Position numbers and translations under genes: made by a program. This document shows, piece by piece, positions 1 through 64,000 of a DNA stretch of 64,000 nt; within the stretch, counting starts at the first letter, position 1; each line of letters begins with the position of its first letter. The notes below the pieces were generated by a model. It saw nothing but the letters and a program-made list of their open reading frames with translations. It was not told the origin of the DNA and did no database searches. Origin of the DNA: Wenzhouxiangella sp. XN24 (GTDB lineage Bacteria > Pseudomonadota > Gammaproteobacteria > Steroidobacterales > XN24); assembly GCF_011064545.1 (NCBI RefSeq), contig NZ_JAAMFG010000028.1, positions 124,001 to 188,000 of the forward strand. The letters run 5' to 3'.

Positions 1-666
1 CTCGCCCTCGCCGCCGCCCTCGGACTTGCCGCACCGGCCTATGCCCACGAGGCGGGCGACTGGCTGGTTCGCTTCGGCGGCAGCAATATCGACCCGAAGA
101 GCGACAACGGCTCACTCGACCTGACAGCGGCCGGCCTCGAAGGCGTGGCCGTCCAGGATGTGAATGTCGACAGCCAGATCGGCGTGACCTTCAACATCAC
201 CTACATGTACACCGCCAACCTCGGCATCGAACTGCTCGCGGCGCTGCCCTACGAGCACGACATCGAAGTGGCGGGGCTGCCCGGCACGGCCGCGACGGTG
301 ACCCATCTGCCGCCCACGCTCAGCCTGCAGTACCACTTCATGCCCGATGCGGTGTTCCAGCCCTATGTCGGCGCCGGCCTGAACCTGACCTGGTTCCTGG
401 ACGACAGCAAGGAAGAAGGGCTCGTTGCAGCGGACGGACTGCTGGGGGCGACCACCGGCCTCGACGTGGACAGCACTTCGGTCGGCCTCGCCGCCCAGGT
501 GGGCTTCGACTACATCGTCAACGACACCTGGTTCATCAACTTCGACGTGCGCTGGATCGACATCAGCACCGACGCGACCCTGACGGTCGACGGGGCCGAC
601 TTCAGCACGGCGAAAGTGGATATCGATCCGATCGTGTACGGCCTGCACATCGGCTATCGCTTCTGA
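1..666 (+). CDS. ompW: OmpW-family outer-membrane protein, 5' end cut by window
   Basis: The reading frame is open from base 1 and ends with TGA at 664-666, so the start codon lies outside the window. The first visible residues are a hydrophobic stretch ending in AAPAYA, which is the end of a signal peptide. After it comes a small beta-barrel sequence: a GDWLVRFGGSNIDPKS-type N-terminus, a middle QYHFMPDAVFQPYVGAGLN segment and a terminal aromatic residue (HIGYRF), all typical of OmpW. OmpW proteins form eight-stranded barrels thought to pass small hydrophobic compounds. About 206 mature residues agree with the family length. The family call is good; the substrate is unknown. Confidence 0.85.
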   Translation, partial: LALAAALGLAAPAYAHEAGDWLVRFGGSNIDPKSDNGSLDLTAAGLEGVAVQDVNVDSQIGVTFNITYMYTANLGIELLAALPYEHDIEVAGLPGTAATVTHLPPTLSLQYHFMPDAVFQPYVGAGLNLTWFLDDSKEEGLVAADGLLGATTGLDVDSTSVGLAAQVGFDYIVNDTWFINFDVRWIDISTDATLTVDGADFSTAKVDIDPIVYGLHIGYRF

Positions 667-705
667 ACCCTGCGCGGGGTCGGATCCCCGCGGCCCGCGA
701 AAAGT

Positions 706-763
706 CCCGGGGCGAGACCGCCCCGGGCACCATGCAGAGAGCCGCGCGAGCGGCTCTCTGCAT
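706..763 (+). terminator. Two tandem hairpins after ompW
   Basis: Two perfect inverted repeats follow the ompW stop. The first has 9-bp arms (706-714 and 719-727) around a 4-base loop. The second has 13-bp arms (732-744 and 751-763) around a 6-base loop. Neither is followed by a T-run, so classical intrinsic termination is uncertain. Stem stability and position between two co-oriented transcription units support a terminator or an mRNA 3'-end stabiliser. Confidence 0.55.
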
Positions 764-845
764 GTCGATGTCGCCTACAGATTCCCATATCCCCGGGCGC
801 GCTTACCTGCCGCCCGTTTCATCCTCAGGCAGCCGGTAGAGGACT

Positions 846-2264
846 ATGACGACAGCAAGCGCATATAACGACAAGGTCGTCCGCCAGTTCACAATCATGA
901 CCATCGTGTGGGGCGTGGTCGGAATGTTGGTGGGAGTGATCATCGCCGCCCAGCTCATGTGGCCGGCGCTCAACTTCGACGTGCCCTGGCTCAGCTACGG
1001 ACGGCTCCGGCCGCTGCACACCAACGCGGTGATTTTCGCCTTCGGCGGCTCCGCACTGTTTGCCTGTTCCTACTACGTCGTGCAGCGCACCTGCCATGTG
1101 CGGCTGTTCGCCGACAAGCTGGCGGCCTTCACTTTCTGGGGCTGGCAGGTCGTCATCGTGCTGGCGGCCATCACCCTGCCGCTCGGCCTCACGCAGAGCA
1201 AGGAATATGCCGAGCTGATCTGGCCGATCGACATCCTGATCGCCGCGGTCTGGGTGTCCTATGCCGTCGTGTTCTTCGGCACCCTTGCGATCCGCAAGGT
1301 CAAGCACATCTACGTCGCCAACTGGTTCTTCGGCGCCTTTATCCTCACCGTGGCGGTGCTCCACATCGTCAACAGCCTGGCGCTGCCGACGAGCATGGTG
1401 CACTCCTACCCGATCTACTCCGGTGTCGTGGATGCCATGGTGCAGTGGTGGTATGGCCACAACGCCGTCGGCTTCTTTCTCACCGCCGGCTTCCTGGGAA
1501 TGATGTACTACTTCGTGCCCAAGCAGGCCGGCCGCCCCATCTTTTCCTATCGACTGTCGGTCGTGCACTTCTGGGCGCTGATCTCGCTGTACATGTGGGC
1601 GGGGCCGCATCACCTCCATTACACGACCCTGCCCGACTGGGCACAGACGCTCGGCATGGTGTTCTCGCTGATGCTGCTGGCGCCCTCCTGGGGCGGGATG
1701 ATCAACGGCATCATGACGCTCTCGGGCGCCTGGCATAAGCTGCGCACGGACCCGATCCTGAAGTTCCTCATCGTCTCGTTGTCGTTCTACGGCATGTCGA
1801 CCTTCGAAGGACCGATGATGTCGATCAAGACGGTCAACGCCCTGTCGCACTACACCGACTGGACCATCGGCCATGTGCACTCCGGCGCGCTGGGCTGGGT
1901 GGCGATGATTTCCATCGGCTGCGTCTACATGCTGATCCCGCGGTTGTTCGGCAAGCAGGAGATGTACAGCGTCAAGGCCATCGACATTCATTTCTGGGTG
2001 TCCACGATCGGCGTGGTGCTGTACATCGCAGCCATGTGGATGGCCGGCGTGATGCAGGGCCTCATGTGGCGCGCGGTCAATGACGACGGCACGCTGACTT
2101 ACACCTTCATCGAGAGCATCGCGCGCACCTATCCCTTCTACGGCGTGCGCCTGCTCGGCGGCCTGCTGTTCCTCAGCGGCATGCTGATCATGTGCTGGAA
2201 CACGTGGCGCACGATCCGCGACGCGAAGATCGAAGATGTCCCGGTCTTGGCGCCGGCGCACTAG
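846..2264 (+). CDS. ccoN: cbb3-type cytochrome c oxidase subunit I
   Basis: This is the catalytic haem-copper subunit of the high-affinity cbb3 terminal oxidase, which reduces oxygen to water and pumps protons in the inner membrane. The 472 residues hold about twelve membrane helices. Visible ligands are H58 (low-spin haem, in RPLHTN), H205 (CuB, in [10 protein letters not shown]), H255-H256 (CuB, in AGPHHLHY) and H343 and H345 (haems, in IGHVHSG); Y249 is placed to be the cross-linked tyrosine. The N-terminus (YNDKVVRQF) matches CcoN proteins, which supports the ATG at 846, preceded by TAGAGG. It leads a nine- or ten-gene operon. No FNR-type TTGAT-N4-ATCAA box was seen upstream. Confidence 0.98.
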
Positions 2265-2276
2265 GGGGATGCTGGG

Positions 2277-2885
2277 ATGAAACACGAACTCATCGAAAGA
2301 AAAGTCGGCCTGATGGCCGTGCTGGTGGTGCTGGTCATCAGCGTCGGCGGACTGGTCGAGATCGTCCCGCTGATCTTCGATTCGCAGGTGCGTGACCCGG
2401 CCGAGGGTGTAAGGCCGCATACGGCGATGGAACTCGCCGGGCGGGACGTGTACATCCGCGAGGGCTGCTATGGGTGCCACTCGCAGATGATCCGGCCGTT
2501 TCGGGCGGAAACCGAGCGCTACGGACACTATTCCCTCGCCGGAGAGTCGGTCTACGAGCGGCCGTTCCAGTTCGGCTCGAAGCGCACGGGGCCCGACCTC
2601 GCGCGCGTCGGCGGACTGTACAGCGACGAGTGGCACCGCCTGCATCTCAGGAACCCGCGCATGCTGGTTCCCGATTCGAACATGCCGGCCTACCCCTGGC
2701 TCGAGACGCGCGAACTCAACCCGCGCGCCGTCGAGAAGCGCATGCTCGCCCTGCGCCGGCTCGGGCATCCCTACTCCGACGAAGACATCGCCGCCGCGGC
2801 CAAGGCCGTCAGCGGCAAGACCGAGATGGATGCAATGATCGTCTACCTGCAAAGCCTGGGAACCAATCTCGGGCGGGGACGCTGA
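2277..2885 (+). CDS. ccoO: cbb3 oxidase monohaem cytochrome c subunit
   Basis: CcoO carries one c-type haem and passes electrons from CcoP towards CcoN. The 202-residue protein has an N-terminal membrane anchor (about residues 11-34) and a periplasmic haem-binding motif C64-YG-C67-H68. The segment [11 protein letters not shown] offers the methionine axial ligand. The gene starts 12 bp after the ccoN stop, with GGGGGATGCTGGG ahead of the ATG. Length and sequence are ordinary for the family. Confidence 0.97.
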
Positions 2886-2887
2886 TC

Positions 2888-3070
2888 GTGGGCGAAGGCA
2901 CGTGGCACGTCGTCTGGACCGTGCTCATGATGACGGCCTTCATCGGCATCGTCGCCTGGGCCTGGAGCAGTCGCCGCCGCAAGGATTTTGAAGAAGCCGC
3001 AAGACTCCCGCTCGAAGAAGAAGAGCAACGCGGCCCCGAGAGCACTCCTGAGGACGAGGAATCGCGATGA
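2888..3070 (+). CDS. ccoQ: cbb3 oxidase small subunit CcoQ
   Basis: A 60-residue protein starts at GTG 2888, two bases after the ccoO stop, and its TGA overlaps the ccoP ATG (ATGA at 3067-3070). It has a single membrane helix (about residues 8-25: VVWTVLMMTAFIGIVAWAW) followed by SSRRRKDF and an acidic C-terminal tail rich in Glu. This matches CcoQ/FixQ, a non-catalytic subunit that stabilises the assembled oxidase. The GTG was chosen because an earlier start in the same frame would lie inside ccoO. Confidence 0.93.
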   Translation: MGEGTWHVVWTVLMMTAFIGIVAWAWSSRRRKDFEEAARLPLEEEEQRGPESTPEDEESR

Positions 3071-3960
3071 GCAGTTTCTGGAGCGGATGGATCATTCTTT
3101 TGACCGTGGCCAACATCATCGGCGCCGTCTGGCTTTTGCGGGTGACGTCGAAAACCTCTCCCGGCGAAAAGGCCTCCGACACGACCGGCCACGTCTGGGA
3201 CGGCGACCTCGAGGAATACAACAATCCCCTGCCCCGCTGGTGGCTGTGGTTGTTCTACCTGACGGTGGTGTTCTCCATCGTCTACCTGGTGCTTTACCCG
3301 GGCCTGGGCAACTTCCAGGGCGTCCTGGGATGGAGCCAGACGGGACAGTACCAGGAGGAAGTCGCGCGCATGGACGAACGGCAACAGCAGTTTTTCGCCC
3401 GCTTCGACGACATGTCGATCTCCGAAATGGCGGGCGATACGGAGGCGATGGCGGCGGCAGGAAACATCTTCGGCAACCGCTGCGCGCAGTGCCACGGCGC
3501 CGACGGCCGGGGCGCTCCCGGCTTCCCGAACCTCACGGACGACGCCTGGCTGTGGGGCGGCGACGAGAATGCGGTGCTCACGAGCATCAAGCAGGGGCGC
3601 AGCGGCGTCATGCCGCCGATGACGGACGCGGTGGGCGGCACCAGCGGTGTCAGCAACATGGTGGAATACGTCCGCAGCCTCTCGGGCCTTTCCCATGACG
3701 AAACCATGGCGGCGAAGGCGGCGCCGATGTGGGCCGTGTGCGGCGCCTGTCACGGCATGGACGGGACGGGGCAGACCGCGATGGGCGCCCCGGACCTGAC
3801 TGACGAAAACTGGCTTTACAGCGCCGACCGCGCGACCATCGCGGAGTCCATCACCCAGGGGCGGCAGAACCACATGCCGGCGCAACTGCCGATCCTCGGC
3901 GAGCAGCAGTCCCGCGTGATGGCCGCGTATATCCTGCGGTTGTCCGGTCGGGCCGAATAA
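3067..3960 (+). CDS. ccoP: cbb3 oxidase dihaem cytochrome c subunit
   Basis: CcoP is the electron-entry subunit. The 297 residues contain two N-terminal membrane helices (about 8-25 and 59-80) separated by the conserved DGDLEEYNNPLPRWW segment, then two cytochrome c domains with haem motifs C139-AQ-C142-H143 and C225-GA-C228-H229. Axial-ligand methionines are likely in GVMPPM and NHMPAQ. Its start overlaps the ccoQ stop, implying translational coupling. Family length and order are standard. Confidence 0.97.
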   Translation: MSSFWSGWIILLTVANIIGAVWLLRVTSKTSPGEKASDTTGHVWDGDLEEYNNPLPRWWLWLFYLTVVFSIVYLVLYPGLGNFQGVLGWSQTGQYQEEVARMDERQQQFFARFDDMSISEMAGDTEAMAAAGNIFGNRCAQCHGADGRGAPGFPNLTDDAWLWGGDENAVLTSIKQGRSGVMPPMTDAVGGTSGVSNMVEYVRSLSGLSHDETMAAKAAPMWAVCGACHGMDGTGQTAMGAPDLTDENWLYSADRATIAESITQGRQNHMPAQLPILGEQQSRVMAAYILRLSGRAE

Positions 3961-3971
3961 CGAGGTACGAC

Positions 3972-4286
3972 ATGGCATCCGATTCCATCGGGCGGCCGCT
4001 CCACGGTGACGAAACACCCGGCCGCCCCTGGCGGCGCCGGCAACGCGACTTCGCCTACGTGGTGTGGTCCTCCTTCCTGATGGCCTGCGCAGCGTCCGCC
4101 GTGTTCTTCGCGATGGTGGACCCGGAAGTGCTTTCGGGCACCACGACGCCGGGCTGGGAGATCAGCCGCCAGGCCGGCTACGCCATCGGCTTCTTCGGCT
4201 TCTGGCTGCTGACCGCCGGTACCGCCGCCTTCGCGATCTGGCTCGTCCGCACGGAAACCCAGGCGGGCGGCGGGGAAGACGAATGA
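3972..4286 (+). CDS. Unknown two-helix membrane protein inside the cbb3 operon
   Basis: This 104-residue protein sits between ccoP and ccoG. It has an Arg-rich N-terminus (PWRRRQRDF) and two predicted membrane helices (about residues 28-48 and 69-92) joined by a loop containing TTTPGWEISRQAGY. Its TGA overlaps the ccoG ATG (ATGA, 4283-4286), so it is translated as part of the oxidase operon. I do not recognise a named family. It has no Cys, no His-rich stretch and no haem motif, which argues against a metal or haem carrier. Position suggests a role in oxidase assembly or stability, but that is only inference from context. Confidence 0.8.
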   Translation: MASDSIGRPLHGDETPGRPWRRRQRDFAYVVWSSFLMACAASAVFFAMVDPEVLSGTTTPGWEISRQAGYAIGFFGFWLLTAGTAAFAIWLVRTETQAGGGEDE

Positions 4287-5707
4287 ACGCCCAGGCGGAG
4301 GGCGGCAATAACCAGGCCGCCCCGGACTCTTTCTATGTCGCGCACAGCAAGATCTACCCACGGGAGGTCAAGGGGCGCTATGCCTCGCTGCGCAACCTCG
4401 CCGCATGGGTCCTGCTCGGCATCTATTACGTCCTGCCATGGATCCCATGGGACGACCGGCAGGCCGTGCTGTTCGACCTGCCGGCGCGCAAGTTCTACAT
4501 CTTCGGCCTGACCTTCTGGCCGCAGGATTTCTTCCTCATGGCGTGGCTGCTCATCATCGCCGCGCTGACCCTGTTTTTCGTCACCGCCATCGCCGGCCGC
4601 CTGTGGTGCGGTTATGCCTGTCCGCAGACGGTGTGGACCGAGGCGTTCCTGTGGATGGAGCGCATCACGGAGGGAAATCACAGCCAGCGACGCAAGCTCG
4701 ACCAGGGCCCATGGACCCGCGACAAGGTGCTGCGCAAGGGCGCAAAGCAGTTCCTCTGGATCGGCTTCGCTCTCTGGACGGGCTTCACCTTCGTCGCCTA
4801 TTTCACGCCGGCCAGGGAACTGGGGCCCAAGCTCCTCAGTTTCTCGGCCGGCCCCTGGGAGACGTTCTGGGTCCTGTTCTACGGCTTCGCGACCTACGGC
4901 AATGCCGGGCTGCTGCGCGAGCAGGTCTGCAAGTACATGTGTCCTTATGCGCGCTTCCAGAGCGCCATGTTCGACAAGGACACGATGATTATTTCCTACG
5001 ACGAGAAACGCGGGGAACCGCGCGGCCGCCGGAAGCGGTCGGTGGACCCGCGGGCCGCGGGCCTCGGTGACTGCATCGAGTGCAGCATGTGCGTGCAGGT
5101 CTGCCCGACGGGCATCGACATACGGGAAGGGCTGCAGATCGAGTGTATCGCCTGCGCGGCTTGCGTCGATGTGTGTAACGACGTCATGGACAAGATGGAT
5201 TACCCGCGCGGCCTGATCCGCTACTCGACCCATCACGCGATGGAGGAACAGCAACCGGTGCGCGTCCTGCGACCGCGCGTGATGATCTACGGTGCGCTGC
5301 TGCTCGCCCTGTTGATCGGCTTCGGCGTGGCCGTGGCTAATCGGAGCACGCTGATCGTAGACGTGATCCGTGACCGCAACACCCTGTATCGCGAACTGCC
5401 CGGCGGGTTCATCGAGAATGTCTACACCGTCACTTTCGTCAACAAGACGGAGGCCGAGCGGCGCTATCAACTGTCCGCCAGCGGCCTCGAGGGGATCGAG
5501 CTTAGCCTCGATGCATCCCTGCCGCTGATCTCGGCGCCGGGCGAGGTGCGGCGCGTTCCGGTGCGGCTGCGGGTCCCTGCCGATGCGGTCCCGCCGGGTG
5601 GCGCGGAAGTGACCTTGTTCGTCGAGGCCGTCGGCGCCGTGCCGACCACCATCGAGCGCAACACGCCGTTCCTGGGCCCGGCCGATTCTCGCGGAGGCTC
5701 ACGTTGA
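4283..5707 (+). CDS. ccoG: Cytochrome c oxidase accessory protein CcoG (RdxA/FixG)
   Basis: CcoG is an inner-membrane iron-sulfur protein needed for cbb3 biogenesis, reported in other bacteria as a copper reductase. The 474-residue product has several N-terminal membrane helices, the Cys motifs GYACPQ and CKYMCPY, then a ferredoxin-like region with CIECSMCVQVCP and CIACAACVDVC (two 4Fe-4S sites), a further helix (about residues 332-354) and a C-terminal Ig-like periplasmic domain. The ATG at 4283 overlaps the previous stop; the open frame runs further upstream, but only antisense-quality sequence lies there. Usual length for the family. Confidence 0.95.
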   Translation: MNAQAEGGNNQAAPDSFYVAHSKIYPREVKGRYASLRNLAAWVLLGIYYVLPWIPWDDRQAVLFDLPARKFYIFGLTFWPQDFFLMAWLLIIAALTLFFVTAIAGRLWCGYACPQTVWTEAFLWMERITEGNHSQRRKLDQGPWTRDKVLRKGAKQFLWIGFALWTGFTFVAYFTPARELGPKLLSFSAGPWETFWVLFYGFATYGNAGLLREQVCKYMCPYARFQSAMFDKDTMIISYDEKRGEPRGRRKRSVDPRAAGLGDCIECSMCVQVCPTGIDIREGLQIECIACAACVDVCNDVMDKMDYPRGLIRYSTHHAMEEQQPVRVLRPRVMIYGALLLALLIGFGVAVANRSTLIVDVIRDRNTLYRELPGGFIENVYTVTFVNKTEAERRYQLSASGLEGIELSLDASLPLISAPGEVRRVPVRLRVPADAVPPGGAEVTLFVEAVGAVPTTIERNTPFLGPADSRGGSR

Positions 5708-6201
5708 ACGCCGCACCGCCTCCCGAGCCGTGGTACCGCCAGTTCTGGCCGTGGTTCCTCATCGCGTTGCCGGGTTCCGTCGTAATCGCCAGCCTGTTCA
5801 CCTTCTGGCTGGCGATCAGCCACCCCAATCCTATGGTCGTGGATGATTACGCCCGCATCGCGCGCTCGACGGAACTGCGCATGGAGCGCGACCAGGCCGC
5901 TGCCGCGCTGGGGGTCACCGCCAGGATACGATTCATCGCGGGCGCGGACATCGTCGACGTGGTGCTCGAGCCGCCCGCCGTGTCGCCGGAATCGCTGCAG
6001 TTGCGCCTGTCCCACCCGCTCGTCGAGACACGCGACCAGGTCATCGATCTCGTTCGCATGCCGGGCGGATGGAGCGGCGAGGTGGCGCCGCCCGAGGGTC
6101 GCTGGTACCTGCAACTCTATCCCGGCGACGGCACGTGGCGCCTCTCGGGGGAGCTGCGGGACCAGGACGAGGTGGCCCTCGCGCCACCGCGGATTCCCTG
6201 A
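5704..6201 (+). CDS. ccoH: FixH/CcoH cbb3 assembly protein
   Basis: The 165-residue protein has one N-terminal membrane helix (about residues 16-38) followed by a periplasmic domain, the FixH pattern. PWYRQFWPWFLI near the start and the sequence DDYARIARS after the helix are typical. FixH works with the copper ATPase FixI/CcoI in cbb3 maturation. The start is TTG at 5704, overlapping the ccoG stop (TTGA), so translation is probably coupled. No in-frame ATG precedes the helix, which supports the TTG. Confidence 0.9.
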   Translation: MNAAPPPEPWYRQFWPWFLIALPGSVVIASLFTFWLAISHPNPMVVDDYARIARSTELRMERDQAAAALGVTARIRFIAGADIVDVVLEPPAVSPESLQLRLSHPLVETRDQVIDLVRMPGGWSGEVAPPEGRWYLQLYPGDGTWRLSGELRDQDEVALAPPRIP

Positions 6202-6207
6202 GCACCG

Positions 6208-8697
6208 GTGGCCGAGAGCACCTGCTTCCATTGCGGCGAGGCCCTCACCGGGACCGAACCCTGGTTCGTCAAGATCGAGGACGAGTCGCACCGCGTCTGC
6301 TGCCCCGGCTGCAAGGCGGTCGCCGAACTGATCGCCGAAACCGGCCTGGCGGATTTCTATCGATTCCGGACACTGCCGGCGAACCGGCCCAGGGGCGGCG
6401 TGGCGGCCGAGGCCCCGGAACTGCCATGGCGTCCCTTCGACCGGCCGGAGATGCTCGACGCCGTCAGTGCCCCGACCGAAGACGGCTTGCGCAGCTGCAC
6501 CATGCTGGTCGAAGGGGTGCGCTGCGCCGCCTGCGGCTGGCTGATCGAGCGCAGCCTGGAGCAGATTCCGGGTGTGCGCGAGATCCGCGTCAATCCCGCG
6601 ACCGCGCGCGCCCGCCTCGTCTGGGAGCCGGGCGTGTTGCCGCTGAGCGGCGCGCTGGGCGTGTTGTCCCGGCTCGGCTACCAGCCGCATCCCGGCAGCG
6701 CGGGCGCGGCGGACATGGCCTTGCGCGAGCGGCGTGGTGCCTTGCGCCGCCTCGGCGTCGCCGGCATCGGCATGATGCAGGTAATGATGTACGCCGTGGC
6801 GATGTACGTCGGCGCATTCCAGGACATGGACGCAGGGCTCGAGAACCTGTTCCGCTGGGTCAGCCTGCTGGTAGCCACGCCAGTGGCACTTTATTCCGGT
6901 CGGCCATTCTTCGCCGGCGCTTGGCGCGACATTCGCGCCGGCCAGCCCGGCATGGACGTGCCCGTGGCGCTGGCCGTCGGCGCCGCCTGGTGCGCGAGTG
7001 TCTTGCACACGGTATCCGGCCACGGCGAGGTGTATTTCGACTCCGTGACGATGTTCGTATTCTTTCTCTCCCTGGCGCGTTACCTCGAAATGAGCGCCCG
7101 CCACCGCGCGGGCGATACCCAGGAAGCGCTGGCACGACTGCTCCCCGAGGCGGCGCGGCGGCGCGGCGCCGACGGCGAATGGGAAACCGTGGCGCTGCGT
7201 GAACTGCGGCCCGGCGACCTCGTCTCCGTGCGACACGGCGAGACGTTGCCTGCGGATGGCCGGCTGTGCGCGGACGGGGCGCGTCTCGACGAATCCATGC
7301 TGACCGGCGAATCGCGTCCCCGACTGCGCCAGGCCGGCGACAGCGCGCTGGCGGGCAGCGTCAACCTGGGCGATCCCGTGGAGTTCCAGGTCGAACGCAC
7401 CGGCGCGGACACGCTGGTTTCGGCTATCGGCCGACTGCTCGATCGGGCGCAGGCGGAGCGCACGCCGATCGCGGCGACGGCCGATCGTATCGCCCGCTGG
7501 TTCGTGGTGGGCGTGCTGAGTGCGGCCGCGCTGACCTGGTTCGTATGGAACGCCATCGATCCTTCGCGCGCCTTCGAAATTACCCTGGCGGTGCTCGTGG
7601 TGACATGTCCATGCGCACTCTCGATCGCGACGCCGGCCGCATTGACGGCCGCGACGGGCTACCTGGCGCGGCACGGCCTGCTCGTGACACGCGCCGGCGC
7701 CATCGAGCGACTCGCCCACGTGGAGCGGGTGATCTTCGACAAGACCGGCACGCTCACCCTGGGCCAACCGCGCATCACGGATGTCGAGACCCGGGGTGAA
7801 CTGGACACCGACCGGGCCCTGGGGATCGCCGCGGCCCTGGAAGCGGAGTCGGAACATCCGATCGCCAGGGCTTTCGCCGTCGCACAGGCGCGTGGGGAGG
7901 CTACGGAGGTCCACGTGAGCCCGGGGCTGGGGATCGAGGGCCGCGTGGAAGGACGCCGCTGGCGGCTAGGGCGGCCCGACTGGGTGACTCGCCTCGCCGG
8001 TTCTTCCCTCTCAGAAGACCCCGATCCTTGCAGCGACAGGAACGATGCTAAGGAACAGACCGTGGTCTGGCTGGCCAGTGGAGACGGAGTGGCGGCCTGC
8101 TTCAGCCTGGCCGATCGCCTCCGCGCCGGGGCGCGCGCGGACGTGGCCGGACTGCTGGAACTCGGGATCGCCGCCGAGATCGCGAGCGGCGACCACGCCG
8201 ACGCCGTGGCACCGATCGCCGCCGCGGTGGGGATCCGCCAGTGGCGCGCGGGGATGACGCCTGAGGACAAGCTGGGGCTGTTGCGCGAACGGCAGGGCGA
8301 CGGCGACGGGGCCGTCGCGATGATCGGCGACGGTGTCAACGATGCGCCTGTGCTCGCGGGCGCCGACGTCTCCATCGCCATGGCCGGCGGCACTCCGCTG
8401 GCCCAGACCAGCGCCGACATGGTATTGCTCGGCGCCGCGCTCCACCCGCTCGGCGAAGGCATACATCATGCGCGTCGCACGCTGCGCATCGTGCGCCAGA
8501 ATCTCGTCTGGGCGGCGGCCTACAACACGATCGCGCTGCCGCTCGCCGCGACGGGTTTCATCGCGCCGTGGATGGCCGCCATAGGCATGTCGGCCAGTTC
8601 CCTGCTGGTGGTACTCAATGCGCTGCGTCTCTCCCGCCCGCCGAAGCGCCCCGCCCTCGCCAGTCCGCCGGTGATCACGGAGAATGCGGGCGCATGA
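6208..8697 (+). CDS. ccoI: Copper-transporting P1B-type ATPase CcoI (FixI)
   Basis: An 829-residue heavy-metal ATPase that delivers copper across the inner membrane for the CuB site of the oxidase. The N-terminus has a Cys-rich region (C6, C9, C31, C32, C35) absent from ordinary copper-export ATPases, then one heavy-metal domain with C106-AA-C109. Catalytic signatures follow: TGES near residue 366, the transmembrane CPC in TCPCALS near 467, the phosphorylated Asp in DKTGT (about D511), the SEHP motif, and GDGVND near 707. GTG at 6208 starts 6 bp after ccoH. The extra N-terminal Cys cluster plus its place in the operon mark it as the FixI/CcoI branch. Confidence 0.95.
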   Translation: MAESTCFHCGEALTGTEPWFVKIEDESHRVCCPGCKAVAELIAETGLADFYRFRTLPANRPRGGVAAEAPELPWRPFDRPEMLDAVSAPTEDGLRSCTMLVEGVRCAACGWLIERSLEQIPGVREIRVNPATARARLVWEPGVLPLSGALGVLSRLGYQPHPGSAGAADMALRERRGALRRLGVAGIGMMQVMMYAVAMYVGAFQDMDAGLENLFRWVSLLVATPVALYSGRPFFAGAWRDIRAGQPGMDVPVALAVGAAWCASVLHTVSGHGEVYFDSVTMFVFFLSLARYLEMSARHRAGDTQEALARLLPEAARRRGADGEWETVALRELRPGDLVSVRHGETLPADGRLCADGARLDESMLTGESRPRLRQAGDSALAGSVNLGDPVEFQVERTGADTLVSAIGRLLDRAQAERTPIAATADRIARWFVVGVLSAAALTWFVWNAIDPSRAFEITLAVLVVTCPCALSIATPAALTAATGYLARHGLLVTRAGAIERLAHVERVIFDKTGTLTLGQPRITDVETRGELDTDRALGIAAALEAESEHPIARAFAVAQARGEATEVHVSPGLGIEGRVEGRRWRLGRPDWVTRLAGSSLSEDPDPCSDRNDAKEQTVVWLASGDGVAACFSLADRLRAGARADVAGLLELGIAAEIASGDHADAVAPIAAAVGIRQWRAGMTPEDKLGLLRERQGDGDGAVAMIGDGVNDAPVLAGADVSIAMAGGTPLAQTSADMVLLGAALHPLGEGIHHARRTLRIVRQNLVWAAAYNTIALPLAATGFIAPWMAAIGMSASSLLVVLNALRLSRPPKRPALASPPVITENAGA

Positions 8698-8897
8698 GCA
8701 TCCTCTACCTCATGATTCCGATGGGCATCCTGATCGTGGTGGGGGCGCTGTGGGCGTTCTTCTGGGCGGTGGACAGCGGCCAGTTCGACGACCTCGAGAG
8801 CCCCAGCTGGCGAATCCTCCTGGATGACGACACCCAGCCGCCCGCGCCGCCCGGCCAGCCGGCCGACGCCGAGACACCGGAGGAGCGGCAGCCGTGA
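8694..8897 (+). CDS. ccoS: cbb3 oxidase maturation protein CcoS
   Basis: A 67-residue single-span membrane protein with the CcoS pattern: MSILYLMIPMGILIVVGA helix, then FFWAVDSGQFDDLESPSWRIL and a Pro-rich tail. CcoS is needed for insertion of cofactors into CcoN in studied bacteria. The ATG at 8694 overlaps the ccoI TGA, and its own TGA overlaps the GTG of the next gene, so three genes are read as a coupled run. Confidence 0.94.
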   Translation: MSILYLMIPMGILIVVGALWAFFWAVDSGQFDDLESPSWRILLDDDTQPPAPPGQPADAETPEERQP

Positions 8898-9673
8898 GCG
8901 GCCTCGAGACCAGCCTCCTCGCGGCGCTCGTCGCCGGTCTGGTGGGCAGCGTCCACTGTTTCGGCATGTGCGGCGGCATCGCGGGCGCGCTCGGCATGGC
9001 CGGTGGCGGGCGCGCGTCCCTCGCCGTGTCTTACAGCGCCGGCCGCATCGCCAGTTATGCGGTCGCGGGCGCCATGGCGGGCGCCATCGGCGCCGGCCTC
9101 GCCGGGGTGGCCGGACTCGGCCCGTGGCTGCGCCTCGTGATGGGCCTGCTGCTCGTGATTCTCGGGCTGCAGGTCGCCCTGAACCTCAAATTGCTCGCGC
9201 CGCTGGAAGCCGCAGGTGCCGGACTCTGGCGTCGCCTGGCCCCCCTGGCCCGGCGTTTCATTCCTCCGCGTCATGCGGGGCAGGGATTTGCGCTCGGCGC
9301 GCTGTGGGGCTGGCTGCCCTGCGGCCTCGTGTACGGCATGCTGGCGGCGGCCGCGGGCAGCGGCAGTGCGATCAACGGTGCAGCCTTCATGGCGGTCTTC
9401 GGGCTGGGCACGGCGCCTGCCATGATCGGGCTCACATGGGCCTCCGGTCGTGGCGGCACATGGCTTACCGCCGGACGGCGACGCGCATTGGGCTGGGTGC
9501 TGGTCGCGTTCGGGGCATGGACCGCGGCCACTCCGCTGATGCACATGACGGGCCACCAGGACCACGGCGATCACGGCAGCCCCCCGGCCGAACATTCCGG
9601 CCACGGGCACGACCACGGCCAGCATGAAGCCCGGCTGGAGCCCCCGGCAAAGTCCCCCCGAATAATCGGCTAG
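8894..9673 (+). CDS. TauE/SafE-like membrane protein with His-rich tail
   Basis: A 259-residue membrane protein of the SafE/CcdA-like type (COG2836 class as I recall it), often found straight after ccoS. It begins with a helix and the signature GSVHCFGMCGGIAGAL, which contains two Cys; a second repeat-like motif WGWLPCGLVYGML adds another. About six helices follow. The last 45 residues are cytoplasmic or periplasmic and very His-rich (HMTGHQDHGDHG, HSGHGHDHGQH), consistent with metal binding. GTG 8894 overlaps the ccoS stop. Relatives are linked to copper supply for cbb3 oxidase; here that is inferred from position and the tail. Confidence 0.85.
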   Translation: MSGLETSLLAALVAGLVGSVHCFGMCGGIAGALGMAGGGRASLAVSYSAGRIASYAVAGAMAGAIGAGLAGVAGLGPWLRLVMGLLLVILGLQVALNLKLLAPLEAAGAGLWRRLAPLARRFIPPRHAGQGFALGALWGWLPCGLVYGMLAAAAGSGSAINGAAFMAVFGLGTAPAMIGLTWASGRGGTWLTAGRRRALGWVLVAFGAWTAATPLMHMTGHQDHGDHGSPPAEHSGHGHDHGQHEARLEPPAKSPRIIG

Positions 9674-9705
9674 AATCTCGCCTCGTCCCGCAGGAGAACC
9701 GACCC

Positions 9706-10812
9706 ATGTCCCGACCATCCACCAGCCCTTCCGCCTCCCGCCGCGTGTCCTCCGTCGCCTCGCCAGGCGTCGTCACCGGCGACGCCGTCATGGCGATTTT
9801 CCGCCTGGCTCAGGCCGAGGGCTTCGCCCTGCCCGCCGTCAATGTGGTGAATTCGAATTCGGTCAATGCCGTGCTGGAAGCAGCGCGCACGGCGAACTCG
9901 CCGGTCATCATCCAGTTCTCCAACGGCGGCGGCACTTTCTTTGCCGGGAAGTCCCTGCCCAACGACCAGCACCAGGCCGCCATTCTCGGCTCCATCGCCG
10001 GCGCACGCTACGTGCACGCCGTGGCCGCGGATTACGGCGTCCCCGTGATCCTGCATACCGACCACTGCGCGCGCAAACTGCTGCCCTGGATCGACGGGCT
10101 GCTGGACGCCGGCGAAAAGCATTTCGCGGAGACCGGGAAACCGCTCTATTCCTCCCATATGCTCGACCTTTCGGAGGAACCGCTGGAGGAGAACATCGGC
10201 ACCTGCGCAGCCTACCTGGAGCGCATGGCGCCGCTGGGCATGACGCTGGAAATCGAGCTGGGCGTGACCGGCGGCGAGGAAGACGGCGTGGACAACACGG
10301 GGATCGACAACTCCGCGCTGTACACGCAGCCGGAAGAAGTCGAATACGCCTACCGCGTGCTGTCCGCCATCAGCCCGAACTTCACCGTGGCCGCCTCGTT
10401 CGGCAACGTCCATGGCGTCTACAAGCCGGGCAACGTGCTGCTGACGCCCGAGATCCTGAAGAACTCGCAGGCGCACGTCAGCGCGGTCCATGGCACGACT
10501 GACAAGCCGGTCAGCTTCGTCTTCCACGGCGGCTCCGGATCGGAGAAGGACAAGATCGCCGAGGCCATCTCCTACGGCGTCGTGAAGATGAATATCGACA
10601 CCGACACGCAGTGGGCGACATGGGTGGGGGTGCGCGACTATTACGAGGCGAAGCGCGACTATCTCCAGGAGCAGATCGGCAATCCGGACGGGGAAGACAA
10701 GCCGAACAAGAAATACTACGACCCCCGCGTCTGGCTGCGCGAGGGCGAGAAGTCCATGGTGAACAGGCTGCACGAGGCTTTTGCGGACCTCAACTGCGTC
10801 GACCGCAACTGA
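9706..10812 (+). CDS. fba: Fructose-bisphosphate aldolase, class II
   Basis: Zinc-dependent aldolase that cleaves fructose 1,6-bisphosphate to glyceraldehyde 3-phosphate and dihydroxyacetone phosphate in glycolysis, and runs in reverse in gluconeogenesis. The 368 residues show the class II type A pattern: catalytic D119 and zinc ligand H120 in HTDHC, the ELGVTGGEEDGVDN loop, a zinc His in NVHGVYKPGNV and another in FHGGSGS. ATG 9706 has CAGGAGA eight bases upstream. The N-terminus is about ten residues longer than usual and rich in Ser and Pro, so a later start cannot be excluded. TAGAAT at 9671-9676 may be a -10 element. Confidence 0.96.
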   Translation: MSRPSTSPSASRRVSSVASPGVVTGDAVMAIFRLAQAEGFALPAVNVVNSNSVNAVLEAARTANSPVIIQFSNGGGTFFAGKSLPNDQHQAAILGSIAGARYVHAVAADYGVPVILHTDHCARKLLPWIDGLLDAGEKHFAETGKPLYSSHMLDLSEEPLEENIGTCAAYLERMAPLGMTLEIELGVTGGEEDGVDNTGIDNSALYTQPEEVEYAYRVLSAISPNFTVAASFGNVHGVYKPGNVLLTPEILKNSQAHVSAVHGTTDKPVSFVFHGGSGSEKDKIAEAISYGVVKMNIDTDTQWATWVGVRDYYEAKRDYLQEQIGNPDGEDKPNKKYYDPRVWLREGEKSMVNRLHEAFADLNCVDRN

Positions 10813-10855
10813 GGCCCGATTGCAGGGGGTCCGCGCGGAACATCGCTCGGCAAGG

Positions 10856-11329
10856 TCAGCCTGGCGGGTCCTCCGCCGGCTGATCGTCGGGCTCGGGCGG
10901 CGCCACATCTGCGGGGGCCTGTGCATCCGTGGTCCCGCCCGCGCCGCCGTCCGCAGTCCCGACATCCGCCGGGCCTTCGCTCGACGTGGTCAGCGCTTCC
11001 AGCCGCGCAGCCTCTGCTTCTTCCTCCGCCCGGATGCGCAATTCACGTTCCTGTTCGAGCTGTTCCCGGTATTCGGCCCGCGCGCTCTCGAACGCCTGTT
11101 CGCGCGCCTCGCGCATGGTGCGTTCCTCGATGGCTGCGATGCGCTCTGCCGCCTGGCGCGCGTTCGAGCACTCCCGCGGATCCATTCCAGAGGGGTCTTC
11201 GTTGCAACGAGTCAGGGTGCCGTAGAGCACGGCCTCGTTCTCCAGGAAATCCACCACCGAAAGGGTCTTCTTTTCGGTACACCCGCCCAGCAACAGGGCG
11301 GTGCCCAGCACAAGCAACGCAGTTCTCAT
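10856..11329 (-). CDS. EexN-like lipoprotein with coiled coil
   Basis: A 157-residue predicted lipoprotein: signal peptide with lipobox LGGC (Cys17). Residues 25-60 read like the EexN/TrbK entry-exclusion family: a conserved spacing of Cys42-N-x-D-P and Cys54-SNARQA after a FLENEAVL segment. Residues 60-112 are a charged helix, probably coiled coil (EEEAEAARL), and the tail is Ala/Pro/Asp-rich and likely disordered. No conjugation gene lies nearby, so a surface-exclusion role should not be assumed; chromosomal copies of this domain exist. It starts 76 bp after the stop of the AAA/WD40 gene on the same strand and may share its transcript. Confidence 0.7.
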   Translation of the reverse strand: MRTALLVLGTALLLGGCTEKKTLSVVDFLENEAVLYGTLTRCNEDPSGMDPRECSNARQAAERIAAIEERTMREAREQAFESARAEYREQLEQERELRIRAEEEAEAARLEALTTSSEGPADVGTADGGAGGTTDAQAPADVAPPEPDDQPAEDPPG

Positions 11330-11405
11330 CTTCGGCCCTCGCGGTCGCCGCGAAATAATGATTCTAGCTTTCGCGCGTGACCCGGTGCCGCGTACCGCGT
11401 CACAT

Positions 11406-14400
11406 TCATGGCGTGTCGCCGGACGATGGACCGGCGGCCGGCACAGCGGATGGTGATGCGATACCGGTACGCAGTTGGCCTTCCGCCGAGAAATACAGCT
11501 TCAGTTTCTGCTGCCACTGCGCCAGGTCCGGCTGCCATTCCTCGGGCGGCCGTTGGGCACGCTCCAGGTCGAACAGCATCATCTTGCCGCTGTCCGGTCC
11601 ACCGACGAATACGATGCGGGAGCCGTCGGCCGCGCCGCTGCGCCATGCGGTGGGCGGCATGCTGGCAGACAGCAGTCGGCTCGTCGTGACCACCAGGCGG
11701 CCCTCGGCCGGCTCGAACCGATGGATCCAGGCATCCGTCTGTGCCAGCAACGCGGCGCCGTCGGGCGAATACTGCAGGTTTCGCACCGGCGTCGGGAGCG
11801 TCACGCTCGATACCCGTCCATCCGCGCCGAACCCCCAGGCACGAACCAGCCCCGCGGCCCCTGCCACCGCGATGCTCCGGCCGTCATGGCTGATCGCCAG
11901 CCGGGTGACCGGCTCGTCCACGGCATCGGACCAGAGCCGCTCGCCGCTCGCGACATCCCAGCTTTCCACATCGCCGGCGGGCGTCCCGGTGAAAGCCCTC
12001 AAGCCCGAAGGGTCGAAGGCGACCACGTTGACAGCACGTCCCGCACCCAGGGCCGCGCCGGGTTGACCGCTCTCTGCGTCCCAGCTGCGCGCGCCGAGTG
12101 CGCCCGCCGTCAACAGGCGGCGTCCGTCGGGACCCAGGTCGATGCTGTGCACCTCGCCGCTGCCATGCTGGAACAGAGCGCCGATCTGCGCCCCGCTGCC
12201 CGCATCCCATAGCAGCACGCTGCCGTCGGCGCCGACGCTGGCGATGCGATCGCCGTCCGGGGAAAACGCCATCGCGGTCACCGGGCCGCCATGACGCGCA
12301 TCACCCCCGGTGACGATCGTCTGGCGCAGTTCCAGCGATGTCGGGTCGCGCGTTCGCAGCAGGACCCGGCCGTCCGGCAGCCCCGTACCCACGCGCAGAC
12401 CCGATGCTGCCAGCGCCACGACGGGTGCCACGGGCGGTAACTCGGCCCCCGGAACCGCATCGCCCAGCGACCAGAGGCGCACGCTCCGCGACCCATGCCC
12501 GGTAAGCAGTTCGTCTTGTTCCGTGAACAGGCTCGCCTGCCACGGCGCCCGGTCCTTCGTGCCTTGGGCGGTAGCCCGCCCGGCATGGCTGCCCTGCGCG
12601 AGAAGCGGCTCGCCCGGCGCCCGCTCGGGAAGAGTCCAGACCTCGTAACCGCCAGCCGCCGCAGGCAGCGCTACGCGGCGCCCGCTGCGGTCGAAGCCAA
12701 ACGGCGCCCGCGCGCCGCCGGGCCGCACGAGTACGAGTTCCGCCCGGGATGCGGCCAGGTCCCAGACGCGCCTCTCGCCCGCCTCGTCCACGCTCGCAAG
12801 ATAACGGCCGGAAGGATCGAATCCCAGCGCGACAACAGGCGCGCCGGGCACGAGTTCGTCGAGCAGCATGCCGTCGGTGGCATGCCAGACGCGCACCACG
12901 TCACCGCGATCCGCGACTGCCAGCAACAGGGCGCCGGACGACACCGCGAGCGCGGAGACTTCCGCGGCGCCTCCCAGGCGGAATACCTCTCGGCCGGATT
13001 CGAGTTCGCGGATCGAGGCGCTGCGCTGGTCGGCCTCTGCTATCGCCAGGTAACGGCCGTCCGGTGACACCGCCGGCGCCGTGACGAAACCGCCCGGCGC
13101 CCGGTAGCCGAAGCGCTCGCTGCCATCGACCTCCAGCACGCGCAGGGCATCTCCCGCCGCCAGGCGCTCCACCAGCATCAAGGTCCGCTCGTCGGCGAAA
13201 CCGACCCATCGCTCCGCGGCCGCCACGTCGAAACGTCCCAGCGATACCGACGCGTTGACATCCCATATGTGCAGTCGGCCGCTCGCCGCTACGTTGCGCG
13301 GTAATGCCGCCACCACCGAGCCGCGGGGAGCCAGCGCGGCCTGGACGGCGGAGGTCAGGCTCGGCGGCGGCAACAATAACGGGTTCTCCGGGAGATCCTC
13401 GGCACCGTGCCCCGGATCCGGCGACGCGCTCAGGCTCCAGCCGCGCAGGAAACCCGGCTCTCCACCCACGCGGTCGGTGATTTCGAGTTGCCAGGTGCCC
13501 AGCGTCGGCTCGCCGCGCAACGCACGCAACCCGGGCGCCTGCGCCTCGTCGATCAGCAGCACCCCGCCGGCCTCGGCAATCTCGCCCAGCGGCAGCGACG
13601 CGTTGCGTCCGGATGGCGCGACGAGCGAGGCCTGCAGGTCCTGCGGGCGCGGATGATCGAGGCGCAACTCGACCGAAAGCCCGGCAACCTGTCCCTCGGC
13701 TTCCAGGCTCACGCGGCGCCGCACGGTAACGAATTCTTCGGCGAGCAGCGGCAACGCCGCCGGTCCCGCGGGCAAACCGGTCGCCCGGTCCCAGCGCTCC
13801 ACCATGTTCCCCGCAGACAGGGTCACGAGACTGCGTCCGTCCGCCGGCGCCACCGCCTCCACGACGCCGGCGGGACGAATCACGCTCTGGAGTTGCCGGT
13901 AGCCTCCCCCGGACAGTTCGATCGCGCGCCCGGCGTCAGCCGTCGGCCCGGCCACGTTGGCGCGCAGGCGATACAGGAGCGCCTCGTCACGCTCTTCGGC
14001 CGCCTCGGCGAGCGCGGCACGGCGTTCCCAGTAATCCACCAGGAGCGCATCGGCGCGGGCCTCGTAACCCGGCAAGGCACGCATACGCTCGTCGATCAGC
14101 ACCATGTCCGGCCAGGCCGCCGCCTGGCGCCCCTGGCGAGTCAGCACGCGGGCGAGCAGTCGATCCGCGCGTTGCGCGAAGCCGGGAATCCTGCGCATCG
14201 CCGACCAGGCCTCCGTGGCCTCCTCCAGTTCGACCGAGGCGACGCGCAACGTCTGCTCGTAAGGCCGCGGCAGGACTTCGACATAAGCCCACACGCTGCC
14301 GAGAGCGAGCAGAACGAGCGCGGCCACCCGCCCGAACTTTCCCCATTCCGGCGGCAAGGCCTCGCGCGCCCAGCGATGGGAGAAAACTTCGGCGTAAATC

Positions 14401-15503
14401 CTGTTCCTGACCACCAGGCGACGTTCGTCGGTCACTTTGACCAGGCCACACACCCGCAGCAGTTCGTGTTTCGGATTGCCGGCCTCGTACTTGGGACGAC
14501 GCTCCCTGCGGATGCGCTTGTACAGGCGTAGCGCAGGACGGGCCAGCTCGTGGGCCCGATCCAGGCTGTCCAGCACACGACTCGTGCTGGTCTCCCGGGT
14601 GATCGCGTTGCGCGTGAAGAACCGTGCCGCGACCAGCTTGTCCACAGCCGCGTCGGAACTGACCGGCACGGTGCTGCGCGCCACCGCCTGGCAGAGCTTC
14701 TGCGTCAGGTAAGGATGACCCGAGGTCCAGTAGAGGATCCGGTAGAGGGCGCGCTCGGCGTCACCCGCCGGCAGGCCGAGCCCGTCCGCCAGTGGCCGCG
14801 CCTCGTCGAAACGGAAGTCCGGCAGCTCGAGGCCCACCCCGATCTCGGCGGCCGCGAGGCCGGCCCGACGCGCCTTGCCGGCGGGCAGGGCCGCGCCGAG
14901 CAGGACGAACGACAGGCGATGATATTCCGGCTCGCCGGCTCGCGCGTCATGACAGCCCCGGACGATACCGAACAACTCGGTCGCATAGTCGAGCTGCTCG
15001 ACGCTGTCGATTTCGTCGAGAAAGATGGTCACCGGCGCGCGGCTCGCCCCGAGCACGATCTCCCAGAAGAATTCGCCCAGGCGCTGGGCGGGCGACAGCG
15101 GCATGCGCTCCTGCCACCAGGCTTGCAGGTCGACGTTCAGGCGCAGGTCACGCAGCACCCGGTAGGCCAGGCCGTAATACCAGCGCCCCACGTCGGTGGA
15201 ACCGTCGCGGCTGCCGAGCTGTGAAACATCGATGATGGCCGCCAGCTGCCCATCGGCGCGCAGGCGGCTCGCCGCACGCGCCACCAGGCTGCTCTTGCCC
15301 GAGAATCGTGGCGCGATGACATGGCAGTAGTCCCGCGCGGCCAGCCGCTCGAGCAGCTCGCGGTCGGTGGGCCGCGTGACGTAACAGGGGCGATCGGGCG
15401 CCACGGGCCCGCCCGCGACAAAAAAATCCTCCGCGCGGCGGCCACGGATCGCTCGTGCAGGCTCACGGGCCTCGCGCTTCGGGGTATCGCCGGATGACGT
15501 CAT
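11406..15503 (-). CDS. Membrane-anchored AAA-like ATPase with P-domain-like segment and WD40 propeller
   Basis: A 1365-residue protein. Residues about 25-300 are an AAA-like (AAA_35-type) NTPase: Walker A APRFSGKS at 64-71, Walker B VTIFLDEID at 158-166 and the family motif SGHPYLTQKLCQ near 261-272. Residues about 310-375 look like a winged helix. One membrane helix follows (about 391-410). A helical region (420-530) leads to a segment (590-693) resembling a proprotein-convertase P-domain (RPQDLQASLVAPSG, GTWQLEITD, LRGWSLS). The rest, to about 1300, holds at least seven WD40-like blades (FSPDGDRIAS, VLLWD, FDPSGLRAF). The ATG at 15503 has GGAGA nine bases ahead; the frame stays open far upstream but over the antisense of other genes. 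Function unknown; a signalling or STAND-like sensor role is inference. Confidence 0.85.
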   Translation of the reverse strand: MTSSGDTPKREAREPARAIRGRRAEDFFVAGGPVAPDRPCYVTRPTDRELLERLAARDYCHVIAPRFSGKSSLVARAASRLRADGQLAAIIDVSQLGSRDGSTDVGRWYYGLAYRVLRDLRLNVDLQAWWQERMPLSPAQRLGEFFWEIVLGASRAPVTIFLDEIDSVEQLDYATELFGIVRGCHDARAGEPEYHRLSFVLLGAALPAGKARRAGLAAAEIGVGLELPDFRFDEARPLADGLGLPAGDAERALYRILYWTSGHPYLTQKLCQAVARSTVPVSSDAAVDKLVAARFFTRNAITRETSTSRVLDSLDRAHELARPALRLYKRIRRERRPKYEAGNPKHELLRVCGLVKVTDERRLVVRNRIYAEVFSHRWAREALPPEWGKFGRVAALVLLALGSVWAYVEVLPRPYEQTLRVASVELEEATEAWSAMRRIPGFAQRADRLLARVLTRQGRQAAAWPDMVLIDERMRALPGYEARADALLVDYWERRAALAEAAEERDEALLYRLRANVAGPTADAGRAIELSGGGYRQLQSVIRPAGVVEAVAPADGRSLVTLSAGNMVERWDRATGLPAGPAALPLLAEEFVTVRRRVSLEAEGQVAGLSVELRLDHPRPQDLQASLVAPSGRNASLPLGEIAEAGGVLLIDEAQAPGLRALRGEPTLGTWQLEITDRVGGEPGFLRGWSLSASPDPGHGAEDLPENPLLLPPPSLTSAVQAALAPRGSVVAALPRNVAASGRLHIWDVNASVSLGRFDVAAAERWVGFADERTLMLVERLAAGDALRVLEVDGSERFGYRAPGGFVTAPAVSPDGRYLAIAEADQRSASIRELESGREVFRLGGAAEVSALAVSSGALLLAVADRGDVVRVWHATDGMLLDELVPGAPVVALGFDPSGRYLASVDEAGERRVWDLAASRAELVLVRPGGARAPFGFDRSGRRVALPAAAGGYEVWTLPERAPGEPLLAQGSHAGRATAQGTKDRAPWQASLFTEQDELLTGHGSRSVRLWSLGDAVPGAELPPVAPVVALAASGLRVGTGLPDGRVLLRTRDPTSLELRQTIVTGGDARHGGPVTAMAFSPDGDRIASVGADGSVLLWDAGSGAQIGALFQHGSGEVHSIDLGPDGRRLLTAGALGARSWDAESGQPGAALGAGRAVNVVAFDPSGLRAFTGTPAGDVESWDVASGERLWSDAVDEPVTRLAISHDGRSIAVAGAAGLVRAWGFGADGRVSSVTLPTPVRNLQYSPDGAALLAQTDAWIHRFEPAEGRLVVTTSRLLSASMPPTAWRSGAADGSRIVFVGGPDSGKMMLFDLERAQRPPEEWQPDLAQWQQKLKLYFSAEGQLRTGIASPSAVPAAGPSSGDTP

Positions 15504-15584
15504 GGGATGCATTCTCCGCGAGGCGGGCCCGCGAAGCCAAGCTCGAGGCTGGCTTCCGCGTCCGTCGGCATCAATAATGGTGGC

Positions 15585-15872
15585 ATGACAACCGCCAGAG
15601 TCCATGCCATGAACGACGCCTGCCACGAGCACAATCGCAGCCGACCCCTGCCGCAGGCGCCGAAAGCCTGGGGCGTGCGCCTGAGCCTGCCGGAAAACGA
15701 CCCCATGCGCCCGATCCTCGGTGACGACTGGCACGAGTACCACTGGTTTGCCAGCGAAGCGGCCCGCGAGCAGAAAATCGACCAGCTGCGCCGACAGTTC
15801 ACCTACTACCGGAAAGGCGACCAGCCCAGTTTCATCATCGAGCGGGTCGACCGCGAGACCGACGCTGACTGA
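15585..15872 (+). CDS. Small protein of unknown function upstream of TonB receptor
   Basis: A 95-residue soluble protein, charged and aromatic, with WHEYHWFASEAAREQKIDQL followed by QFTYYRKGDQPSFIIERVDR. No signal peptide or membrane helix. It is divergent from the AAA/WD40 gene and ends 3 bp before the TonB-receptor start, so it probably heads that transcript. The ATG at 15585 is preceded by GGTGG; an alternative ATG at 15609 has no better ribosome site. I do not recognise the family. The 81-bp gap to the divergent gene holds a 7-bp inverted repeat (15533-15539 / 15550-15556). Confidence 0.7.
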   Translation: MTTARVHAMNDACHEHNRSRPLPQAPKAWGVRLSLPENDPMRPILGDDWHEYHWFASEAAREQKIDQLRRQFTYYRKGDQPSFIIERVDRETDAD

Positions 15873-15875
15873 ACC

Positions 15876-17957
15876 ATGCAGAAACGGCTTCACATGGGGC
15901 CCGGCGCCACGCGGGCCTTTGTCATGCTCGTCGCCGCCCTGCCCGGGATGCATGCCGCAGCTACGGAACTGGATCCCGTCACCGTCACGGCGACACGCTC
16001 CGCGGCTCCGATCGTGGCCACACCCGGAAACGCAGGGCTGATCGGCGCAGAGAGCATCGAGGCCGTCGCGCCCACCCATGCCTCGGAGCTGTTCTGGCGC
16101 GTGCCGGGCACCTGGATCACGCGCAACAGCGGCCAGGAAAGCCTCGTCGCGATCCGCTCGCCGGTGTTGTCGGGGCCGGGCGCCTGCGGTGCATTCCTGT
16201 TCCTGGAAGACGGCATCCCGTCTCGACCTGCCGGATTCTGCAACGTGAATCAACTCTTCGAACTCAACCTTGCCCAGGCACGGGCGGTCGAGGTGATTCG
16301 CGGCCCCGGGAGCTCGCTGTATGGTTCCAACGCACTGCACGGGATCGTCAACGTCCTGATGCCCGCTCCCGGAGACGGCCGCGATTACGTGTCCATCGAC
16401 GGCGGACCCGCGGATTACGTGCGCGGGCGTTTCAGCGGCGGGCGCTGGGACGGCGCGCGTGGATTTCGTGTCACCGGCCAGCTCGCCCACGATGGCGGGT
16501 GGCGGGACGCGACGGGTTACGAGCAGGCCAAGGTCAATGGCATCTGGCGGGCTCGCGCAGGCGATACGGAGCGAGAGATCTCGCTGGCCGCCACGACCCT
16601 GGACCAGGAGACGGCCGGCTTCATCGAGGGATTTCGCGCGTATCGCGACGCCGCGGCACGCCAGAGCAACCCGAACCCAGAGGCCTTTCGCGAGGCCGAC
16701 AGCCTCAGGATCGCCGGCGCCTGGCGGCGCGAGGACGGCGTGGCGCGACTCGAGATCCGGCCGTATCTGCGCGCCAGCGACATGCGTTTCCTGCAGCACT
16801 TCCTTCCCGGACAGCCGCTGGAGGAAAACGGCCAGGTGAGCGGAGGAGTCCAGGTCACTGCGCGCCGGGCCGCCGCGGGCGGCATGCTGCATTACGGCAT
16901 CGATGCGGAGATCGTCACTGGCCGCCTCGAGCAGTCCCAGTCCGGCCCGACCACGGGGCTGCCGCCGCCTGTCGCCGCCCGGCGCCCGCCGGGCCAGCAC
17001 TACGACTACGAGGTACGCGCGCACAGCCTGGCGCCCTGGCTGCACTGGGAGCGCCCGCTGGGAGATCGGTGGAGCCTCGGGCTGGGACTGCGGGGCGAAA
17101 GCCTCCGCTATGACTACGACAATCGCATGCTCGACGGCAACAGCCGTGACGACGGCAGCGAATGCCCCGGGGGCTGTCTCTACACGCGTCCGGCCGATCG
17201 TGACGACCGCTTCGACAACCTGGCGCCCAAGCTGACGCTCGGCTGGCGGCCGGCGGCGCGACAGCTGGCGTGGGTGGCGGCCCGGCGCGGCTTCCGTGCC
17301 CCCCAGGCGACCGAGCTGTACCGCCTGCAGAGCGGCCAGGTCGTGGCGGATCTCTCGAGCGAGACCATCGACAGCCTGGAGCTAGGCTGGCGTGGCTATG
17401 CGGGGACGCTGGCCTGGGAGCTGGCGGCTTACCGGATGGACAAGCGCAATTTCATCTTCCGCGACGGCGACGGCTTCAACGTCGCGGACGGACGCACCCG
17501 TCACGTCGGCATGGAAGTCTCGTTGCAGTGGCAGCTGAGCGCCCGGCTGCGGCTGGAGACGGACCTGAGCTTCGCGCGCCATACCTGGCGTTTCGATCGG
17601 GACGTCGGACGCGGCGAGATCATTGTCTCGGGCAATGACACCGATTCCGCGCCGCGCCGCTTCTCCAGCACGCGGCTCGGCTGGGAAGGACGGCGAGGCC
17701 TGCGTGCCGAGCTCGAGTGGATCTCCATGGGCCCCTACTGGCTGGATGCCGTGAACTCGGCGCGCTACGCGGGCCATGACCTGCTGCACCTGCGGCTCAC
17801 GCAGCCCTTGCGCCAGGGCCTCTATGTCGCCCTGCGGCTGCACAACGTGGCGAATGCCGAATACGCGGAACGAGCCGACTTCGCCTTCGGGGAGTATCGC
17901 TATTTTCCCGGTCGCGACCGCAGCCTGTTCATCGAGCTCGGGTGGCGCGCGCATTGA
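15876..17957 (+). CDS. TonB-dependent outer-membrane receptor
   Basis: A 693-residue receptor: signal peptide ending near HAAA, TonB-box-like LDPVTVTATRS, plug domain with VEVIRGPGSSLYGSNALHG, then a 22-strand-type barrel ending in an aromatic-rich strand. It takes up a scarce ligand using TonB energy. The plug holds a Cys pair (GACGAFLFLEDG and GFCNVNQ) and a loop has ECPGGC, both possible disulfides. Substrate cannot be told from sequence; vitamin B12, haem, siderophore or metal chelates are all possible. No TonB/ExbB/ExbD or ABC permease is adjacent. Confidence 0.93.
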   Translation: MQKRLHMGPGATRAFVMLVAALPGMHAAATELDPVTVTATRSAAPIVATPGNAGLIGAESIEAVAPTHASELFWRVPGTWITRNSGQESLVAIRSPVLSGPGACGAFLFLEDGIPSRPAGFCNVNQLFELNLAQARAVEVIRGPGSSLYGSNALHGIVNVLMPAPGDGRDYVSIDGGPADYVRGRFSGGRWDGARGFRVTGQLAHDGGWRDATGYEQAKVNGIWRARAGDTEREISLAATTLDQETAGFIEGFRAYRDAAARQSNPNPEAFREADSLRIAGAWRREDGVARLEIRPYLRASDMRFLQHFLPGQPLEENGQVSGGVQVTARRAAAGGMLHYGIDAEIVTGRLEQSQSGPTTGLPPPVAARRPPGQHYDYEVRAHSLAPWLHWERPLGDRWSLGLGLRGESLRYDYDNRMLDGNSRDDGSECPGGCLYTRPADRDDRFDNLAPKLTLGWRPAARQLAWVAARRGFRAPQATELYRLQSGQVVADLSSETIDSLELGWRGYAGTLAWELAAYRMDKRNFIFRDGDGFNVADGRTRHVGMEVSLQWQLSARLRLETDLSFARHTWRFDRDVGRGEIIVSGNDTDSAPRRFSSTRLGWEGRRGLRAELEWISMGPYWLDAVNSARYAGHDLLHLRLTQPLRQGLYVALRLHNVANAEYAERADFAFGEYRYFPGRDRSLFIELGWRAH

Positions 17958-18018
17958 CCGCGCTGCCGATCGGGCACGGCATGTCTGGTGGTCCCGGGGC
18001 TGCGACCAGCCTCGAGAT

Positions 18019-18195
18019 TCAGCCCTTCGGTCCGAACAGGAACCAGAGCAGCAGGCCGAGCACGGGGAGGAGCAGGATCACCACCACCCAGGCCACTTTC
18101 GCCCCGGTGGACGCGTTGCTCTGCACCGTCTTGACGATGGCGTAGACGTCGAGAATCAGAATGATGAGGCCCAGGAGGCCGGTGATTTCTACCAT
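18019..18195 (-). CDS. Small PLDc_N-type membrane protein
   Basis: Reading the minus strand from ATG at 18195 gives 58 residues: an N-terminal helix (LLGLIILILDVYAIV), a short loop (TVQSNASTGAKVA) and a second helix ending in LLLWFLFGPKG. This is the phospholipase D-nuclease N-terminal (PLDc_N) membrane hairpin found alone in many bacteria. AAGGAG lies ahead of the start. Too short for most gene callers but the helices, RBS and family match support it. Role unknown; it lies 25 bp downstream of the CBS gene, same strand. Confidence 0.82.
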   Translation of the reverse strand: MVEITGLLGLIILILDVYAIVKTVQSNASTGAKVAWVVVILLLPVLGLLLWFLFGPKG

Positions 18196-18220
18196 GATCG
18201 ACTCCTTGCCGCGGCCGGGC

Positions 18221-18652
18221 TCAGCCGGTCACGTAGCGTTGCAACTCGTTGATGACCGCTTCCTGGTCCGCGATCACCATCTTGACGAGGTCGCCGATCG
18301 ACACGAGCCCGACGACGCGCCCGTCCTCCACGACCGGCAGATGACGGAAATAGCCGCGCGTCATCATGCCGAGGCAGTGTTGCGCCGTCATGTCGCGGGT
18401 GGCCGTCATGACCTCGCGCGTCATGATTTCCTCGACACGCGTGTCGCGCGAGCGACGCCCCTGGAGAATGATCTTGCGGGCGTAATCCCGTTCCGACAGA
18501 ATTCCCACGAGCTCTTCGCCCTCCATGACGAGCAGCGCGCCGATGCGCAGTTTCGCCATGAGCGTGATAGCCTCGAGCACGGTCTCGCCCGGGGCGACCG
18601 ACCAGATCTCGTCGCTCTTCTTGTTCTTCAGGATCGTCCGGATGGTGTTCAT
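18221..18652 (-). CDS. Tandem CBS-domain protein
   Basis: A 143-residue cytoplasmic protein made almost entirely of two CBS domains (about residues 8-62 and 75-130), the pair forming an adenine-nucleotide-binding Bateman module. Typical motifs are GALLVMEGEELVGILSERDYA, here at residues about 38-58, and HLPVVEDGRVVGLVSIGDL. Such stand-alone proteins are thought to sense energy state. The ATG at 18652 has GAGGGG upstream; the frame is open beyond it but runs into the promoter region of the divergent peptidase gene. Confidence 0.9.
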   Translation of the reverse strand: MNTIRTILKNKKSDEIWSVAPGETVLEAITLMAKLRIGALLVMEGEELVGILSERDYARKIILQGRRSRDTRVEEIMTREVMTATRDMTAQHCLGMMTRGYFRHLPVVEDGRVVGLVSIGDLVKMVIADQEAVINELQRYVTG

Positions 18653-18758
18653 CGCCTGTCCCCTCGCAAACCCTCCGGCCGACGGTACCTCAACATCTGA
18701 CGCTGAGCAAAGCATAGTCGCCGTCAGCCCGTCCCGCCGCAGACCGGAGCGTCGCACC

Positions 18759-20885
18759 ATGCCCGTGTCCCGACTCGCCAGTGCCGCGATTCTGGCCGCC
18801 GTGCTCGGCCTCGCCGCCTGCGCGCAGACCCGGGGCGTCATGCCGCCGGAGCCCGTGGCCGGGGAGCGGCCATTCACCGTGCTGTCACCGCAGGGCCAGC
18901 GCGACGATCCGTGGTACTGGTTGCGGGACGACACCCGCAGTGAACCCGATGTCATCGCCTACCTGGAGGCCGAAAACGCCTATTACGCGGCCTGGGAATC
19001 CGGTCGCAGGGAGACGGTGGACACGCTTTATGAAGAACTGGTCGGCCGCCTGAAACAGGACGATGCCACCGTGCCCGTGTTCGATCGCGGCTATTTTTAT
19101 TACACCCGATTCGAGGAAGGCCAGGAACACCCGATCCACGCACGGCGCAAGGCCGGCGGGGAGGAGGAGATCCTGCTCGACGGCAACGCGATGGCGGCGG
19201 GCCATGACTACTTCGACATCGGCGACTACGCCGTCTCCGACGACAATCGCCTGCTCGCCTGGATGGAGGACACGGTCGGGCGGCGCCAGTACGTCGTCAA
19301 GGTAAGGGACCTGGAGACCGGCGAATTGCTGGTTGACGAGATCACCGGCGTCTCGAGCTTCGCCTGGGCCGCGGACAGCCGTCACCTGTTCTACGTCGAG
19401 AATCACCCTGTCACGCTGCTGTCCTATCGCGTGCGCCGCCATGAACTCGGGAGCACGGGCGCCGACCCGATCGTCTACGAGGAGCCCGACAACGAGTTCT
19501 ACACCGGCATCGGTCGCAGCCGCTCGGGCGACTACGTCGCCATCTATCTGAATAGCACCGAAGCCACCGAGATGCGCATTCTCGAGGCCGATGATCCGCG
19601 TGGGGAGTTCAGGGTGTTCCTGCCGCGGGAGCGCGGGCACCTGTACAGTGCGGACCACGTGAGCGACCGCTGGATCGTCCGCAGCAACCGGGAGGCGCCC
19701 AACTACCGGCTGATGAGCGTGCCCGTGGGCGCGGAGAACGACTTCTCGCAGTGGACGGACATCATCCCTCACAGTGAGGACGTGTTCATCGAGGACCACC
19801 TGGTCTTCGACACCTTCATGGCCGTCGGCGAGCGCTCCGGGGGTTTGCAGCGCGTGCGGGTGCGCACCTGGTCCGGGGAGGAATTCTACGTCCCGGCCGA
19901 CGAAGCCGCGGCGACGACCTGGGCCACCGGCAACGCGAATCCGCGCCTCGACACCACGACGCTGCGTTACGCCTACACCTCGATGACGACCCCCGTCTCG
20001 GTGTTCGATCTCGACATCACGACCGGCGAGCGGGAACTGCGCAAGCAACAACCCGTGCTCGGCACCTTCGACCCGGCCGACTACCGCAGCGAGCGCCTTT
20101 GGGCGCCGGCGCGCGACGGCGAGCTGATTCCCGTGTCTCTCGTCTACCACAAGAACACGCCGCTGGACGGCAGCGCGCCGCTCTACCAGTACGGCTACGG
20201 CGCCTATGGTTCGAGCCGCGACCCGGATTTCAGCGCGCACCGCCTGTCGCTCCTCGACCGGGGCTTCGTCTATGCGGTGGCACATATCCGTGGCGGCCAG
20301 GACATGGGCCGGCGCTGGTACGACGATGGGCGGCTGCTGAACAAGATGAACACCTTTACCGACTTCATCGACGTCACGCGCTTCCTCGTCGCAGAGGGCT
20401 ACGCTGCGCCGGAGCGTGTCTACGCCATGGGCGGTTCGGCCGGCGGCCTGCTGGTCGGGGCGGTCGCCAACATGGCGCCGGAACTCTACGCAGGCATCGT
20501 GGCGCACGTGCCCTTCGTCGACGTCGTAACCACCATGCTCGACGAAACGATTCCGCTGACCACCAACGAGTTCGACGAGTGGGGCAATCCGCAGTTCGCG
20601 CCCTGGTACGAGACCATGCTGTCCTACAGTCCCTATGACAACGTCACGGCGCAGCAATACCCGCCCATGCTCGTCACGACCGGCCTGCACGACTCCCAGG
20701 TCCAGTACTGGGAACCCGCCAAGTGGGTCGCGAAGCTGCGCGCCACCCGCAGCAATGATGCGCTGTTGCTGTTTCGCACGACGATGACGGCAGGGCATGG
20801 CGGAAGCAGCGGCCGTTTCGAGTCCTTGCGCGAACTGGCGCAGGAATACGCGTTCGTGCTCTACCTCGACGGCCTCGAAAAATGA
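18759..20885 (+). CDS. ptrB: S9 prolyl-oligopeptidase-family peptidase, lipoprotein (oligopeptidase B-like)
   Basis: A 708-residue serine peptidase of family S9A. An N-terminal beta-propeller (about residues 40-420) gates an alpha/beta-hydrolase domain with Ser560 (GGSAGG), Asp645 (GLHDSQV) and His680 (AGHGG). Oligopeptidase B cuts peptides after basic residues. Unlike the cytoplasmic E. coli enzyme this one begins with a lipoprotein signal (LGLAACAQT), so it is predicted to be membrane-anchored in the periplasm. ATG 18759 was chosen because it starts the signal peptide; upstream codons in frame lie in the CBS gene. Confidence 0.9.
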   Translation: MPVSRLASAAILAAVLGLAACAQTRGVMPPEPVAGERPFTVLSPQGQRDDPWYWLRDDTRSEPDVIAYLEAENAYYAAWESGRRETVDTLYEELVGRLKQDDATVPVFDRGYFYYTRFEEGQEHPIHARRKAGGEEEILLDGNAMAAGHDYFDIGDYAVSDDNRLLAWMEDTVGRRQYVVKVRDLETGELLVDEITGVSSFAWAADSRHLFYVENHPVTLLSYRVRRHELGSTGADPIVYEEPDNEFYTGIGRSRSGDYVAIYLNSTEATEMRILEADDPRGEFRVFLPRERGHLYSADHVSDRWIVRSNREAPNYRLMSVPVGAENDFSQWTDIIPHSEDVFIEDHLVFDTFMAVGERSGGLQRVRVRTWSGEEFYVPADEAAATTWATGNANPRLDTTTLRYAYTSMTTPVSVFDLDITTGERELRKQQPVLGTFDPADYRSERLWAPARDGELIPVSLVYHKNTPLDGSAPLYQYGYGAYGSSRDPDFSAHRLSLLDRGFVYAVAHIRGGQDMGRRWYDDGRLLNKMNTFTDFIDVTRFLVAEGYAAPERVYAMGGSAGGLLVGAVANMAPELYAGIVAHVPFVDVVTTMLDETIPLTTNEFDEWGNPQFAPWYETMLSYSPYDNVTAQQYPPMLVTTGLHDSQVQYWEPAKWVAKLRATRSNDALLLFRTTMTAGHGGSSGRFESLRELAQEYAFVLYLDGLEK

Positions 20886-20937
20886 GGCCGGCGGGGCGAA
20901 TCCAGGGCGACCGGCGCGCCGGAACCGGACCCGGCGC

Positions 20938-22272
20938 GTGAAAGTGATCCCTCGCACCCGGGCGTCACGTCGCGAGATTCTCGGCTGGGGAATGTTCGAT
21001 TTCGCCAACCAGGCGTATACGCTGCTGATCATCACGGTGGTCTTCGGCGACCTGTTCACGCGGGTGATCGTCGGCAACGACGGCGATTATCGCCTGGGCA
21101 ATTTCCTCTGGAGCGTGGCGCTCTCCACGAGTTACCTGCTCGTGGTCATATGCGCACCGATCGCCGGCGCCATCATGGACTACACCGCTTCGAAGAAGCG
21201 TTTCCTGTTCGCCAGTTACCTGCTCACGGTCGTCGCGACGGCCGCGCTGTACTTTGTCGCGCCCGGCTACGCCCTGCTCGGCGTGTTGCTGCTCATCGTC
21301 TCGAATTTCGGCTATTCCATCGGCGAGGCCTTCATCGCCAGTTTCCTGCCCGATCTCGGCCCGCCCGAGGACCTCGGCAAGATTTCCGGCTTCGGCTGGG
21401 CCCTCGGCTACATCGGCGGCATGGCGTCCGCGGTTTTCGTGCTCCTCGTGCTCGGCGAGGTCAGCGCCGAGAACTTCGAGCGGATCCGCTGGGTCGGGCC
21501 ATGGGCCGCGGGGTTCTTCCTGGTCGCGGCCATCCCCACCTTCCTGTGGGTGAAGGAACGCGGCAAGCCCCGCAGGCGCCCCCCGGGAACCGGTTACTTC
21601 GCCATCGGCATCGCCCGCATCCGCTCCACCCTGGTCGATCTCGAGGGCCACAGGGATCTTGCCGTGCTCCTGCTCTCGACCTTCTTCGCCATGAGCGGCA
21701 TCTACATCATCATCACCTACGCGTTCATTTACGGCGCGCAGGTGATCGGCTGGGAAAGCAGCGTGCGGACGCTCATGTTCGTGATCGTGCAGATCACCGC
21801 GGCGATCGGGGCGCTGGGTTTCGGCTTCATCCAGGATCATCTCGGCGGGAAGCGCACCTACCAGATCACGCTCCTCATGTGGATCGCCGCCATCGTGCTG
21901 ATCTACCTGACGCCCGGCATTGCAACGTTTCTGAGCGCAGTGCTCGGGACACCCGTGCAGGCGCAATACGTGTTCCTCGTGGTGGGCATCATGGCGGGCC
22001 TCAGCCTCGGCTCCTGCCAGTCCGCGACCCGTACACTCGTCGGCCTGTTCTCGCCCTTGTCGCGCACCGCGGAATTCTTCGGCTTCTGGGGCCTGGCCCT
22101 CAAGCTCGCCGGCTTTTTCGGCCTTCTCGCCATCGGCCTGCTGCAGGCCCTTCTCGGGCTCCAGACGGCCGTGCTGTTCTGTGTACTCCTCGTCGCCGTG
22201 GCCCTGTTCGCCAGTCGCCGCATCGACGAAGCCCGCGGCCGATGGGTTGCGGAACACGCCCCGGCGGATTGA
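20938..22272 (+). CDS. MFS transporter, UMF1 (Atg22-like) family
   Basis: A 444-residue protein with about twelve membrane helices. The N-terminal WGMFDFANQAYTLLIITVVF is the mark of the UMF1/Atg22-type MFS branch, named after yeast Atg22, a vacuolar amino-acid exporter. APIAGAIMDYTASKKRFLF matches the loop between helices 2 and 3, and FGFWGLALKLAGFFGLLAIG a late helix. Start is GTG 20938, or GTG 20944; neither has a strong RBS. Substrate unknown. It follows the S9 peptidase by 52 bp and could export or import its peptide products, which is inference only. Confidence 0.88.
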   Translation: MKVIPRTRASRREILGWGMFDFANQAYTLLIITVVFGDLFTRVIVGNDGDYRLGNFLWSVALSTSYLLVVICAPIAGAIMDYTASKKRFLFASYLLTVVATAALYFVAPGYALLGVLLLIVSNFGYSIGEAFIASFLPDLGPPEDLGKISGFGWALGYIGGMASAVFVLLVLGEVSAENFERIRWVGPWAAGFFLVAAIPTFLWVKERGKPRRRPPGTGYFAIGIARIRSTLVDLEGHRDLAVLLLSTFFAMSGIYIIITYAFIYGAQVIGWESSVRTLMFVIVQITAAIGALGFGFIQDHLGGKRTYQITLLMWIAAIVLIYLTPGIATFLSAVLGTPVQAQYVFLVVGIMAGLSLGSCQSATRTLVGLFSPLSRTAEFFGFWGLALKLAGFFGLLAIGLLQALLGLQTAVLFCVLLVAVALFASRRIDEARGRWVAEHAPAD

Positions 22273-22410
22273 AGGGCGAAACAACTCCGGAAACCCCGGC
22301 CTGGCATGCCGCCGGCGGGGCCACATGGCGCGGCGAGCGCTCCAGCGAGTATCATCGAGGCTTCACGACGCGGCTCGCGGAAGGCCGCTCCCAGCGAAGG
22401 AGTTCCGAAT

Positions 22411-23712
22411 ATGTCAGTAGCGAACATCGTCGTTCCCGAGGGCGGCGCAAAGATCAGCATCGATAACGGCGTGCTGCGCGTCCCGGACAACCCGATCATC
22501 CCGTTCATCGAGGGCGACGGCACGGGCCCGGACATCTGGCGTGCCACGGTTCGCGTGCTCGACGCCGCAGTCGACAAGGCCTATGACGGCCAGAAGAAGA
22601 TTCACTGGATGGAGATCTACGCGGGGCAGAAATCCAACGACCTGTTCAACTCCTGGCTGCCCGACGAAACCGTCCAGGCCTGCCGCGACTACCTGGTCTC
22701 CATCAAGGGCCCCCTCACCACGCCGATCGGCGGCGGCATCCGCAGCCTGAATGTGGCACTGCGGCAACTGCTGGACCTGTATGTCTGCCTGCGGCCCGTG
22801 CGCTGGTTCAAGGGCGTCCCTTCGCCGGTCAAGAAACCGCAGGACGTGGACATGGTCATCTTCCGCGAGAACACGGAGGACATCTACGCCGGCATCGAGT
22901 TCGAACAGGGCTCGGCCAAGGGCAAGCGTTTCCTCGACCTGCTGAGCGAGCATTTCCCGGACGAGTTCCGCAAGATCCGTTTCCCGGACACCACGGGCAT
23001 CGGCATCAAGCCAGTGTCGCGCGAGGGGACCGAACGACTGGTGCGCGCGGCGATCGAATACGCGCTGGACAACGGCCGCAAGAGCGTGACCTTCGTCCAC
23101 AAGGGCAACATCATGAAATTCACCGAGGGCGCGTTTCGCAAGTGGGGCTACGCGCTCGCGGAACGCGAGTTCGGTGATCGCACCTACACCTGGGACCAGT
23201 GGGAAAGAACCCGCGACGAGGAAGGGGAAGCCGCCGCCAATGCCGAGCAGAAAAAGGCGCTGGCCGACGGCAAGGTGCTGATCAAGGATGCGATCGCCGA
23301 TATCACGCTGCAGCAGGTGCTGACGCGTCCCTCCGAATTCGACGTCATCGCGACCCTCAACCTGAACGGCGATTACCTCTCCGACGCGCTGGCGGCGCAG
23401 GTCGGGGGGATCGGCATCGCCCCGGGCGGCAACGTGAACTCGGTGACGGGACACGCGGTGTTCGAGGCCACCCACGGCACGGCGCCGAAATACGCGAACC
23501 TCGACAAGGTCAACCCGGGCAGCCTGATTCTCTCGGGAGAGATGATGCTGCGCCACCTCGGCTGGATCGAGGCAGCCGATCGCATCATCACGGCGATGGA
23601 CAAGACCATCGGCGACAAGACGGTGACCTACGACTTCGCACGGTTGATGGAGGGCGCCAACGAGGTCAAGTGCAGCGAATTCGCCGATGCGCTGATCGGC
23701 AACCTCGACTGA
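22411..23712 (+). CDS. icd: Isocitrate dehydrogenase (NADP+)
   Basis: TCA-cycle enzyme oxidising isocitrate to 2-oxoglutarate. The 433-residue protein is of the E. coli Icd type: [12 protein letters not shown], the substrate loop [39 protein letters not shown], and the nucleotide-site [11 protein letters not shown]. Ser112 in GGIRSLN aligns with E. coli Ser113, the residue phosphorylated by AceK, whose gene starts 12 bp downstream. ATG 22411 has CGAAGGAG eight bases upstream. Cofactor is inferred from subfamily. Confidence 0.97.
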
Positions 23713-23724
23713 CGCCCGGCCGGG

Positions 23725-25464
23725 ATGCCTGACCGGTTGGCTGATCCGGCCCTGGCACGCGAGTGCGCCAGGGCCATTTTCGACGCCTTCGGCGACTACA
23801 ACGCCGAGTTCCGGGAGATCACCCGGCGGGCGCGACTGCGCTTCGAGAGCCGCGACTGGGCAGCGGGGCGTCGCGACGCCACCGAGCGCATCGATCTCTA
23901 CGATCGCTATGTCGCCAGGACCACGGAAGCGCTCCGCGGCCGCCTCGCCGGCCACGCCAACAACCGCGCCCTGTGGGTCCAGATCAAGGCCTGTTTCGAG
24001 GACGAGATTCGCGATTTCATCGACCTGGAGTTCGAAAAGACCTTCTTCAGTTCGATCAGCCGACGCCTGTTCACCACGGTGGGCGTGGACCCCGAAGTCG
24101 AGTTCGTAGCCCTCGACCTGGACCCGCTGTCGAAGGTGCGCCCTCCCCAGGCGCTGAACGTCTACGAGCATACCGACACCGCGGCCGCGCTCGTGGAAGA
24201 CGTCCTCGAGGACCACAGCTTCGAGTCACCGTGGGAAGACTTCAAGAACAGCGTGGATTTCGTGGTCGCGGAACTCGTCCGGGCGTGGGAGCCGCTCGGC
24301 GGCCTGGAACGCCTCACGCGCATCGAATTCATGCGGCCGATCTTCTACCAGAACACCCGCGCTTACGTCGTGGGCCGGGCGCTCGGCGTAGCGCAACCCC
24401 AGCCGGTCGTCATCGCGCTGAAAAACGGTCCGGACGGCATCAGCGTGGATGCCGTGCTCACATCCGTTCGCGACACCAGCATCCTGTTCGGCTTCACGCG
24501 CAGCTATTTCCACGCGGACCTGGAGACCGTGCATGACGCGGTCGTTTTCCTGCGCACGATCCTGCCGCGCAAGCCGCTGGCGGAACTGTTCACCGTGCTC
24601 GGCCGGGCACGCCAGGGCAAGACCGAGACCTATCGCACCTTCTTCCGCCACCTGCAGCATTCGCGTGACCAGTTCGTCGAAGCGCCGGGCGATCGCGGCA
24701 TGGTCATGGCGGTTTTCACCCTGCCGTCCTTCGACGTGGTGTTCAAGGTGATTCGCGACCGCTTCGCCTACCCGAAGACCGTGGTCCGCAAGGACGTGCT
24801 GGACAAGTACTACCTCGTATTCCGGCATGACCGGGCCGGGCGGCTGGTGGACGCGCAGGAATTCAAGATGCTGCGCTTCCCGCGAACCCGCTTCGATCCG
24901 GCCTTGCTGGAACACTTGCTGGAATCGACCTCGCAGACCGTGTGCGTGGATGGCGACGACGTGGTCATCACGCACTGCTATGTCGAACGCCGCCTGCGGC
25001 CGCTGAACCTCTACCTCGCAGAAGCCTCGCCGCTGGCGGCCCGGCACGCGGTGCTCGATTACGGCCAGGCGATCCGCGACCTGGCCGCGACCAATATCTT
25101 CCCCGGCGACCTGCTGCTGAAGAACTTCGGCGTGACCCGCAACGGGCGGGTCATTTTCTATGACTACGACGAGCTGTGCCTGGTGACGGAATGCAACTTC
25201 CGGAAGCTGCCCAAGGCGCGCACCATGGAAGAGGAAATGCAGTCCGAGGCGTGGTTTTTCGTGGACGAGGACGATGTCTTTCCGGAGCAATTCGTCAGCT
25301 TCCTCGGTTTCGAGCCGCAACAGCTGGAGGTCTTCATGGAAAATCATGCGGACCTGCTGACGCCGGAATTCTGGCGGGAAATGAAACGGCGGCACGAGGC
25401 GGGCGAGGTGCTCGAGATCCTGCCGTACCGGCCCAGCCTTTCGGCCCAGGCCAGTGGCGGCTGA
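23725..25464 (+). CDS. aceK: Isocitrate dehydrogenase kinase/phosphatase
   Basis: A 579-residue bifunctional enzyme that phosphorylates and inactivates Icd, diverting isocitrate to the glyoxylate shunt, and reverses this. Length equals E. coli AceK (578). Family marks are DLDPLSKVRPPQALNVYEH, GRARQGKTETYRTFFRHL, VFTLPSFDVVFKVI (kinase lysine region) and the metal-binding FYDYDELC. Usually aceK sits in aceBAK with the glyoxylate enzymes; here it follows its substrate gene icd and no aceA or aceB is present in the window. ATG 23725 chosen as the first in-frame ATG after icd. Confidence 0.96.
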   Translation: MPDRLADPALARECARAIFDAFGDYNAEFREITRRARLRFESRDWAAGRRDATERIDLYDRYVARTTEALRGRLAGHANNRALWVQIKACFEDEIRDFIDLEFEKTFFSSISRRLFTTVGVDPEVEFVALDLDPLSKVRPPQALNVYEHTDTAAALVEDVLEDHSFESPWEDFKNSVDFVVAELVRAWEPLGGLERLTRIEFMRPIFYQNTRAYVVGRALGVAQPQPVVIALKNGPDGISVDAVLTSVRDTSILFGFTRSYFHADLETVHDAVVFLRTILPRKPLAELFTVLGRARQGKTETYRTFFRHLQHSRDQFVEAPGDRGMVMAVFTLPSFDVVFKVIRDRFAYPKTVVRKDVLDKYYLVFRHDRAGRLVDAQEFKMLRFPRTRFDPALLEHLLESTSQTVCVDGDDVVITHCYVERRLRPLNLYLAEASPLAARHAVLDYGQAIRDLAATNIFPGDLLLKNFGVTRNGRVIFYDYDELCLVTECNFRKLPKARTMEEEMQSEAWFFVDEDDVFPEQFVSFLGFEPQQLEVFMENHADLLTPEFWREMKRRHEAGEVLEILPYRPSLSAQASGG

Positions 25465-26212
25465 CGGCGCGGTACGCGGCACAGGGCTGCATCTCTGGCT
25501 GCTGCTGCCGGCGGCGGCGCTCGGGGCCCTGTGGCTCGCCTGGCGGGTGCTGGCCGTGGGAGATTTTCTCTACCCGCTCTGGTACGACGTCATCGACGTG
25601 CACGGGCACATAGAACACTTCGGCCCGCAGAATCGCTACAAGGACGACTTCGAGACGACGACCCGGGCCGAGCGGGCGCGCCTCTTCGCCGAGATCGTCG
25701 ATGCGATCCATGCCTCGGGCGCCGGACTGGCGGAACTGCGGTACCACGATCCCGACGGTCGACCCATCGATACCCTGCTGAGAACCCCTGAAATCGTTCA
25801 CCTGGAGGACGTCGCCCGCCTCGTCGACCGGCTGGCGCCGGCGGGATGGCTCGCGCTCGCATGGCTGGTCATCCACCTCGGGCTGATCAGGACCCGCGGC
25901 TGGCGCGTGCCGCGGCTGCGGCGCCTGCTCGGCGCCAGCCTGCTCGCCGTCGGGGTGGGCGTCGCGCTGGTCTTCGCCATCGGGCCGCGCCGGGTTTTCT
26001 ACCAGTTCCATGTGCTGGTCTTCCCGCCGGAAAACCCGTGGTTTTTCTATTACCAGGACTCGCTGATGTCCACGATGATGAAGGCCCCGTTCCTGTTCGG
26101 TGCGATCGCCATCGCCATCCTGGCGCTGGCGCTGGCCTGCTATGCGTTTTTCCTGTTCCTCGCAGCGCGGCTGGCGACCGACGCAGCGGCGGCCGCTCCA
26201 CCGCGCGTCTAG
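25454..26212 (+). CDS. DUF1461-like integral membrane protein
   Basis: A 252-residue protein with helices at about residues 12-34, 132-150, 160-182 and 215-240, and a soluble loop of about 95 residues after the first helix (FLYPLWYDVIDVHGHIEHFG, then RAERARLFAEIVDAIHASG). The pattern resembles DUF1461/TIGR01906 membrane proteins, whose function is unknown. GTG 25454 lies inside the aceK end, giving an 11-bp overlap, so it is probably co-transcribed with icd-aceK. The family call rests on general resemblance and is moderate. Confidence 0.65.
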   Translation: MAADGAVRGTGLHLWLLLPAAALGALWLAWRVLAVGDFLYPLWYDVIDVHGHIEHFGPQNRYKDDFETTTRAERARLFAEIVDAIHASGAGLAELRYHDPDGRPIDTLLRTPEIVHLEDVARLVDRLAPAGWLALAWLVIHLGLIRTRGWRVPRLRRLLGASLLAVGVGVALVFAIGPRRVFYQFHVLVFPPENPWFFYYQDSLMSTMMKAPFLFGAIAIAILALALACYAFFLFLAARLATDAAAAAPPRV

Positions 26213-27594
26213 GCCGGATAGCGACTCGCGAGCATCCCGAACGCCGCCCGCACGCCCTGGCTCATGCCGCCCTCGGGCCGTCCGGCGCGGTTGCGCGGAT
26301 TCCAGGCGAAGGTGTCGACGTGGGCCCATGCACCCGCGCTGGAGACGAAACGCTGCAGGAACAGGCCGCCGTAGATGGCCCCGGCGAAGCCGTCGGTGGT
26401 CACGTTGTTCAGGTCCGCAATGCCGCCCGAGAGGTTAGCCGCATAAGGGGCCCAGAGCGGCATGTGCCAGAGCGGGTCGCCCGACGATGAACCGGCCTGG
26501 GCCCAGTCGCGCGCCAGCGCATCGTCGCTGGCGAACAAGGCCGGCAGGTCCGGTCCCAGTGCGACCCGCGCCGCGCCGGTGAGCGTGGCGAAATCCAGCA
26601 GCAGCTCCGGAGCCTCCTCGTCCGCGAGGGCCAGCGCATCGGCAAGCACGACCCGGCCCTCCGCATCGGTATTGCCGATTTCCACGCTCAGGCCCGCCCG
26701 TGTCGATACGACGTCGCCCGGGCGATAGGCATTGCCCGCGACGCTGTTCTCGACCGCAGGAACCAGCACGCGAAGCCGGATCGGCAACGCCGCGTCCATG
26801 ATCATCTTGGCCAGGCCCAGCACGTGGGCGGCGCCGCCCATGTCTTTTTTCATGTTGCGCATGCCGCCAGGCTGCTTGAGATTGAGGCCGCCCGTGTCGA
26901 AACAGACCCCCTTGCCCACCAGCGTCACGCGTGGCCGGCCCGTATCGCCCCAGCGCAAGTCCAGCAGTCGCGGTGCGCGCACGCTGGCGCGGCCCACCGC
27001 GTGGATGGCGGGAAAATTCTCCACGAGCAGGGCGTCGCCGACGATCTCCCGGAACTCGGCGCCCGATGCGGCGGCCAGCGCTGCGGCCGCCTGCGACAGC
27101 TCCGCAGGACCCATGTCGGCGGCCGGCGTGTTGACCAGGTCGCGCACCAGGGCGTCCGCATCCACCGCCGAAATAACAGCCCGCGGATCGACGTCCCGCG
27201 GCCAGGCCAGCATGCGCGCCTGCACCGGGGGCGCCTTGGAACGGCGACTGAAGCCGTACTGGCCGATCCCCCAGGCGAGCGCGTGACGGGTGCCCTCCGC
27301 CGGATCAGGGTCGCCGGCGAGCACGTAGCTGCCCGGAGGAAGCTGTCCGGGTACGGAGGCGATCGCCCAGAAAGGCTCGTCGCCGCCCGCTCCGGCCACG
27401 ACCGCCGCCACGCTGCCGTCGTTGCCGGGCAAGGCGAGCACGGCGCCTGGCTTGGGCTGCCAGGCGGTGCTGCGCACCCAGGCGCGATGCGCATCCGTCA
27501 TTTTCCCGAGCAGGCCCTCGAGCCCGTCCGCGGCGACGAAATGAACCGGGCAAGCTCCCGCGGCACGGTCGGTATAGAACTGGGTGGCGGACAT
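26209..27594 (-). CDS. Leucyl aminopeptidase-family (M17) metallopeptidase
   Basis: A 461-residue two-domain peptidase. The C-terminal catalytic domain has the metal and active-site pattern VGKGVCFDTGGLNLK, MKKDMGGAA and the M17 signature NTDAEGRVVLADAL. These enzymes remove N-terminal residues from peptides using two metal ions in the cytoplasm. ATG 27594 is preferred because GAGG lies six bases upstream; an in-frame ATG at 27612 would add six residues. The stop converges with and overlaps the DUF1461-like gene by 4 bp. Confidence 0.93.
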   Translation of the reverse strand: MSATQFYTDRAAGACPVHFVAADGLEGLLGKMTDAHRAWVRSTAWQPKPGAVLALPGNDGSVAAVVAGAGGDEPFWAIASVPGQLPPGSYVLAGDPDPAEGTRHALAWGIGQYGFSRRSKAPPVQARMLAWPRDVDPRAVISAVDADALVRDLVNTPAADMGPAELSQAAAALAAASGAEFREIVGDALLVENFPAIHAVGRASVRAPRLLDLRWGDTGRPRVTLVGKGVCFDTGGLNLKQPGGMRNMKKDMGGAAHVLGLAKMIMDAALPIRLRVLVPAVENSVAGNAYRPGDVVSTRAGLSVEIGNTDAEGRVVLADALALADEEAPELLLDFATLTGAARVALGPDLPALFASDDALARDWAQAGSSSGDPLWHMPLWAPYAANLSGGIADLNNVTTDGFAGAIYGGLFLQRFVSSAGAWAHVDTFAWNPRNRAGRPEGGMSQGVRAAFGMLASRYPA

Positions 27595-27681
27595 CGACGA
27601 CCTCGGCTGCATGAGTACGGACGCGTCATTATGCCATCCGCGCGAGCCAGGCCCGCCGGCGGGCCGGTCGCCAGGCCCTGG

Positions 27682-28341
27682 CTAGGACCGGATATAGAAG
27701 CGCTCGTCGTACAGGCGGACCCAGTCGGGACGATAGACGATCAACATGCTCACGATCGCACCGTTGATGAAGCCCTCGGGAAAGATCACGAGCGGCAGGA
27801 AGGCCAGCAAGGAACCGTCGACGCCGCTGGGCGAGGCCTGGCCGGACCAGGCCAGGAGGGCCGTACTCAGCAGCCACGTCAGCAGGAGCGCCAGTCCCGA
27901 GGCGAAAAACGCGCAGACGAATATGAACACGAAGGGATTGCGCGGCAGGTGAAAGCGGGCGATCCAGGCCATCGCCGCCGCCACGGCGCCGGGGGCAGCG
28001 GCCGACAGCAGCCAGCCCGCCGGCGCGCTCGCCCAGGGCGTGTCGCCGAGGAGCACGAGCGCAAGCGAGGCCAGGGCGGCAGCCAGCATCGCCAGGCGCC
28101 AGCCGAGCAGCAGCACCGCAGCGGTGATCCCGAGCACATGGAGGCCGACACCGGGATCCACCGCGGCCCGCACGCTCCAGAGCAATGCCAGCGCGACGGC
28201 CGCGCCGGCCACCAGGTGCAGGCGATACGGTGCGCTCCGGACGACACCCAGCCCGGACAGGGCGGCCGGCAGCAGCAACCCGGCCAGCAGCCAGCAGAGC
28301 GAGACCAGCCCGGGCGAAAGGACTTCGGCGTCGAATTGCAT
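27682..28341 (-). CDS. CbiM-like integral membrane protein
   Basis: A 219-residue, six- or seven-helix protein. The late segment IFPEGFINGAIVSMLIVYRPDWV and the general layout recall proteins annotated as energy-coupling-factor permease-like (CbiM relatives, COG3235 class). The normal CbiM metal-binding N-terminus (MHIPEG) is not present; this one begins MQFDAEVLSP. So nickel or cobalt transport cannot be claimed. ATG 28341 with a GGGAGA 11-16 bases upstream is favoured over GTG 28383. Confidence 0.6.
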   Translation of the reverse strand: MQFDAEVLSPGLVSLCWLLAGLLLPAALSGLGVVRSAPYRLHLVAGAAVALALLWSVRAAVDPGVGLHVLGITAAVLLLGWRLAMLAAALASLALVLLGDTPWASAPAGWLLSAAAPGAVAAAMAWIARFHLPRNPFVFIFVCAFFASGLALLLTWLLSTALLAWSGQASPSGVDGSLLAFLPLVIFPEGFINGAIVSMLIVYRPDWVRLYDERFYIRS

Positions 28342-28483
28342 GGGCGGCGACGATCTCCCGCAATGGACTTCCCCGGAGCTCACATTCTAGGCGGCTGCCG
28401 GGTACGACGCCGCGCCGAGAGCCCGCGAGACGGCGGCAGTACCGGGTCATTCCGGCACCGCCACCGTCACCGCCACACCATGC

Positions 28484-29224
28484 TCAGGGCCTGGACACCA
28501 CGCGTCGCGCGGAATCGCTCTGCAGGCGTACGTCCACCCGGCGCTGCATGGCCCACTCGTCGGGATCGGCCTGGGCGGCGCCCTCGGCGAGCACGGCGCC
28601 ATGCCCGGCGACCTGGATACGCTGCGGATCGACGCCCGCCGCGACGAGTCGCTCGCGCACCGCTTCAGCCCGTTGCATCGACAGCTTCGAGTTCAACGCC
28701 GCAGTGCCACGCGGATCCGCATAGCCGTCCAGCTGGATCGTGAGTTCCGGCACGGCGCCGACCAGTGTCGCCAGGGCCGCGAGGCTCTCTTCCAGGGTCT
28801 CGGGCGGCGCGGCGCTGTTGCTGCGGAAACCGATGCTGAACTCGAGTCCGTCCGTCAGCATGAGCGTCTCCGCGGCGCGCCCGGCCAAATCCCGCTGGCG
28901 TTCGAGGGCTTCGCCGAGCGTGGTCACGCGGGCCTGCAGGCCGTTGCGCTCGGTCTCGAGGTCACGCTGCTCGTCGCGCAGTTGTCCGGCCAGCGACTCC
29001 AGCGAATCGACGCGGGACCGGGCAAGCTGCTGGTCACTCGTGATGCCCCCCATGGCCATGCCGGCGATCAGTCCCGGGGGTCCGCCGATTACCGCGCCGA
29101 GAAGCCCCCCGGCGACGATCCCGATCGCATTGTGGCGGGCCTGGGTCGGCGAGCTCTCCGCGGCGAGGACGGGCGTCGCGGCCAACGACGTGATGACGGC
29201 GAGCGTAAGGATGCTGTTTTTCAT
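28484..29224 (-). CDS. OmpA-family envelope protein (PdsO-like)
   Basis: A 246-residue secreted protein: signal peptide ending AATPVLA, a glycine zipper (GGLLGAVIGGPPGLIAGMAMGG spans about residues 38-60), a coiled coil (about 65-115) and a C-terminal OmpA peptidoglycan-binding domain with GYADPRG and LSMQRAEAVRERL. The order resembles the sortase-associated protein PdsO, but no sortase or sortase-target gene is visible here. It probably anchors in the envelope by binding peptidoglycan. The gene is 101 bp downstream of the CusA-type gene, separated by a hairpin. Confidence 0.85.
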   Translation of the reverse strand: MKNSILTLAVITSLAATPVLAAESSPTQARHNAIGIVAGGLLGAVIGGPPGLIAGMAMGGITSDQQLARSRVDSLESLAGQLRDEQRDLETERNGLQARVTTLGEALERQRDLAGRAAETLMLTDGLEFSIGFRSNSAAPPETLEESLAALATLVGAVPELTIQLDGYADPRGTAALNSKLSMQRAEAVRERLVAAGVDPQRIQVAGHGAVLAEGAAQADPDEWAMQRRVDVRLQSDSARRVVSRP

Positions 29225-29294
29225 GGCTGTTGCTCCGTTGACATGGCGAACGACATGTCCGCCTCAGGAGCCATTCCACCCGGTGCACGAGGCA

Positions 29295-29315
29295 GCCCGC
29301 GGGCAATCCGCGGGC
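29295..29315 (-). terminator. Hairpin between efflux operon and OmpA gene
   Basis: Perfect 8-bp arms (29295-29302 and 29308-29315, GCCCGCGG type) with a 5-base loop follow the stop of the CusA-type gene. No T-run follows. It may end or attenuate the efflux transcript before the OmpA-family gene. Confidence 0.45.
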
Positions 29316-29325
29316 GCCGTGCGGA

Positions 29326-32300
29326 TCAATCGTGGCGAATCGTGGCAACCTCCCCGAGCCGGCGTTCCTCGAACCAGCAATACAGCACGGGGACCGTGAA
29401 CATGGTCAACAACACGAAAGCCATGCCGCCGACACTGGGGATCGCCATCGGGATCATCAGGTCGGCGCCTCGGCCCGTCGACGTCAGCACGGGCAGCAGC
29501 GCGAGAATGGTCGTGGCGCTGGTCATCAGGCAGGGACGCACGCGACGCAGCCCGGCCTCTACCGTGGCCGCGCGAACCTCGGCCACCGAGGCCGCCTGCC
29601 GCCGTGCGAAATTCTGCTTGAGGTAGGTGGCCATGACGACACCGTCATCCACGGCGATGCCGAAAAGCGCGAGAAAGCCCACCCAGACGGCGACGCTCAG
29701 GTTGACCGGCTGCAGCTGGAACAGGTCACGCATATTGACGCCGAACAAGCTGAAGTCCGCGAACCAGCCCTGGCCATAGAGCCACAAAGTGATGAAGCCG
29801 CCGGCCCAGGCCACCGCGATGCCGGCGAACACGATCACGGACGTGGCCACCGAGCGAAACTGCAGGTACAAGATCATGAAGATCAGCGCCAGCGAGACCG
29901 GCACCACGACGCTGAGCGTGCGCATGGCGCGCAACTGGTGTTCGTAGTTTCCTGCGAAACGCCAGCTCACGCCCTGCGGCACGAGCAACTCGCCGCGCGC
30001 GACGGCGTCGTCGAGCGCTGCACGCACGGCATCGACCACGTCCACCTCGGCGCTTCCCGCGACGCCGCCGAACGTGACGTAAGCCGTCAGGAACGTGTCC
30101 TCGCTGCGGATCATCTGCGGGCCGCGGACGTAGCGGATGTCAGCCAGTTCGCCGAGCGGCACCTGGACCCCGCCGGCGCCCGCGACGAGAATGCTCTCCA
30201 TGGCCGCAGGGTCGTCGCGCAATTCGCGGGGATAGCGCACCCGGACGGCATAGCGCTCGCGCCCCTCGATCGTGGTGGTGATCTGCTGCCCCCCGATGCC
30301 GGTCGCGATCACGGCCTGGACATCGGCGACATTCAGCCCGTAGCGGCCGATGGCGGCGCGATCGATCTCGATTTCCAGGTAGGGCTTGCCGATCACGCGA
30401 TCGGCATTCACCGTGCCCGGGTTGACCTCCGGCACCTCTCTGACCCTGCGCTCGAGTTCCACCGCAACGCGGTCCAGCGTCTCGAGGTCCGGTGCCCGGA
30501 GCTTGATGCCCATGGCGGCGCGCATGCCCGTCTGCAGCATCACCAGGCGGGTCTCGATCGGCTGCAGCAACGGCGCCCCCGTCGTACCGGGAATTTCCGC
30601 CGCAGCGACGATTTCTTCCCAGATATCCTGCGGCGAACGGATATGCTCCCGCCACTGGCGGTAGGGCCGCCCCCGGGGGTCGGGGACCAGTTCTCCCGCC
30701 GCATCCCGCACGAACTCGCCACTGCGGCGATCGTAGCGGAACTCCAGGCGACGCCCCTGTGCGTCCGTGACGTATTCGCTGTGGTAATGGATCAGCGTCT
30801 CGATCATGGAAATCGGCGCCGGATCCAGCGCACTGTCGGCGCGACCGATTTTCCCCGTCACGCTCTTGACCTCGGGCACCGCGGCGATCGCCATGTCCTG
30901 GTGCTTGAGCACCGCCAGTGCCTCGCCCAGCGAAGCATGCGGCATGGTTGTCGGCATCCACAGGAAAGCGCCTTCGTCCAGCGGCGGCAGAAATTCGCGC
31001 CCGAGCCCGGGGAACGCGCGGCTGGCGAATCGCCATCCCCTGCTGTCGCGCACCGCGTCCTCGTCCAGGCCCACCTGCTGCGCGGCCGCCGGGATGAAGG
31101 CGAACACGCGATCGAAACCCAGCCAGGCATTTGCACCCAGCAGTACGAGCAGCAGCGGGAGGCACAGGAAGGCCGCCTTGTGATCGAGCAACGAGCCGAG
31201 TATGCGCGCGTAGAAGCGCTGGAAAAGGGCGAACAGGCCCAGCACGACGCCCAGCAGCAAGGCGATGAACAGGCCGTTGCGTAACAGGCCGCGCTCCGGG
31301 CCCAGCGGCTCCCAGACCACCGCCAGGACCCAACCCACCGCGATGATCGCCAGCACGTTGACGGCGGGTGACCCGATCCGCGCCCCGGTACGACGCAGCG
31401 GCTCCAGGCGCGCGGGCCATTGCCAGGAACGTGCGGGCGCCGGCCGCGACCTGCGTCGTGCCAGCAGCCAGTGCAACGCCGCCGGGATCACGGCAAGTGC
31501 GATCAGTGCGGAGGCCGCGAGCGCGAAGGTCTTGGTGAACGCAAGCGGGGTGAACATGCGGCCTTCGGCACCGCTCATGGTGAAAACCGGCAGGAAACTG
31601 ATGATGGTCGTGCTGATAGCCGTCAGCACCGCGCCGCCCACCTCGCTCGTGGCGCGATAGACCGTCTCGAGGCGCGGCTCCTCCGGCGGCGCATCCGCCA
31701 GGTGCCGCAGGGTGTTCTCGGTCACGATGATACCGAGGTCCACGATCGTGCCGATGGCGATCGCGATGCCCGCCAGTGCCACGATGTTGCTATCGACGCC
31801 GAACAGCTTCATGAACAAGAAGGAACAAAGCACGGCGAGCGGCAACATGGCCCCCACCGCCAGCGCGCTGCGCAGGTGCCAGAGCAACACGAGCACGACG
31901 ACCAGCGTCACCAGCACCTGTTGCAGCAGGGCGTCGTTCAGCGTGCCGAGGGTCTCGTGGATCAGTCCGGTGCGATCGTAAAAAGGGACGATCTGCAACT
32001 GGCTGGTGGTCACCCAGTCAGGCCAGGTTTCCCGATCGTTCGCGCGTAACCACTGCGTCCAGGCCTGGTGATCCAGGCCCGGCGCAGCCTCATCCGCAAA
32101 GGGGGTGATCCCGCGTGCCGCGGCGAAATCGCGCACCTCGGCGGGGCTGACGCGTGTCCAGTCGATCACCGCACGCACCGGCAGGCCGGGTGCGAGTTCG
32201 GCGATGCGCGTCTTGACGTTGTTGATGGCGTCGAGCGGGTTGAAGCCCTCGCGAACCACCACTACCCCGCCGACCGCCTCGGCGCCGGACTGGGTCAGCA

Positions 32301-33195
32301 CGCCGCGCCGCTCCGCCGGACCGAGCGCCACGTGCGCCACGTCCGCCACCCGCACGGGAGTGTAATCCTCGCGCGTGGCGATGACGGCCGCCTCGATGTC
32401 GGCCACGTTCTCGACGAAACCGACACCCCGCAGCAGGTACTCGACGCTGTTGATCTCGATGTTGCCCGCCCCGACGTCCAGGTTGCTGGCCGCCACCGCG
32501 TCGTAGACCTGCTGCAGGGTCACGTCATAGGCGCGCAGCGCGTCCGGGTCGACGTCCACGTGGTATTCCTGGACGAAACCGCCGATCGACGCCACTTCGC
32601 TGATGCCCCGTGCCGCGAGGAGTCCGTAGCGCACATACCAGTCCTGCAGGCTGCGCAGTTCGTGGAGGTCCCAGCCGCCGACCGGCTCGCCGTCAGGCCC
32701 CCGGCCCTCCAGCGTGTACCAGAACACCTGGCCCAGCGCCGTCGCGTCCGGGCCGAGGGCGGGTTGCACGCCATCGGGCAGCCCGCCCGCCGGCAGGCTG
32801 TTGAGTTTCTCCAGGATGCGGGAGCGCGACCAGTAGAACTCGACGTCTTCCTCGAAAATCAGGAACACCGAGGAGAAGCCGAACATCGAGAGACTGCGGA
32901 CTTCGCTGACACCGGGAATCCCGAGCAGCGCGACGCTGAGCGGATAGCTGACCTGGTCCTCGACGTCCTGCGGGGAGCGTCCCGGCCACTCCGTGTAGAC
33001 GATCTGCTGGTTTTCGCCGAGGTTGGGGATGGCATCGACCGGCACGGGATCCCGAGGCCAGGCGCCGGTCTTCCAGTCGAACGGCGCCGTGGATATGCCG
33101 GCGCCGACGATCAGCGCCACGAGCAATACGGCGAAGAGCTTCTGCTCGAGAAAGAAGCGGACGACGGCGTCCAGCGGCGAGCGACGTTCGCTCAT
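29326..33195 (-). CDS. cusA: Heavy-metal RND efflux pump (CusA/CzcA family), long form
   Basis: The inner-membrane proton-driven pump of a tripartite metal exporter. At 1289 residues it is well above the usual 1040-1060. HME-RND marks include DAIPNLGENQQIVYTEWPG near the start, VDLGIIVTEN in helix 4 and ISTTIISFLPVF. The segment ETRLVMLQTGMRAAMGIKL places a Met where E. coli CusA has the Cu(I)-binding Met573, favouring copper or silver, though this is by eye. Extra length lies in the first periplasmic loop (residues about 350-400) and between helices before REFLPPLDEGAF. ATG 33195 overlaps the cusB stop. Confidence 0.93.
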   Translation of the reverse strand: MSERRSPLDAVVRFFLEQKLFAVLLVALIVGAGISTAPFDWKTGAWPRDPVPVDAIPNLGENQQIVYTEWPGRSPQDVEDQVSYPLSVALLGIPGVSEVRSLSMFGFSSVFLIFEEDVEFYWSRSRILEKLNSLPAGGLPDGVQPALGPDATALGQVFWYTLEGRGPDGEPVGGWDLHELRSLQDWYVRYGLLAARGISEVASIGGFVQEYHVDVDPDALRAYDVTLQQVYDAVAASNLDVGAGNIEINSVEYLLRGVGFVENVADIEAAVIATREDYTPVRVADVAHVALGPAERRGVLTQSGAEAVGGVVVVREGFNPLDAINNVKTRIAELAPGLPVRAVIDWTRVSPAEVRDFAAARGITPFADEAAPGLDHQAWTQWLRANDRETWPDWVTTSQLQIVPFYDRTGLIHETLGTLNDALLQQVLVTLVVVLVLLWHLRSALAVGAMLPLAVLCSFLFMKLFGVDSNIVALAGIAIAIGTIVDLGIIVTENTLRHLADAPPEEPRLETVYRATSEVGGAVLTAISTTIISFLPVFTMSGAEGRMFTPLAFTKTFALAASALIALAVIPAALHWLLARRRSRPAPARSWQWPARLEPLRRTGARIGSPAVNVLAIIAVGWVLAVVWEPLGPERGLLRNGLFIALLLGVVLGLFALFQRFYARILGSLLDHKAAFLCLPLLLVLLGANAWLGFDRVFAFIPAAAQQVGLDEDAVRDSRGWRFASRAFPGLGREFLPPLDEGAFLWMPTTMPHASLGEALAVLKHQDMAIAAVPEVKSVTGKIGRADSALDPAPISMIETLIHYHSEYVTDAQGRRLEFRYDRRSGEFVRDAAGELVPDPRGRPYRQWREHIRSPQDIWEEIVAAAEIPGTTGAPLLQPIETRLVMLQTGMRAAMGIKLRAPDLETLDRVAVELERRVREVPEVNPGTVNADRVIGKPYLEIEIDRAAIGRYGLNVADVQAVIATGIGGQQITTTIEGRERYAVRVRYPRELRDDPAAMESILVAGAGGVQVPLGELADIRYVRGPQMIRSEDTFLTAYVTFGGVAGSAEVDVVDAVRAALDDAVARGELLVPQGVSWRFAGNYEHQLRAMRTLSVVVPVSLALIFMILYLQFRSVATSVIVFAGIAVAWAGGFITLWLYGQGWFADFSLFGVNMRDLFQLQPVNLSVAVWVGFLALFGIAVDDGVVMATYLKQNFARRQAASVAEVRAATVEAGLRRVRPCLMTSATTILALLPVLTSTGRGADLMIPMAIPSVGGMAFVLLTMFTVPVLYCWFEERRLGEVATIRHD

Positions 33196-35126
33196 GGCCG
33201 TGGCTCCGCCTCGCGGTCACTGTCCACGAGCGTCTCGGCGATCCAGCCGCAGCGCAGCATCGAGGCGCCATGGTAAGGATTGGTGATGGTTTCCCCGTCC
33301 TGCAGCCAGTAGCCGTCGCGACCGTCCACCATCGGACAGATCGCCCGGTACACGGATGCCGTCCCGGACACGCCGAAAGCCTGCACCGCGGCGGTCAGCG
33401 CATTGCTGAATTCCTCGAAGTGTCGTCGCTGCAGGTCGAGACGGTCGGCGGCAGCCAGCTTGCCGATGCCCTCGTGCATCTGCTGCACCCACCGGTTCCA
33501 GTCCTGCCGGGCCGCCGTCCCCTCCAGTGAAGTTGCGTCGATCGCATGAATCACGCGGTCGACTGCCAGCGCGGCACGGGTCGCTGCCTGCGGATCGTCC
33601 GCGGCCAGCGCGCGCACGAGCTCGAACTGCGCATGCACCACCTCCCCCAGGGCGGCTTGGAACGCTTCAGGCGCCTCATGCGCCGCCGGCGCCTCGACCG
33701 GTTGCATGCCGTCGGCGGAATGATCCTGGCCGGCCTGAGGCTCAGCGGGGCCGTGGTGATGTTGCGGCGCCGCCCCCGCGGTCGGCTGCATCATGCTCGG
33801 CCGCCCGCGGATCTGCAGCTCGGAATCGATCTTGAAGGCGCCGTGGCTCACGACGAGCGCCCCCTCCTCCAGGCCCGACTCGACCACCGTCCATTCACCG
33901 GCCGACGGCCCGAGTACGACCTCGCGAGCTTCGAAAGTCGGCTGTTCGGTCTCGGGCAACTGCACATAGACGACGGCGCGACGACCCGTGCGCAACGGCG
34001 CCGAAGCCGGAATCACCAGCGGCGCCGAAACATCGCCGTTCGTTCGGGTCGCGACATCGCCCTGCACCAGCATGCCGGGCTTGAGTCGGCCCTCGGGGTT
34101 CTCCAGCACCACGCGCACCCGTGCCGTGCGGCTGCGGTCGTCGATCACGGGATCCACGAAATCGACGGTGCCGGAAAATTCGACGCCCGGCAGGCTGCGG
34201 GTGGTGAATGTCAACGTCTGCCCGGCGGACAGATGCTCCAGGTCGTCCTCGTAGACCTCGAACTGGGCCCACAGGCGCGACAGGTCGGCCATGCGATAGA
34301 TCGGCTCCCCGGTCTCGACGTATTCTCCCGCGGTCGCCAGTCGCTCGATGACGATGCCGCTGACCGGTGCCGGGATCGTGATGTAGTCCTCCACGCTTCC
34401 CCGCTGTTCCATTGCCTCGATCTGCGCCGCGTCCAGGCCGAGCAGGCGCAGACGCTCGCGCGCCGCCTCGACAGTGAGGCCGGTCGTCTCGGCCACGATG
34501 CCGATGCCGTCTTCCTGCAACGCCTGCCACGCGCGCGACGCCTGCAACAGCTCCTCCTGGGCCGCGATCAGCTGCGGGCTGTAGAGCGTCACCAGCGCTT
34601 CGCCCTCACGCACCTGCGCGCCGGTGAAATCGAAGTGCAACCGCTCGAGCCGGCCCGGCGCCCATGCTGTTATCGTCCGCAGGCGGGTCTCGTCATAGTC
34701 GAGCTGCCCGTACAGGGACACGGGCACCTGCAGCTCGCGACGTTCGGCCGGCCAGACTTGCACCTGCATCAACGCGGCCGCGCGCGCCGTGACCCGGAGC
34801 CGAGGCGCGTCGCCGGCGGCCTCATCCTCGTCCGCATCCGTGGGCACCGGGATCAGCTGCATGCCGCAGATCGGGCACGGTTCATCCGGATCGGTGGAGC
34901 GCACCTGCGGATGCATCGAGCAGGTGTACACGGTCTCGGTGAAGACGGCAGCCGACCCATCGGCCCCGGCGTCACCCGCCTGCGACGCCGGCGCGTCTTG
35001 TCCGGCCGCGGGACCGCTGCCGTCACGGGACAGCAGGGCGCCGAGCAGCAGGCCCGCCAGCAAGCCGCCCACGACCAGGCCCGCCAACATCATGCCGCTC
35101 GTGCGGCCCATTGCTTGCTTATTCAT
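33192..35126 (-). CDS. cusB: Periplasmic adaptor of metal efflux, with HMBD and DUF3347-like domains
   Basis: A 644-residue membrane-fusion protein. In order: an N-terminal helix (11-33), a heavy-metal-binding domain at 67-94 (YTCSMHPQV, CPICGMQLIP), the adaptor body (barrel-sandwich and beta-barrel, with ITAWAPGRLERLHFDFTG), a Met/His-rich linker (MMQPTAGAAPQHHHG), and a C-terminal DUF3347-like domain (about 515-640) with CPMVDGRDGYWLQ and NPYHGASMLRCGW. Cys/Met/His richness supports copper or silver. ATG 35126 overlaps the end of the outer-membrane gene by 8 bp; upstream codons in frame belong to that gene. Confidence 0.92.
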   Translation of the reverse strand: MNKQAMGRTSGMMLAGLVVGGLLAGLLLGALLSRDGSGPAAGQDAPASQAGDAGADGSAAVFTETVYTCSMHPQVRSTDPDEPCPICGMQLIPVPTDADEDEAAGDAPRLRVTARAAALMQVQVWPAERRELQVPVSLYGQLDYDETRLRTITAWAPGRLERLHFDFTGAQVREGEALVTLYSPQLIAAQEELLQASRAWQALQEDGIGIVAETTGLTVEAARERLRLLGLDAAQIEAMEQRGSVEDYITIPAPVSGIVIERLATAGEYVETGEPIYRMADLSRLWAQFEVYEDDLEHLSAGQTLTFTTRSLPGVEFSGTVDFVDPVIDDRSRTARVRVVLENPEGRLKPGMLVQGDVATRTNGDVSAPLVIPASAPLRTGRRAVVYVQLPETEQPTFEAREVVLGPSAGEWTVVESGLEEGALVVSHGAFKIDSELQIRGRPSMMQPTAGAAPQHHHGPAEPQAGQDHSADGMQPVEAPAAHEAPEAFQAALGEVVHAQFELVRALAADDPQAATRAALAVDRVIHAIDATSLEGTAARQDWNRWVQQMHEGIGKLAAADRLDLQRRHFEEFSNALTAAVQAFGVSGTASVYRAICPMVDGRDGYWLQDGETITNPYHGASMLRCGWIAETLVDSDREAEPRP

Positions 35127-36609
35127 CGACTGACTCCGTCTGCGGTGCCGCCAGGGCATCGAGATCTTCGAATGAAGCACCGACGAGGCTGCGTATGCCC
35201 GCAATGGCAAGGGCCCGGTCGGCGGCGGCACGTTCGTGCGCAAGGGAAAACTCGAGCACCACGCGGTGTGCTTCGATGAGATCGGAGAAACCGGCTTCTC
35301 CGGTGAGATAGGCGGCCTCCACCGAGGCGAGCGACTGGCGCGCCTTGGGCAGCAGGGTGCTGCCATAGAGTTGCATCCGGCGCGCGGTGTCGCGCTCGAC
35401 GAACAGGGCCTGACGCAGCTCGGCCTCGAGGTCGAAGGTCTCGGCCTGCGCCCTGCGGGCGGCTGCGGTGGCCCGTGCCCGGGCTTCGCGCACCCCCGCC
35501 TCGATGCGCCCGCGGCGGATCGGCAGGCTGAAAGAAATCATCCCGGCCAGGGTATCGGCGCCGCCCCCGTCCATGCGAGCCATGCGCGCACTGGCATCCC
35601 GGCCGTACTCCAGGCCGAGGGTCACGTCCGGATAGTACTCGCGCCGTGCAAGGGCTTCCGCCCGGTTTTCCCGCGCTACCGCATGTTCCGCGGCGGCCAG
35701 GCCTGGATTGTAGGTCCTGGCAAGGGCCAGCCACTGTGCATCATCCAGCCCCGGAAGCTCAGGCACGGGCTGCGTCGAGGGCGCGCCGAAGTCACCCTGC
35801 AACGGTGCGTCTGCGGGCCGGCCGAGCAGCGCGTTCAACCGGGCTGCAGCCGGACCACGCAAATCCTCGAGCGAGCGCAACTGGTCGTCGATTCGCCCCA
35901 GCTCGACCTGCGCCCGGTTGACATCCGCCAAGGAGGCCTCACCGACGCGGTAGCGTGCCCGGGTCATGGACTCCAGGCTGAGGAGCAGCGCCCGGTTCTC
36001 CGTCGCGACGCCCGCGGCGGCATGCAACCATGCCAGCTCGAACCATGCGCCCGTCACCTGCTCTGCCAGCTGCAGGCGCTGTGCCTCGTATCGCCGTGCC
36101 GCGAGGCGGACGTCCTCGAGGGCGATATCGCCCTGCAGGCCGAGCTTGCCGAACCAGGGGAAGCGCTGCGAAATCGAATAGCGCTCGCCCATGTAGCTGG
36201 CGTCTCGCTCGACCTGGTCGAAAACCAGTCCGACGCCGAGCTGCGGGTCGGGCAGGCTGCGCGCCTGCGGAACACGCTCCGCAGCGGCGCGCCAGTCCTG
36301 GTAGGCAGCCGCCAGGGCCGGGCTATGGCGCAATGCATGCTCGACGTAGTCGGTGAGCACGGCCGTTTCCGGCAGGGAGTCGACGGTCTTCGCAACGCCA
36401 TGGCGCGCACTGGGTCGCGCCGCGAGCACCGGGGGCGGCGTATCCAACGCAGCGGAGCCCATGGCCTGCACCCGGGCATCTTCGGGCAGTGCATAAGGCA
36501 TCGTGCAGCCGGCCGCCCAAGACAGCAGCAAAGCCGCCGGCAATACGCGACGAGTGATGGAAACGAACTTGTGCAGTCGGCCCGACGGGGCCGCGAGGAA
36601 ACGGGACAT
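35119..36609 (-). CDS. cusC: TolC-family outer-membrane efflux protein (CusC/CzcC-like)
   Basis: The 496-residue product is the outer-membrane channel of the exporter. It has a lipoprotein-like signal (LLLSWAAGC), then two outer-membrane-efflux repeats rich in long helices (SLPDPQLGVGLVF, YRVGEASLADVNRAQVELG, AYLTGEAGFSDLIEAHR). ATG 36609 has a strong GGAGGT ten bases ahead. It is the second gene of the minus-strand operon after the small Cys-rich protein and precedes the adaptor. Confidence 0.9.
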   Translation of the reverse strand: MSRFLAAPSGRLHKFVSITRRVLPAALLLSWAAGCTMPYALPEDARVQAMGSAALDTPPPVLAARPSARHGVAKTVDSLPETAVLTDYVEHALRHSPALAAAYQDWRAAAERVPQARSLPDPQLGVGLVFDQVERDASYMGERYSISQRFPWFGKLGLQGDIALEDVRLAARRYEAQRLQLAEQVTGAWFELAWLHAAAGVATENRALLLSLESMTRARYRVGEASLADVNRAQVELGRIDDQLRSLEDLRGPAAARLNALLGRPADAPLQGDFGAPSTQPVPELPGLDDAQWLALARTYNPGLAAAEHAVARENRAEALARREYYPDVTLGLEYGRDASARMARMDGGGADTLAGMISFSLPIRRGRIEAGVREARARATAAARRAQAETFDLEAELRQALFVERDTARRMQLYGSTLLPKARQSLASVEAAYLTGEAGFSDLIEAHRVVLEFSLAHERAAADRALAIAGIRSLVGASFEDLDALAAPQTESVDE

Positions 36610-36654
36610 GAAAACACCTCCGTGAATCGAACAGGGCCGTTCGAAACGGAGGCG

Positions 36655-37041
36655 CTAGTTCAGGAAGACGGAGTTCCTGAGATGGATGCGGGGGCCGTGC
36701 GGATCAGGCGGGGCGCGGGCCTCGCGACCGGGCGGAACACTGCGCAGCGCCGGCAATGCCACGGCCTGCAACACCAGGGGCGGCGCCAGTACGAGCTCGA
36801 CATCCACCTTCGGGGAAACCGGCGTACGGCCGTCGAAATCGTAACCGTCCACGTAGGTGCAGACGCCCGCCTCGCCGGGGTCATGACAGGGTGGCGGCTC
36901 CGGGCAATGCGGGCAGTCGCCGTCGAGGATCGCCTCGGCCGCCATCAGGCACGGTGCGATTGCCATGCTCGCCCATACCGAGACGAACAGGCTGGCGGCC
37001 AGTCCGGCTAGGCTGCGGCGATGTCGGCGAAGTGTCCTCAT
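36655..37041 (-). CDS. Small secreted Cys/Pro-rich protein heading the metal-efflux operon
   Basis: A 128-residue protein with an Arg-rich N-terminus (MRTLRRHRRS), a signal peptide (about residues 11-34) and a mature part with six Cys: one in IAPCLM, then CPHCPEPPPCH and GVCTYVDGY. The CPHC-type spacing suggests metal or redox binding in the periplasm. No named domain recognised. It lies 45 bp upstream of the outer-membrane channel gene on the same strand, a place where small metal-handling proteins occur in cus-type operons. A role as metallochaperone or sensor is inference. Confidence 0.65.
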   Translation of the reverse strand: MRTLRRHRRSLAGLAASLFVSVWASMAIAPCLMAAEAILDGDCPHCPEPPPCHDPGEAGVCTYVDGYDFDGRTPVSPKVDVELVLAPPLVLQAVALPALRSVPPGREARAPPDPHGPRIHLRNSVFLN

Positions 37042-37131
37042 GACGTACTCGGACCCGGGGACCGATAGAGTAGTTCCTCGGCCGGCCGGATGACAAGCGC
37101 CGGCGTGGCCGCCGGATTGCCCGGCCTCCCC

Positions 37132-38016
37132 CTACCCGGCCATCCGGCGCAACGCCGCGATGCGCTCGTCGAGCGGCGGATGGGTCATGAACAGTCGCTT
37201 GAACCCGGACGCCCGATGCCCGGAGATCCCGTAGGCCGCCAGCTGGTCCGGCAAGGTCGCGTTGTGGCCCTGCTTCAGGCGCTCCAGGGCGGAAATCATG
37301 CGCTCCCGCCCGGCCAGGCGCGCCCCGCCGGCGTCCGCGCGAAATTCCCGCTGCCGGGAGAACCACATGACGATGATGCTCGCCAGGATGCCGAGGAAGA
37401 TCTGCGCGACGATCGTCACGATCCAGAAACCGGGGCCATGCCCGCGCTCCGTGCGGAACACGAGTCGATCGACGAGATGACCGATGACGCGGGAGAAAAA
37501 GATCACGAAGGTGTTCACGACACCCTGGATCAACGTCAGGGTCACCATGTCCCCGTTCGCCACGTGACTGATCTCGTGGGCCAGGACCGCCTCGACCTCC
37601 TCCTTGCGCATGTTCCTCAGCAACCCGGTGCTCACCGCGACCAGCGAACTGTCACGCCGCGCGCCGGTAGCGAAGGCATTGGGTTGCTGTGCATCGAAAA
37701 TCGCCACCTCGGGCATGCCGATACCCGCCTCACGGGCCTGGCGGCGCACGGTCTCGAGCAGCCAGCTTTCGACCGGGCTGGAGGGCTGCGTGATCACCTT
37801 GGCGCCGGTCATCCGCTTGGCGCTCCACTTGGAGATCGCGAGCGAGATGAAGGATCCGCCGAAGCCGAAGATCGCGGCGAACACCAGCAACTGACCGAGG
37901 TTCAGGTCGACGCCCTGTTCATCCAGGATGCCTTCGAAACCGATCAGGCTGAGGACGATGGACAGGACCACCAGCACCGCGATGTTGGTCGCGAGAAACA
38001 GTAACACGCGCTTCAT
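37132..38016 (-). CDS. htpX: Zinc metalloprotease HtpX
   Basis: Inner-membrane M48 protease for quality control of damaged membrane proteins. The 294-residue sequence begins with two helices (about 3-24 and 39-60), has the zinc site HEISH at 147-151 with a third ligand in REFRADAGG, and two further helices after the active site. ATG 38016 is preceded by AAGGAGA. It is separated from the efflux operon by 90 bp, so it may be independent. Confidence 0.97.
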
Positions 38017-38117
38017 CGAGAACTCTCCTTGCCGCCGAACAGGGGCGCTTCGCCTATCTTGGGGGCGAAGCCGCCCATTTCCAATAGCGGGGGCCGGCGC
38101 ACCGGTTCGCGCCCCGG

Positions 38118-38975
38118 TCAGGTGAATCGATTTTCGGCCACGGCCCCCTTCTGGATGCCCTCGTAGGCGCGCACGCGGAACGCGGTGCCGGGTTCCAGGC
38201 GCGCCAGTTCCGCGGCGATATAGGCCGCAAGCTGCTCCACCGTGGTATCGCTGGGTACCAGTTCACAGCGCTCTCGCCAGATCTCGAGTTCGAACCGGCC
38301 CTGCCCGGCCCGGTAGGCGAAGCGACATGCGGGCCGATCGTCCAGCATGGTCTCCCCGACGAGGTCCTCGCGAGACGCGATGTAAATGTCGCGCCAGCGT
38401 TCGGCCCAGTAGCGCTCCCACTGGTCGTTGCGCAGGCCATCCGCCCGGATCTCGATGCGCGAGCGGTGGCCGTGCGCAATGCGCTGGCAGTCTCCGCCGT
38501 GACGCTTGAGGCCGTGGCTGTACTGGTAATAGGCGCCCGCGGCCGCTTCCTCGCGGAGCGCCACGCGCACGGTCCGGACCGTGGCCGGCATCACGGCGGC
38601 GACGCGTCGTTCCAGCGCTGCCTGCAGCAGCGGCATGGTGACCTCTTCCGCATCCAGGCGGCACACGGCGACCTCGGGCGAACACAGGCGCAGCCCCGCT
38701 GCGCGGACCTCGACCTGGGCTGCCGGGTCGCCAACCGGCGGCGACAGTTCGACCCAGTCGCTGGCCACCGGCACCACCAGCTTGTGGTCCGCGTACGTCT
38801 CCAGCGCATCCCGCGCCACCTGTTTCACGATGCCGAAATCCAGCACCATCGACTGCTCGTCGAGGGCCCCTTCCAGTTCGAGATCGACGATCCAGCTTTC
38901 GCCCACCAGGCCGCGCTCGCGATCGAGACGCGAGAAATCGAGCACCGTCAGTTGTTCGACGAACAGGCAGGCCAT
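38118..38975 (-). CDS. Bimodular 6-pyruvoyl-tetrahydropterin-synthase-like protein (QueD superfamily)
   Basis: A 285-residue protein of two T-fold halves. The N-terminal half (about 1-145) has [21 protein letters not shown] at 46-51 and DHK at 63-65. The C-terminal half (about 150-285) has His154, Cys163 and His168-Gly-His170 (CQRIAHGH), the PT-E-like TTVEQLA motif and a Glu in VRAYEG. QueD-type enzymes carry all these motifs in one domain of about 120 residues. Here they are shared between halves. It could act on a dihydroneopterin triphosphate derivative (7-deazapurine or pterin route), but the substrate is not known. ATG 38975 chosen by fit to the T-fold start. Confidence 0.75.
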
Positions 38976-39089
38976 GCAAGCATGCTCCGGATTCGTGTGG
39001 CGGTAGCCGATTGTACTGCGACACGCGGCGCCGCTGCCCCTGCGCCCGCGACAGGCTATTATCCACAGGTGTTCGGCAAGAAGTCCGTG

Positions 39090-40175
39090 ATGAGCAAGCG
39101 CCGCAAAAGAATCCCGCAGGGCAATCCGCCCGGCAGTCCGCCGGGGCACCCCATCGAGTCCGCAATGCCGGACGTGGCCGACACCACGGTGGCGTGGCAC
39201 AGCTACAACGAGGCGACCATCCGCGAGCACCCCTCGATCGGCCTCGAGGAGGCCCTGCGCGGGCTGACCCCCGAAGTGATCGACTGGATACATTTTCCGG
39301 CTGCGCCCGACGTGACCGCGTTACGTTGGCTGCAGGAGCGGCTGGGGCTCGATCCGCTGGCGCTCGAGGACATCCACCACGGCCGGCAGAGAACCAAGCT
39401 GGAGCGCTACGAGGGACACAGCTTCATGGTCGTCTCGGTGCCCGTGCTGCACGACGGTGAACTGACCCTGGAACAGTTGAGCCTGCTCCTCGGACCGCAC
39501 TGGGTGATCAGTTTCTGGAGCGGCGACCCCGGGCTGGTCGCCCCCATCCGGCATCGCCTGCACAACAGCGTCAGCGGCCGGCTGCGCAAGCGAGGCGCGG
39601 ATTATCTTTTCTACTGCCTGTTGGACGCGGCCGTGGACTCGGCCTTTCCGGTCCTGGAGATCTTCAGCGAGCGCATCGAGAGCCTCGAGGACGAGTTGCT
39701 CGAGGATCCGCACGCGGCGACGATTCCCGAGATCCACGGCCTGCGGCGCAAGCTCGCCCTCATGCGGCGCATGGTGCTCCCCGGCGAGGAGGCGTTGGGC
39801 CAACTCCTGCGCGAGGACGACTCGCCGCTGGGCGCCGCGACCCGGCGCTACGTGCGCGATGTGCTGGACCACCACCTGCGGATCGGCGACACGATCGACA
39901 CCCTTGCCGAGGCCACCCGGGGCCTGCATGAACTGCACCTGATGGGCGTCAGCCATCGCATGAACGAAGTCATGAAGCTGCTCACGATCATCGCCACGAT
40001 TTTCATCCCCCTGACGTTCATCGCCGGGATCTACGGCATGAATTTCGATCCGGAGGCGAGCCCGTGGAACATGCCCGAACTGCGTGCCCGTTACGGCTAT
40101 CCGCTGGTGATCCTGTTGTTCGTCGTCATCGGCGCGGGCATGGCGTGGATGTTTCGCCGCCGGGACTGGCTGTAA
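39090..40175 (+). CDS. corA: CorA-family magnesium/cobalt transporter
   Basis: A 361-residue inner-membrane channel. The N-terminal cytoplasmic part (about 1-290) is mixed alpha/beta, then two membrane helices (about 300-320 and 335-355) separated by the selectivity motif GMN (IYGMNF) and a short loop. The end RRRDWL is basic, as in the family. The pentameric channel imports Mg2+. ATG 39090 starts the low-complexity segment [18 protein letters not shown] 39087 is directly adjacent. The next gene begins 3 bp after its stop. Confidence 0.93.
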
Positions 40176-40178
40176 GCC

Positions 40179-40652
40179 ATGGCGAGTACCCCGCTCAAGC
40201 CGGTGCTTGGCTGGCGCGAATGGGTCGGCCTGCCGGGCCTGGGCATCGAGCGCATCAAGGCGAAAGTGGACACCGGCGCACGCACGTCGGCACTGCACGC
40301 CTTCGAGGTCGTGCCCTTCGAGCGCGACGGCGGGCGCTGGGTGCGCTTCGGCGTTCACCCCGACCAGCGCGACCGGAGCACGGCGATCTTCTGCGAAGCG
40401 CCGGTACTCGATCGGCGCATCGTCTCGGATTCCGGCGGCCATCGCGAGCAGCGCTGGGTCATCGAGAGCGAGGTGCGCGTCGGGCCGTCATGCTGGCGCA
40501 TCGAAATGACCCTGACGGACCGCGACCCGATGCGCTTTCGCATGCTGCTGGGTCGTACCGCACTGCGCGGGCGCTTTGTCGTGGACCCCGCCAGGTCTTA
40601 TTGCCTGGGCCGCGCCCGCAAAGCGCGCGCCGCCCCCATGGAGAACGATTGA
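40179..40652 (+). CDS. Retropepsin-like 'ATP-dependent zinc protease' family protein (RimB-like)
   Basis: A 157-residue protein with the aspartic-protease-like motif [13 protein letters not shown] (Asp31) followed by a small beta domain and [16 protein letters not shown]. This family is labelled ATP-dependent zinc protease in databases but has a retropepsin-like fold. It sits next to rimK in many gammaproteobacteria, including the Pseudomonas rimABK operon. Its TGA overlaps the rimK ATG. Likely part of a peptide-modification system with rimK. Confidence 0.88.
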
Positions 40653-41557
40653 TGCATATCGCCATCCTGTCGAGAAACCGACAGCTTTACTCGACCCGCC
40701 GCCTCATCGAAGCCGCCCAGCAACGCGAGCACGAAGTGACCGTCGTGGATCCGTTGAAGTGCGTCATGGACGTGACGTCGCACCGTCCTGCCGTCCACCA
40801 CCGGGGCGACATCCTGCCGCGCTTCGACGCGGTCATTCCGCGCATCGGCGCCTCCGTGACCTTTTACGCCCTCGCGGTGCTGCGCCAGTTCGAGGTCATG
40901 GGCGTCTACCCGGTCAACGAATCCGTGGCCATCGGGCGGAGCCGGGACAAGCTGCGCTCGCTGCAGCTCTTGGCGCGGGCCGGCATCGGCTTGCCCGTCA
41001 CCGCCTTCGCGCACTCGCCGGACGACACCAAGACCCTGGTGCGCCTCGTCGGCGGCGCGCCGCTGGTGCTCAAGCTGCTGCAAGGCACCCAGGGACGCGG
41101 CGTGGTGCTGGCCGAAACCACGAAGGCCGCGGAAAGCGTGATCGACGCGTTTCGTGAACTGGACGCCAATTTCCTCGTGCAGCAGTTCATCCGCGAGGCG
41201 GGCGGCGCGGACGTGCGCGCCTTCGTGGTCGGGGACCGGGTCGTCGCGGCGATGCTTCGCCAGGCGAAGGAAGGCGAGTTCCGCTCCAACCTGCATCGCG
41301 GCGGCTCAGCGTCGGTCGTGAAGCTGACCCCGCAGGAGCGTGCCACGGCGGTGCGGGCCGCCAAGACCGTGGGGCTGAATGTCGCCGGCGTCGATATCGT
41401 CCGCGGCAAGGAGGGCCCGCTGGTGCTCGAAGTGAACTCATCGCCGGGACTCGAAGGCATCGAGCGGGCCACGGGCAAGGACGTGGCGGCCATGGTGATC
41501 GATTTCATCGAGAAAAAGGCCCGCCCCCACGGCACCAAGACGCGCGGCAAGGGCTGA
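40652..41557 (+). CDS. rimK: ATP-grasp ligase RimK
   Basis: A 301-residue ATP-grasp enzyme. E. coli RimK adds glutamate residues to the C-terminus of ribosomal protein S6 and makes poly-glutamate. Matches include [27 protein letters not shown], the ATP-lid [17 protein letters not shown], and the metal-binding [14 protein letters not shown]. It is coupled to the preceding protease-like gene by a start/stop overlap and is followed after 12 bp by an aspartoacylase-family gene. Confidence 0.96.
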
Positions 41558-41569
41558 ACGGAGGCTTCG

Positions 41570-42607
41570 ATGGCCGGAGCGACCATCACGATCGGCGGCA
41601 CCGTCATTGCCCCCGGGGAACGACGGGGACTTTCGCTGCCTGTCGGCATGCTGCACACGCATGTGCCGGTGGACATGCCGGTGTGGGTCATCAACGGACG
41701 ACGGCCCGGTCCCCGGCTGTTCATCAGCGCGGCGATCCACGGCGACGAACTCAACGGGATCGAGATCATCCGCCGGATCCGCGCCCGTCCGCTGGCCGGG
41801 CTGCGCGGCACCCTCCTGCTGGTGCCGGTGGTGAACGTCTTCGGCCTCCTCCATCATGCGCGCTACCTGCCGGACCGGCGCGACCTGAACCGCAGCTTCC
41901 CCGGCTCGGAACGCGGCTCGCTCGCGGCGCGGCTCGCCCACCAGTTCATGACCGAGATCGTCGCCCGCTGCACCCACGGGATCGACCTGCATACGGGCGC
42001 GATTCACCGCAGCAACCTGCCACAGGTGCGCGCCCAGCTCGATGATCCGGAGACGCGGCGCCTCGCGCTGGCCTTCGGCGCGCCGGTGGTTCTCGACTCG
42101 CGGCTGCGCGACGGATCGCTGCGCGAGGCCGCCGCGGAAAGAGGTATTCCGACGCTGATCTACGAGGCGGGAGAAGCGTTACGCTTCGACGAGATGTCCA
42201 TCCGCATCGGCGTAGCAGGGATCATCGAGGTGATGCGCAAGCTGGAGATGCTGCGTGCGAAACGCAAGCCGACGCGTCCCGTCAAGCCGGTGGTTGCCGA
42301 CAGCAGCTACTGGGTGCGCGCGCCCGAAGGCGGGATCCTGCGCACGACGGTAAGACTGGGGCAAAGAGTATCGGCCGGGGAGACGCTCGGGCAGGTGTCG
42401 GACCCTTTCGGCGCCCACGACATCCCGGTGTCCGCCGTGCACGCAGGCATCGTGATCGGGTGCAACAGCCTGCCGCTGGTGAACGAAGGCGACGCCCTGA
42501 TTCACGTGGCCCGCATGGAACGGCCCGGCGAGGCCTACGCCACCGTCGAGGCGATTTCCGAACCGTTCCGCGACCCGCCGGCCAATGGCGGCGTCATCAC
42601 TTCGTAG
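41570..42607 (+). CDS. Succinylglutamate desuccinylase/aspartoacylase-family protein
   Basis: A 345-residue zinc hydrolase: His57 and Glu60 in AAIHGDELNG and His141 in DLHTGA form the metal site, RDLNRSFPGS contacts substrate in this family. A C-terminal lipoyl-like beta domain (about 250-345, VRAPEGGILR) is common in this branch. The protein hydrolyses an amide or carboxypeptidase-like bond. It follows rimK, so it may act on a glutamylated product; that is inference. ATG 41570, RBS GGAGG seven bases upstream. Confidence 0.88.
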   Translation: MAGATITIGGTVIAPGERRGLSLPVGMLHTHVPVDMPVWVINGRRPGPRLFISAAIHGDELNGIEIIRRIRARPLAGLRGTLLLVPVVNVFGLLHHARYLPDRRDLNRSFPGSERGSLAARLAHQFMTEIVARCTHGIDLHTGAIHRSNLPQVRAQLDDPETRRLALAFGAPVVLDSRLRDGSLREAAAERGIPTLIYEAGEALRFDEMSIRIGVAGIIEVMRKLEMLRAKRKPTRPVKPVVADSSYWVRAPEGGILRTTVRLGQRVSAGETLGQVSDPFGAHDIPVSAVHAGIVIGCNSLPLVNEGDALIHVARMERPGEAYATVEAISEPFRDPPANGGVITS

Positions 42608-42636
42608 CGCAGCGTTCATCCGCGTGTAGCGCAGCG
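42604..42636. repeat. 11-bp direct repeat, 22 bp apart
   Basis: GTAGCGCAGCG occurs at 42604-42614 and again at 42626-42636, two helical turns apart. The first copy overlaps the aspartoacylase-family stop codon. A 10-bp palindrome (TCACCGGTGA, 42662-42671) lies just before the PAP2 gene start at 42678. Either could be a protein-binding site; nothing else supports it. Confidence 0.4.
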
Positions 42637-42677
42637 CGACCACACTGCCCAGCCATCGAAGTCACCGGTGATGGCGC

Positions 42678-43211
42678 ATGGCGGCAGCAGACTGGTTGGC
42701 CAGGCTCGAACTTGCGGAAGTCCGGTTCTGCCTGCGGGCCAATCGCTCCTGCGAATGGCCGCCGAATCTCATGCTGTTCTCGGCCGCCAGCCGCCTCGGT
42801 GACGGCATCTTCTGGTACGGCCTCATGGCGATCCTGCCGTTGCTCTACGGTACCGCCGGACTGGACACCAGCGTACGCATGGCCGTGGCCGGGCTGCTCG
42901 GCACGGCGGTCTACCGGCTGCTCAAGGATCGCCTCGCGCGGGAACGCCCCTACAATCTCCACCCGCGCATCCGCGCCGGGGCGCGCGCGCTGGATCGCTA
43001 CAGCTTCCCTTCAGGCCACACGCTGCACGCGGTTTCGTTCACGCTCATCGTCGTGACGGCCCTGCCCGCCATGGCCTGGCTGCTCGTGCCGCTCGCAGTG
43101 CTGATCGCGATGTCGCGGGTGATCCTCGGCTTGCATTACCCGAGCGACGTCATTGCCGGCGCCCTGCTCGGCGCGCTGCTGGCACGACTGGTCCTGGCCG
43201 TCCTCGGCTGA
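42678..43211 (+). CDS. PAP2-family phosphatase
   Basis: A 177-residue membrane protein with the three PAP2 motifs: KDRLARERP (83-91), YSFPSGH (108-114) and SRVILGLHYPSD (146-157). Such enzymes dephosphorylate lipids such as phosphatidic acid or undecaprenyl pyrophosphate at the periplasmic face. Five or six helices. The gene ends 7 bp from the convergent gamma-glutamyltransferase gene. Confidence 0.93.
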   Translation: MAAADWLARLELAEVRFCLRANRSCEWPPNLMLFSAASRLGDGIFWYGLMAILPLLYGTAGLDTSVRMAVAGLLGTAVYRLLKDRLARERPYNLHPRIRAGARALDRYSFPSGHTLHAVSFTLIVVTALPAMAWLLVPLAVLIAMSRVILGLHYPSDVIAGALLGALLARLVLAVLG

Positions 43212-43218
43212 ATCCGGG

Positions 43219-44760
43219 TCAGCCTGCGTCTGCGCTGACGACCACCGCGCCACCCTGGCGCCGCGGATCCGCCGCCGCCACCAGGCTGCCGTCCGCATCG
43301 AGCAACACCGCGCCGGCCCCGCCGAAGAACATCGACAATTCGTCGAACCGCCTGCAGGGCATCGCCACCTCGTCGAGCGGCAGCCCCGGCTCGACGGCGG
43401 CCTGCCAGGTCTCGTCCACGCGTTCCACGTGCAGGCGCGGCGCGGCGAGTGCGTCCTCGAGCGAAACGCCGAGCCGCATGAAATTCAGGATCACCTGCAA
43501 CAGGGCCGTGGTGATCCGCTCCGCCCCGGGACTGCCGAGCGACAGCATGGCTCCGCCGGGGCCGCGCGCCACGCAGGGCGACATGTTGGAAGCCATGCGC
43601 CGGCCGGGGGGCAAGGCGTGAAAACCCTGCGGGTTCAGTTCCATTTCCCCGAGACAATTGTTCAGCCAGATGCCCGTGCCCGGCACGAGCAGCCCGCAAC
43701 CGTAGCCGGAGGACGCCGTGACGGCACACGCCAGCCCGCTGTCGTCGAGCGTCGAGACGTGGACCGTGGACGACGAACGACGCGCGCCCGGCATGCCGCC
43801 GGACGACGCCCAGGCCAGGAGTTCCTCCATGTAGCGATCGTCCCCGGCGGCGGGAGCGAAGTCGCGCAGTCGCTCGAACACGTCGCGCTGCGCCGCGGCC
43901 AGCGCAGCCACGGCAGCCGGCGTCCAATTGCGCTCGGGCAGGCCCGCCATGCGCGCCAACATCGCCGCCAGCGCCGCGCCGCCGATCGCAGGCGGCGGCG
44001 GCACGGCGATCGACCAGTCATCCACGTCGCAGCTGATCGGCGCGCACTCCACCGCACGGTAGGCACAGCGGTCCGCATGACCCATCAGCCCGCCGCCGGC
44101 ATCGATGAACGCCGCGATCGCCGCGCCGATGCGCCCCGAATAAAAAACCTCCGGACCCTCGAGCGCCAGCGATTCGAGCGTGTCGGCAAGCCCGGGAACC
44201 CGGATCGTCGCGCCGGCCGGCAGAAGCTCTCCCCGGGCATCGTGAATGACGGCGGCGCTTTCGGCCTGGCGGCCGAAGATGGCTTCATGGCTGTACTCGA
44301 GCCAGGTGCGGGAGGCCCGCGACAAGGGGAAACCCTCCGCCACGCTGCGGGCCGCCGGCTCGATCAGCTGCGCCCACTCGAGCCGGCCCCAACCCGCAGA
44401 CGCCCGGCCGAGCGCCGCTACGGCACCGCCGACGCCCACTGTGCCGTGCCCTACCAGGGTGTGCATGCCCCCGCCGTAGTCCAGCGTCACCGGAACACCC
44501 GCCGCGCCGAAACGTGCCGGGGGGCGATCCAGCCCGGGCATCGCAATCCCGCCGTCGATCACCACGGGGGGCTCGCCGGCGCGCCGCAAGGTGATATATG
44601 CCGCGGCATCCAGGCCGACGATCCCTACCTCGGTGCACAGCGCTGCGAGCGCCGCGGCCACCGCCGCGTCGACGGCGTTTCCACCGGTCCCGGCCACCGC
44701 CGTGCCCGCACGCACGGCGATGTCCGAGGGCCCGGCAATTCCGATCCCAGTCGCCGTCAT
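43219..44760 (-). CDS. Gamma-glutamyltransferase-family Ntn hydrolase, no signal peptide
   Basis: A 513-residue protein of the gamma-glutamyltransferase (GGT) family. The autocleavage/nucleophile threonine is probably Thr332 in SSSTVHVSTLDD, followed by the family region GYGCGLLVPGTGIWLNN. Typical GGTs are secreted and transfer or hydrolyse the glutamyl group of glutathione; this one has no signal peptide (MTATGIGIAGPSD start), implying a cytoplasmic location and perhaps another substrate. ATG 44760 has GGGAGA ahead. Confidence 0.85.
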   Translation of the reverse strand: MTATGIGIAGPSDIAVRAGTAVAGTGGNAVDAAVAAALAALCTEVGIVGLDAAAYITLRRAGEPPVVIDGGIAMPGLDRPPARFGAAGVPVTLDYGGGMHTLVGHGTVGVGGAVAALGRASAGWGRLEWAQLIEPAARSVAEGFPLSRASRTWLEYSHEAIFGRQAESAAVIHDARGELLPAGATIRVPGLADTLESLALEGPEVFYSGRIGAAIAAFIDAGGGLMGHADRCAYRAVECAPISCDVDDWSIAVPPPPAIGGAALAAMLARMAGLPERNWTPAAVAALAAAQRDVFERLRDFAPAAGDDRYMEELLAWASSGGMPGARRSSSTVHVSTLDDSGLACAVTASSGYGCGLLVPGTGIWLNNCLGEMELNPQGFHALPPGRRMASNMSPCVARGPGGAMLSLGSPGAERITTALLQVILNFMRLGVSLEDALAAPRLHVERVDETWQAAVEPGLPLDEVAMPCRRFDELSMFFGGAGAVLLDADGSLVAAADPRRQGGAVVVSADAG

Positions 44761-44793
44761 TACCTGTCTCCCCGCCCCCGCCTGGCCGCCACC

Positions 44794-45261
44794 CTATCCC
44801 AACAGGCGCAGCAATGCCCAGATGCCGAAGGCGCAGGCCGCGACAGCAATGCTCACGAGCGCCGCCACCAGCAGCGCGAGCGCCGCCAGCAGGCGGACCT
44901 GGCGCGCCTCGACGGCGGCCGGTTGGCCGGCCCAGTCGGCGAGGAGCCGCGCATTGCGCTGATGCGCCTTGAACATGATGTCGAACACCGTGCCGAGGAG
45001 CGGCACGGCGCCCACGATGGCATCGATCGCCACGTTGCCCAGCATGCGTGCCACCACGGGGCCGGGCGCACCGGCGCGCACTGCTGTCCAGACGATGAAT
45101 CCGCCGACGAGCGCGGCGATCGCGTCGCCCAGGCCGGGCAGCAGGCCGATGATGGGGTCGATCCCGACGCGGAGCCGCGTGCCGGGTATGCGGAATGCGG
45201 TGTCGAGCCACCCGGCGAGCCGCGTGGCCCGCGCGACCCGGGCCCGCTGTGCAACGTCCAT
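44794..45261 (-). CDS. DUF4112 membrane protein
   Basis: A 155-residue protein matching DUF4112: an amphipathic N-terminus, DTAFRIPGTRLRVGIDPIIG at about residues 20-39, LPGLGDAIAALVGGFIVWTA and AVPLLGTVFDIMFKAHQRN, and a final helix. Function of the family is unknown. It lies 33 bp downstream of GGT start on the same strand and 14 bp after the acyl-carrier gene, so the three may share a transcript. Confidence 0.9.
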   Translation of the reverse strand: MDVAQRARVARATRLAGWLDTAFRIPGTRLRVGIDPIIGLLPGLGDAIAALVGGFIVWTAVRAGAPGPVVARMLGNVAIDAIVGAVPLLGTVFDIMFKAHQRNARLLADWAGQPAAVEARQVRLLAALALLVAALVSIAVAACAFGIWALLRLLG

Positions 45262-45275
45262 GGCGTTCCCCCGGC

Positions 45276-45515
45276 CTACGCCGACAGATCGCCGGAGAGG
45301 TAGTCGAGGCAGGCGGACAGCGTCACGAGCTTCGCCCGCTCCGCCACCGGAATATCGATGCCCGTCTCGCGCGCCAGGATCGCGAAGAAACGGTCGCTGT
45401 CCAGGTCGAACTGCTCGGCCAGCGGCCGCTCCGGCTCGATCGGACGATCGCCCAGCCCACCGGCAGCGCGTTCGAGCGCACGCAATACCGCCGTCTCCAG
45501 GTCCCGCTCGTTCAT
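45276..45515 (-). CDS. Acyl-carrier-protein-like protein
   Basis: A 79-residue protein with the carrier-protein helix pattern and a candidate phosphopantetheine serine, Ser40, in FDLDSDRFFAILA (canonical ACPs read LDSL). The Asp after the Ser, in place of Leu, is unusual. ATG 45515 has AGGAGA eight bases upstream; a longer frame exists upstream but lacks an RBS. It is divergent from the exporter operon and stands without ketosynthase or other fatty-acid genes in the window. Confidence 0.75.
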   Translation of the reverse strand: MNERDLETAVLRALERAAGGLGDRPIEPERPLAEQFDLDSDRFFAILARETGIDIPVAERAKLVTLSACLDYLSGDLSA

Positions 45516-45622
45516 CAGCCTGTCTCCTGCTTCACCCAGCTTGCCATGCATCAGTCTAGCTCGATTGATCCATGTCAAGGCGCACGCCGCCACGGGAGCC
45601 CACCTTCAGGAGAGGAAGCCGA

Positions 45623-45651
45623 TTGCATATTAGAGATCTCTAATTTATTAT
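45623..45651 (+). promoter_or_regulatory. Sigma-70 promoter with palindromic operator in the spacer
   Basis: TTGCAT (45623-45628) and TATTAT (45646-45651) are separated by 17 bp. A perfect 16-bp palindrome, ATTAGAGATCTCTAAT (45629-45644), fills the spacer almost exactly. The AT-rich island stands out in this GC-rich sequence. A repressor bound there would block RNA polymerase at the exporter operon starting at 45692. The cognate regulator is not evident; TetR, MarR, PadR and GntR families use sites of this kind. Confidence 0.75.
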
Positions 45652-45691
45652 CCATGCCAATGACTCGAGAACCGCAGACGGAGAACCGGAG

Positions 45692-48256
45692 TTGAAACAG
45701 GCATTGCTCGAATTTGCGCTGCGCCGCCCCCGGACGGTCTATGTGCTGGCCCTGTTGCTCGTAATCGTGCTCGGCGCGCAGATTCCGCGGATCGTCATCG
45801 ACACGGATCCCGAGAACATGCTGCCCGCAGAGCAGGCTGACCGCGTCTTCCATAACGAGGTCAAGCGGGAAATGGGGCTGCACGACGCCATCGTGGTGGG
45901 CCTGGTCGAGGCGGAGGAAGCCGACGGCATCTACACCCCCGCCAACCTGGGCGCCTTGCATCGCGCCACGGAGAAAATCCTCGAGCTGGATGGCGTGGTG
46001 CCCCAGGACCTGATGTCACTGGCGGTGGCGGACAACGTCGAGCAGGAAGCCCGCGGCGCGCTTCGTTTCGAGTGGCTGATGCCCGAGCCGCCCCGGACGC
46101 GCGAAGCCGCCCTGGCGATCCGCAACGCTGTCGAGCGGCTGCCGCTGCTGGAGGACACGCTGGCCTCCGGCGACGGGCGCGCGGCGGCCATCTACGTGCC
46201 GATCGTGAACAAGGACGAGAGTCATCGGCTGGCGGAGGAGATTCACGCCATCACGACGGCGGCCTCGGCGGAATTCGACGCGACCGGCGACTGGCACATC
46301 ACCGGCCTGCCCGTCGCCGAGGATACTTTCGGTTACGAGATGTTCGTGCAGATGGGGATCTCCGCCCCGCTGGCGGGCGTGGCGATATTTTTACTGCTGT
46401 GGTTCTTTTTCCGCAGCCTGCCATTGATCGTTGCGCCGATGATCGTGGCCATGGTGACCGTGATCGCGACCATGGGGCTGCTGATCGGCATGGGCTTCAC
46501 GGTCCACATCATGAGCTCGATGATCCCGATCTTCCTTATGCCGATCGCCGTGGTGGATTCGGTCCATATCATGTCGGAGTTCGCCGATCGCTACCGCCCC
46601 GGCCGCAGCCAGGAAGACACGATGCGAGAGGTGGTGGGACACCTGTTCCGTCCCATGCTGTTCACCTCGGTGACTTCCAGCGTGGGTTTCGCCTCCCTCG
46701 CGCTGACGCCCATCCCGCCGGTCCAGGTGTTCGGCGCCTATGTCGCTTTCGGCATCATGCTGGCCTTCCTGTTGACCATCGTGTTCGTGCCGGCCTGGGT
46801 CTCGCGGATGAAGCCGTCCAGCCTCGCTCGAATGCAGGCGCTGCTGCACCGGGACGACGGCGACTCGCCCCTGGCCGCCGCACTGCGCCCGGTCGGCCGT
46901 TTCGCCCTGGCGCGCCATCGCGCACTCTTGCTGGCGTTCACGGTGTTGTTCGCCGCCAGCGTGGTCGGCATCACCCGGATCGAGATCAACGACAACCCGA
47001 TTCGCTGGTTCAAGGAGGATCACCGGATCCGCATCGCGGACCAGGTGCTCAATCGGCATTTCGCCGGCACTTACGACGCATGGCTGGTGCTCGACCGGAC
47101 ACGGGACATCGATCGCGCCGCGCTCGACGAACAGGTGGCCGATATCCTCGATGCGGCCCCTGCCGCTACGCGTGACACCTGGCGCGATATCGCACCGCCG
47201 CCCGACGAGGCCATCGGCGCGGAGCAGCTCGACCGGCTGATGTCGGCGCTGGAGGATCGGCTGTTCGACGCCGAAGGAGAGGAACTCGACGCGCTCGACG
47301 CGCTGCTTCGTGAAGTCGAGGCGGTGGCCCGCGAGACGCGCTATTTCCAGCGACCGGAAGTGCTGCGCTGGATCCAGACCCTGCAGGAAGATGTCGAGCA
47401 GAGCGGCGTGGTCGGCAAGAGCAATGCCCTGCCCGATCTCGTCAAGACCGTGCACCGCGAGCTGCTCAGCGGCGAGGCAGAGGATTTCCGCATCCCCGAC
47501 AGCAGCGCCGGCGTGGCGCAGGTCCTCCTGCAGTTCCAGTCCTCTCATCGGCCCCAGGATCTCTGGCACATGGTCACTCCCGCCTATGACCGGGCGGTCG
47601 TCTGGCTGCAGCTGAGCAGCGGCGACAACCAGGACATGACCCGCGTCATGCGGCACGTCGACTCCTTTCTCGAGGACAACCCGCCGCCGGAGGGCATGGC
47701 GGTCCGCTGGGCCGGCAAGACCTACCTGAACGTGGTCTGGCAGGACGCGATGGTCAAGGGCATGGTGGGCAGCCTGGCCGGCGCCTTCGTCGCCGTGCTC
47801 GCGATGATGATCATCCTGTTCCGTTCCGTCGGTTACGGGCTCCTGGCGATGCTGCCGCTGACATTCACGATCACTTTCATCTACGGCCTCATCGGCTGGA
47901 TCGGGAAGGATTACGACATGCCGATCGCAGTGCTCTCGGCGCTGACGCTCGGCCTGTCCATCGATTTCGCCATTCATTTCATCGAGCGCTCACGCGAAGC
48001 GCTGGCCCGCAGCGGCGAATTGCGCAGCGCAATGGCCGAGGTATTCGAGGAGCCCGCACGCGCCATCAGCCGCAATGCCATCGTCATCGCGATCGGTTTC
48101 ACGCCCCTGCTGCTGGCCCCGCTGGTGCCGTACATCACGGTCGGGATATTCCTCGCCAGCATCATGGCCGCATCCGCGCTCGTCACCCTGGTGCTACTCC
48201 CCGCCGTCATGCAGCCGTTTCTCGGCCGCACGGCGCGGACCAGCGAAGCCACATAA
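45692..48256 (+). CDS. RND-superfamily exporter (MMPL type)
   Basis: An 854-residue membrane protein with two repeats of one helix, a periplasmic domain and five helices. Second-half helices include LSIDFAIHFIERSREAL; first-half ones include FFRSLPLIVAPMIVAMVTV and PIAVVDSVHIMSEFADRY. The group (COG1033 class) exports lipids or other hydrophobic compounds. Start is TTG 45692 with GGAG nearby; no ATG precedes the first helix in frame. It leads an operon with a LolA-like protein, a beta-barrel and DUF2892. Confidence 0.9.
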   Translation: MKQALLEFALRRPRTVYVLALLLVIVLGAQIPRIVIDTDPENMLPAEQADRVFHNEVKREMGLHDAIVVGLVEAEEADGIYTPANLGALHRATEKILELDGVVPQDLMSLAVADNVEQEARGALRFEWLMPEPPRTREAALAIRNAVERLPLLEDTLASGDGRAAAIYVPIVNKDESHRLAEEIHAITTAASAEFDATGDWHITGLPVAEDTFGYEMFVQMGISAPLAGVAIFLLLWFFFRSLPLIVAPMIVAMVTVIATMGLLIGMGFTVHIMSSMIPIFLMPIAVVDSVHIMSEFADRYRPGRSQEDTMREVVGHLFRPMLFTSVTSSVGFASLALTPIPPVQVFGAYVAFGIMLAFLLTIVFVPAWVSRMKPSSLARMQALLHRDDGDSPLAAALRPVGRFALARHRALLLAFTVLFAASVVGITRIEINDNPIRWFKEDHRIRIADQVLNRHFAGTYDAWLVLDRTRDIDRAALDEQVADILDAAPAATRDTWRDIAPPPDEAIGAEQLDRLMSALEDRLFDAEGEELDALDALLREVEAVARETRYFQRPEVLRWIQTLQEDVEQSGVVGKSNALPDLVKTVHRELLSGEAEDFRIPDSSAGVAQVLLQFQSSHRPQDLWHMVTPAYDRAVVWLQLSSGDNQDMTRVMRHVDSFLEDNPPPEGMAVRWAGKTYLNVVWQDAMVKGMVGSLAGAFVAVLAMMIILFRSVGYGLLAMLPLTFTITFIYGLIGWIGKDYDMPIAVLSALTLGLSIDFAIHFIERSREALARSGELRSAMAEVFEEPARAISRNAIVIAIGFTPLLLAPLVPYITVGIFLASIMAASALVTLVLLPAVMQPFLGRTARTSEAT

Positions 48257-48271
48257 AGGAGACTGCAGAAA

Positions 48272-49078
48272 ATGAACACCGGAAAATGGATCGTCACGCT
48301 GTTCGCCGGGATCGCACTGCCCCTCGGCGCCTCGAGCGAAGCGTTGACCGAGGTCGACGAGATCGTCGAGCGCGCCAATCTCGCCGCCTACTACTCTGGT
48401 GAGGATGGGCGCAGCGAGGCGCGCATGATGATCGAGGACAGCCAGGGCCGCCGCCAGCTGCGCCAGTTCACCGTGTTGCGACGGAACGAGGAACCCGGCG
48501 GGGACCAGGACTACATGGTGTTCTTCTCCCGGCCCTCGGACGTCCGCGGGACCGTCTTCCTGGTCGCCAAGCACATGGACCGGGATGACGATCGCTGGCT
48601 GTACCTACCCGGGCTGGACCTCGTGCGCCGCATCAGCGCCAGCGACAAGCGCACCAGCTTCGTCGGCTCGCATTTCTATTACGAGGATGTCTCCGGGAGG
48701 AACCCCGCGCTCGACGAGCACCGGCTCGTCGAGACCACCGACGCGCACTACGTGCTCGAAAGCACCCCCAGGGATCCGGCGGCCGTCGAGTTCGTGCGCT
48801 ACGTCACGCGCGTGGACCGCGAGACCTTCCTGCCCATGAAGACCGAGTACTACGATGGGCAGGACCGTGTTTATCGCGTCATGGAAGTCGCCCAGGTGGA
48901 AGACGTGCAGGGCTACCCGACGGCCACCCGTTCGCTCATCAGCATGCCGCTCGAGGGCGGCAGCACGCTGATGGAGTTCCGCTCCATCGAGTACGACGTC
49001 GGGCTGCCGGAGGACATTTTCTCCGAGCGATACCTGCGCCAGCCCCCGACCCGGTGGCTGCAGCGGGACGGCGGGTAG
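48272..49078 (+). CDS. Outer-membrane lipoprotein-sorting protein (LolA-like)
   Basis: A 268-residue periplasmic protein: signal peptide (about residues 1-23, ending GASSEA) and a LolA/RseB-type fold with DDDRWLYLPGLDLVRRISASD, SFVGSHFYYEDVSGR and PMKTEYYDGQDRVYRVMEV. It probably carries a hydrophobic molecule between the exporter and the outer membrane. ATG 48272 has AAGGAGA upstream, 16 bp after the exporter stop. Such proteins often accompany COG1033 exporters. Confidence 0.88.
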   Translation: MNTGKWIVTLFAGIALPLGASSEALTEVDEIVERANLAAYYSGEDGRSEARMMIEDSQGRRQLRQFTVLRRNEEPGGDQDYMVFFSRPSDVRGTVFLVAKHMDRDDDRWLYLPGLDLVRRISASDKRTSFVGSHFYYEDVSGRNPALDEHRLVETTDAHYVLESTPRDPAAVEFVRYVTRVDRETFLPMKTEYYDGQDRVYRVMEVAQVEDVQGYPTATRSLISMPLEGGSTLMEFRSIEYDVGLPEDIFSERYLRQPPTRWLQRDGG

Positions 49079-49083
49079 CAGCG

Positions 49084-50406
49084 ATGCGCTTTGCCCCGGC
49101 CGTGTTGTTCTGCAGCGGACTTTTGCTGTTCGTCGGCGGCGACGACCCAGCGCTCGCAAAGGACCCTGGCGCCGGTACCGCGGACGATCCCTTCACCGGC
49201 TTCGAGGAGGCGGACTGGGATGATCCGTGGGACGAGGAACCGCAGGGACTCGACTGGAGCGGCTTCATCGAGAGCGCGGCGGGCGCGCGCTGGAATGACG
49301 TGTCCAACCTCGACCGGCTCACGCTCGGCGAGTTTCGCGTACGCGCGGAGACACGCCATGTCGCGGAACACTACCGTATCGACTTCAAGGGCGAACTGCT
49401 CTGGGACCAGGTCGTGACGGACCTGGATGCCCAGGTTCGCGAACTGGCCGTGTCGTTCACCCCGGCCCGCTTCATGGACGTCAAGATCGGCCGCCAGGTG
49501 CTCACCTGGGGCACCGGCGACCTGTTGTTCCTCAACGATCTCTTTCCGAAGGATTTCGTCTCCTTCTTCGCCGGCCGCGACGAGGATTATCTCAAGTCCG
49601 CGGCGGACACCGCGCGCGTGAGCTTCTACACGGACGTGGTGAACCTGGACCTGGCCTGGACGCCGGACTTCGCGCCGGACGACTATCTCTACGGCGAGCG
49701 TTTTGTGTTCTGGAATCCGGCCCTGGGCGCGGCGGCCGCACCGGCGACACCCCGACGCGCGACCGCCCCCGGCGATGACGAATTCGCATTGCGGCTGTTC
49801 CGCACGGTGGGCCCCACCGAGTACGCGATCTACGGCTATGACGGTCGCTGGAAGCAGCCCCTGGGCGCGGATGCAGACGGCCGGCCGATATTCCCACGCC
49901 TGCGCAGCTGGGGGGCGAGCGTCCGCACACCGTGGCTTGGCGGGCTGTTCAACGCCGAGACCGCGTTCTACGACTCGCTCGATGACCCGCGTGGCGATGA
50001 TCCGCGCATCCCGAATTCCGAGCTCCGCCTGCTGCTGGGCTACGAACAGGAACTGGTACGCAACCTGACCGGCGGGATCCAGCTTTACGCCGAACGCATT
50101 TCCGACCACGACCGTCTCATCGAGAACGCGCCCGTGCCGGCGCGCGCGCGCGAGGAGTGGCGCTCGGTGGCGACGCTCCGGTTGACCCATCGCGCGTGGC
50201 GAGACGCATTGACGAGTTCGCTGTTCATCTTCGTTTCGCCGAGCGACGAGGACTTCTACCTGCGGCCGTCGATCAACTGGCGACGGGACGACCACTGGTC
50301 GTTGAGCGGTGGCGTAAACCTCTTCGGTGGCCGCGAGGAACACACCTTTTTCGGGCAGCTGGAAGACAACAGCAATGGCTGGTTCCGGCTGCGGTATAAC
50401 TACTGA
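49084..50406 (+). CDS. Outer-membrane beta-barrel protein of the exporter operon
   Basis: A 440-residue protein with a weak signal peptide (VLFCSGLLLFVGGDDPALA), an acidic N-terminal segment (about 28-55) and a long beta-barrel-like region of alternating hydrophobic residues, ending in the aromatic terminus WFRLRYNY typical of outer-membrane proteins. The strand GRQVLTWGTGDLLFLNDLFPKDF recalls DUF1302/alginate-export-type barrels. It follows the LolA-like gene directly and likely completes the route to the surface. Confidence 0.8.
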   Translation: MRFAPAVLFCSGLLLFVGGDDPALAKDPGAGTADDPFTGFEEADWDDPWDEEPQGLDWSGFIESAAGARWNDVSNLDRLTLGEFRVRAETRHVAEHYRIDFKGELLWDQVVTDLDAQVRELAVSFTPARFMDVKIGRQVLTWGTGDLLFLNDLFPKDFVSFFAGRDEDYLKSAADTARVSFYTDVVNLDLAWTPDFAPDDYLYGERFVFWNPALGAAAAPATPRRATAPGDDEFALRLFRTVGPTEYAIYGYDGRWKQPLGADADGRPIFPRLRSWGASVRTPWLGGLFNAETAFYDSLDDPRGDDPRIPNSELRLLLGYEQELVRNLTGGIQLYAERISDHDRLIENAPVPARAREEWRSVATLRLTHRAWRDALTSSLFIFVSPSDEDFYLRPSINWRRDDHWSLSGGVNLFGGREEHTFFGQLEDNSNGWFRLRYNY

Positions 50407-50424
50407 CGACGAAAGGAGAATACG

Positions 50425-50661
50425 ATGACTGTCGAACGTGCGGTTACGGCTTTCGCGGGTTTCATGGTGCTGCTCAGCCTGGCGCTATGGTGGTTCGTCC
50501 ATCCCGGATTCATCTGGCTGACGGTGTTCGTCGGTTTCAACCTGTTGCAATCATCGTTCACCGGCTTCTGCCCGGCCGCCATGGTGTTTCGCAAGATGGG
50601 ACTCAAGACCGAAGCCGAGGCGGCGCAGACGAGCGGCCGGCATCTGGGCGCGGCCACCTGA
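50425..50661 (+). CDS. DUF2892 membrane protein
   Basis: A 78-residue, two-helix protein matching DUF2892 (YgaP C-terminal type): TVERAVTAFAGFMVLLSLAL, then FVGFNLLQSSFTGFCPAAMV and a KMG-like end. The Cys in TGFCPA is typical. AAGGAG precedes the ATG. In other bacteria the domain is fused to rhodanese or stands alone; its function is uncertain. Last gene of the exporter operon. Confidence 0.88.
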   Translation: MTVERAVTAFAGFMVLLSLALWWFVHPGFIWLTVFVGFNLLQSSFTGFCPAAMVFRKMGLKTEAEAAQTSGRHLGAAT

Positions 50662-50665
50662 ACGC

Positions 50666-52216
50666 ATGGGGCAATTCCCGCCGCAAATGATCGACGGCCT
50701 GTGCCGTCCGGAGGCGTATCCGCACCCGGTGGATGCGGTGGAGCGCGTCGAGACACATATCTCGTGGGTCTTTTTGGCGGGCGAATACGCCTACAAGTTC
50801 AAGAAGCCGCTGGATCTCGGCTTTCTCGACTTCCGGGAGCGCGGGCGGCGCGTGCATTACTGCAGGGAAGAACTGCGTCTCAATGGCCGGCTCGCACCGG
50901 ATCTCTATCTCGAAGTCGTGGGCGCCCGATGCACGCAGGAGGGTTGCCGCATCGGCCCGCTCGAGGACGATGCCGAACCCGCGGTGCGCATGCGCCGCTT
51001 CCCCGCAGAGGCGCAGCTCGACCGCCTGCTCGAAGCCGGCCGGCTCGACGGCGCCGCCCTCGAGGCGTTCGCCGGCGCGCTGGCCGAATTCCAGCGATCT
51101 TTGCCATCGGCCAGCCGGAAAGACGGCTACGGCGATGCGGCATCCGTCGCGCGTCCCGCCCTGGCCAACTTCGAGGCCATCCCCGCCGATGCTCTCGGCG
51201 CGCGGGAGAAAGCATCGCTGGCCGAGCTGGAAAAGTGGACGAGAGCACGGGCCGCCGCCCTGGCTCCGCGCTTCGACGCCCGCCTCGACGCCGGCCTGGT
51301 GCGTGAAGGACACGGCGACCTGCACCTGTCCAACCTGGTGATGCTGGACGGCCGGATCGCCGCCTTCGACGGCATCGAGTTCGATCCGGCGCTGCGCTGG
51401 ATCGACCTGCAGAGCGAAGTCGCCTTCCTCTTGATGGATCTCGAGGCGCGCGGGAGGCGCGACCTGGGCTGGCGGTTCTACAATGCCTGGCTGGCGGCTT
51501 TCGGCGACCATGACGGCATCGCGCTGTTACCGTGGTATCTCGTCTATCGCCACCTGGTGCGCGCGAAGATCGCCGCCATCCGGCTGGGTCAATCCGGCGT
51601 ATCGGCGCGCGAAGCCGAGCAGGCGCAGCAGCGGGTGGCGCGCCATGTCCGCTTCGCCGCGGCCCATGCGGAGCCCGCCACGCCGCGCCTCGTACTGATG
51701 CACGGGGCTTCGGGCTCCGGGAAAAGCTATCTCGCGCGCCGCCTTGCGCCGCACCTGCCCGCCGTGTGGGTGCGATCCGACGTGGAACGCAAGCGTCTCC
51801 ATGGCCTCGAGCCGACCGCGGAAGCGTCGGCGGATCTCGGCGCCGGCCTCTATGCGGCCGCGGCCTCCGCGCGCACCTACACGCGGCTGGCCGAGATCGC
51901 CCGCACAGCGCTGTCCGCCGGTTGCAGCGTGGTGGTCGATGCCGCTTTTCTCGAGAGCGAGCGACGCGAGTTCTTCCTGGAGCTGGGCCTGGAACAGGGT
52001 GCCCGTCCCGTGGTGCTGGCCTGCCAGGCACCGCCGGAGGTTTTGCGCCGGCGCGTGGCGACGCGGCATGGCGACCCTTCCGATGCGGGCCTCGAGGTTC
52101 TCGAGGCACAGCTCGCACGCCCGATCGCCATCGGTCCGCTCGAATCACGCTGTCGCATGAACGTGGACACCTCGGGCGACGTCGACCCGGTAGCGCTCGC
52201 GAAACGCCTGGAATGA
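50666..52216 (+). CDS. Bifunctional phosphotransferase-like/P-loop kinase fusion
   Basis: A 516-residue protein of two parts. Residues about 1-330 are an aminoglycoside-phosphotransferase-like domain: catalytic HGDLHLSN at 216-223 and IAAFDGIEFD for the metal-binding Asp. Residues about 340-516 are a P-loop kinase: GASGSGKS (347-354), SDVERKRLHGL and DAAFLESERREFF. The fusion is common in proteobacteria as 'AAA family ATPase/aminoglycoside phosphotransferase'. Its substrate is unknown; antibiotic resistance should not be assumed. Starts 4 bp after the DUF2892 stop. Confidence 0.88.
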   Translation: MGQFPPQMIDGLCRPEAYPHPVDAVERVETHISWVFLAGEYAYKFKKPLDLGFLDFRERGRRVHYCREELRLNGRLAPDLYLEVVGARCTQEGCRIGPLEDDAEPAVRMRRFPAEAQLDRLLEAGRLDGAALEAFAGALAEFQRSLPSASRKDGYGDAASVARPALANFEAIPADALGAREKASLAELEKWTRARAAALAPRFDARLDAGLVREGHGDLHLSNLVMLDGRIAAFDGIEFDPALRWIDLQSEVAFLLMDLEARGRRDLGWRFYNAWLAAFGDHDGIALLPWYLVYRHLVRAKIAAIRLGQSGVSAREAEQAQQRVARHVRFAAAHAEPATPRLVLMHGASGSGKSYLARRLAPHLPAVWVRSDVERKRLHGLEPTAEASADLGAGLYAAAASARTYTRLAEIARTALSAGCSVVVDAAFLESERREFFLELGLEQGARPVVLACQAPPEVLRRRVATRHGDPSDAGLEVLEAQLARPIAIGPLESRCRMNVDTSGDVDPVALAKRLE

Positions 52217-52226
52217 ATCCGCGCGT

Positions 52227-52934
52227 TCAGTCGACGCGCGTGACGATCCGGTAGTCGATGGCTCGCCAGGACAGCGCGGTCAGGCCGAAATAGCCTTTCA
52301 TCAGCAGGGCGAAATTCCACGCGATCATGTTGTCGATCGGCAGCTCGGGAAAGAAGTTGGACGCGGGGATATTGGCGAGTCCCAGCGAAAGCATGAGCAC
52401 GCCGAAAACGATCTTCGCCTGGATCACGCCCGGGCCGACGCGCGTCCTGGCGGCGGCGGGCAGGCGCTGCAGACGCGACGTCAACAGCAATTGCGCGAGC
52501 GCGGTAAAGGCGAAATACACCGTCACGCCGTACCGCCGCAGGAGGTCGTAAACGCGCCCGTCGGTGCCGAGAAACACGATATAGAGGATCATGAACAGCG
52601 CGCCGACCAGGCCCAGCGTGGTCATGACTTCGCGCGCGCGTCCGGTGTCTCCGAGGCCGGCCAGCCAGTCGCGCGCCAGCAGCCAGTAGGCCGCCATGAT
52701 CGTCGCCGTCGGCAGCATGATGGCGCGAAAAATATGGATGGAAGGATCGCGCCGCGCCGCGCCGCTGATCGATGTGCAGCCTTCGAAGAAGGGGAAACAG
52801 GTCGGCACCTGGCCGCGCGACGACGACACGAGGTACACGATCACGACAGCGAGCGTGGGCAAGAGCCACGCGGCCAGGGCGATAGGGGCGGCGCGCATCA
52901 ATGCAAAGGTCCTGTGACTGGTCTCGGGATGCAT
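52227..52934 (-). CDS. Unknown membrane protein, possibly Frag1/DRAM/Sfk1-like
   Basis: A 235-residue protein with about six helices. A periplasmic loop contains PTCFPFFEGCTSISGAARRD, with two Cys probably in a disulfide, followed by IHIFRAIMLPTATIM. That SIS-x-IFR order resembles the Frag1/DRAM/Sfk1 family of membrane proteins. Start is ATG 52934 or ATG 52898; the latter has CAGGA 11 bases upstream. Role unknown. Confidence 0.6.
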   Translation of the reverse strand: MHPETSHRTFALMRAAPIALAAWLLPTLAVVIVYLVSSSRGQVPTCFPFFEGCTSISGAARRDPSIHIFRAIMLPTATIMAAYWLLARDWLAGLGDTGRAREVMTTLGLVGALFMILYIVFLGTDGRVYDLLRRYGVTVYFAFTALAQLLLTSRLQRLPAAARTRVGPGVIQAKIVFGVLMLSLGLANIPASNFFPELPIDNMIAWNFALLMKGYFGLTALSWRAIDYRIVTRVD

Positions 52935-53030
52935 CCAGGGCTTCCGGGAGCCCGCTCAGGGCTGCAATTATAGAGCCACAGTCCCTTCCTGCAGGACTTC
53001 TCGCTGCCACCCGAGTAGCCCCGAGGCGTA

Positions 53031-53059
53031 TTGACCGGTCGGCCAGTTAGTTCTAGAAT
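53031..53059 (+). promoter_or_regulatory. tetR promoter overlapping an operator; probable leaderless start
   Basis: TTGACC (53031-53036) and TAGAAT (53054-53059) are 17 bp apart. The imperfect dyad TGACCGGTCGGCCA (53032-53045, 5 of 6 pairs per arm) overlaps the -35 and the spacer, a typical TetR-type self-repression site. The tetR ATG begins at 53067, eight bases after the -10, with no Shine-Dalgarno, so the mRNA would start at or next to the ATG. Confidence 0.75.
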
Positions 53060-53066
53060 CCGGGCC

Positions 53067-53669
53067 ATGAACTCGCCGACCGGTACCCGGGACCCGGACC
53101 TCACCCGGGAGCGCATCCTCGACGCGGCCCATGGGCTGTTCGTCGAGAAAGGCTTCGCCGCGGTCAGCATGCGCGAGATCGCGGCGCGCTCCGGCGTCAC
53201 CAAGAGCCTCATTCATCATCATTTCGGCAGCAAGGAAACGCTCTGGGAAACCGTCAAGGAGCAGGCGTTCGCAGCCTATGCCGCCGGACAGGAAGCCGAA
53301 CTGCAATCGGCGGCGCCCGACGCCGACCTGTTGAAGAACGCCGTGACGCGCTATTTCGAGTTCCTGAAAGCCAACCCCGAGGTCGTGCGGCTGTTCGCCT
53401 GGACCCACCTCGACGAGGACCAGAGCTGCGGCCGGCTCGATGCCGAACTGGTGCGGCTCGGCGCCGAGCGGATCCGGCAGGCCCAGGAGCACGGCCTGCT
53501 CCGCCCGGACGTCAACCCGGCGCACGTCGTGACCACCTTCGTCAACGCGTGCACGCAATGGTTCGAGGCACGCGCCCACCATTCGCAATGGCCCGGCGTC
53601 GGCAGCGACGAAGACTACCTCGACGATTTCCTCAAGATCTTCATGGAGGGGCTGCTCCCCCGCTCCTGA
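53067..53669 (+). CDS. TetR/AcrR-family repressor
   Basis: A 200-residue regulator. The N-terminal helix-turn-helix (about 14-55) includes RERILDAAHGLFVEKGFAA and SGVTKSLIHHHFGSKETLW; the rest is a ligand-binding domain. It is the first gene of a unit with an MFP and an RND pump 11 bp downstream, so it probably represses that pump and its own promoter, which carries a fitting dyad. Ligand unknown. Confidence 0.93.
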   Translation: MNSPTGTRDPDLTRERILDAAHGLFVEKGFAAVSMREIAARSGVTKSLIHHHFGSKETLWETVKEQAFAAYAAGQEAELQSAAPDADLLKNAVTRYFEFLKANPEVVRLFAWTHLDEDQSCGRLDAELVRLGAERIRQAQEHGLLRPDVNPAHVVTTFVNACTQWFEARAHHSQWPGVGSDEDYLDDFLKIFMEGLLPRS

Positions 53670-53680
53670 CAGGCCGCGAC

Positions 53681-54775
53681 ATGAACACCCTCGACGAATT
53701 ATTCGCCCGCCGCTGGCGCCGCGCCGCGATCATCGCCTGTGCCACTGTGCTGCTGGCAGCCTGCAGCGTGGAATCCGCGCCACCCGACATGGCGGCGGCG
53801 ACCACTCACCAGAGCCCGGTGCGCGTCACCGAAGTGCGTCTCTCGGGCGATACACGGGAGCTGCGCCTGCCAGGCACCGTGCGGGCGGCGCAGCGGGCCG
53901 AGCCGGCGTTTCTTCATCCCGGCCACCTCGCGGAGCGCTTCGTGACCCGCGGCGCCCGCGTCGAGGCCGGGCAACGGCTAGCCAGCCTGCAGAACCCCGC
54001 ACTCGGCCCGGCGCTGGCGGCGGCCGAGGCCGGGGTACGCGAGCTGGACGAGCGTCTCGTGCAGCTGGGGGCCGACTATGAACGCGCCAAGTCGCTGCAG
54101 GCGCAGGGACTCGCCTCCGAGGAACTGCTCGACCGCACCCGCGCACAGCGCAATGCCACGCGGGAGGCGCGCGCGCAGGCGGTCGCGGCACTTGCCGAGG
54201 CTCGCGAGCAACTGGCCGAGGCCGTGCTGCGGGCACCCTTTGCCGCCACGGTGAGCGACCTGCTGGTGGAACCGGGGGATTTCGTCCATGCCGGCCAGCC
54301 CATACTGGTCCTGGCGGGTGACGCGGGACGCGAAGTCGAGATCCAGCTGCCGGAAGGCATGGCGGAAGACCTGCGCCCGGGCGACGGGGTACGCATCCGG
54401 GCCCTCGCATCGGGCCAGTGGTCGGAAGGACGGCTGCAGGAGATCGGCCGCGCACGCGCGGGGCGGCCGGCGCCGGCCGTCGTCGCACTGGAAGAAAACA
54501 CCGCATGGGAGCCGGGCCTGTCGGTGTATGTCATGCTGCAACAGCCTGTCGAACCCGCCTTGCTCGTGCCGCTCGGCGCCATCATGGACCCCGGTGCGGG
54601 CGAGACGCGTGTGTTCCGCGTCATTGACGGGCGCGCCGTCCTGACTCCGGTGACCGCCGGCCGGCTGGTGGGCGGCCTGGCCGAGGTCAGCGGGGATCTC
54701 GCTCCGGGCGATCGCGTCGTCATCGCCGGGCAACAGCAACTGCTCGACGGCGAAGCCGTCCGGATTCTGCCCTGA
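53681..54775 (+). CDS. Membrane-fusion protein of RND pump, lipoprotein
   Basis: A 364-residue periplasmic adaptor. The signal ends in a lipobox (VLLAACS). Then come the barrel-sandwich (LPGTVRAAQRAEP), an alpha-helical hairpin (about 100-165), the return strand FAATVSDLLVEPGDFVHAG, and a beta-barrel/MP domain. It links the inner-membrane pump to a TolC-type channel, which is not encoded next to it. ATG 53681 follows tetR by 11 bp. Confidence 0.92.
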   Translation: MNTLDELFARRWRRAAIIACATVLLAACSVESAPPDMAAATTHQSPVRVTEVRLSGDTRELRLPGTVRAAQRAEPAFLHPGHLAERFVTRGARVEAGQRLASLQNPALGPALAAAEAGVRELDERLVQLGADYERAKSLQAQGLASEELLDRTRAQRNATREARAQAVAALAEAREQLAEAVLRAPFAATVSDLLVEPGDFVHAGQPILVLAGDAGREVEIQLPEGMAEDLRPGDGVRIRALASGQWSEGRLQEIGRARAGRPAPAVVALEENTAWEPGLSVYVMLQQPVEPALLVPLGAIMDPGAGETRVFRVIDGRAVLTPVTAGRLVGGLAEVSGDLAPGDRVVIAGQQQLLDGEAVRILP

Positions 54776-57700
54776 ACGCGATCCTGGCCAGCCTCGAACG
54801 ACGGCGACTGGTCTTCGCCGCAGTCGCGCTGTTGTCCTTGCTCGGCCTCGTCGCCTGGCTGCACATGGACCGGCAGGAAGATCCTTTCTTTCCCTACCGT
54901 TACGGCCAGGTCCTGGTCAGCTGGCCGGGCGCCGACGCGGAGCAGATCGAGCGCCTCGTGCTCAATCCCCTGCAGGAGGAAATCGCCCAGGTCGACGAGG
55001 TCAACGAACTGCGCGGCGTCGCCCGGCTGGGCTTCGTGCAGGTGATCGTCGGCATGCAACAACAGGTCTACGACACCGATGCCGTCTGGGAGCAGATTCG
55101 CGTCGCCGTGGACCGGGCACAACGCAAGTTTCCCGACGGCGCGGGCCCCGCCGAGGTCCTCGATCGACAGATGGACACCGAGGGCATCGTCCTCGCCGTG
55201 ACCGGATCGGATGACTTGCTCGAACTGCTCGAAGCGGCCCGCAAGTTGCGACGTGAACTGTTCCGGGTCCCCGACATCGCCCGCATCGAGGTCCTTGCCG
55301 ATCCCGGCGAACAGCTCGTGCTCGGCATCGATCCGGCGGTATCCGCCGCATGGGGACTCGACGCCGCATCGCTCGGCGCCCAGCTCGCCGCGCGTAACGT
55401 GACCTTGCCGGGGGGCGCCCTCAGCCGGGATGGCCGCTCTTTCGTCATGCGTCCGCAGTCGCAGTTCCGCAACCTGGAGGAACTGGCCGACACGCCCGTG
55501 CAGCTGCCCTCGGGCGCCCTTCTGCCGCTGCGCGAGGTCGCCACCATCCGCCTCGAGCCGGCGGATCCGCCCACCGAGCGCATGTGGCTCAATGGCCGGC
55601 CGGCGGTCGGCCTGGGAATCGTCATCCCGGAGAACCGGCTCAACGCCGTGCGCTTTGGCGAGCGGGTGCGGGCGCTGATCGACGAAGTGCGCCCGGCCTA
55701 CGCGCCTCTCGAGATCCGGGAGATGTTCTACCAGCCGCGCTGGGTCGAAGAGCGGCTCTCTGAACTGGCGCGCTCGCTGCTGCTCGGCGTCGCAGTGGTG
55801 GTACTGGTGTTGCTCGCTTTCATGGGTCCCCGGCTCGGCTTCACCGTGGCGGCGCTGCTGCCGATGGTCACCCTGTCGTCCATCGCGATCTACGCCATCG
55901 GTGGCGGTGTGCTGCACCAGATGGCCGTCGCGGGACTCGTGATCGCGCTCGGCATGCTCGTCGACAACGCGATCGTCATGGTGGAGAACCTCCAGTGGCA
56001 CCTGGACCAGGGACGCAGCCGCAAGGAGGCAGCGGTGCTCTCGGTGCGGGAGCTCGCGGCGCCGCTGGCGGCGGCAACCGGCACCACGCTCGCCGCATTC
56101 ACGCCGCTGTTGCTGGCGCAGGGCAACACCGCGGATTTCACGCGCGGCATTCCCATCGTGGTGATGCTCGCCCTGGTCGTCAGTTACGTCTATGCGGTGT
56201 TCGCTACGCCGGTCCTCGCCGCATCCACCCTCCGGCCGCGACCCGTCGGGGGACGCGAGCGCCTGCGCGAGTTCGGCGAAGGCGCGGGCCGCCTCGCGAT
56301 TGCACGACCGTGGTCGGTGGTGATGGTCGCCACGGTGCTGGTGGTATTGAGCAGCCTGCTGGCCGGCTTCCTGCCGCGCGACTTCTTTCCCAGCACCGAC
56401 CGCAACCAGCTGGTCGTGGACCTGCGTTTCTCCGAGGGCACCGAGCTCGAATACACCGCGTTACGCGCCAACGCCCTCGCCACGGACCTCGCGGCGCGGC
56501 CCAGCGTGACCGACGTTCATGTCTTCGCCGGCTCCAGTGGCCCGCGCTTCTACTACAACCTCGTGAAGATCCCGCGCTCGCCCCATTTGGCCCGCATCGT
56601 CGCCGTCTCCGAAAGCCGGCACGACCTGCCCGAATTGATGCATTGGGTGCGCGAGCGCGCCGGTGAAACCCTGCCCGATGCGCACGTCATGGCCAGCCGG
56701 CTCGGCCAGGGCCCGCCGGTCGATGCGCCGATCGAGATCCAGGTATTCGCCGAGCGACCGGACGAACTGGTCGCCACGGTCGAGGAAGTGATGCGCCTGC
56801 TGCGGGCCACGCCGGGCGCGATCGACGTGCACAATGATCTCGGCGCAGGGCTCGCGACAGTGGCCATGGAAATCGACGATGCGGCGGCCGCGCGACTCGG
56901 CCTCGCCCGCGCCGACGTGGCAGCCGCGCTCGCAGGCGCCACGCTCGGCAGCCAGTTCTCGACCTGGCGGGCGCAGCGTGAGCCGCTGCCGATGCTGATT
57001 CGTTCGCACCAGGGGCGCGGGTTCCCTTTCGAAGCGCTGGAGGGACTGCCCCTGGCCTTGCCGGACGGCGGCACCGTGCCGCTCGGCCAGGTCGTGCAGA
57101 TGCGCCTCGAATGGCAGCCCGCGGTGATCCGCCAGTGGGATATGCAACGCATGGCCTCGGTGTTGTCGGAGACGGAAGAAGGCACCACCTACGGCGAGGT
57201 CATCGCCGCACTCGATCCGCAGCTGGAGAAGATGGCTCTGCCTCCGGGCGTCAGCCTGGTCTACGGCGGGGCGGCGGCCGAAGCCGGGGACGCCAATTCC
57301 GCGCTGTTTCAGACCCTGCCGATCGGCCTGTTGCTGTTGCTCGTCTTCCTGCTCTACCAGTTCAATTCCTTCCGCCTGCTGGGCATCGTGCTGGTCACCG
57401 TGCCGCTGGCGGTCGTCGGCGTCGTCCCGGGGTTGCTGCTGGCGCGCCAGCCGTTCAGCTTCACTGCGATCCTCGGCGTCGTCGCGCTGGTCGGGATCGT
57501 GGTCAACAATGCGATCGTGCTGATCGACCTCATGCGCCGGCTGGAGCGTGACGGGATGGAGACCGCCAGGGCGGTCGTCATCGCGGTCGGACGTCGTACG
57601 CGACCCATCCTGATGACGACCGCGACAACCGTGGCCGGCCTGCTGCCCCTGACGTTCACGCGTTCCACCCTCTGGCCGCCACTGGCCTGGGCGATCATTT

Positions 57701-57798
57701 CGGGGCTCGTGGCGTCCACGGTCCTGACGCTGGTGGTCATCCCGGCGCTCTACAGGCTCCTGATGCAGCCGCGCGAGGCGTCCGCAGCCACGCCCTAG
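54772..57798 (+). CDS. RND multidrug-type efflux pump, apparent CTG start
   Basis: The 1008-residue product fits an AcrB-type proton-driven pump. Helix 4 has GMLVDNAIVMVENLQWHL, and the C-terminal half has VGIVVNNAIVLIDLMRRL. The first conventional start in frame, TTG 54832, would remove 20 residues and cut into helix 1. In-frame codons from 54661 to 54831 contain no ATG, GTG or TTG. The CTG at 54772 overlaps the MFP stop (CTGA) and gives a normal LNAILASLERRRLVFAAVAL N-terminus. Substrate unknown. Confidence 0.88.
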   Translation: MNAILASLERRRLVFAAVALLSLLGLVAWLHMDRQEDPFFPYRYGQVLVSWPGADAEQIERLVLNPLQEEIAQVDEVNELRGVARLGFVQVIVGMQQQVYDTDAVWEQIRVAVDRAQRKFPDGAGPAEVLDRQMDTEGIVLAVTGSDDLLELLEAARKLRRELFRVPDIARIEVLADPGEQLVLGIDPAVSAAWGLDAASLGAQLAARNVTLPGGALSRDGRSFVMRPQSQFRNLEELADTPVQLPSGALLPLREVATIRLEPADPPTERMWLNGRPAVGLGIVIPENRLNAVRFGERVRALIDEVRPAYAPLEIREMFYQPRWVEERLSELARSLLLGVAVVVLVLLAFMGPRLGFTVAALLPMVTLSSIAIYAIGGGVLHQMAVAGLVIALGMLVDNAIVMVENLQWHLDQGRSRKEAAVLSVRELAAPLAAATGTTLAAFTPLLLAQGNTADFTRGIPIVVMLALVVSYVYAVFATPVLAASTLRPRPVGGRERLREFGEGAGRLAIARPWSVVMVATVLVVLSSLLAGFLPRDFFPSTDRNQLVVDLRFSEGTELEYTALRANALATDLAARPSVTDVHVFAGSSGPRFYYNLVKIPRSPHLARIVAVSESRHDLPELMHWVRERAGETLPDAHVMASRLGQGPPVDAPIEIQVFAERPDELVATVEEVMRLLRATPGAIDVHNDLGAGLATVAMEIDDAAAARLGLARADVAAALAGATLGSQFSTWRAQREPLPMLIRSHQGRGFPFEALEGLPLALPDGGTVPLGQVVQMRLEWQPAVIRQWDMQRMASVLSETEEGTTYGEVIAALDPQLEKMALPPGVSLVYGGAAAEAGDANSALFQTLPIGLLLLLVFLLYQFNSFRLLGIVLVTVPLAVVGVVPGLLLARQPFSFTAILGVVALVGIVVNNAIVLIDLMRRLERDGMETARAVVIAVGRRTRPILMTTATTVAGLLPLTFTRSTLWPPLAWAIISGLVASTVLTLVVIPALYRLLMQPREASAATP

Positions 57799-58925
57799 TG
57801 TTCCGGCAGGCGATAGCCTTTTTCGCGGAACAGCCGCAGGCAGGCCGCGGCCACGCGCGGGTCGTAACGCGTCCCCAGCCCCGACTCGATCTCGACCAGC
57901 GCATTCTCGATCGTCCTGCGCGGCCGATAGGGCCGCGGGCTGGACATGGCCTCGACGACATCCGCGACGCCGATGATGCGTGCCTCTATGAGGATTTCCT
58001 CCCCGCGCAAACCGTCCGGGTAGCCGCTGCCGTCCCAGCGCTCATGATGCTGCAGCACGATATCGGCCAGCGGCCACGAGAAGCGGCTCTTGCGCAGGAT
58101 CTCGTATCCTTGGCGGCTGTGCGTCTTCGCCACTTCCATTTCCATGGGCGTCAGGCGGGCCGGCTTGGCGAGGACTTCGGCGGGAACGGCGAGCTTGCCG
58201 ACGTCATGCACCTGGGCCGCCATCGCGACGCGATCGCGCTGGACGTCATCGAGGTCGAGTTCCGCGGCGATGGCGCAAGCCAGGTCGCGCACGCGCCGTT
58301 CATGGCCCGCGGTGTAAGGATCGCGCATCTCGACGATGGTGCTGACCACGTCGATGGTGGCGAGCATGTTCGCCTCGAGGAACTCGAGATGGCGGGCTTC
58401 GCGTTGCTCGTGGGCCTTGCGCCGCAACAGTCCCCAGGCGCTTTCCGCCAGCAGCCGGACCCGATTCACGTCTTCGTCGGTGTATGCGCTGCGCTTGTTG
58501 CCGACGCCGACGACCATCACGGGCTGGCCATGCTCCAGCACGGGCACCGCCAGGTGCCGGATGAGCGGCGAATGGCCCTCGGGCAGACCGCGCAGGAAAT
58601 CGGCCGCTTCCAGCTCGTTGTGTATGACCGGCTTGCCCTGCCGCACGCAGTCCGCCCAGATCCCGGCGCGATCCAGCGAGTAATGCGACTCGGACTCGAT
58701 CGTGCACTGGGACAGGGTGCGTGCTGACCAGGATGCGAGCCGGATATCCACGCCCTTCTCGACGACGTGCAGATAAGACGTCTTGCTTTCGGTCACCTGC
58801 TCGGCCAGTTCCACCGTGCGCTGGCCGATGCCGTCCTCGTCGAGCGACGCCGCTTCCTCGTGCAACGCGAGCAGGGCGCTGATCAGGACGTAGCGGTCGG
58901 GCGCGGGGTCATTCTGGTCGAACAT
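57795..58925 (-). CDS. GAF/HD-GYP cyclic-di-GMP phosphodiesterase
   Basis: A 376-residue cytoplasmic protein: GAF domain (about 15-170) then HD-GYP (about 185-370). HD pair H240-D241 in VHDVGK and the GYP motif HHERWDGSGYP (293-303) are intact, so it can be expected to hydrolyse c-di-GMP. It is the last gene of a minus-strand operon with a response regulator (overlap TGATG) and a kinase. Its end overlaps the convergent RND gene by 4 bp. Confidence 0.95.
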   Translation of the reverse strand: MFDQNDPAPDRYVLISALLALHEEAASLDEDGIGQRTVELAEQVTESKTSYLHVVEKGVDIRLASWSARTLSQCTIESESHYSLDRAGIWADCVRQGKPVIHNELEAADFLRGLPEGHSPLIRHLAVPVLEHGQPVMVVGVGNKRSAYTDEDVNRVRLLAESAWGLLRRKAHEQREARHLEFLEANMLATIDVVSTIVEMRDPYTAGHERRVRDLACAIAAELDLDDVQRDRVAMAAQVHDVGKLAVPAEVLAKPARLTPMEMEVAKTHSRQGYEILRKSRFSWPLADIVLQHHERWDGSGYPDGLRGEEILIEARIIGVADVVEAMSSPRPYRPRRTIENALVEIESGLGTRYDPRVAAACLRLFREKGYRLPEH

Positions 58926-59308
58926 CAGGAATCCACCTTCACAGGCTCGAGCAAGGCTTCCACGACCGCCCGGAGCGTACCGGGGTCCACCGGCTTGGCG
59001 AGATACGCATTGCAGCCGACCGCCATCGCAAGCCGGCGTTCTTCCGGGAGCGCGCGAGCCGTCACGACCACGATGGGGATTTCACCACAGTCCGGCAAGC
59101 CGCGCAGGTGACGCAGCAGTTCGACCCCGTCCATGTCCGGCAGTCCCAGGTCGAGAACCACAAGGCACGGCCGTGCTTCGCGCATCGCGTCCAGGGCCAT
59201 GCGGCCGTTGTGCGCCTCGCAGATCTCTGCGTCGAAATGGCTCAACAACCAGCGCATAAGGTAACGGTCGTCCGCCCTGTCTTCGACCAGGAGAATGACG
59301 GGACGCAT
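58925..59308 (-). CDS. Single-domain response regulator (CheY-like)
   Basis: A 127-residue receiver with acidic pocket ED-D at residues 9-13, phospho-acceptor Asp53 (VVLDLGLPDMDG), Thr in VVVTARA and Lys105 (AKPVDP). It lacks an output domain, so it works through a partner, probably the HD-GYP protein or kinase encoded beside it. ATG 59308 is chosen because GAGGG lies ten bases ahead; an upstream ATG at 59329 would overlap the kinase stop. Confidence 0.94.
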   Translation of the reverse strand: MRPVILLVEDRADDRYLMRWLLSHFDAEICEAHNGRMALDAMREARPCLVVLDLGLPDMDGVELLRHLRGLPDCGEIPIVVVTARALPEERRLAMAVGCNAYLAKPVDPGTLRAVVEALLEPVKVDS

Positions 59309-59309
59309 G

Positions 59310-62300
59310 TCAGGAAGCCCTCGCAGCATCGAGTCTCACCGTGAAGATACTGCCGCGGCCCGGTTCGCTGTCAACCGAGATGCTGCCGCCCATGGCCTCC
59401 ACGAGCCGCCGGGAGATCGCCAGGCCGAGGCCCGTACCCTCCCGTCCCGAGTCGGTGCGCTTGAGTTGTGAGAAGGGCACGAAAAGCCGTGCCTGCTCCT
59501 GGGCACTGATTCCGAACCCCGTGTCTTCCACCGCGATCTCGACGTGTTCGCCCACGCCCCGGCACTTGACCCGGACCCCTCCGGTATCCGTGTACTTCAC
59601 GGCGTTGCTCAACAGGTTGAGCAACACCTGTTCCAGCCGACGCGGTTCGGCGAGCGCCACACAGGGTTCGATATCGGTCTCCATATAAAGTCCCCGCCCG
59701 GCGGCCTGGGGCCGCAGCGTATCAACGGCACGCAACACCAGGTCCCTGAGCGGTGCCGGCTCGCGAGGCAACATAGCATCCACGGCCTGCAGGCGGGAAA
59801 TATCGAGGATGTCCTCGATGAGCGTAAGCAGGCGCTCGCCCGCATGACGCACGATGGCCAGTTGCTTGCCCTGCTCCTCGTTGACCGTTCCCGGGGCTCC
59901 TGACAACAGGAGGCTGCTGAACCCGATGATGGAATTGAGCGGGGTGCGCAATTCATGCGACATGTTGGCGAGAAACGCCGTCTTGATGCGGTCCGATTCC
60001 TCCGCACGGTCGCGCGCCGCGGATAGTTCCGCGGTGCGCTCGGCCACGCGCAACTCGAGTTCGTCACGCGCCCGGCGGACCGCCTCGGCGGCATCATGGC
60101 GTGAAGTGATGTCCTCCGCCACGCTCAGGATCGTCGGGGTCGAACCGGGAATCAGCGCCGTCGACAGGCTGATATAGACCGGCGACCCGTCGCGGCGGCG
60201 CCGCAGCAGTTCGACGCCCGCGAAGCGCTCGCCGGCCAGCACTTTTTCACGCACGGCAGCGAATTCCGCCTGCGCCTCGGCATCCTCGGGAACGATCGGC
60301 AGCAATCGGCCCCTGACTTCCTCCCGTCGCCAGCCGAATACGCGCTCGGCCGCGGGATTCCACAGTTCGCCGACACGGCCGTCGGGGTCGATATCGTAGA
60401 CCGGGATGGGCGCCGCTTCGACGAGCGTCGACATGCGCTGCGCGACCTCGCGCGCGTGGCGCTCCGCCATTTGGCGTTTCGCGCGCTCCCGGAATCGCGC
60501 CAGCGCGACGGACAGGTCGCGCGCCATGTCGAGCAACAGGTCGAGCGTGTCGCCGGCGAAGAAGTCGGCCTCCCGGGCGAACACCATGAAGCGCCCCTCG
60601 GGCATCATGGGATCCCCGAGGGGCAGGCTGGCGAAGGCGCGCACGTCGTGGCGGAGACAGGCCAGCCGCGTGTTGGCGCTGATCGGCCCGGTCTCAACGT
60701 CGTTGATGACGACGGTGCCATCGGGCGAGGCGTCGCCGCTCAACACGGGAAAGATGCCGCTGCGGGCCTGCAGTTCGAGCAACTCGCCCGCAAGCTCCTG
60801 CGCTTTGGGGCCGGCCGCCGCGACCACCGTCGGCTCGCCGGCGCCGCTGTCGAAACGTGTCACGGCCGCCCGCGAGAACAGACCCCCGGAAACGACGATG
60901 GTACAGGCTGCCGCCAGCACCTCGTCGATCGCTTCTGCACGCGCGATAGCCCGGTTGGTTTCCGACAGGGTCCGGTACAACAGGCTGCGGCGCTGCACTT
61001 CGAGTTCGAGTTGCTTGCGCGGGCCGATATCCCCCACGACACCGATCAGGTACTCGACCTGGCCGCTTTCGGCCCGCACGGCGGAGACGGTCAGGTGCGC
61101 CCACAACGCCTCGCCGTTCTTGCGCCGATAGCGTTTCTCGATCGTGTAGTCGCCCCGCTCCCCGGCCAGCAACGCCTTGCCCAATTGCAGCTCGCGCGGC
61201 AGGTCCTCGGGGAAAGACAGCGACCAGACCTCCATTTCCTGCATTTCCTGGGGCGAATAGCCCAGCAGATCGGCAAAATGCTGGTTCACCATGATGAAGC
61301 GACCGTCGACGGAGACGTGCGCGATGCCCACGGCGCTGTGATCGAAGGTGTTGCGAAATCTCGCTTCGCTCGCCCGCAACTGCTGTTCCGCCATGCGCCG
61401 TTCGGAAATGTCCCGCACGATACTCTGGATGAACTTTTCGCCGTCCACCTCTAAAGTCCGCGCGCTGATCTCCACGGGAAACTCGCCACGCTCCGTGCTG
61501 TGCTGCCAGGTCTCGAAGCGGGAATCGCCGGACTCGAGCGCCTGGACCAGGCCGCGTTCGCCGGCGGCCCGGACCGCCGGCGGACACAGTTCGGGCAACG
61601 TACAGCCGATCAAAGAGTCGCGCGGCCGCCCGTAGGCGCTGACCGCGCGGTCGTTGCAGTTGACGATTCGCCCCGTCGCGTCGCTGAGCAGAACGATGTC
61701 GTTCGCGAATCGACTCAGGTAGGAGAAATGCTGGTCCAGCGCGTCGCGCTCACGCACGACGTTCGCGAGCAGGGCGCGACTGTGGGCCCGCTGCTCCCTG
61801 AACAACATGAGGATCAGCCAGCCGGCGATGGCGATGGCCCCGAGCACGGCGACCTGCGTGGCGGTGATCAACGCCGCGACCCCGGCCACGGCCTGGGTAC
61901 GGTCCATCACGGCTGCGACGATCCATTCCGTGCCGGGGACGCGGGCCAGCGCCAGCATGGCGTGCTGCCCGTCGACGTACTCGCCGAGGTAGCCGCCGCG
62001 TACGCCGCGCCGGTGCTGGGGCGCGCCGTCGAGCGCGGGCGAGGCAGGAAAGACTACGGTGTCTTCGTCGAACCACGGGGTGCCGAAGCCGGGCAACAAC
62101 TCGAGACGGCCGCCATCACCGAGCCGGGCCAGGGCGGCCGCCCCCGCCGCCTCGGGCGCCGGCCAGCGCGCCATGATCTCGTGGAGACTGTTGACGGTGT
62201 TGGTGGCATCCTGCAACAGCATGAGCAGGAAAAACTGTTGTGCGCCAGGGACGCCCGCATCGGCAGTGGCCGCGGTGAACGCCATGTGCAGCCCGGCGCC

Positions 62301-63038
62301 GTCCCCTTCGGTGTGGAAGAAGCCGCGGCTCTCGTCGCGCAGTCGCTTCACAGCCGCAGCGACAAGCGACTCGTCGATCCGGGCGCCCGCTGCCACGACA
62401 GGCACCCCGGCGGTATCCGCGAGAACCAGCCCGTGCTGGCGAAAGCCGAGTTCCAGCCCGTCGGTCCCGATCCGCTCGGTGAGCGCGCCCAACTCGACCT
62501 GCAGCTCGGCCAGGGCGGCCGGATCGCCGTCGCGCGCGGCCGGTGCGAGTGACGTCCAAGCACTATTCCGGGCGATGATCTCCACCATGCCCTGCTTGCG
62601 ATCCAACCAGATCTCGACCTGTCCGGCCTTGAGGTTGGCGACCTGCCGGAGGGTCGCTTCGTGCCGCGCCTCGAGATTCCCGGTCGCCTCGCGCTGCACG
62701 AAATAGCCGACCGCGAGGATCGTCGCCGCCAGCGCAATGAATACGGCCAGCAGGAGCCAGCCATGGGTACGTGGTGCCGCGCCCTCCTCGGGAGCCCGCG
62801 GCGCCACCCTCAACAAGGCATACAGCAGGGAACTCGTGACCAGGATGAAGCCCAGGCCCTTGACGATGTTCATCCCGAGCATTTCTTCGGGCGTCGCCAC
62901 GATGACCGGCAACAACCGGTCCGAGAACACGATCCAGACCCCGCCGAGCACCGCGTAGGATACGGCGATCGCCAGGGCGATGCGCTTCGGCACGGTGATG
63001 TTTCGTGGTCCCCGCGCGGGAGATCCGCCGCTGTTCAC
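59310..63038 (-). CDS. Membrane-bound multi-PAS/GAF sensor histidine kinase
   Basis: A 1242-residue sensor. Three membrane helices (about 19-38, 56-76, 93-113) precede a large periplasmic ligand-binding region (about 115-395, Cache-like) and a fourth helix. Cytoplasmic part: PAS (FANDIVLLSDATGRIV), PAS (FRNTFDHSAVGIAHVS), GAF (LSETNRAIARAEAIDEVL), PAS (LVEAAPIPVYDIDPDG), HisKA with His1028 (MSHELRTPLN) and HATPase with NLLSNAVKYTD, DTGFGIS and GTGLGLAISRRLVEAMGG. GTG 63038 was picked by its GGAAGG; GTG 62993 is possible. First gene of the signalling operon. Confidence 0.9.
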   Translation of the reverse strand: MNSGGSPARGPRNITVPKRIALAIAVSYAVLGGVWIVFSDRLLPVIVATPEEMLGMNIVKGLGFILVTSSLLYALLRVAPRAPEEGAAPRTHGWLLLAVFIALAATILAVGYFVQREATGNLEARHEATLRQVANLKAGQVEIWLDRKQGMVEIIARNSAWTSLAPAARDGDPAALAELQVELGALTERIGTDGLELGFRQHGLVLADTAGVPVVAAGARIDESLVAAAVKRLRDESRGFFHTEGDGAGLHMAFTAATADAGVPGAQQFFLLMLLQDATNTVNSLHEIMARWPAPEAAGAAALARLGDGGRLELLPGFGTPWFDEDTVVFPASPALDGAPQHRRGVRGGYLGEYVDGQHAMLALARVPGTEWIVAAVMDRTQAVAGVAALITATQVAVLGAIAIAGWLILMLFREQRAHSRALLANVVRERDALDQHFSYLSRFANDIVLLSDATGRIVNCNDRAVSAYGRPRDSLIGCTLPELCPPAVRAAGERGLVQALESGDSRFETWQHSTERGEFPVEISARTLEVDGEKFIQSIVRDISERRMAEQQLRASEARFRNTFDHSAVGIAHVSVDGRFIMVNQHFADLLGYSPQEMQEMEVWSLSFPEDLPRELQLGKALLAGERGDYTIEKRYRRKNGEALWAHLTVSAVRAESGQVEYLIGVVGDIGPRKQLELEVQRRSLLYRTLSETNRAIARAEAIDEVLAAACTIVVSGGLFSRAAVTRFDSGAGEPTVVAAAGPKAQELAGELLELQARSGIFPVLSGDASPDGTVVINDVETGPISANTRLACLRHDVRAFASLPLGDPMMPEGRFMVFAREADFFAGDTLDLLLDMARDLSVALARFRERAKRQMAERHAREVAQRMSTLVEAAPIPVYDIDPDGRVGELWNPAAERVFGWRREEVRGRLLPIVPEDAEAQAEFAAVREKVLAGERFAGVELLRRRRDGSPVYISLSTALIPGSTPTILSVAEDITSRHDAAEAVRRARDELELRVAERTAELSAARDRAEESDRIKTAFLANMSHELRTPLNSIIGFSSLLLSGAPGTVNEEQGKQLAIVRHAGERLLTLIEDILDISRLQAVDAMLPREPAPLRDLVLRAVDTLRPQAAGRGLYMETDIEPCVALAEPRRLEQVLLNLLSNAVKYTDTGGVRVKCRGVGEHVEIAVEDTGFGISAQEQARLFVPFSQLKRTDSGREGTGLGLAISRRLVEAMGGSISVDSEPGRGSIFTVRLDAARAS

Positions 63039-63200
63039 GGTTCTTGCTCGCCTTCCTTTCCGACAGATGAGTCGCCCGGCCCCTGAACGGCGCGGCCCCG
63101 GGTCATCCCGCCATTGTGCCGCCAAACGACCGCCTTGTGTGCAATCTATTGCCACGAGCGAGCTGCCTGGAATTTGGCGCGTGACGGACGGGACGGAGAA

Positions 63201-63277
63201 TGGTGGCTACGGGTGGGCTCGAACCACCGACCTCAGCATTATGAGTGCCGCGCTCTGACCAACTGAGCTACGTAGCC
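63201..63277 (-). tRNA. tRNA-Met (CAU), elongator
   Basis: The minus strand from 63277 to 63201 folds as a 77-nt tRNA with encoded 3' CCA. The anticodon loop reads CTCATAA, anticodon CAU. The acceptor GGCTACG and D arm AGCTCAGTTGGTCAGAGC match E. coli elongator tRNA-Met rather than initiator or tRNA-Ile2. Confidence 0.97.
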
Positions 63278-63319
63278 GACGACTAGCGCCAAGGCGGCGC
63301 ATGCAAGGGAGGGCCGGGA

Positions 63320-63348
63320 ATTTTCCTCGCGCCCCGGGGGCCTGTCAA
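63320..63348 (-). promoter_or_regulatory. Sigma-70 promoter of tRNA-Met
   Basis: On the minus strand TTGACA (63348-63343) and GAAAAT (63325-63320) are 17 bp apart. The expected start lies near 63313, about 36 bp before the tRNA. Confidence 0.65.
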
Positions 63349-63361
63349 GGCGAATCCCGAC

Positions 63362-63395
63362 TTGTGCACGCAATTATGCCATGTAAGATGCATCA
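63362..63395 (+). promoter_or_regulatory. nsrR promoter overlapping an NsrR-like site
   Basis: TTGTGC (63362-63367) and TAAGAT (63384-63389) are 16 bp apart. The palindrome GATGCATC (63387-63394), within TAAGATGCATCA, resembles the E. coli NsrR half-site AAGATGCAT and overlaps the -10. Binding there would repress nsrR itself. Confidence 0.65.
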
Positions 63396-63433
63396 ATAGA
63401 GTTCCGCCGCTACCGGCGTGGGGATGCTCAAAT

Positions 63434-63868
63434 ATGCGACTGACGTATTTCACCGATTACGCTTTCCGGGTGCTCATCTATCTCGCCGTGCAACCTGGCC
63501 GGCGCTGCACCATCCGCGAGATCTCCGAAGCTTACGGCATCTCCCGGGCTCACCTCATGAAGGTGGTCAACCTGCTGACACGCGAGGGGCTCGTCATCGC
63601 GCAACGGGGCCCGCACGGCGGGCTCATGCTGGCGTTGCCACCGGAGGAACTGCGTCTCGGCGACGTGGTGCGCAAGACGGAGGACGATCTCGGCCTGGTG
63701 GAATGCTTCCGCCCCGAGAACCAGTGTCGGCTGACTCCGTCCTGTGCGTTGATCCCGGTTCTCGCACGGGCGCTGGACGCCTTCCTCGCAGAACTCGACA
63801 AGCACACACTCGCGGAGCTGGTGCGTGAACCCGTGTCGGTCATGAAACTGCTCGACCTGCGCAGCTAA
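63434..63868 (+). CDS. nsrR: Nitric-oxide-sensing Rrf2 repressor NsrR
   Basis: A 144-residue Rrf2-family regulator close to E. coli NsrR: start MRLTYFTDYAFRVLIYLAV, DNA-binding helix YGISRAHLMKVVN, and three cluster Cys at 91, 98 and 104 (ECFRPENQC, TPSC). NsrR holds an iron-sulfur cluster that NO destroys, releasing genes for NO detoxification. ATG 63434 selected because residues before it are not conserved. No hmp or nitrite gene is in view; the self-site upstream is the only visible target. Confidence 0.93.
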   Translation: MRLTYFTDYAFRVLIYLAVQPGRRCTIREISEAYGISRAHLMKVVNLLTREGLVIAQRGPHGGLMLALPPEELRLGDVVRKTEDDLGLVECFRPENQCRLTPSCALIPVLARALDAFLAELDKHTLAELVREPVSVMKLLDLRS

Positions 63869-63904
63869 GGGAGGAGCCATCGCGCGACCCAGCCGCCACC
63901 CGGC

Positions 63905-64000
63905 TCAGACGTTGAAGCGGAAGTGCATCACATCGCCGTCCTTGACGATGTATTCCTTGCCTTCCAGGCGCAGCTTGCCCGCTTCCTTCGCCCGCGCCTC
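63905..64000 (-). CDS. ychF: YchF-type ATPase, 3' end only
   Basis: The last 31 codons of a minus-strand gene are in the window. They end with [18 protein letters not shown], the near-invariant C-terminus of the ribosome-associated Obg-family ATPase YchF (OLA1). The rest lies beyond base 64000. Confidence 0.9.

Follow-up and report, generated by a model that had tools for sequence, protein, structure and literature searches.

A membrane-anchored STAND-like NTPase carrying a P-domain and WD40 repeats in one order of Gammaproteobacteria

Most known STAND switches are immune and cell-death proteins of the cytoplasm. The class is defined by a P-loop core, a helical domain and a winged helix combined in one module, together with a GxP motif; its members are also expected to open and oligomerise in response to nucleotide. 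In the passages of Kaur et al. (2021; PMC8195603) that describe it, the nSTAND2 system comprises two adjacent genes, each encoding a STAND NTPase; the partners carry GT4 or HEPN domains, and one NTPase is inactive.

A two-gene arrangement likened to nSTAND2 by concept only is formed by AAA_35 genes on cyanobacterial, Chloroflexota and Abditibacteriota plasmids and on one phage contig (L118), where the products are annotated as "AAA-like domain-containing protein". An AAA_35 gene lies directly upstream of an AAA_35 sensor gene in 11 of the 15 plasmid records read, and the gaps between paired genes range from -8 to +25 nt. The 15 records include L166, left out of the pairs as ambiguous, and L160, L162 and L163, whose larger proteins end in AAA_35; for L143 and L144 the AAA_35 part of the sensor was assigned from tblastn matches. 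The upstream partners carry TIR, CHAT or trypsin in 6/11 pairs (TIR in 5/11) and no recognised effector in 5/11, and the partner on the phage contig carries TIR. Relatives of the phage-contig sensor were absent from 50,697 phage records, and a PHROGs search gave no match. These pairs are candidates for transmembrane bacterial immunity. No description of them, or of the protein family reported here, was found in the literature searched, most subscription papers lying outside it.

Domain layout and sidedness of the large protein

The window is a 64,000-nucleotide stretch of Wenzhouxiangella sp. XN24 (NZ_JAAMFG010000028.1, positions 124,001 to 188,000). It contains an open frame for a protein of 1365 residues, here called the large protein (Table 1); an ATG three codons upstream, at 15512, is also possible as its start. 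AAA_35 (PF14516; residues 32-375, 78.6 bits) and WD40 (69.1 bits) both exceed their Pfam cut-offs of 27, and hydropathy reveals one strong membrane helix. Structure prediction, proposed in the initial annotation, yielded AlphaFold models with pLDDT of 87.5 and 88.8, in which a STAND-like NTPase is followed by a single membrane helix and then by a helical arm and two propellers. The protein combining ATPase, helix, P-domain and propeller that had been described from the sequence is thus real, and its Walker A and Walker B motifs lie where they had been placed. The WD40 blades were also found, but the strands of the model distribute about fourteen of them over two propellers rather than the single one first described. 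The fold of the C-terminal model corresponds to that of Apaf-1 and of tandem WD proteins, and the second propeller superimposes on 7bie_A (Z 29.2, rmsd 2.8, 268 residues). Residues 1-33 have pLDDT below 50 in the model, and Pfam detects no effector in residues 1-31.

Table 1. Features of the locus in the window (aa, amino acids; strand relative to the window).
Feature	Position	Strand	Evidence
EexN-type lipoprotein, probable partner	10856..11329	-	NF033894 40.9 bits, NCBIfam cut-off 33
Coding sequence of the large protein, 1365 aa (stop included)	11406..15503	-	Open frame; orthologues in 71/147 genomes of the order
Second propeller, residues 1020-1316, seven-bladed by match	11556..12446	-	7bie_A
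First propeller, residues 536-1019, P-domain inserted	12447..13898	-	Strand pattern of model only
P-domain, residues 589-694, between blades 1 and 2	13422..13739	-	PF01483 609-692; strands 588-692; 3hjr profile match
Helical arm, residues 412-535	13899..14270	-	AlphaFold models
Membrane helix, residues 393-411	14271..14327	-	Hydropathy 2.12
STAND-like NTPase module, residues 32-380 (P-loop core, helical domain, winged helix)	14364..15410	-	AAA_35; fold match ~35-385
GxP, residues 262-264	14712..14720	-	G262 and P264 in 81/81
Walker B, residues 158-164	15012..15032	-	D163 in 81/81; E164 or D in 61/81
Walker A, residues 64-73	15285..15314	-	G69, K70 in 81/81
Small divergent gene, conserved neighbour	15612..15872	+	Frame could start at 15507
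TonB receptor	15876..17957	+	

Conservation was assessed in two sets, consisting of the window protein with the best 80 ortholog loci (81 sequences, a few cut at contig ends) and of the window protein with the 29 best-scoring orthologues (30 sequences). AAA_35, P-domain and WD40 all match in 30/30 sequences of the smaller set at E 0.01.

The segment 590-693, called P-domain-like in the initial annotation, was checked against the P-domain profile as had been suggested there. P_proprotein (PF01483) passes at residues 609-692 with 36.3 bits (gathering cut-off 21), and a profile built from arm plus P-domain picks up the equivalent stretch of 3hjr, an extracellular serine protease (E 3e-7), identifying the segment by sequence as a P-domain. 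Because the strands of residues 588-692 also fall outside the blade pattern of the model, an ordinary WD40 blade is not supported. P630, G669, W671 and W689 are present in 81/81 sequences; with the domain matches in 30/30, this speaks against a chance combination. Mean identity to the window protein is 34% in the P-domain and 20-22% in the surrounding propellers. The genome of the window has no other P-domain that could have served as a local source. When the profile of arm plus P-domain was run across the phylum, with five candidates scored in each of 397 other genomes, it matched in 15, and every match fell around the P-domain, at profile positions 148-312 of 352.

Cysteine is missing after the helix in 77 of the 81 sequences, while the part before it holds a mean of 4.0, and the half that follows the helix, with the propellers and the P-domain, is therefore probably periplasmic. 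Lysine plus arginine is higher before the helix than after it in 50 sequences, equal in 24 and lower in 7. Relatives carrying CHASE2 or Amidase_3 after the same helix were counted in favour of this sidedness. Two paired relatives have GUN4, normally a cytoplasmic domain, after the helix and were counted against the explanation preferred below. Two more depart from the pattern, L164 having no helix and L169 C-terminal helices only.

Distribution and neighbouring genes

Of the 147 genomes sampled from the order, 71 have the large gene, which is kept in Woeseiaceae and relatives; Woeseiales account for 1-22% of the 16S sequences retrieved from marine sediments by a figure given in PMC7082342. AAA_35 was found in exactly the same 71 genomes, once in each (in G143 as two contig pieces), and no second AAA_35 gene occurs in any of them or in the genome of the window. 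No full-length copy was detected outside the order in 369 sampled genomes of the class, in which five genomes match by WD40 only (E 1e-30, two candidates scored per genome). In the survey of homologues suggested in the initial annotation, the combination with a P-domain, which had been judged unfamiliar, was seen neither in sampled genomes outside this one order nor in four comparators, and the homologues found included none that is named and of known function. The layout of NTPase, helix and WD40 is not itself new: cyanobacteria, Chloroflexota and Streptomyces have versions of it with AAA_35 or nSTAND1.

The neighbours had been named correctly as a lipoprotein, a small divergent gene and a TonB receptor, at the positions now given in Table 1. 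When six lipoprotein orthologues were scanned with NF033894, four passed and two fell just short. By raw genome counts that ignore kinship, 45 of the 46 genomes with the lipoprotein also have the large gene; G096 shows a weak lipoprotein match without it. The lipoprotein lies downstream on the same strand in the 42 genomes with both genes on one contig, within 3.5 kb in 41 of them, and is undetected in 26 of the 71 genomes with the large gene.

The small divergent gene adjoins the large gene in 73 of 76 testable loci. It is also present in 50 of the 76 genomes without the large gene (147 examined), where the loci read place it beside TonB, Ysc84, kinase or icd/aceK genes, and a role as a dedicated partner was consequently rejected; the link probably reflects old synteny. 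A Kdo/WaaP-like kinase, absent from the window, lies divergently beside the large gene in 50 of 76 testable loci, counted at E <1e-80 only, since its profile is contaminated by antisense frames of the large gene and weak matches had to be ignored. This kinase also occurs without the large gene and was likewise rejected as a partner. No sigma-70-type promoter was found between the divergent genes.

These data bear on whether the large protein could be a working immune receptor that senses, on its periplasmic side, an attack by phage or on the envelope and causes cell death via an unlinked effector. Its fold is NLR-like, and AAA_35 sensors elsewhere, on plasmids and the phage contig included, stand beside TIR, CHAT or trypsin proteins. 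However, 71/147 genomes carry the gene, each in a single copy at a kept locus; no second AAA_35 gene accompanies it, and its P-domain and arm are well conserved rather than diversified. PADLOC returned no system-level match, its one hit being a partial match to HEAT-ARM_XIII, best over stretch 1020-1150 in the WD40 part. We therefore consider this explanation improbable. The suggestion of a new signalling sensor is supported by the NLR/CED-4/Apaf-1 fold, the membrane helix and the relatives beside TIR or CHAT proteins; its defence-type qualification is weakly supported, given the single copy, the kept locus, the lack of a second AAA_35 gene and the partial PADLOC match, and a defence role is possible, not favoured.

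Switch chemistry and a possible envelope receptor

The NTPase module (~35-385) matches RPP1 (Z 17.6), CED-4 (Z 17.0) and Apaf-1 (Z 15.2 over 299 residues). Since archaeal ORC2 fits as well (Z 17.8), fold alone does not prove a STAND protein. In the models, P-loop core, helical domain and winged helix form one module that also contains GxP, as expected of the STAND class, though ORC-type folds score similarly. A profile of the NTPase run against PDB sequences recovered RecA P-loop stretches only.

Walker A reads GKSS at residues 69-72. While G69, K70 and D163 never vary, the acid following D163 is missing in 20/81 sequences, through at least eight changes on a quick tree, which points to a switch rather than a motor. 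The invariant Walker A and Walker B aspartate, the single copy, the conserved locus and the lipoprotein partner would also suit an energy-coupled machine, in which cytoplasmic ATP hydrolysis drives the periplasmic arm, propellers and P-domain, with the lipoprotein as co-factor, for instance in helping to assemble or move an envelope component. The recurrent loss of the acid and the likeness of the module to switch proteins make such a machine unlikely. The same loss, and the lack of an effector domain, would suit a membrane-anchored scaffold whose propellers, which are common binding platforms, hold envelope proteins together while the NTPase binds nucleotide for stability only. We regard a scaffold as doubtful, because the invariant GK, D163 and GxP, and an NTPase that changes slowly relative to the propellers, suggest a working switch.

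The domains and their order, their conservation, the one membrane helix and the occurrence of AAA_35 never more than once in the genomes sampled from the order are best explained, with a probability of slightly under one half, by a STAND sensor of Apaf-1 type that spans the membrane, lacks its usual partner and has been retained as a receptor of the envelope. Nucleotide switch, helical arm and two WD40 propellers would follow each other as in Apaf-1, with the inner membrane separating the switch from the rest. The propellers and P-domain may recognise an envelope signal in the periplasm, most likely together with the downstream EexN-type lipoprotein. Signal binding would move the arm and the membrane helix, and the cytoplasmic NTPase would then shift between closed and open nucleotide-bound states, probably clustering. 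In the paired sensors found elsewhere, the likely output is the TIR, CHAT or trypsin of the upstream AAA_35 protein; the output of the large protein would have to pass to an unrelated partner.

The large protein has the look of a sensor that once served in conflict and has since become a fixed receptor of the envelope. A more specific history is put forward tentatively: a conflict-type two-gene STAND system may have been domesticated, its membrane-spanning sensor losing a TIR/CHAT-type partner, gaining the P-domain within the first propeller and the EexN-type lipoprotein, and becoming fixed in single copy, as an envelope receptor, in much of an order of Gammaproteobacteria, acting by nucleotide binding rather than steady hydrolysis.

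Comparison with known systems

The paired AAA_35 sensors resemble the large protein in that AAA_35 is followed by a membrane helix and a sensor region in 9/11 pairs and in L118, and five of them carry WD40. In contrast, they have a second AAA_35 gene directly upstream, which the large gene lacks, and they are mostly encoded on plasmids, whereas the large gene is chromosomal with the lipoprotein downstream. Unlike the large protein, the three paired WD40 sensors tested have no P-domain; for L159 and L167 this was judged only among the Pfam matches listed. Streptomyces WP_251091385.1 (L146) shares a STAND NTPase, one membrane helix and WD40 repeats with the large protein, but features nSTAND1 in place of AAA_35 and has no P-domain. 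Kexin/furin-type P-domain proteases, such as 3hjr, have the P-domain in common with the large protein; they possess a protease domain, while the large protein has none and carries its P-domain inside a propeller.

In this family a sensor like that of Apaf-1 seems to lie beyond the inner membrane. It raises the questions of how a STAND switch might relay a signal through a membrane, which role a P-domain plays where there is no protease, and why an immune-type sensor would be retained without its effector. The NTPase, helical and winged-helix module is common to Apaf-1, CED-4, NLRs and the large protein (Z 15-18), and the arm and tandem WD40 propellers are like those of Apaf-1, the first propeller by strand count only. 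Differently from the Apaf-1 family, the large protein has no N-terminal CARD, AAA_35 beginning at residue 32, and it features a membrane helix of its own between switch and sensor, as well as the P-domain insert.

Domain organization and predicted fold

The initial annotation had recognized an AAA_35-type NTPase, a P-domain-like segment and WD40 repeats within the 1365 residues encoded by the large gene, as well as a single membrane helix. All three domains exceed the Pfam cut-offs and one strong helix was predicted, confirming this description. Within the 3.29-Mb genome, AAA_35 and the P-domain each occur once, in this protein. The three domains were matched in all 30 sequences surveyed for domain content. 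Upstream of the large gene its frame continues without a stop for approximately 500 further codons, running antisense to the TonB receptor gene; this extension is probably a high-GC artefact, as suggested by orthologue lengths, which range from about 1320 to 1400 residues in the first set of 30, excepting two cut at contig ends.

Features of the large protein, its neighbours and its plasmid relatives
Feature	Location	Strand	Detail
Large gene	11406-15503	minus	open frame, 1365 residues
Upstream extension of the frame	11406-17045	minus	
AAA_35	residues 32-375		Pfam 78.6 bits, cut-off 27
Membrane helix	residues 393-411		single strong helix
P-domain	residues 609-692		Pfam 36.3 bits, cut-off 21
WD40			Pfam 69.1 bits, cut-off 27
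EexN-type lipoprotein	10856-11329	minus	NF033894
Small divergent gene	15612-15872	plus	alignment A4
Kdo/WaaP-like kinase (example)	L112:8184-8861	minus	alignment A6
Plasmid pairs (11)	L143-L145, L158, L159, L161, L164, L165, L167-L169		

Two AlphaFold2 models were obtained from input alignments of 57 rows. The model of residues 1-560 (pLDDT 87.5, pTM 0.71), disordered over residues 1-33, features in order a P-loop core, a helical domain, a winged helix, the membrane helix and, last, a helical arm. This model matched 2qen (Z 19.7, rmsd 4.1, 310 residues), archaeal ORC2 (Z 17.8, rmsd 4.8, 307 residues), RPP1 (Z 17.6, rmsd 4.2, 296 residues), CED-4 (Z 17.0, rmsd 4.6, 300 residues) and Apaf-1 (Z 15.2, rmsd 4.3, 299 residues). 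The model of residues 405-1365 (pLDDT 88.8, pTM 0.87) contains two propellers. The first has about seven blades, judging from the strand count, and the P-domain is predicted to lie between its blades 1 and 2; residues 1021-1315 resemble WD40 propellers of seven blades, 7bie_A among them (Z 29.2, rmsd 2.8, 268 residues). A profile built on arm and P-domain together matched the equivalent region of protease 3hjr (E 3e-7).

Distribution and neighbouring genes

The large gene was found in 7/7 family genomes examined and in 71 of the 147 genomes sampled from the order (29 of 55 genera), mostly as one match per genome; the double matches in seven genomes look like fragments of a single gene, several on separate contigs. 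Among 369 sampled class genomes (E 1e-30), eight matched: three are order members with full-length matches, and five, outside the order, matched in the WD40 part only. When 398 phylum genomes were searched with the arm and P-domain profile, other genomes matched only around the P-domain. The best 80 of 456 relatives from a scan of named genomes are mostly from Gammaproteobacteria or Proteobacteria MAGs, many of them Woeseiaceae, and include Thioalkalivibrio sp. XN8 and three Rhodospirillales or Rhodospirillaceae titles, one of which is probably a wrong label.

Downstream of the large gene lies an EexN-type lipoprotein gene, whose product has, besides the lipobox cysteine, two others that never vary across 24 aligned rows. 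The lipoprotein was detected (E 1e-5) in 46 of the 147 order genomes, 45 of which carry the large gene (Fisher p 8e-18, counting genomes as independent despite kinship); the exception, G096, is a partial match, and no lipoprotein was detected in 26 of the genomes that carry the large gene. According to the match tables, both genes share a contig in 42 genomes, and the lipoprotein is downstream on the same strand in all 42, at a distance of up to 3.5 kb in 41 and of 10.3 kb in G004. In the remaining three (G008, G047 and G060) the large-gene match ends early, as if at a contig end.

In loci that lack the large gene, the TonB receptor gene and the small divergent gene are neighbours as well, and they are therefore read as old synteny. 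The small protein (80-90 residues approximately, nine invariant positions in 28 rows) belongs to a family present in 117/147 order genomes, the window member of which has no match in Pfam, NCBIfam or PHROG. Of 76 testable loci, 50 have a conserved Kdo/WaaP-like kinase with a shared HNDLAKExN motif as a divergent neighbour of the large gene; the window lacks it. No recognized effector was found among the conserved neighbours.

Paired AAA_35 relatives

The sole IMG/VR relative, on phage-like contig L118, is a pair of adjacent genes (4473-8053) overlapping by 4 bases, in which a TIR-AAA_35 partner precedes an AAA_35-helix-TPR sensor. Our reading of neighbouring frames places this pair within a putative phage tail region. 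The pair is a candidate phage-borne immune system; no relative of its sensor was found in 50,697 phage records. Fifteen plasmid records with AAA_35 (L143-L145, L158-L169) were read from 40 matching the NTPase part, and in 11 an AAA_35 gene is located directly upstream of the sensor gene. The 11 partners carry TIR (five), CHAT (three) or trypsin (one), some combined, and five lack a recognized effector. A membrane helix follows AAA_35 in nine of the 11 sensors, the exceptions being L164, which is helix-free, and L169, with C-terminal helices only. Sensor regions of paired relatives include WD40, CHASE2, amidase, GUN4, MORN and PAS/GAF, among others; in the plasmid pairs, the sensor protein is mostly membrane-spanning and its sensor domains are exchangeable. 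No P-domain was matched in three WD40 sensors and a Streptomyces nSTAND1 protein, in a run that included positive controls.

Within the order, the 71 genomes that carry the large gene are precisely those with AAA_35, and none of the 147 has a second AAA_35 gene (the two matches in G143 are contig fragments). The window protein is therefore a sensor type without a partner. It is possible, if doubtful, that a two-gene STAND system was domesticated, its sensor half losing a TIR/CHAT-type partner and becoming a fixed envelope receptor.

Sidedness, proposed nucleotide switch and known systems

Sidedness and conservation were counted in 81 sequences, the window protein and the 80 best loci, a few of them truncated by contig ends. 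Cysteine is absent after the membrane helix in 77 (mean 4.0 before it), and the number of basic residues is higher before than after it in 50, the same in 24 and lower in 7. In two paired relatives the part after the helix carries CHASE2 or a peptidoglycan amidase. Although GUN4 follows the helix in two others, the sensor half is likely periplasmic.

Measured against the window protein, the NTPase averages 41% identity, the arm 33% and the P-domain 34%; at 20-22% the propellers, including the one that houses the P-domain, are less conserved. G69, K70, D163, G262 and P264 are invariant. The residue following D163, by its position presumably the catalytic glutamate, is R, G, Q or S instead in 20/81 sequences, which takes a minimum of 8 changes on a quick tree excluding those columns; all 12 paired sensors read, 11 from plasmids and one from the phage contig, have E here. 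A nucleotide-binding switch tolerant of hydrolysis loss would fit these residues better than a motor. The ten loci with arginine (L045, L047, L049, L050, L051, L054, L055, L056, L074 and L113) form one side of a tree branch and have no lipoprotein match, the downstream flank being too short to tell in three.

On the whole, the large protein is best explained as a membrane-spanning STAND envelope receptor probably acting with the lipoprotein, a sensor without its partner (probability roughly 0.48). The propeller and P-domain part would bind an envelope signal in the periplasm, probably involving the lipoprotein, and the helical arm and membrane helix would relay it; by analogy with STAND proteins in general, the NTPase would open with nucleotide exchange and cluster.

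The STAND-helix-WD40 layout is already present in annotated proteins. Membrane helix and P-domain aside, the predicted layout is that of Apaf-1, the CARD of which is missing here. In PMC8195603, nSTAND2 is an operon whose two genes each encode a STAND protein; its effectors differ from those of the AAA_35 pairs, and one of the two NTPases is inactive. The literature searched yielded no description of the large-protein family or of AAA_35 pairs. P-domains are otherwise reported behind subtilisin domains of proteases (PMC2605481). New features are the absence of an AAA_35 partner, the link to the lipoprotein, single-copy fixation across much of one order and a P-domain within a propeller.
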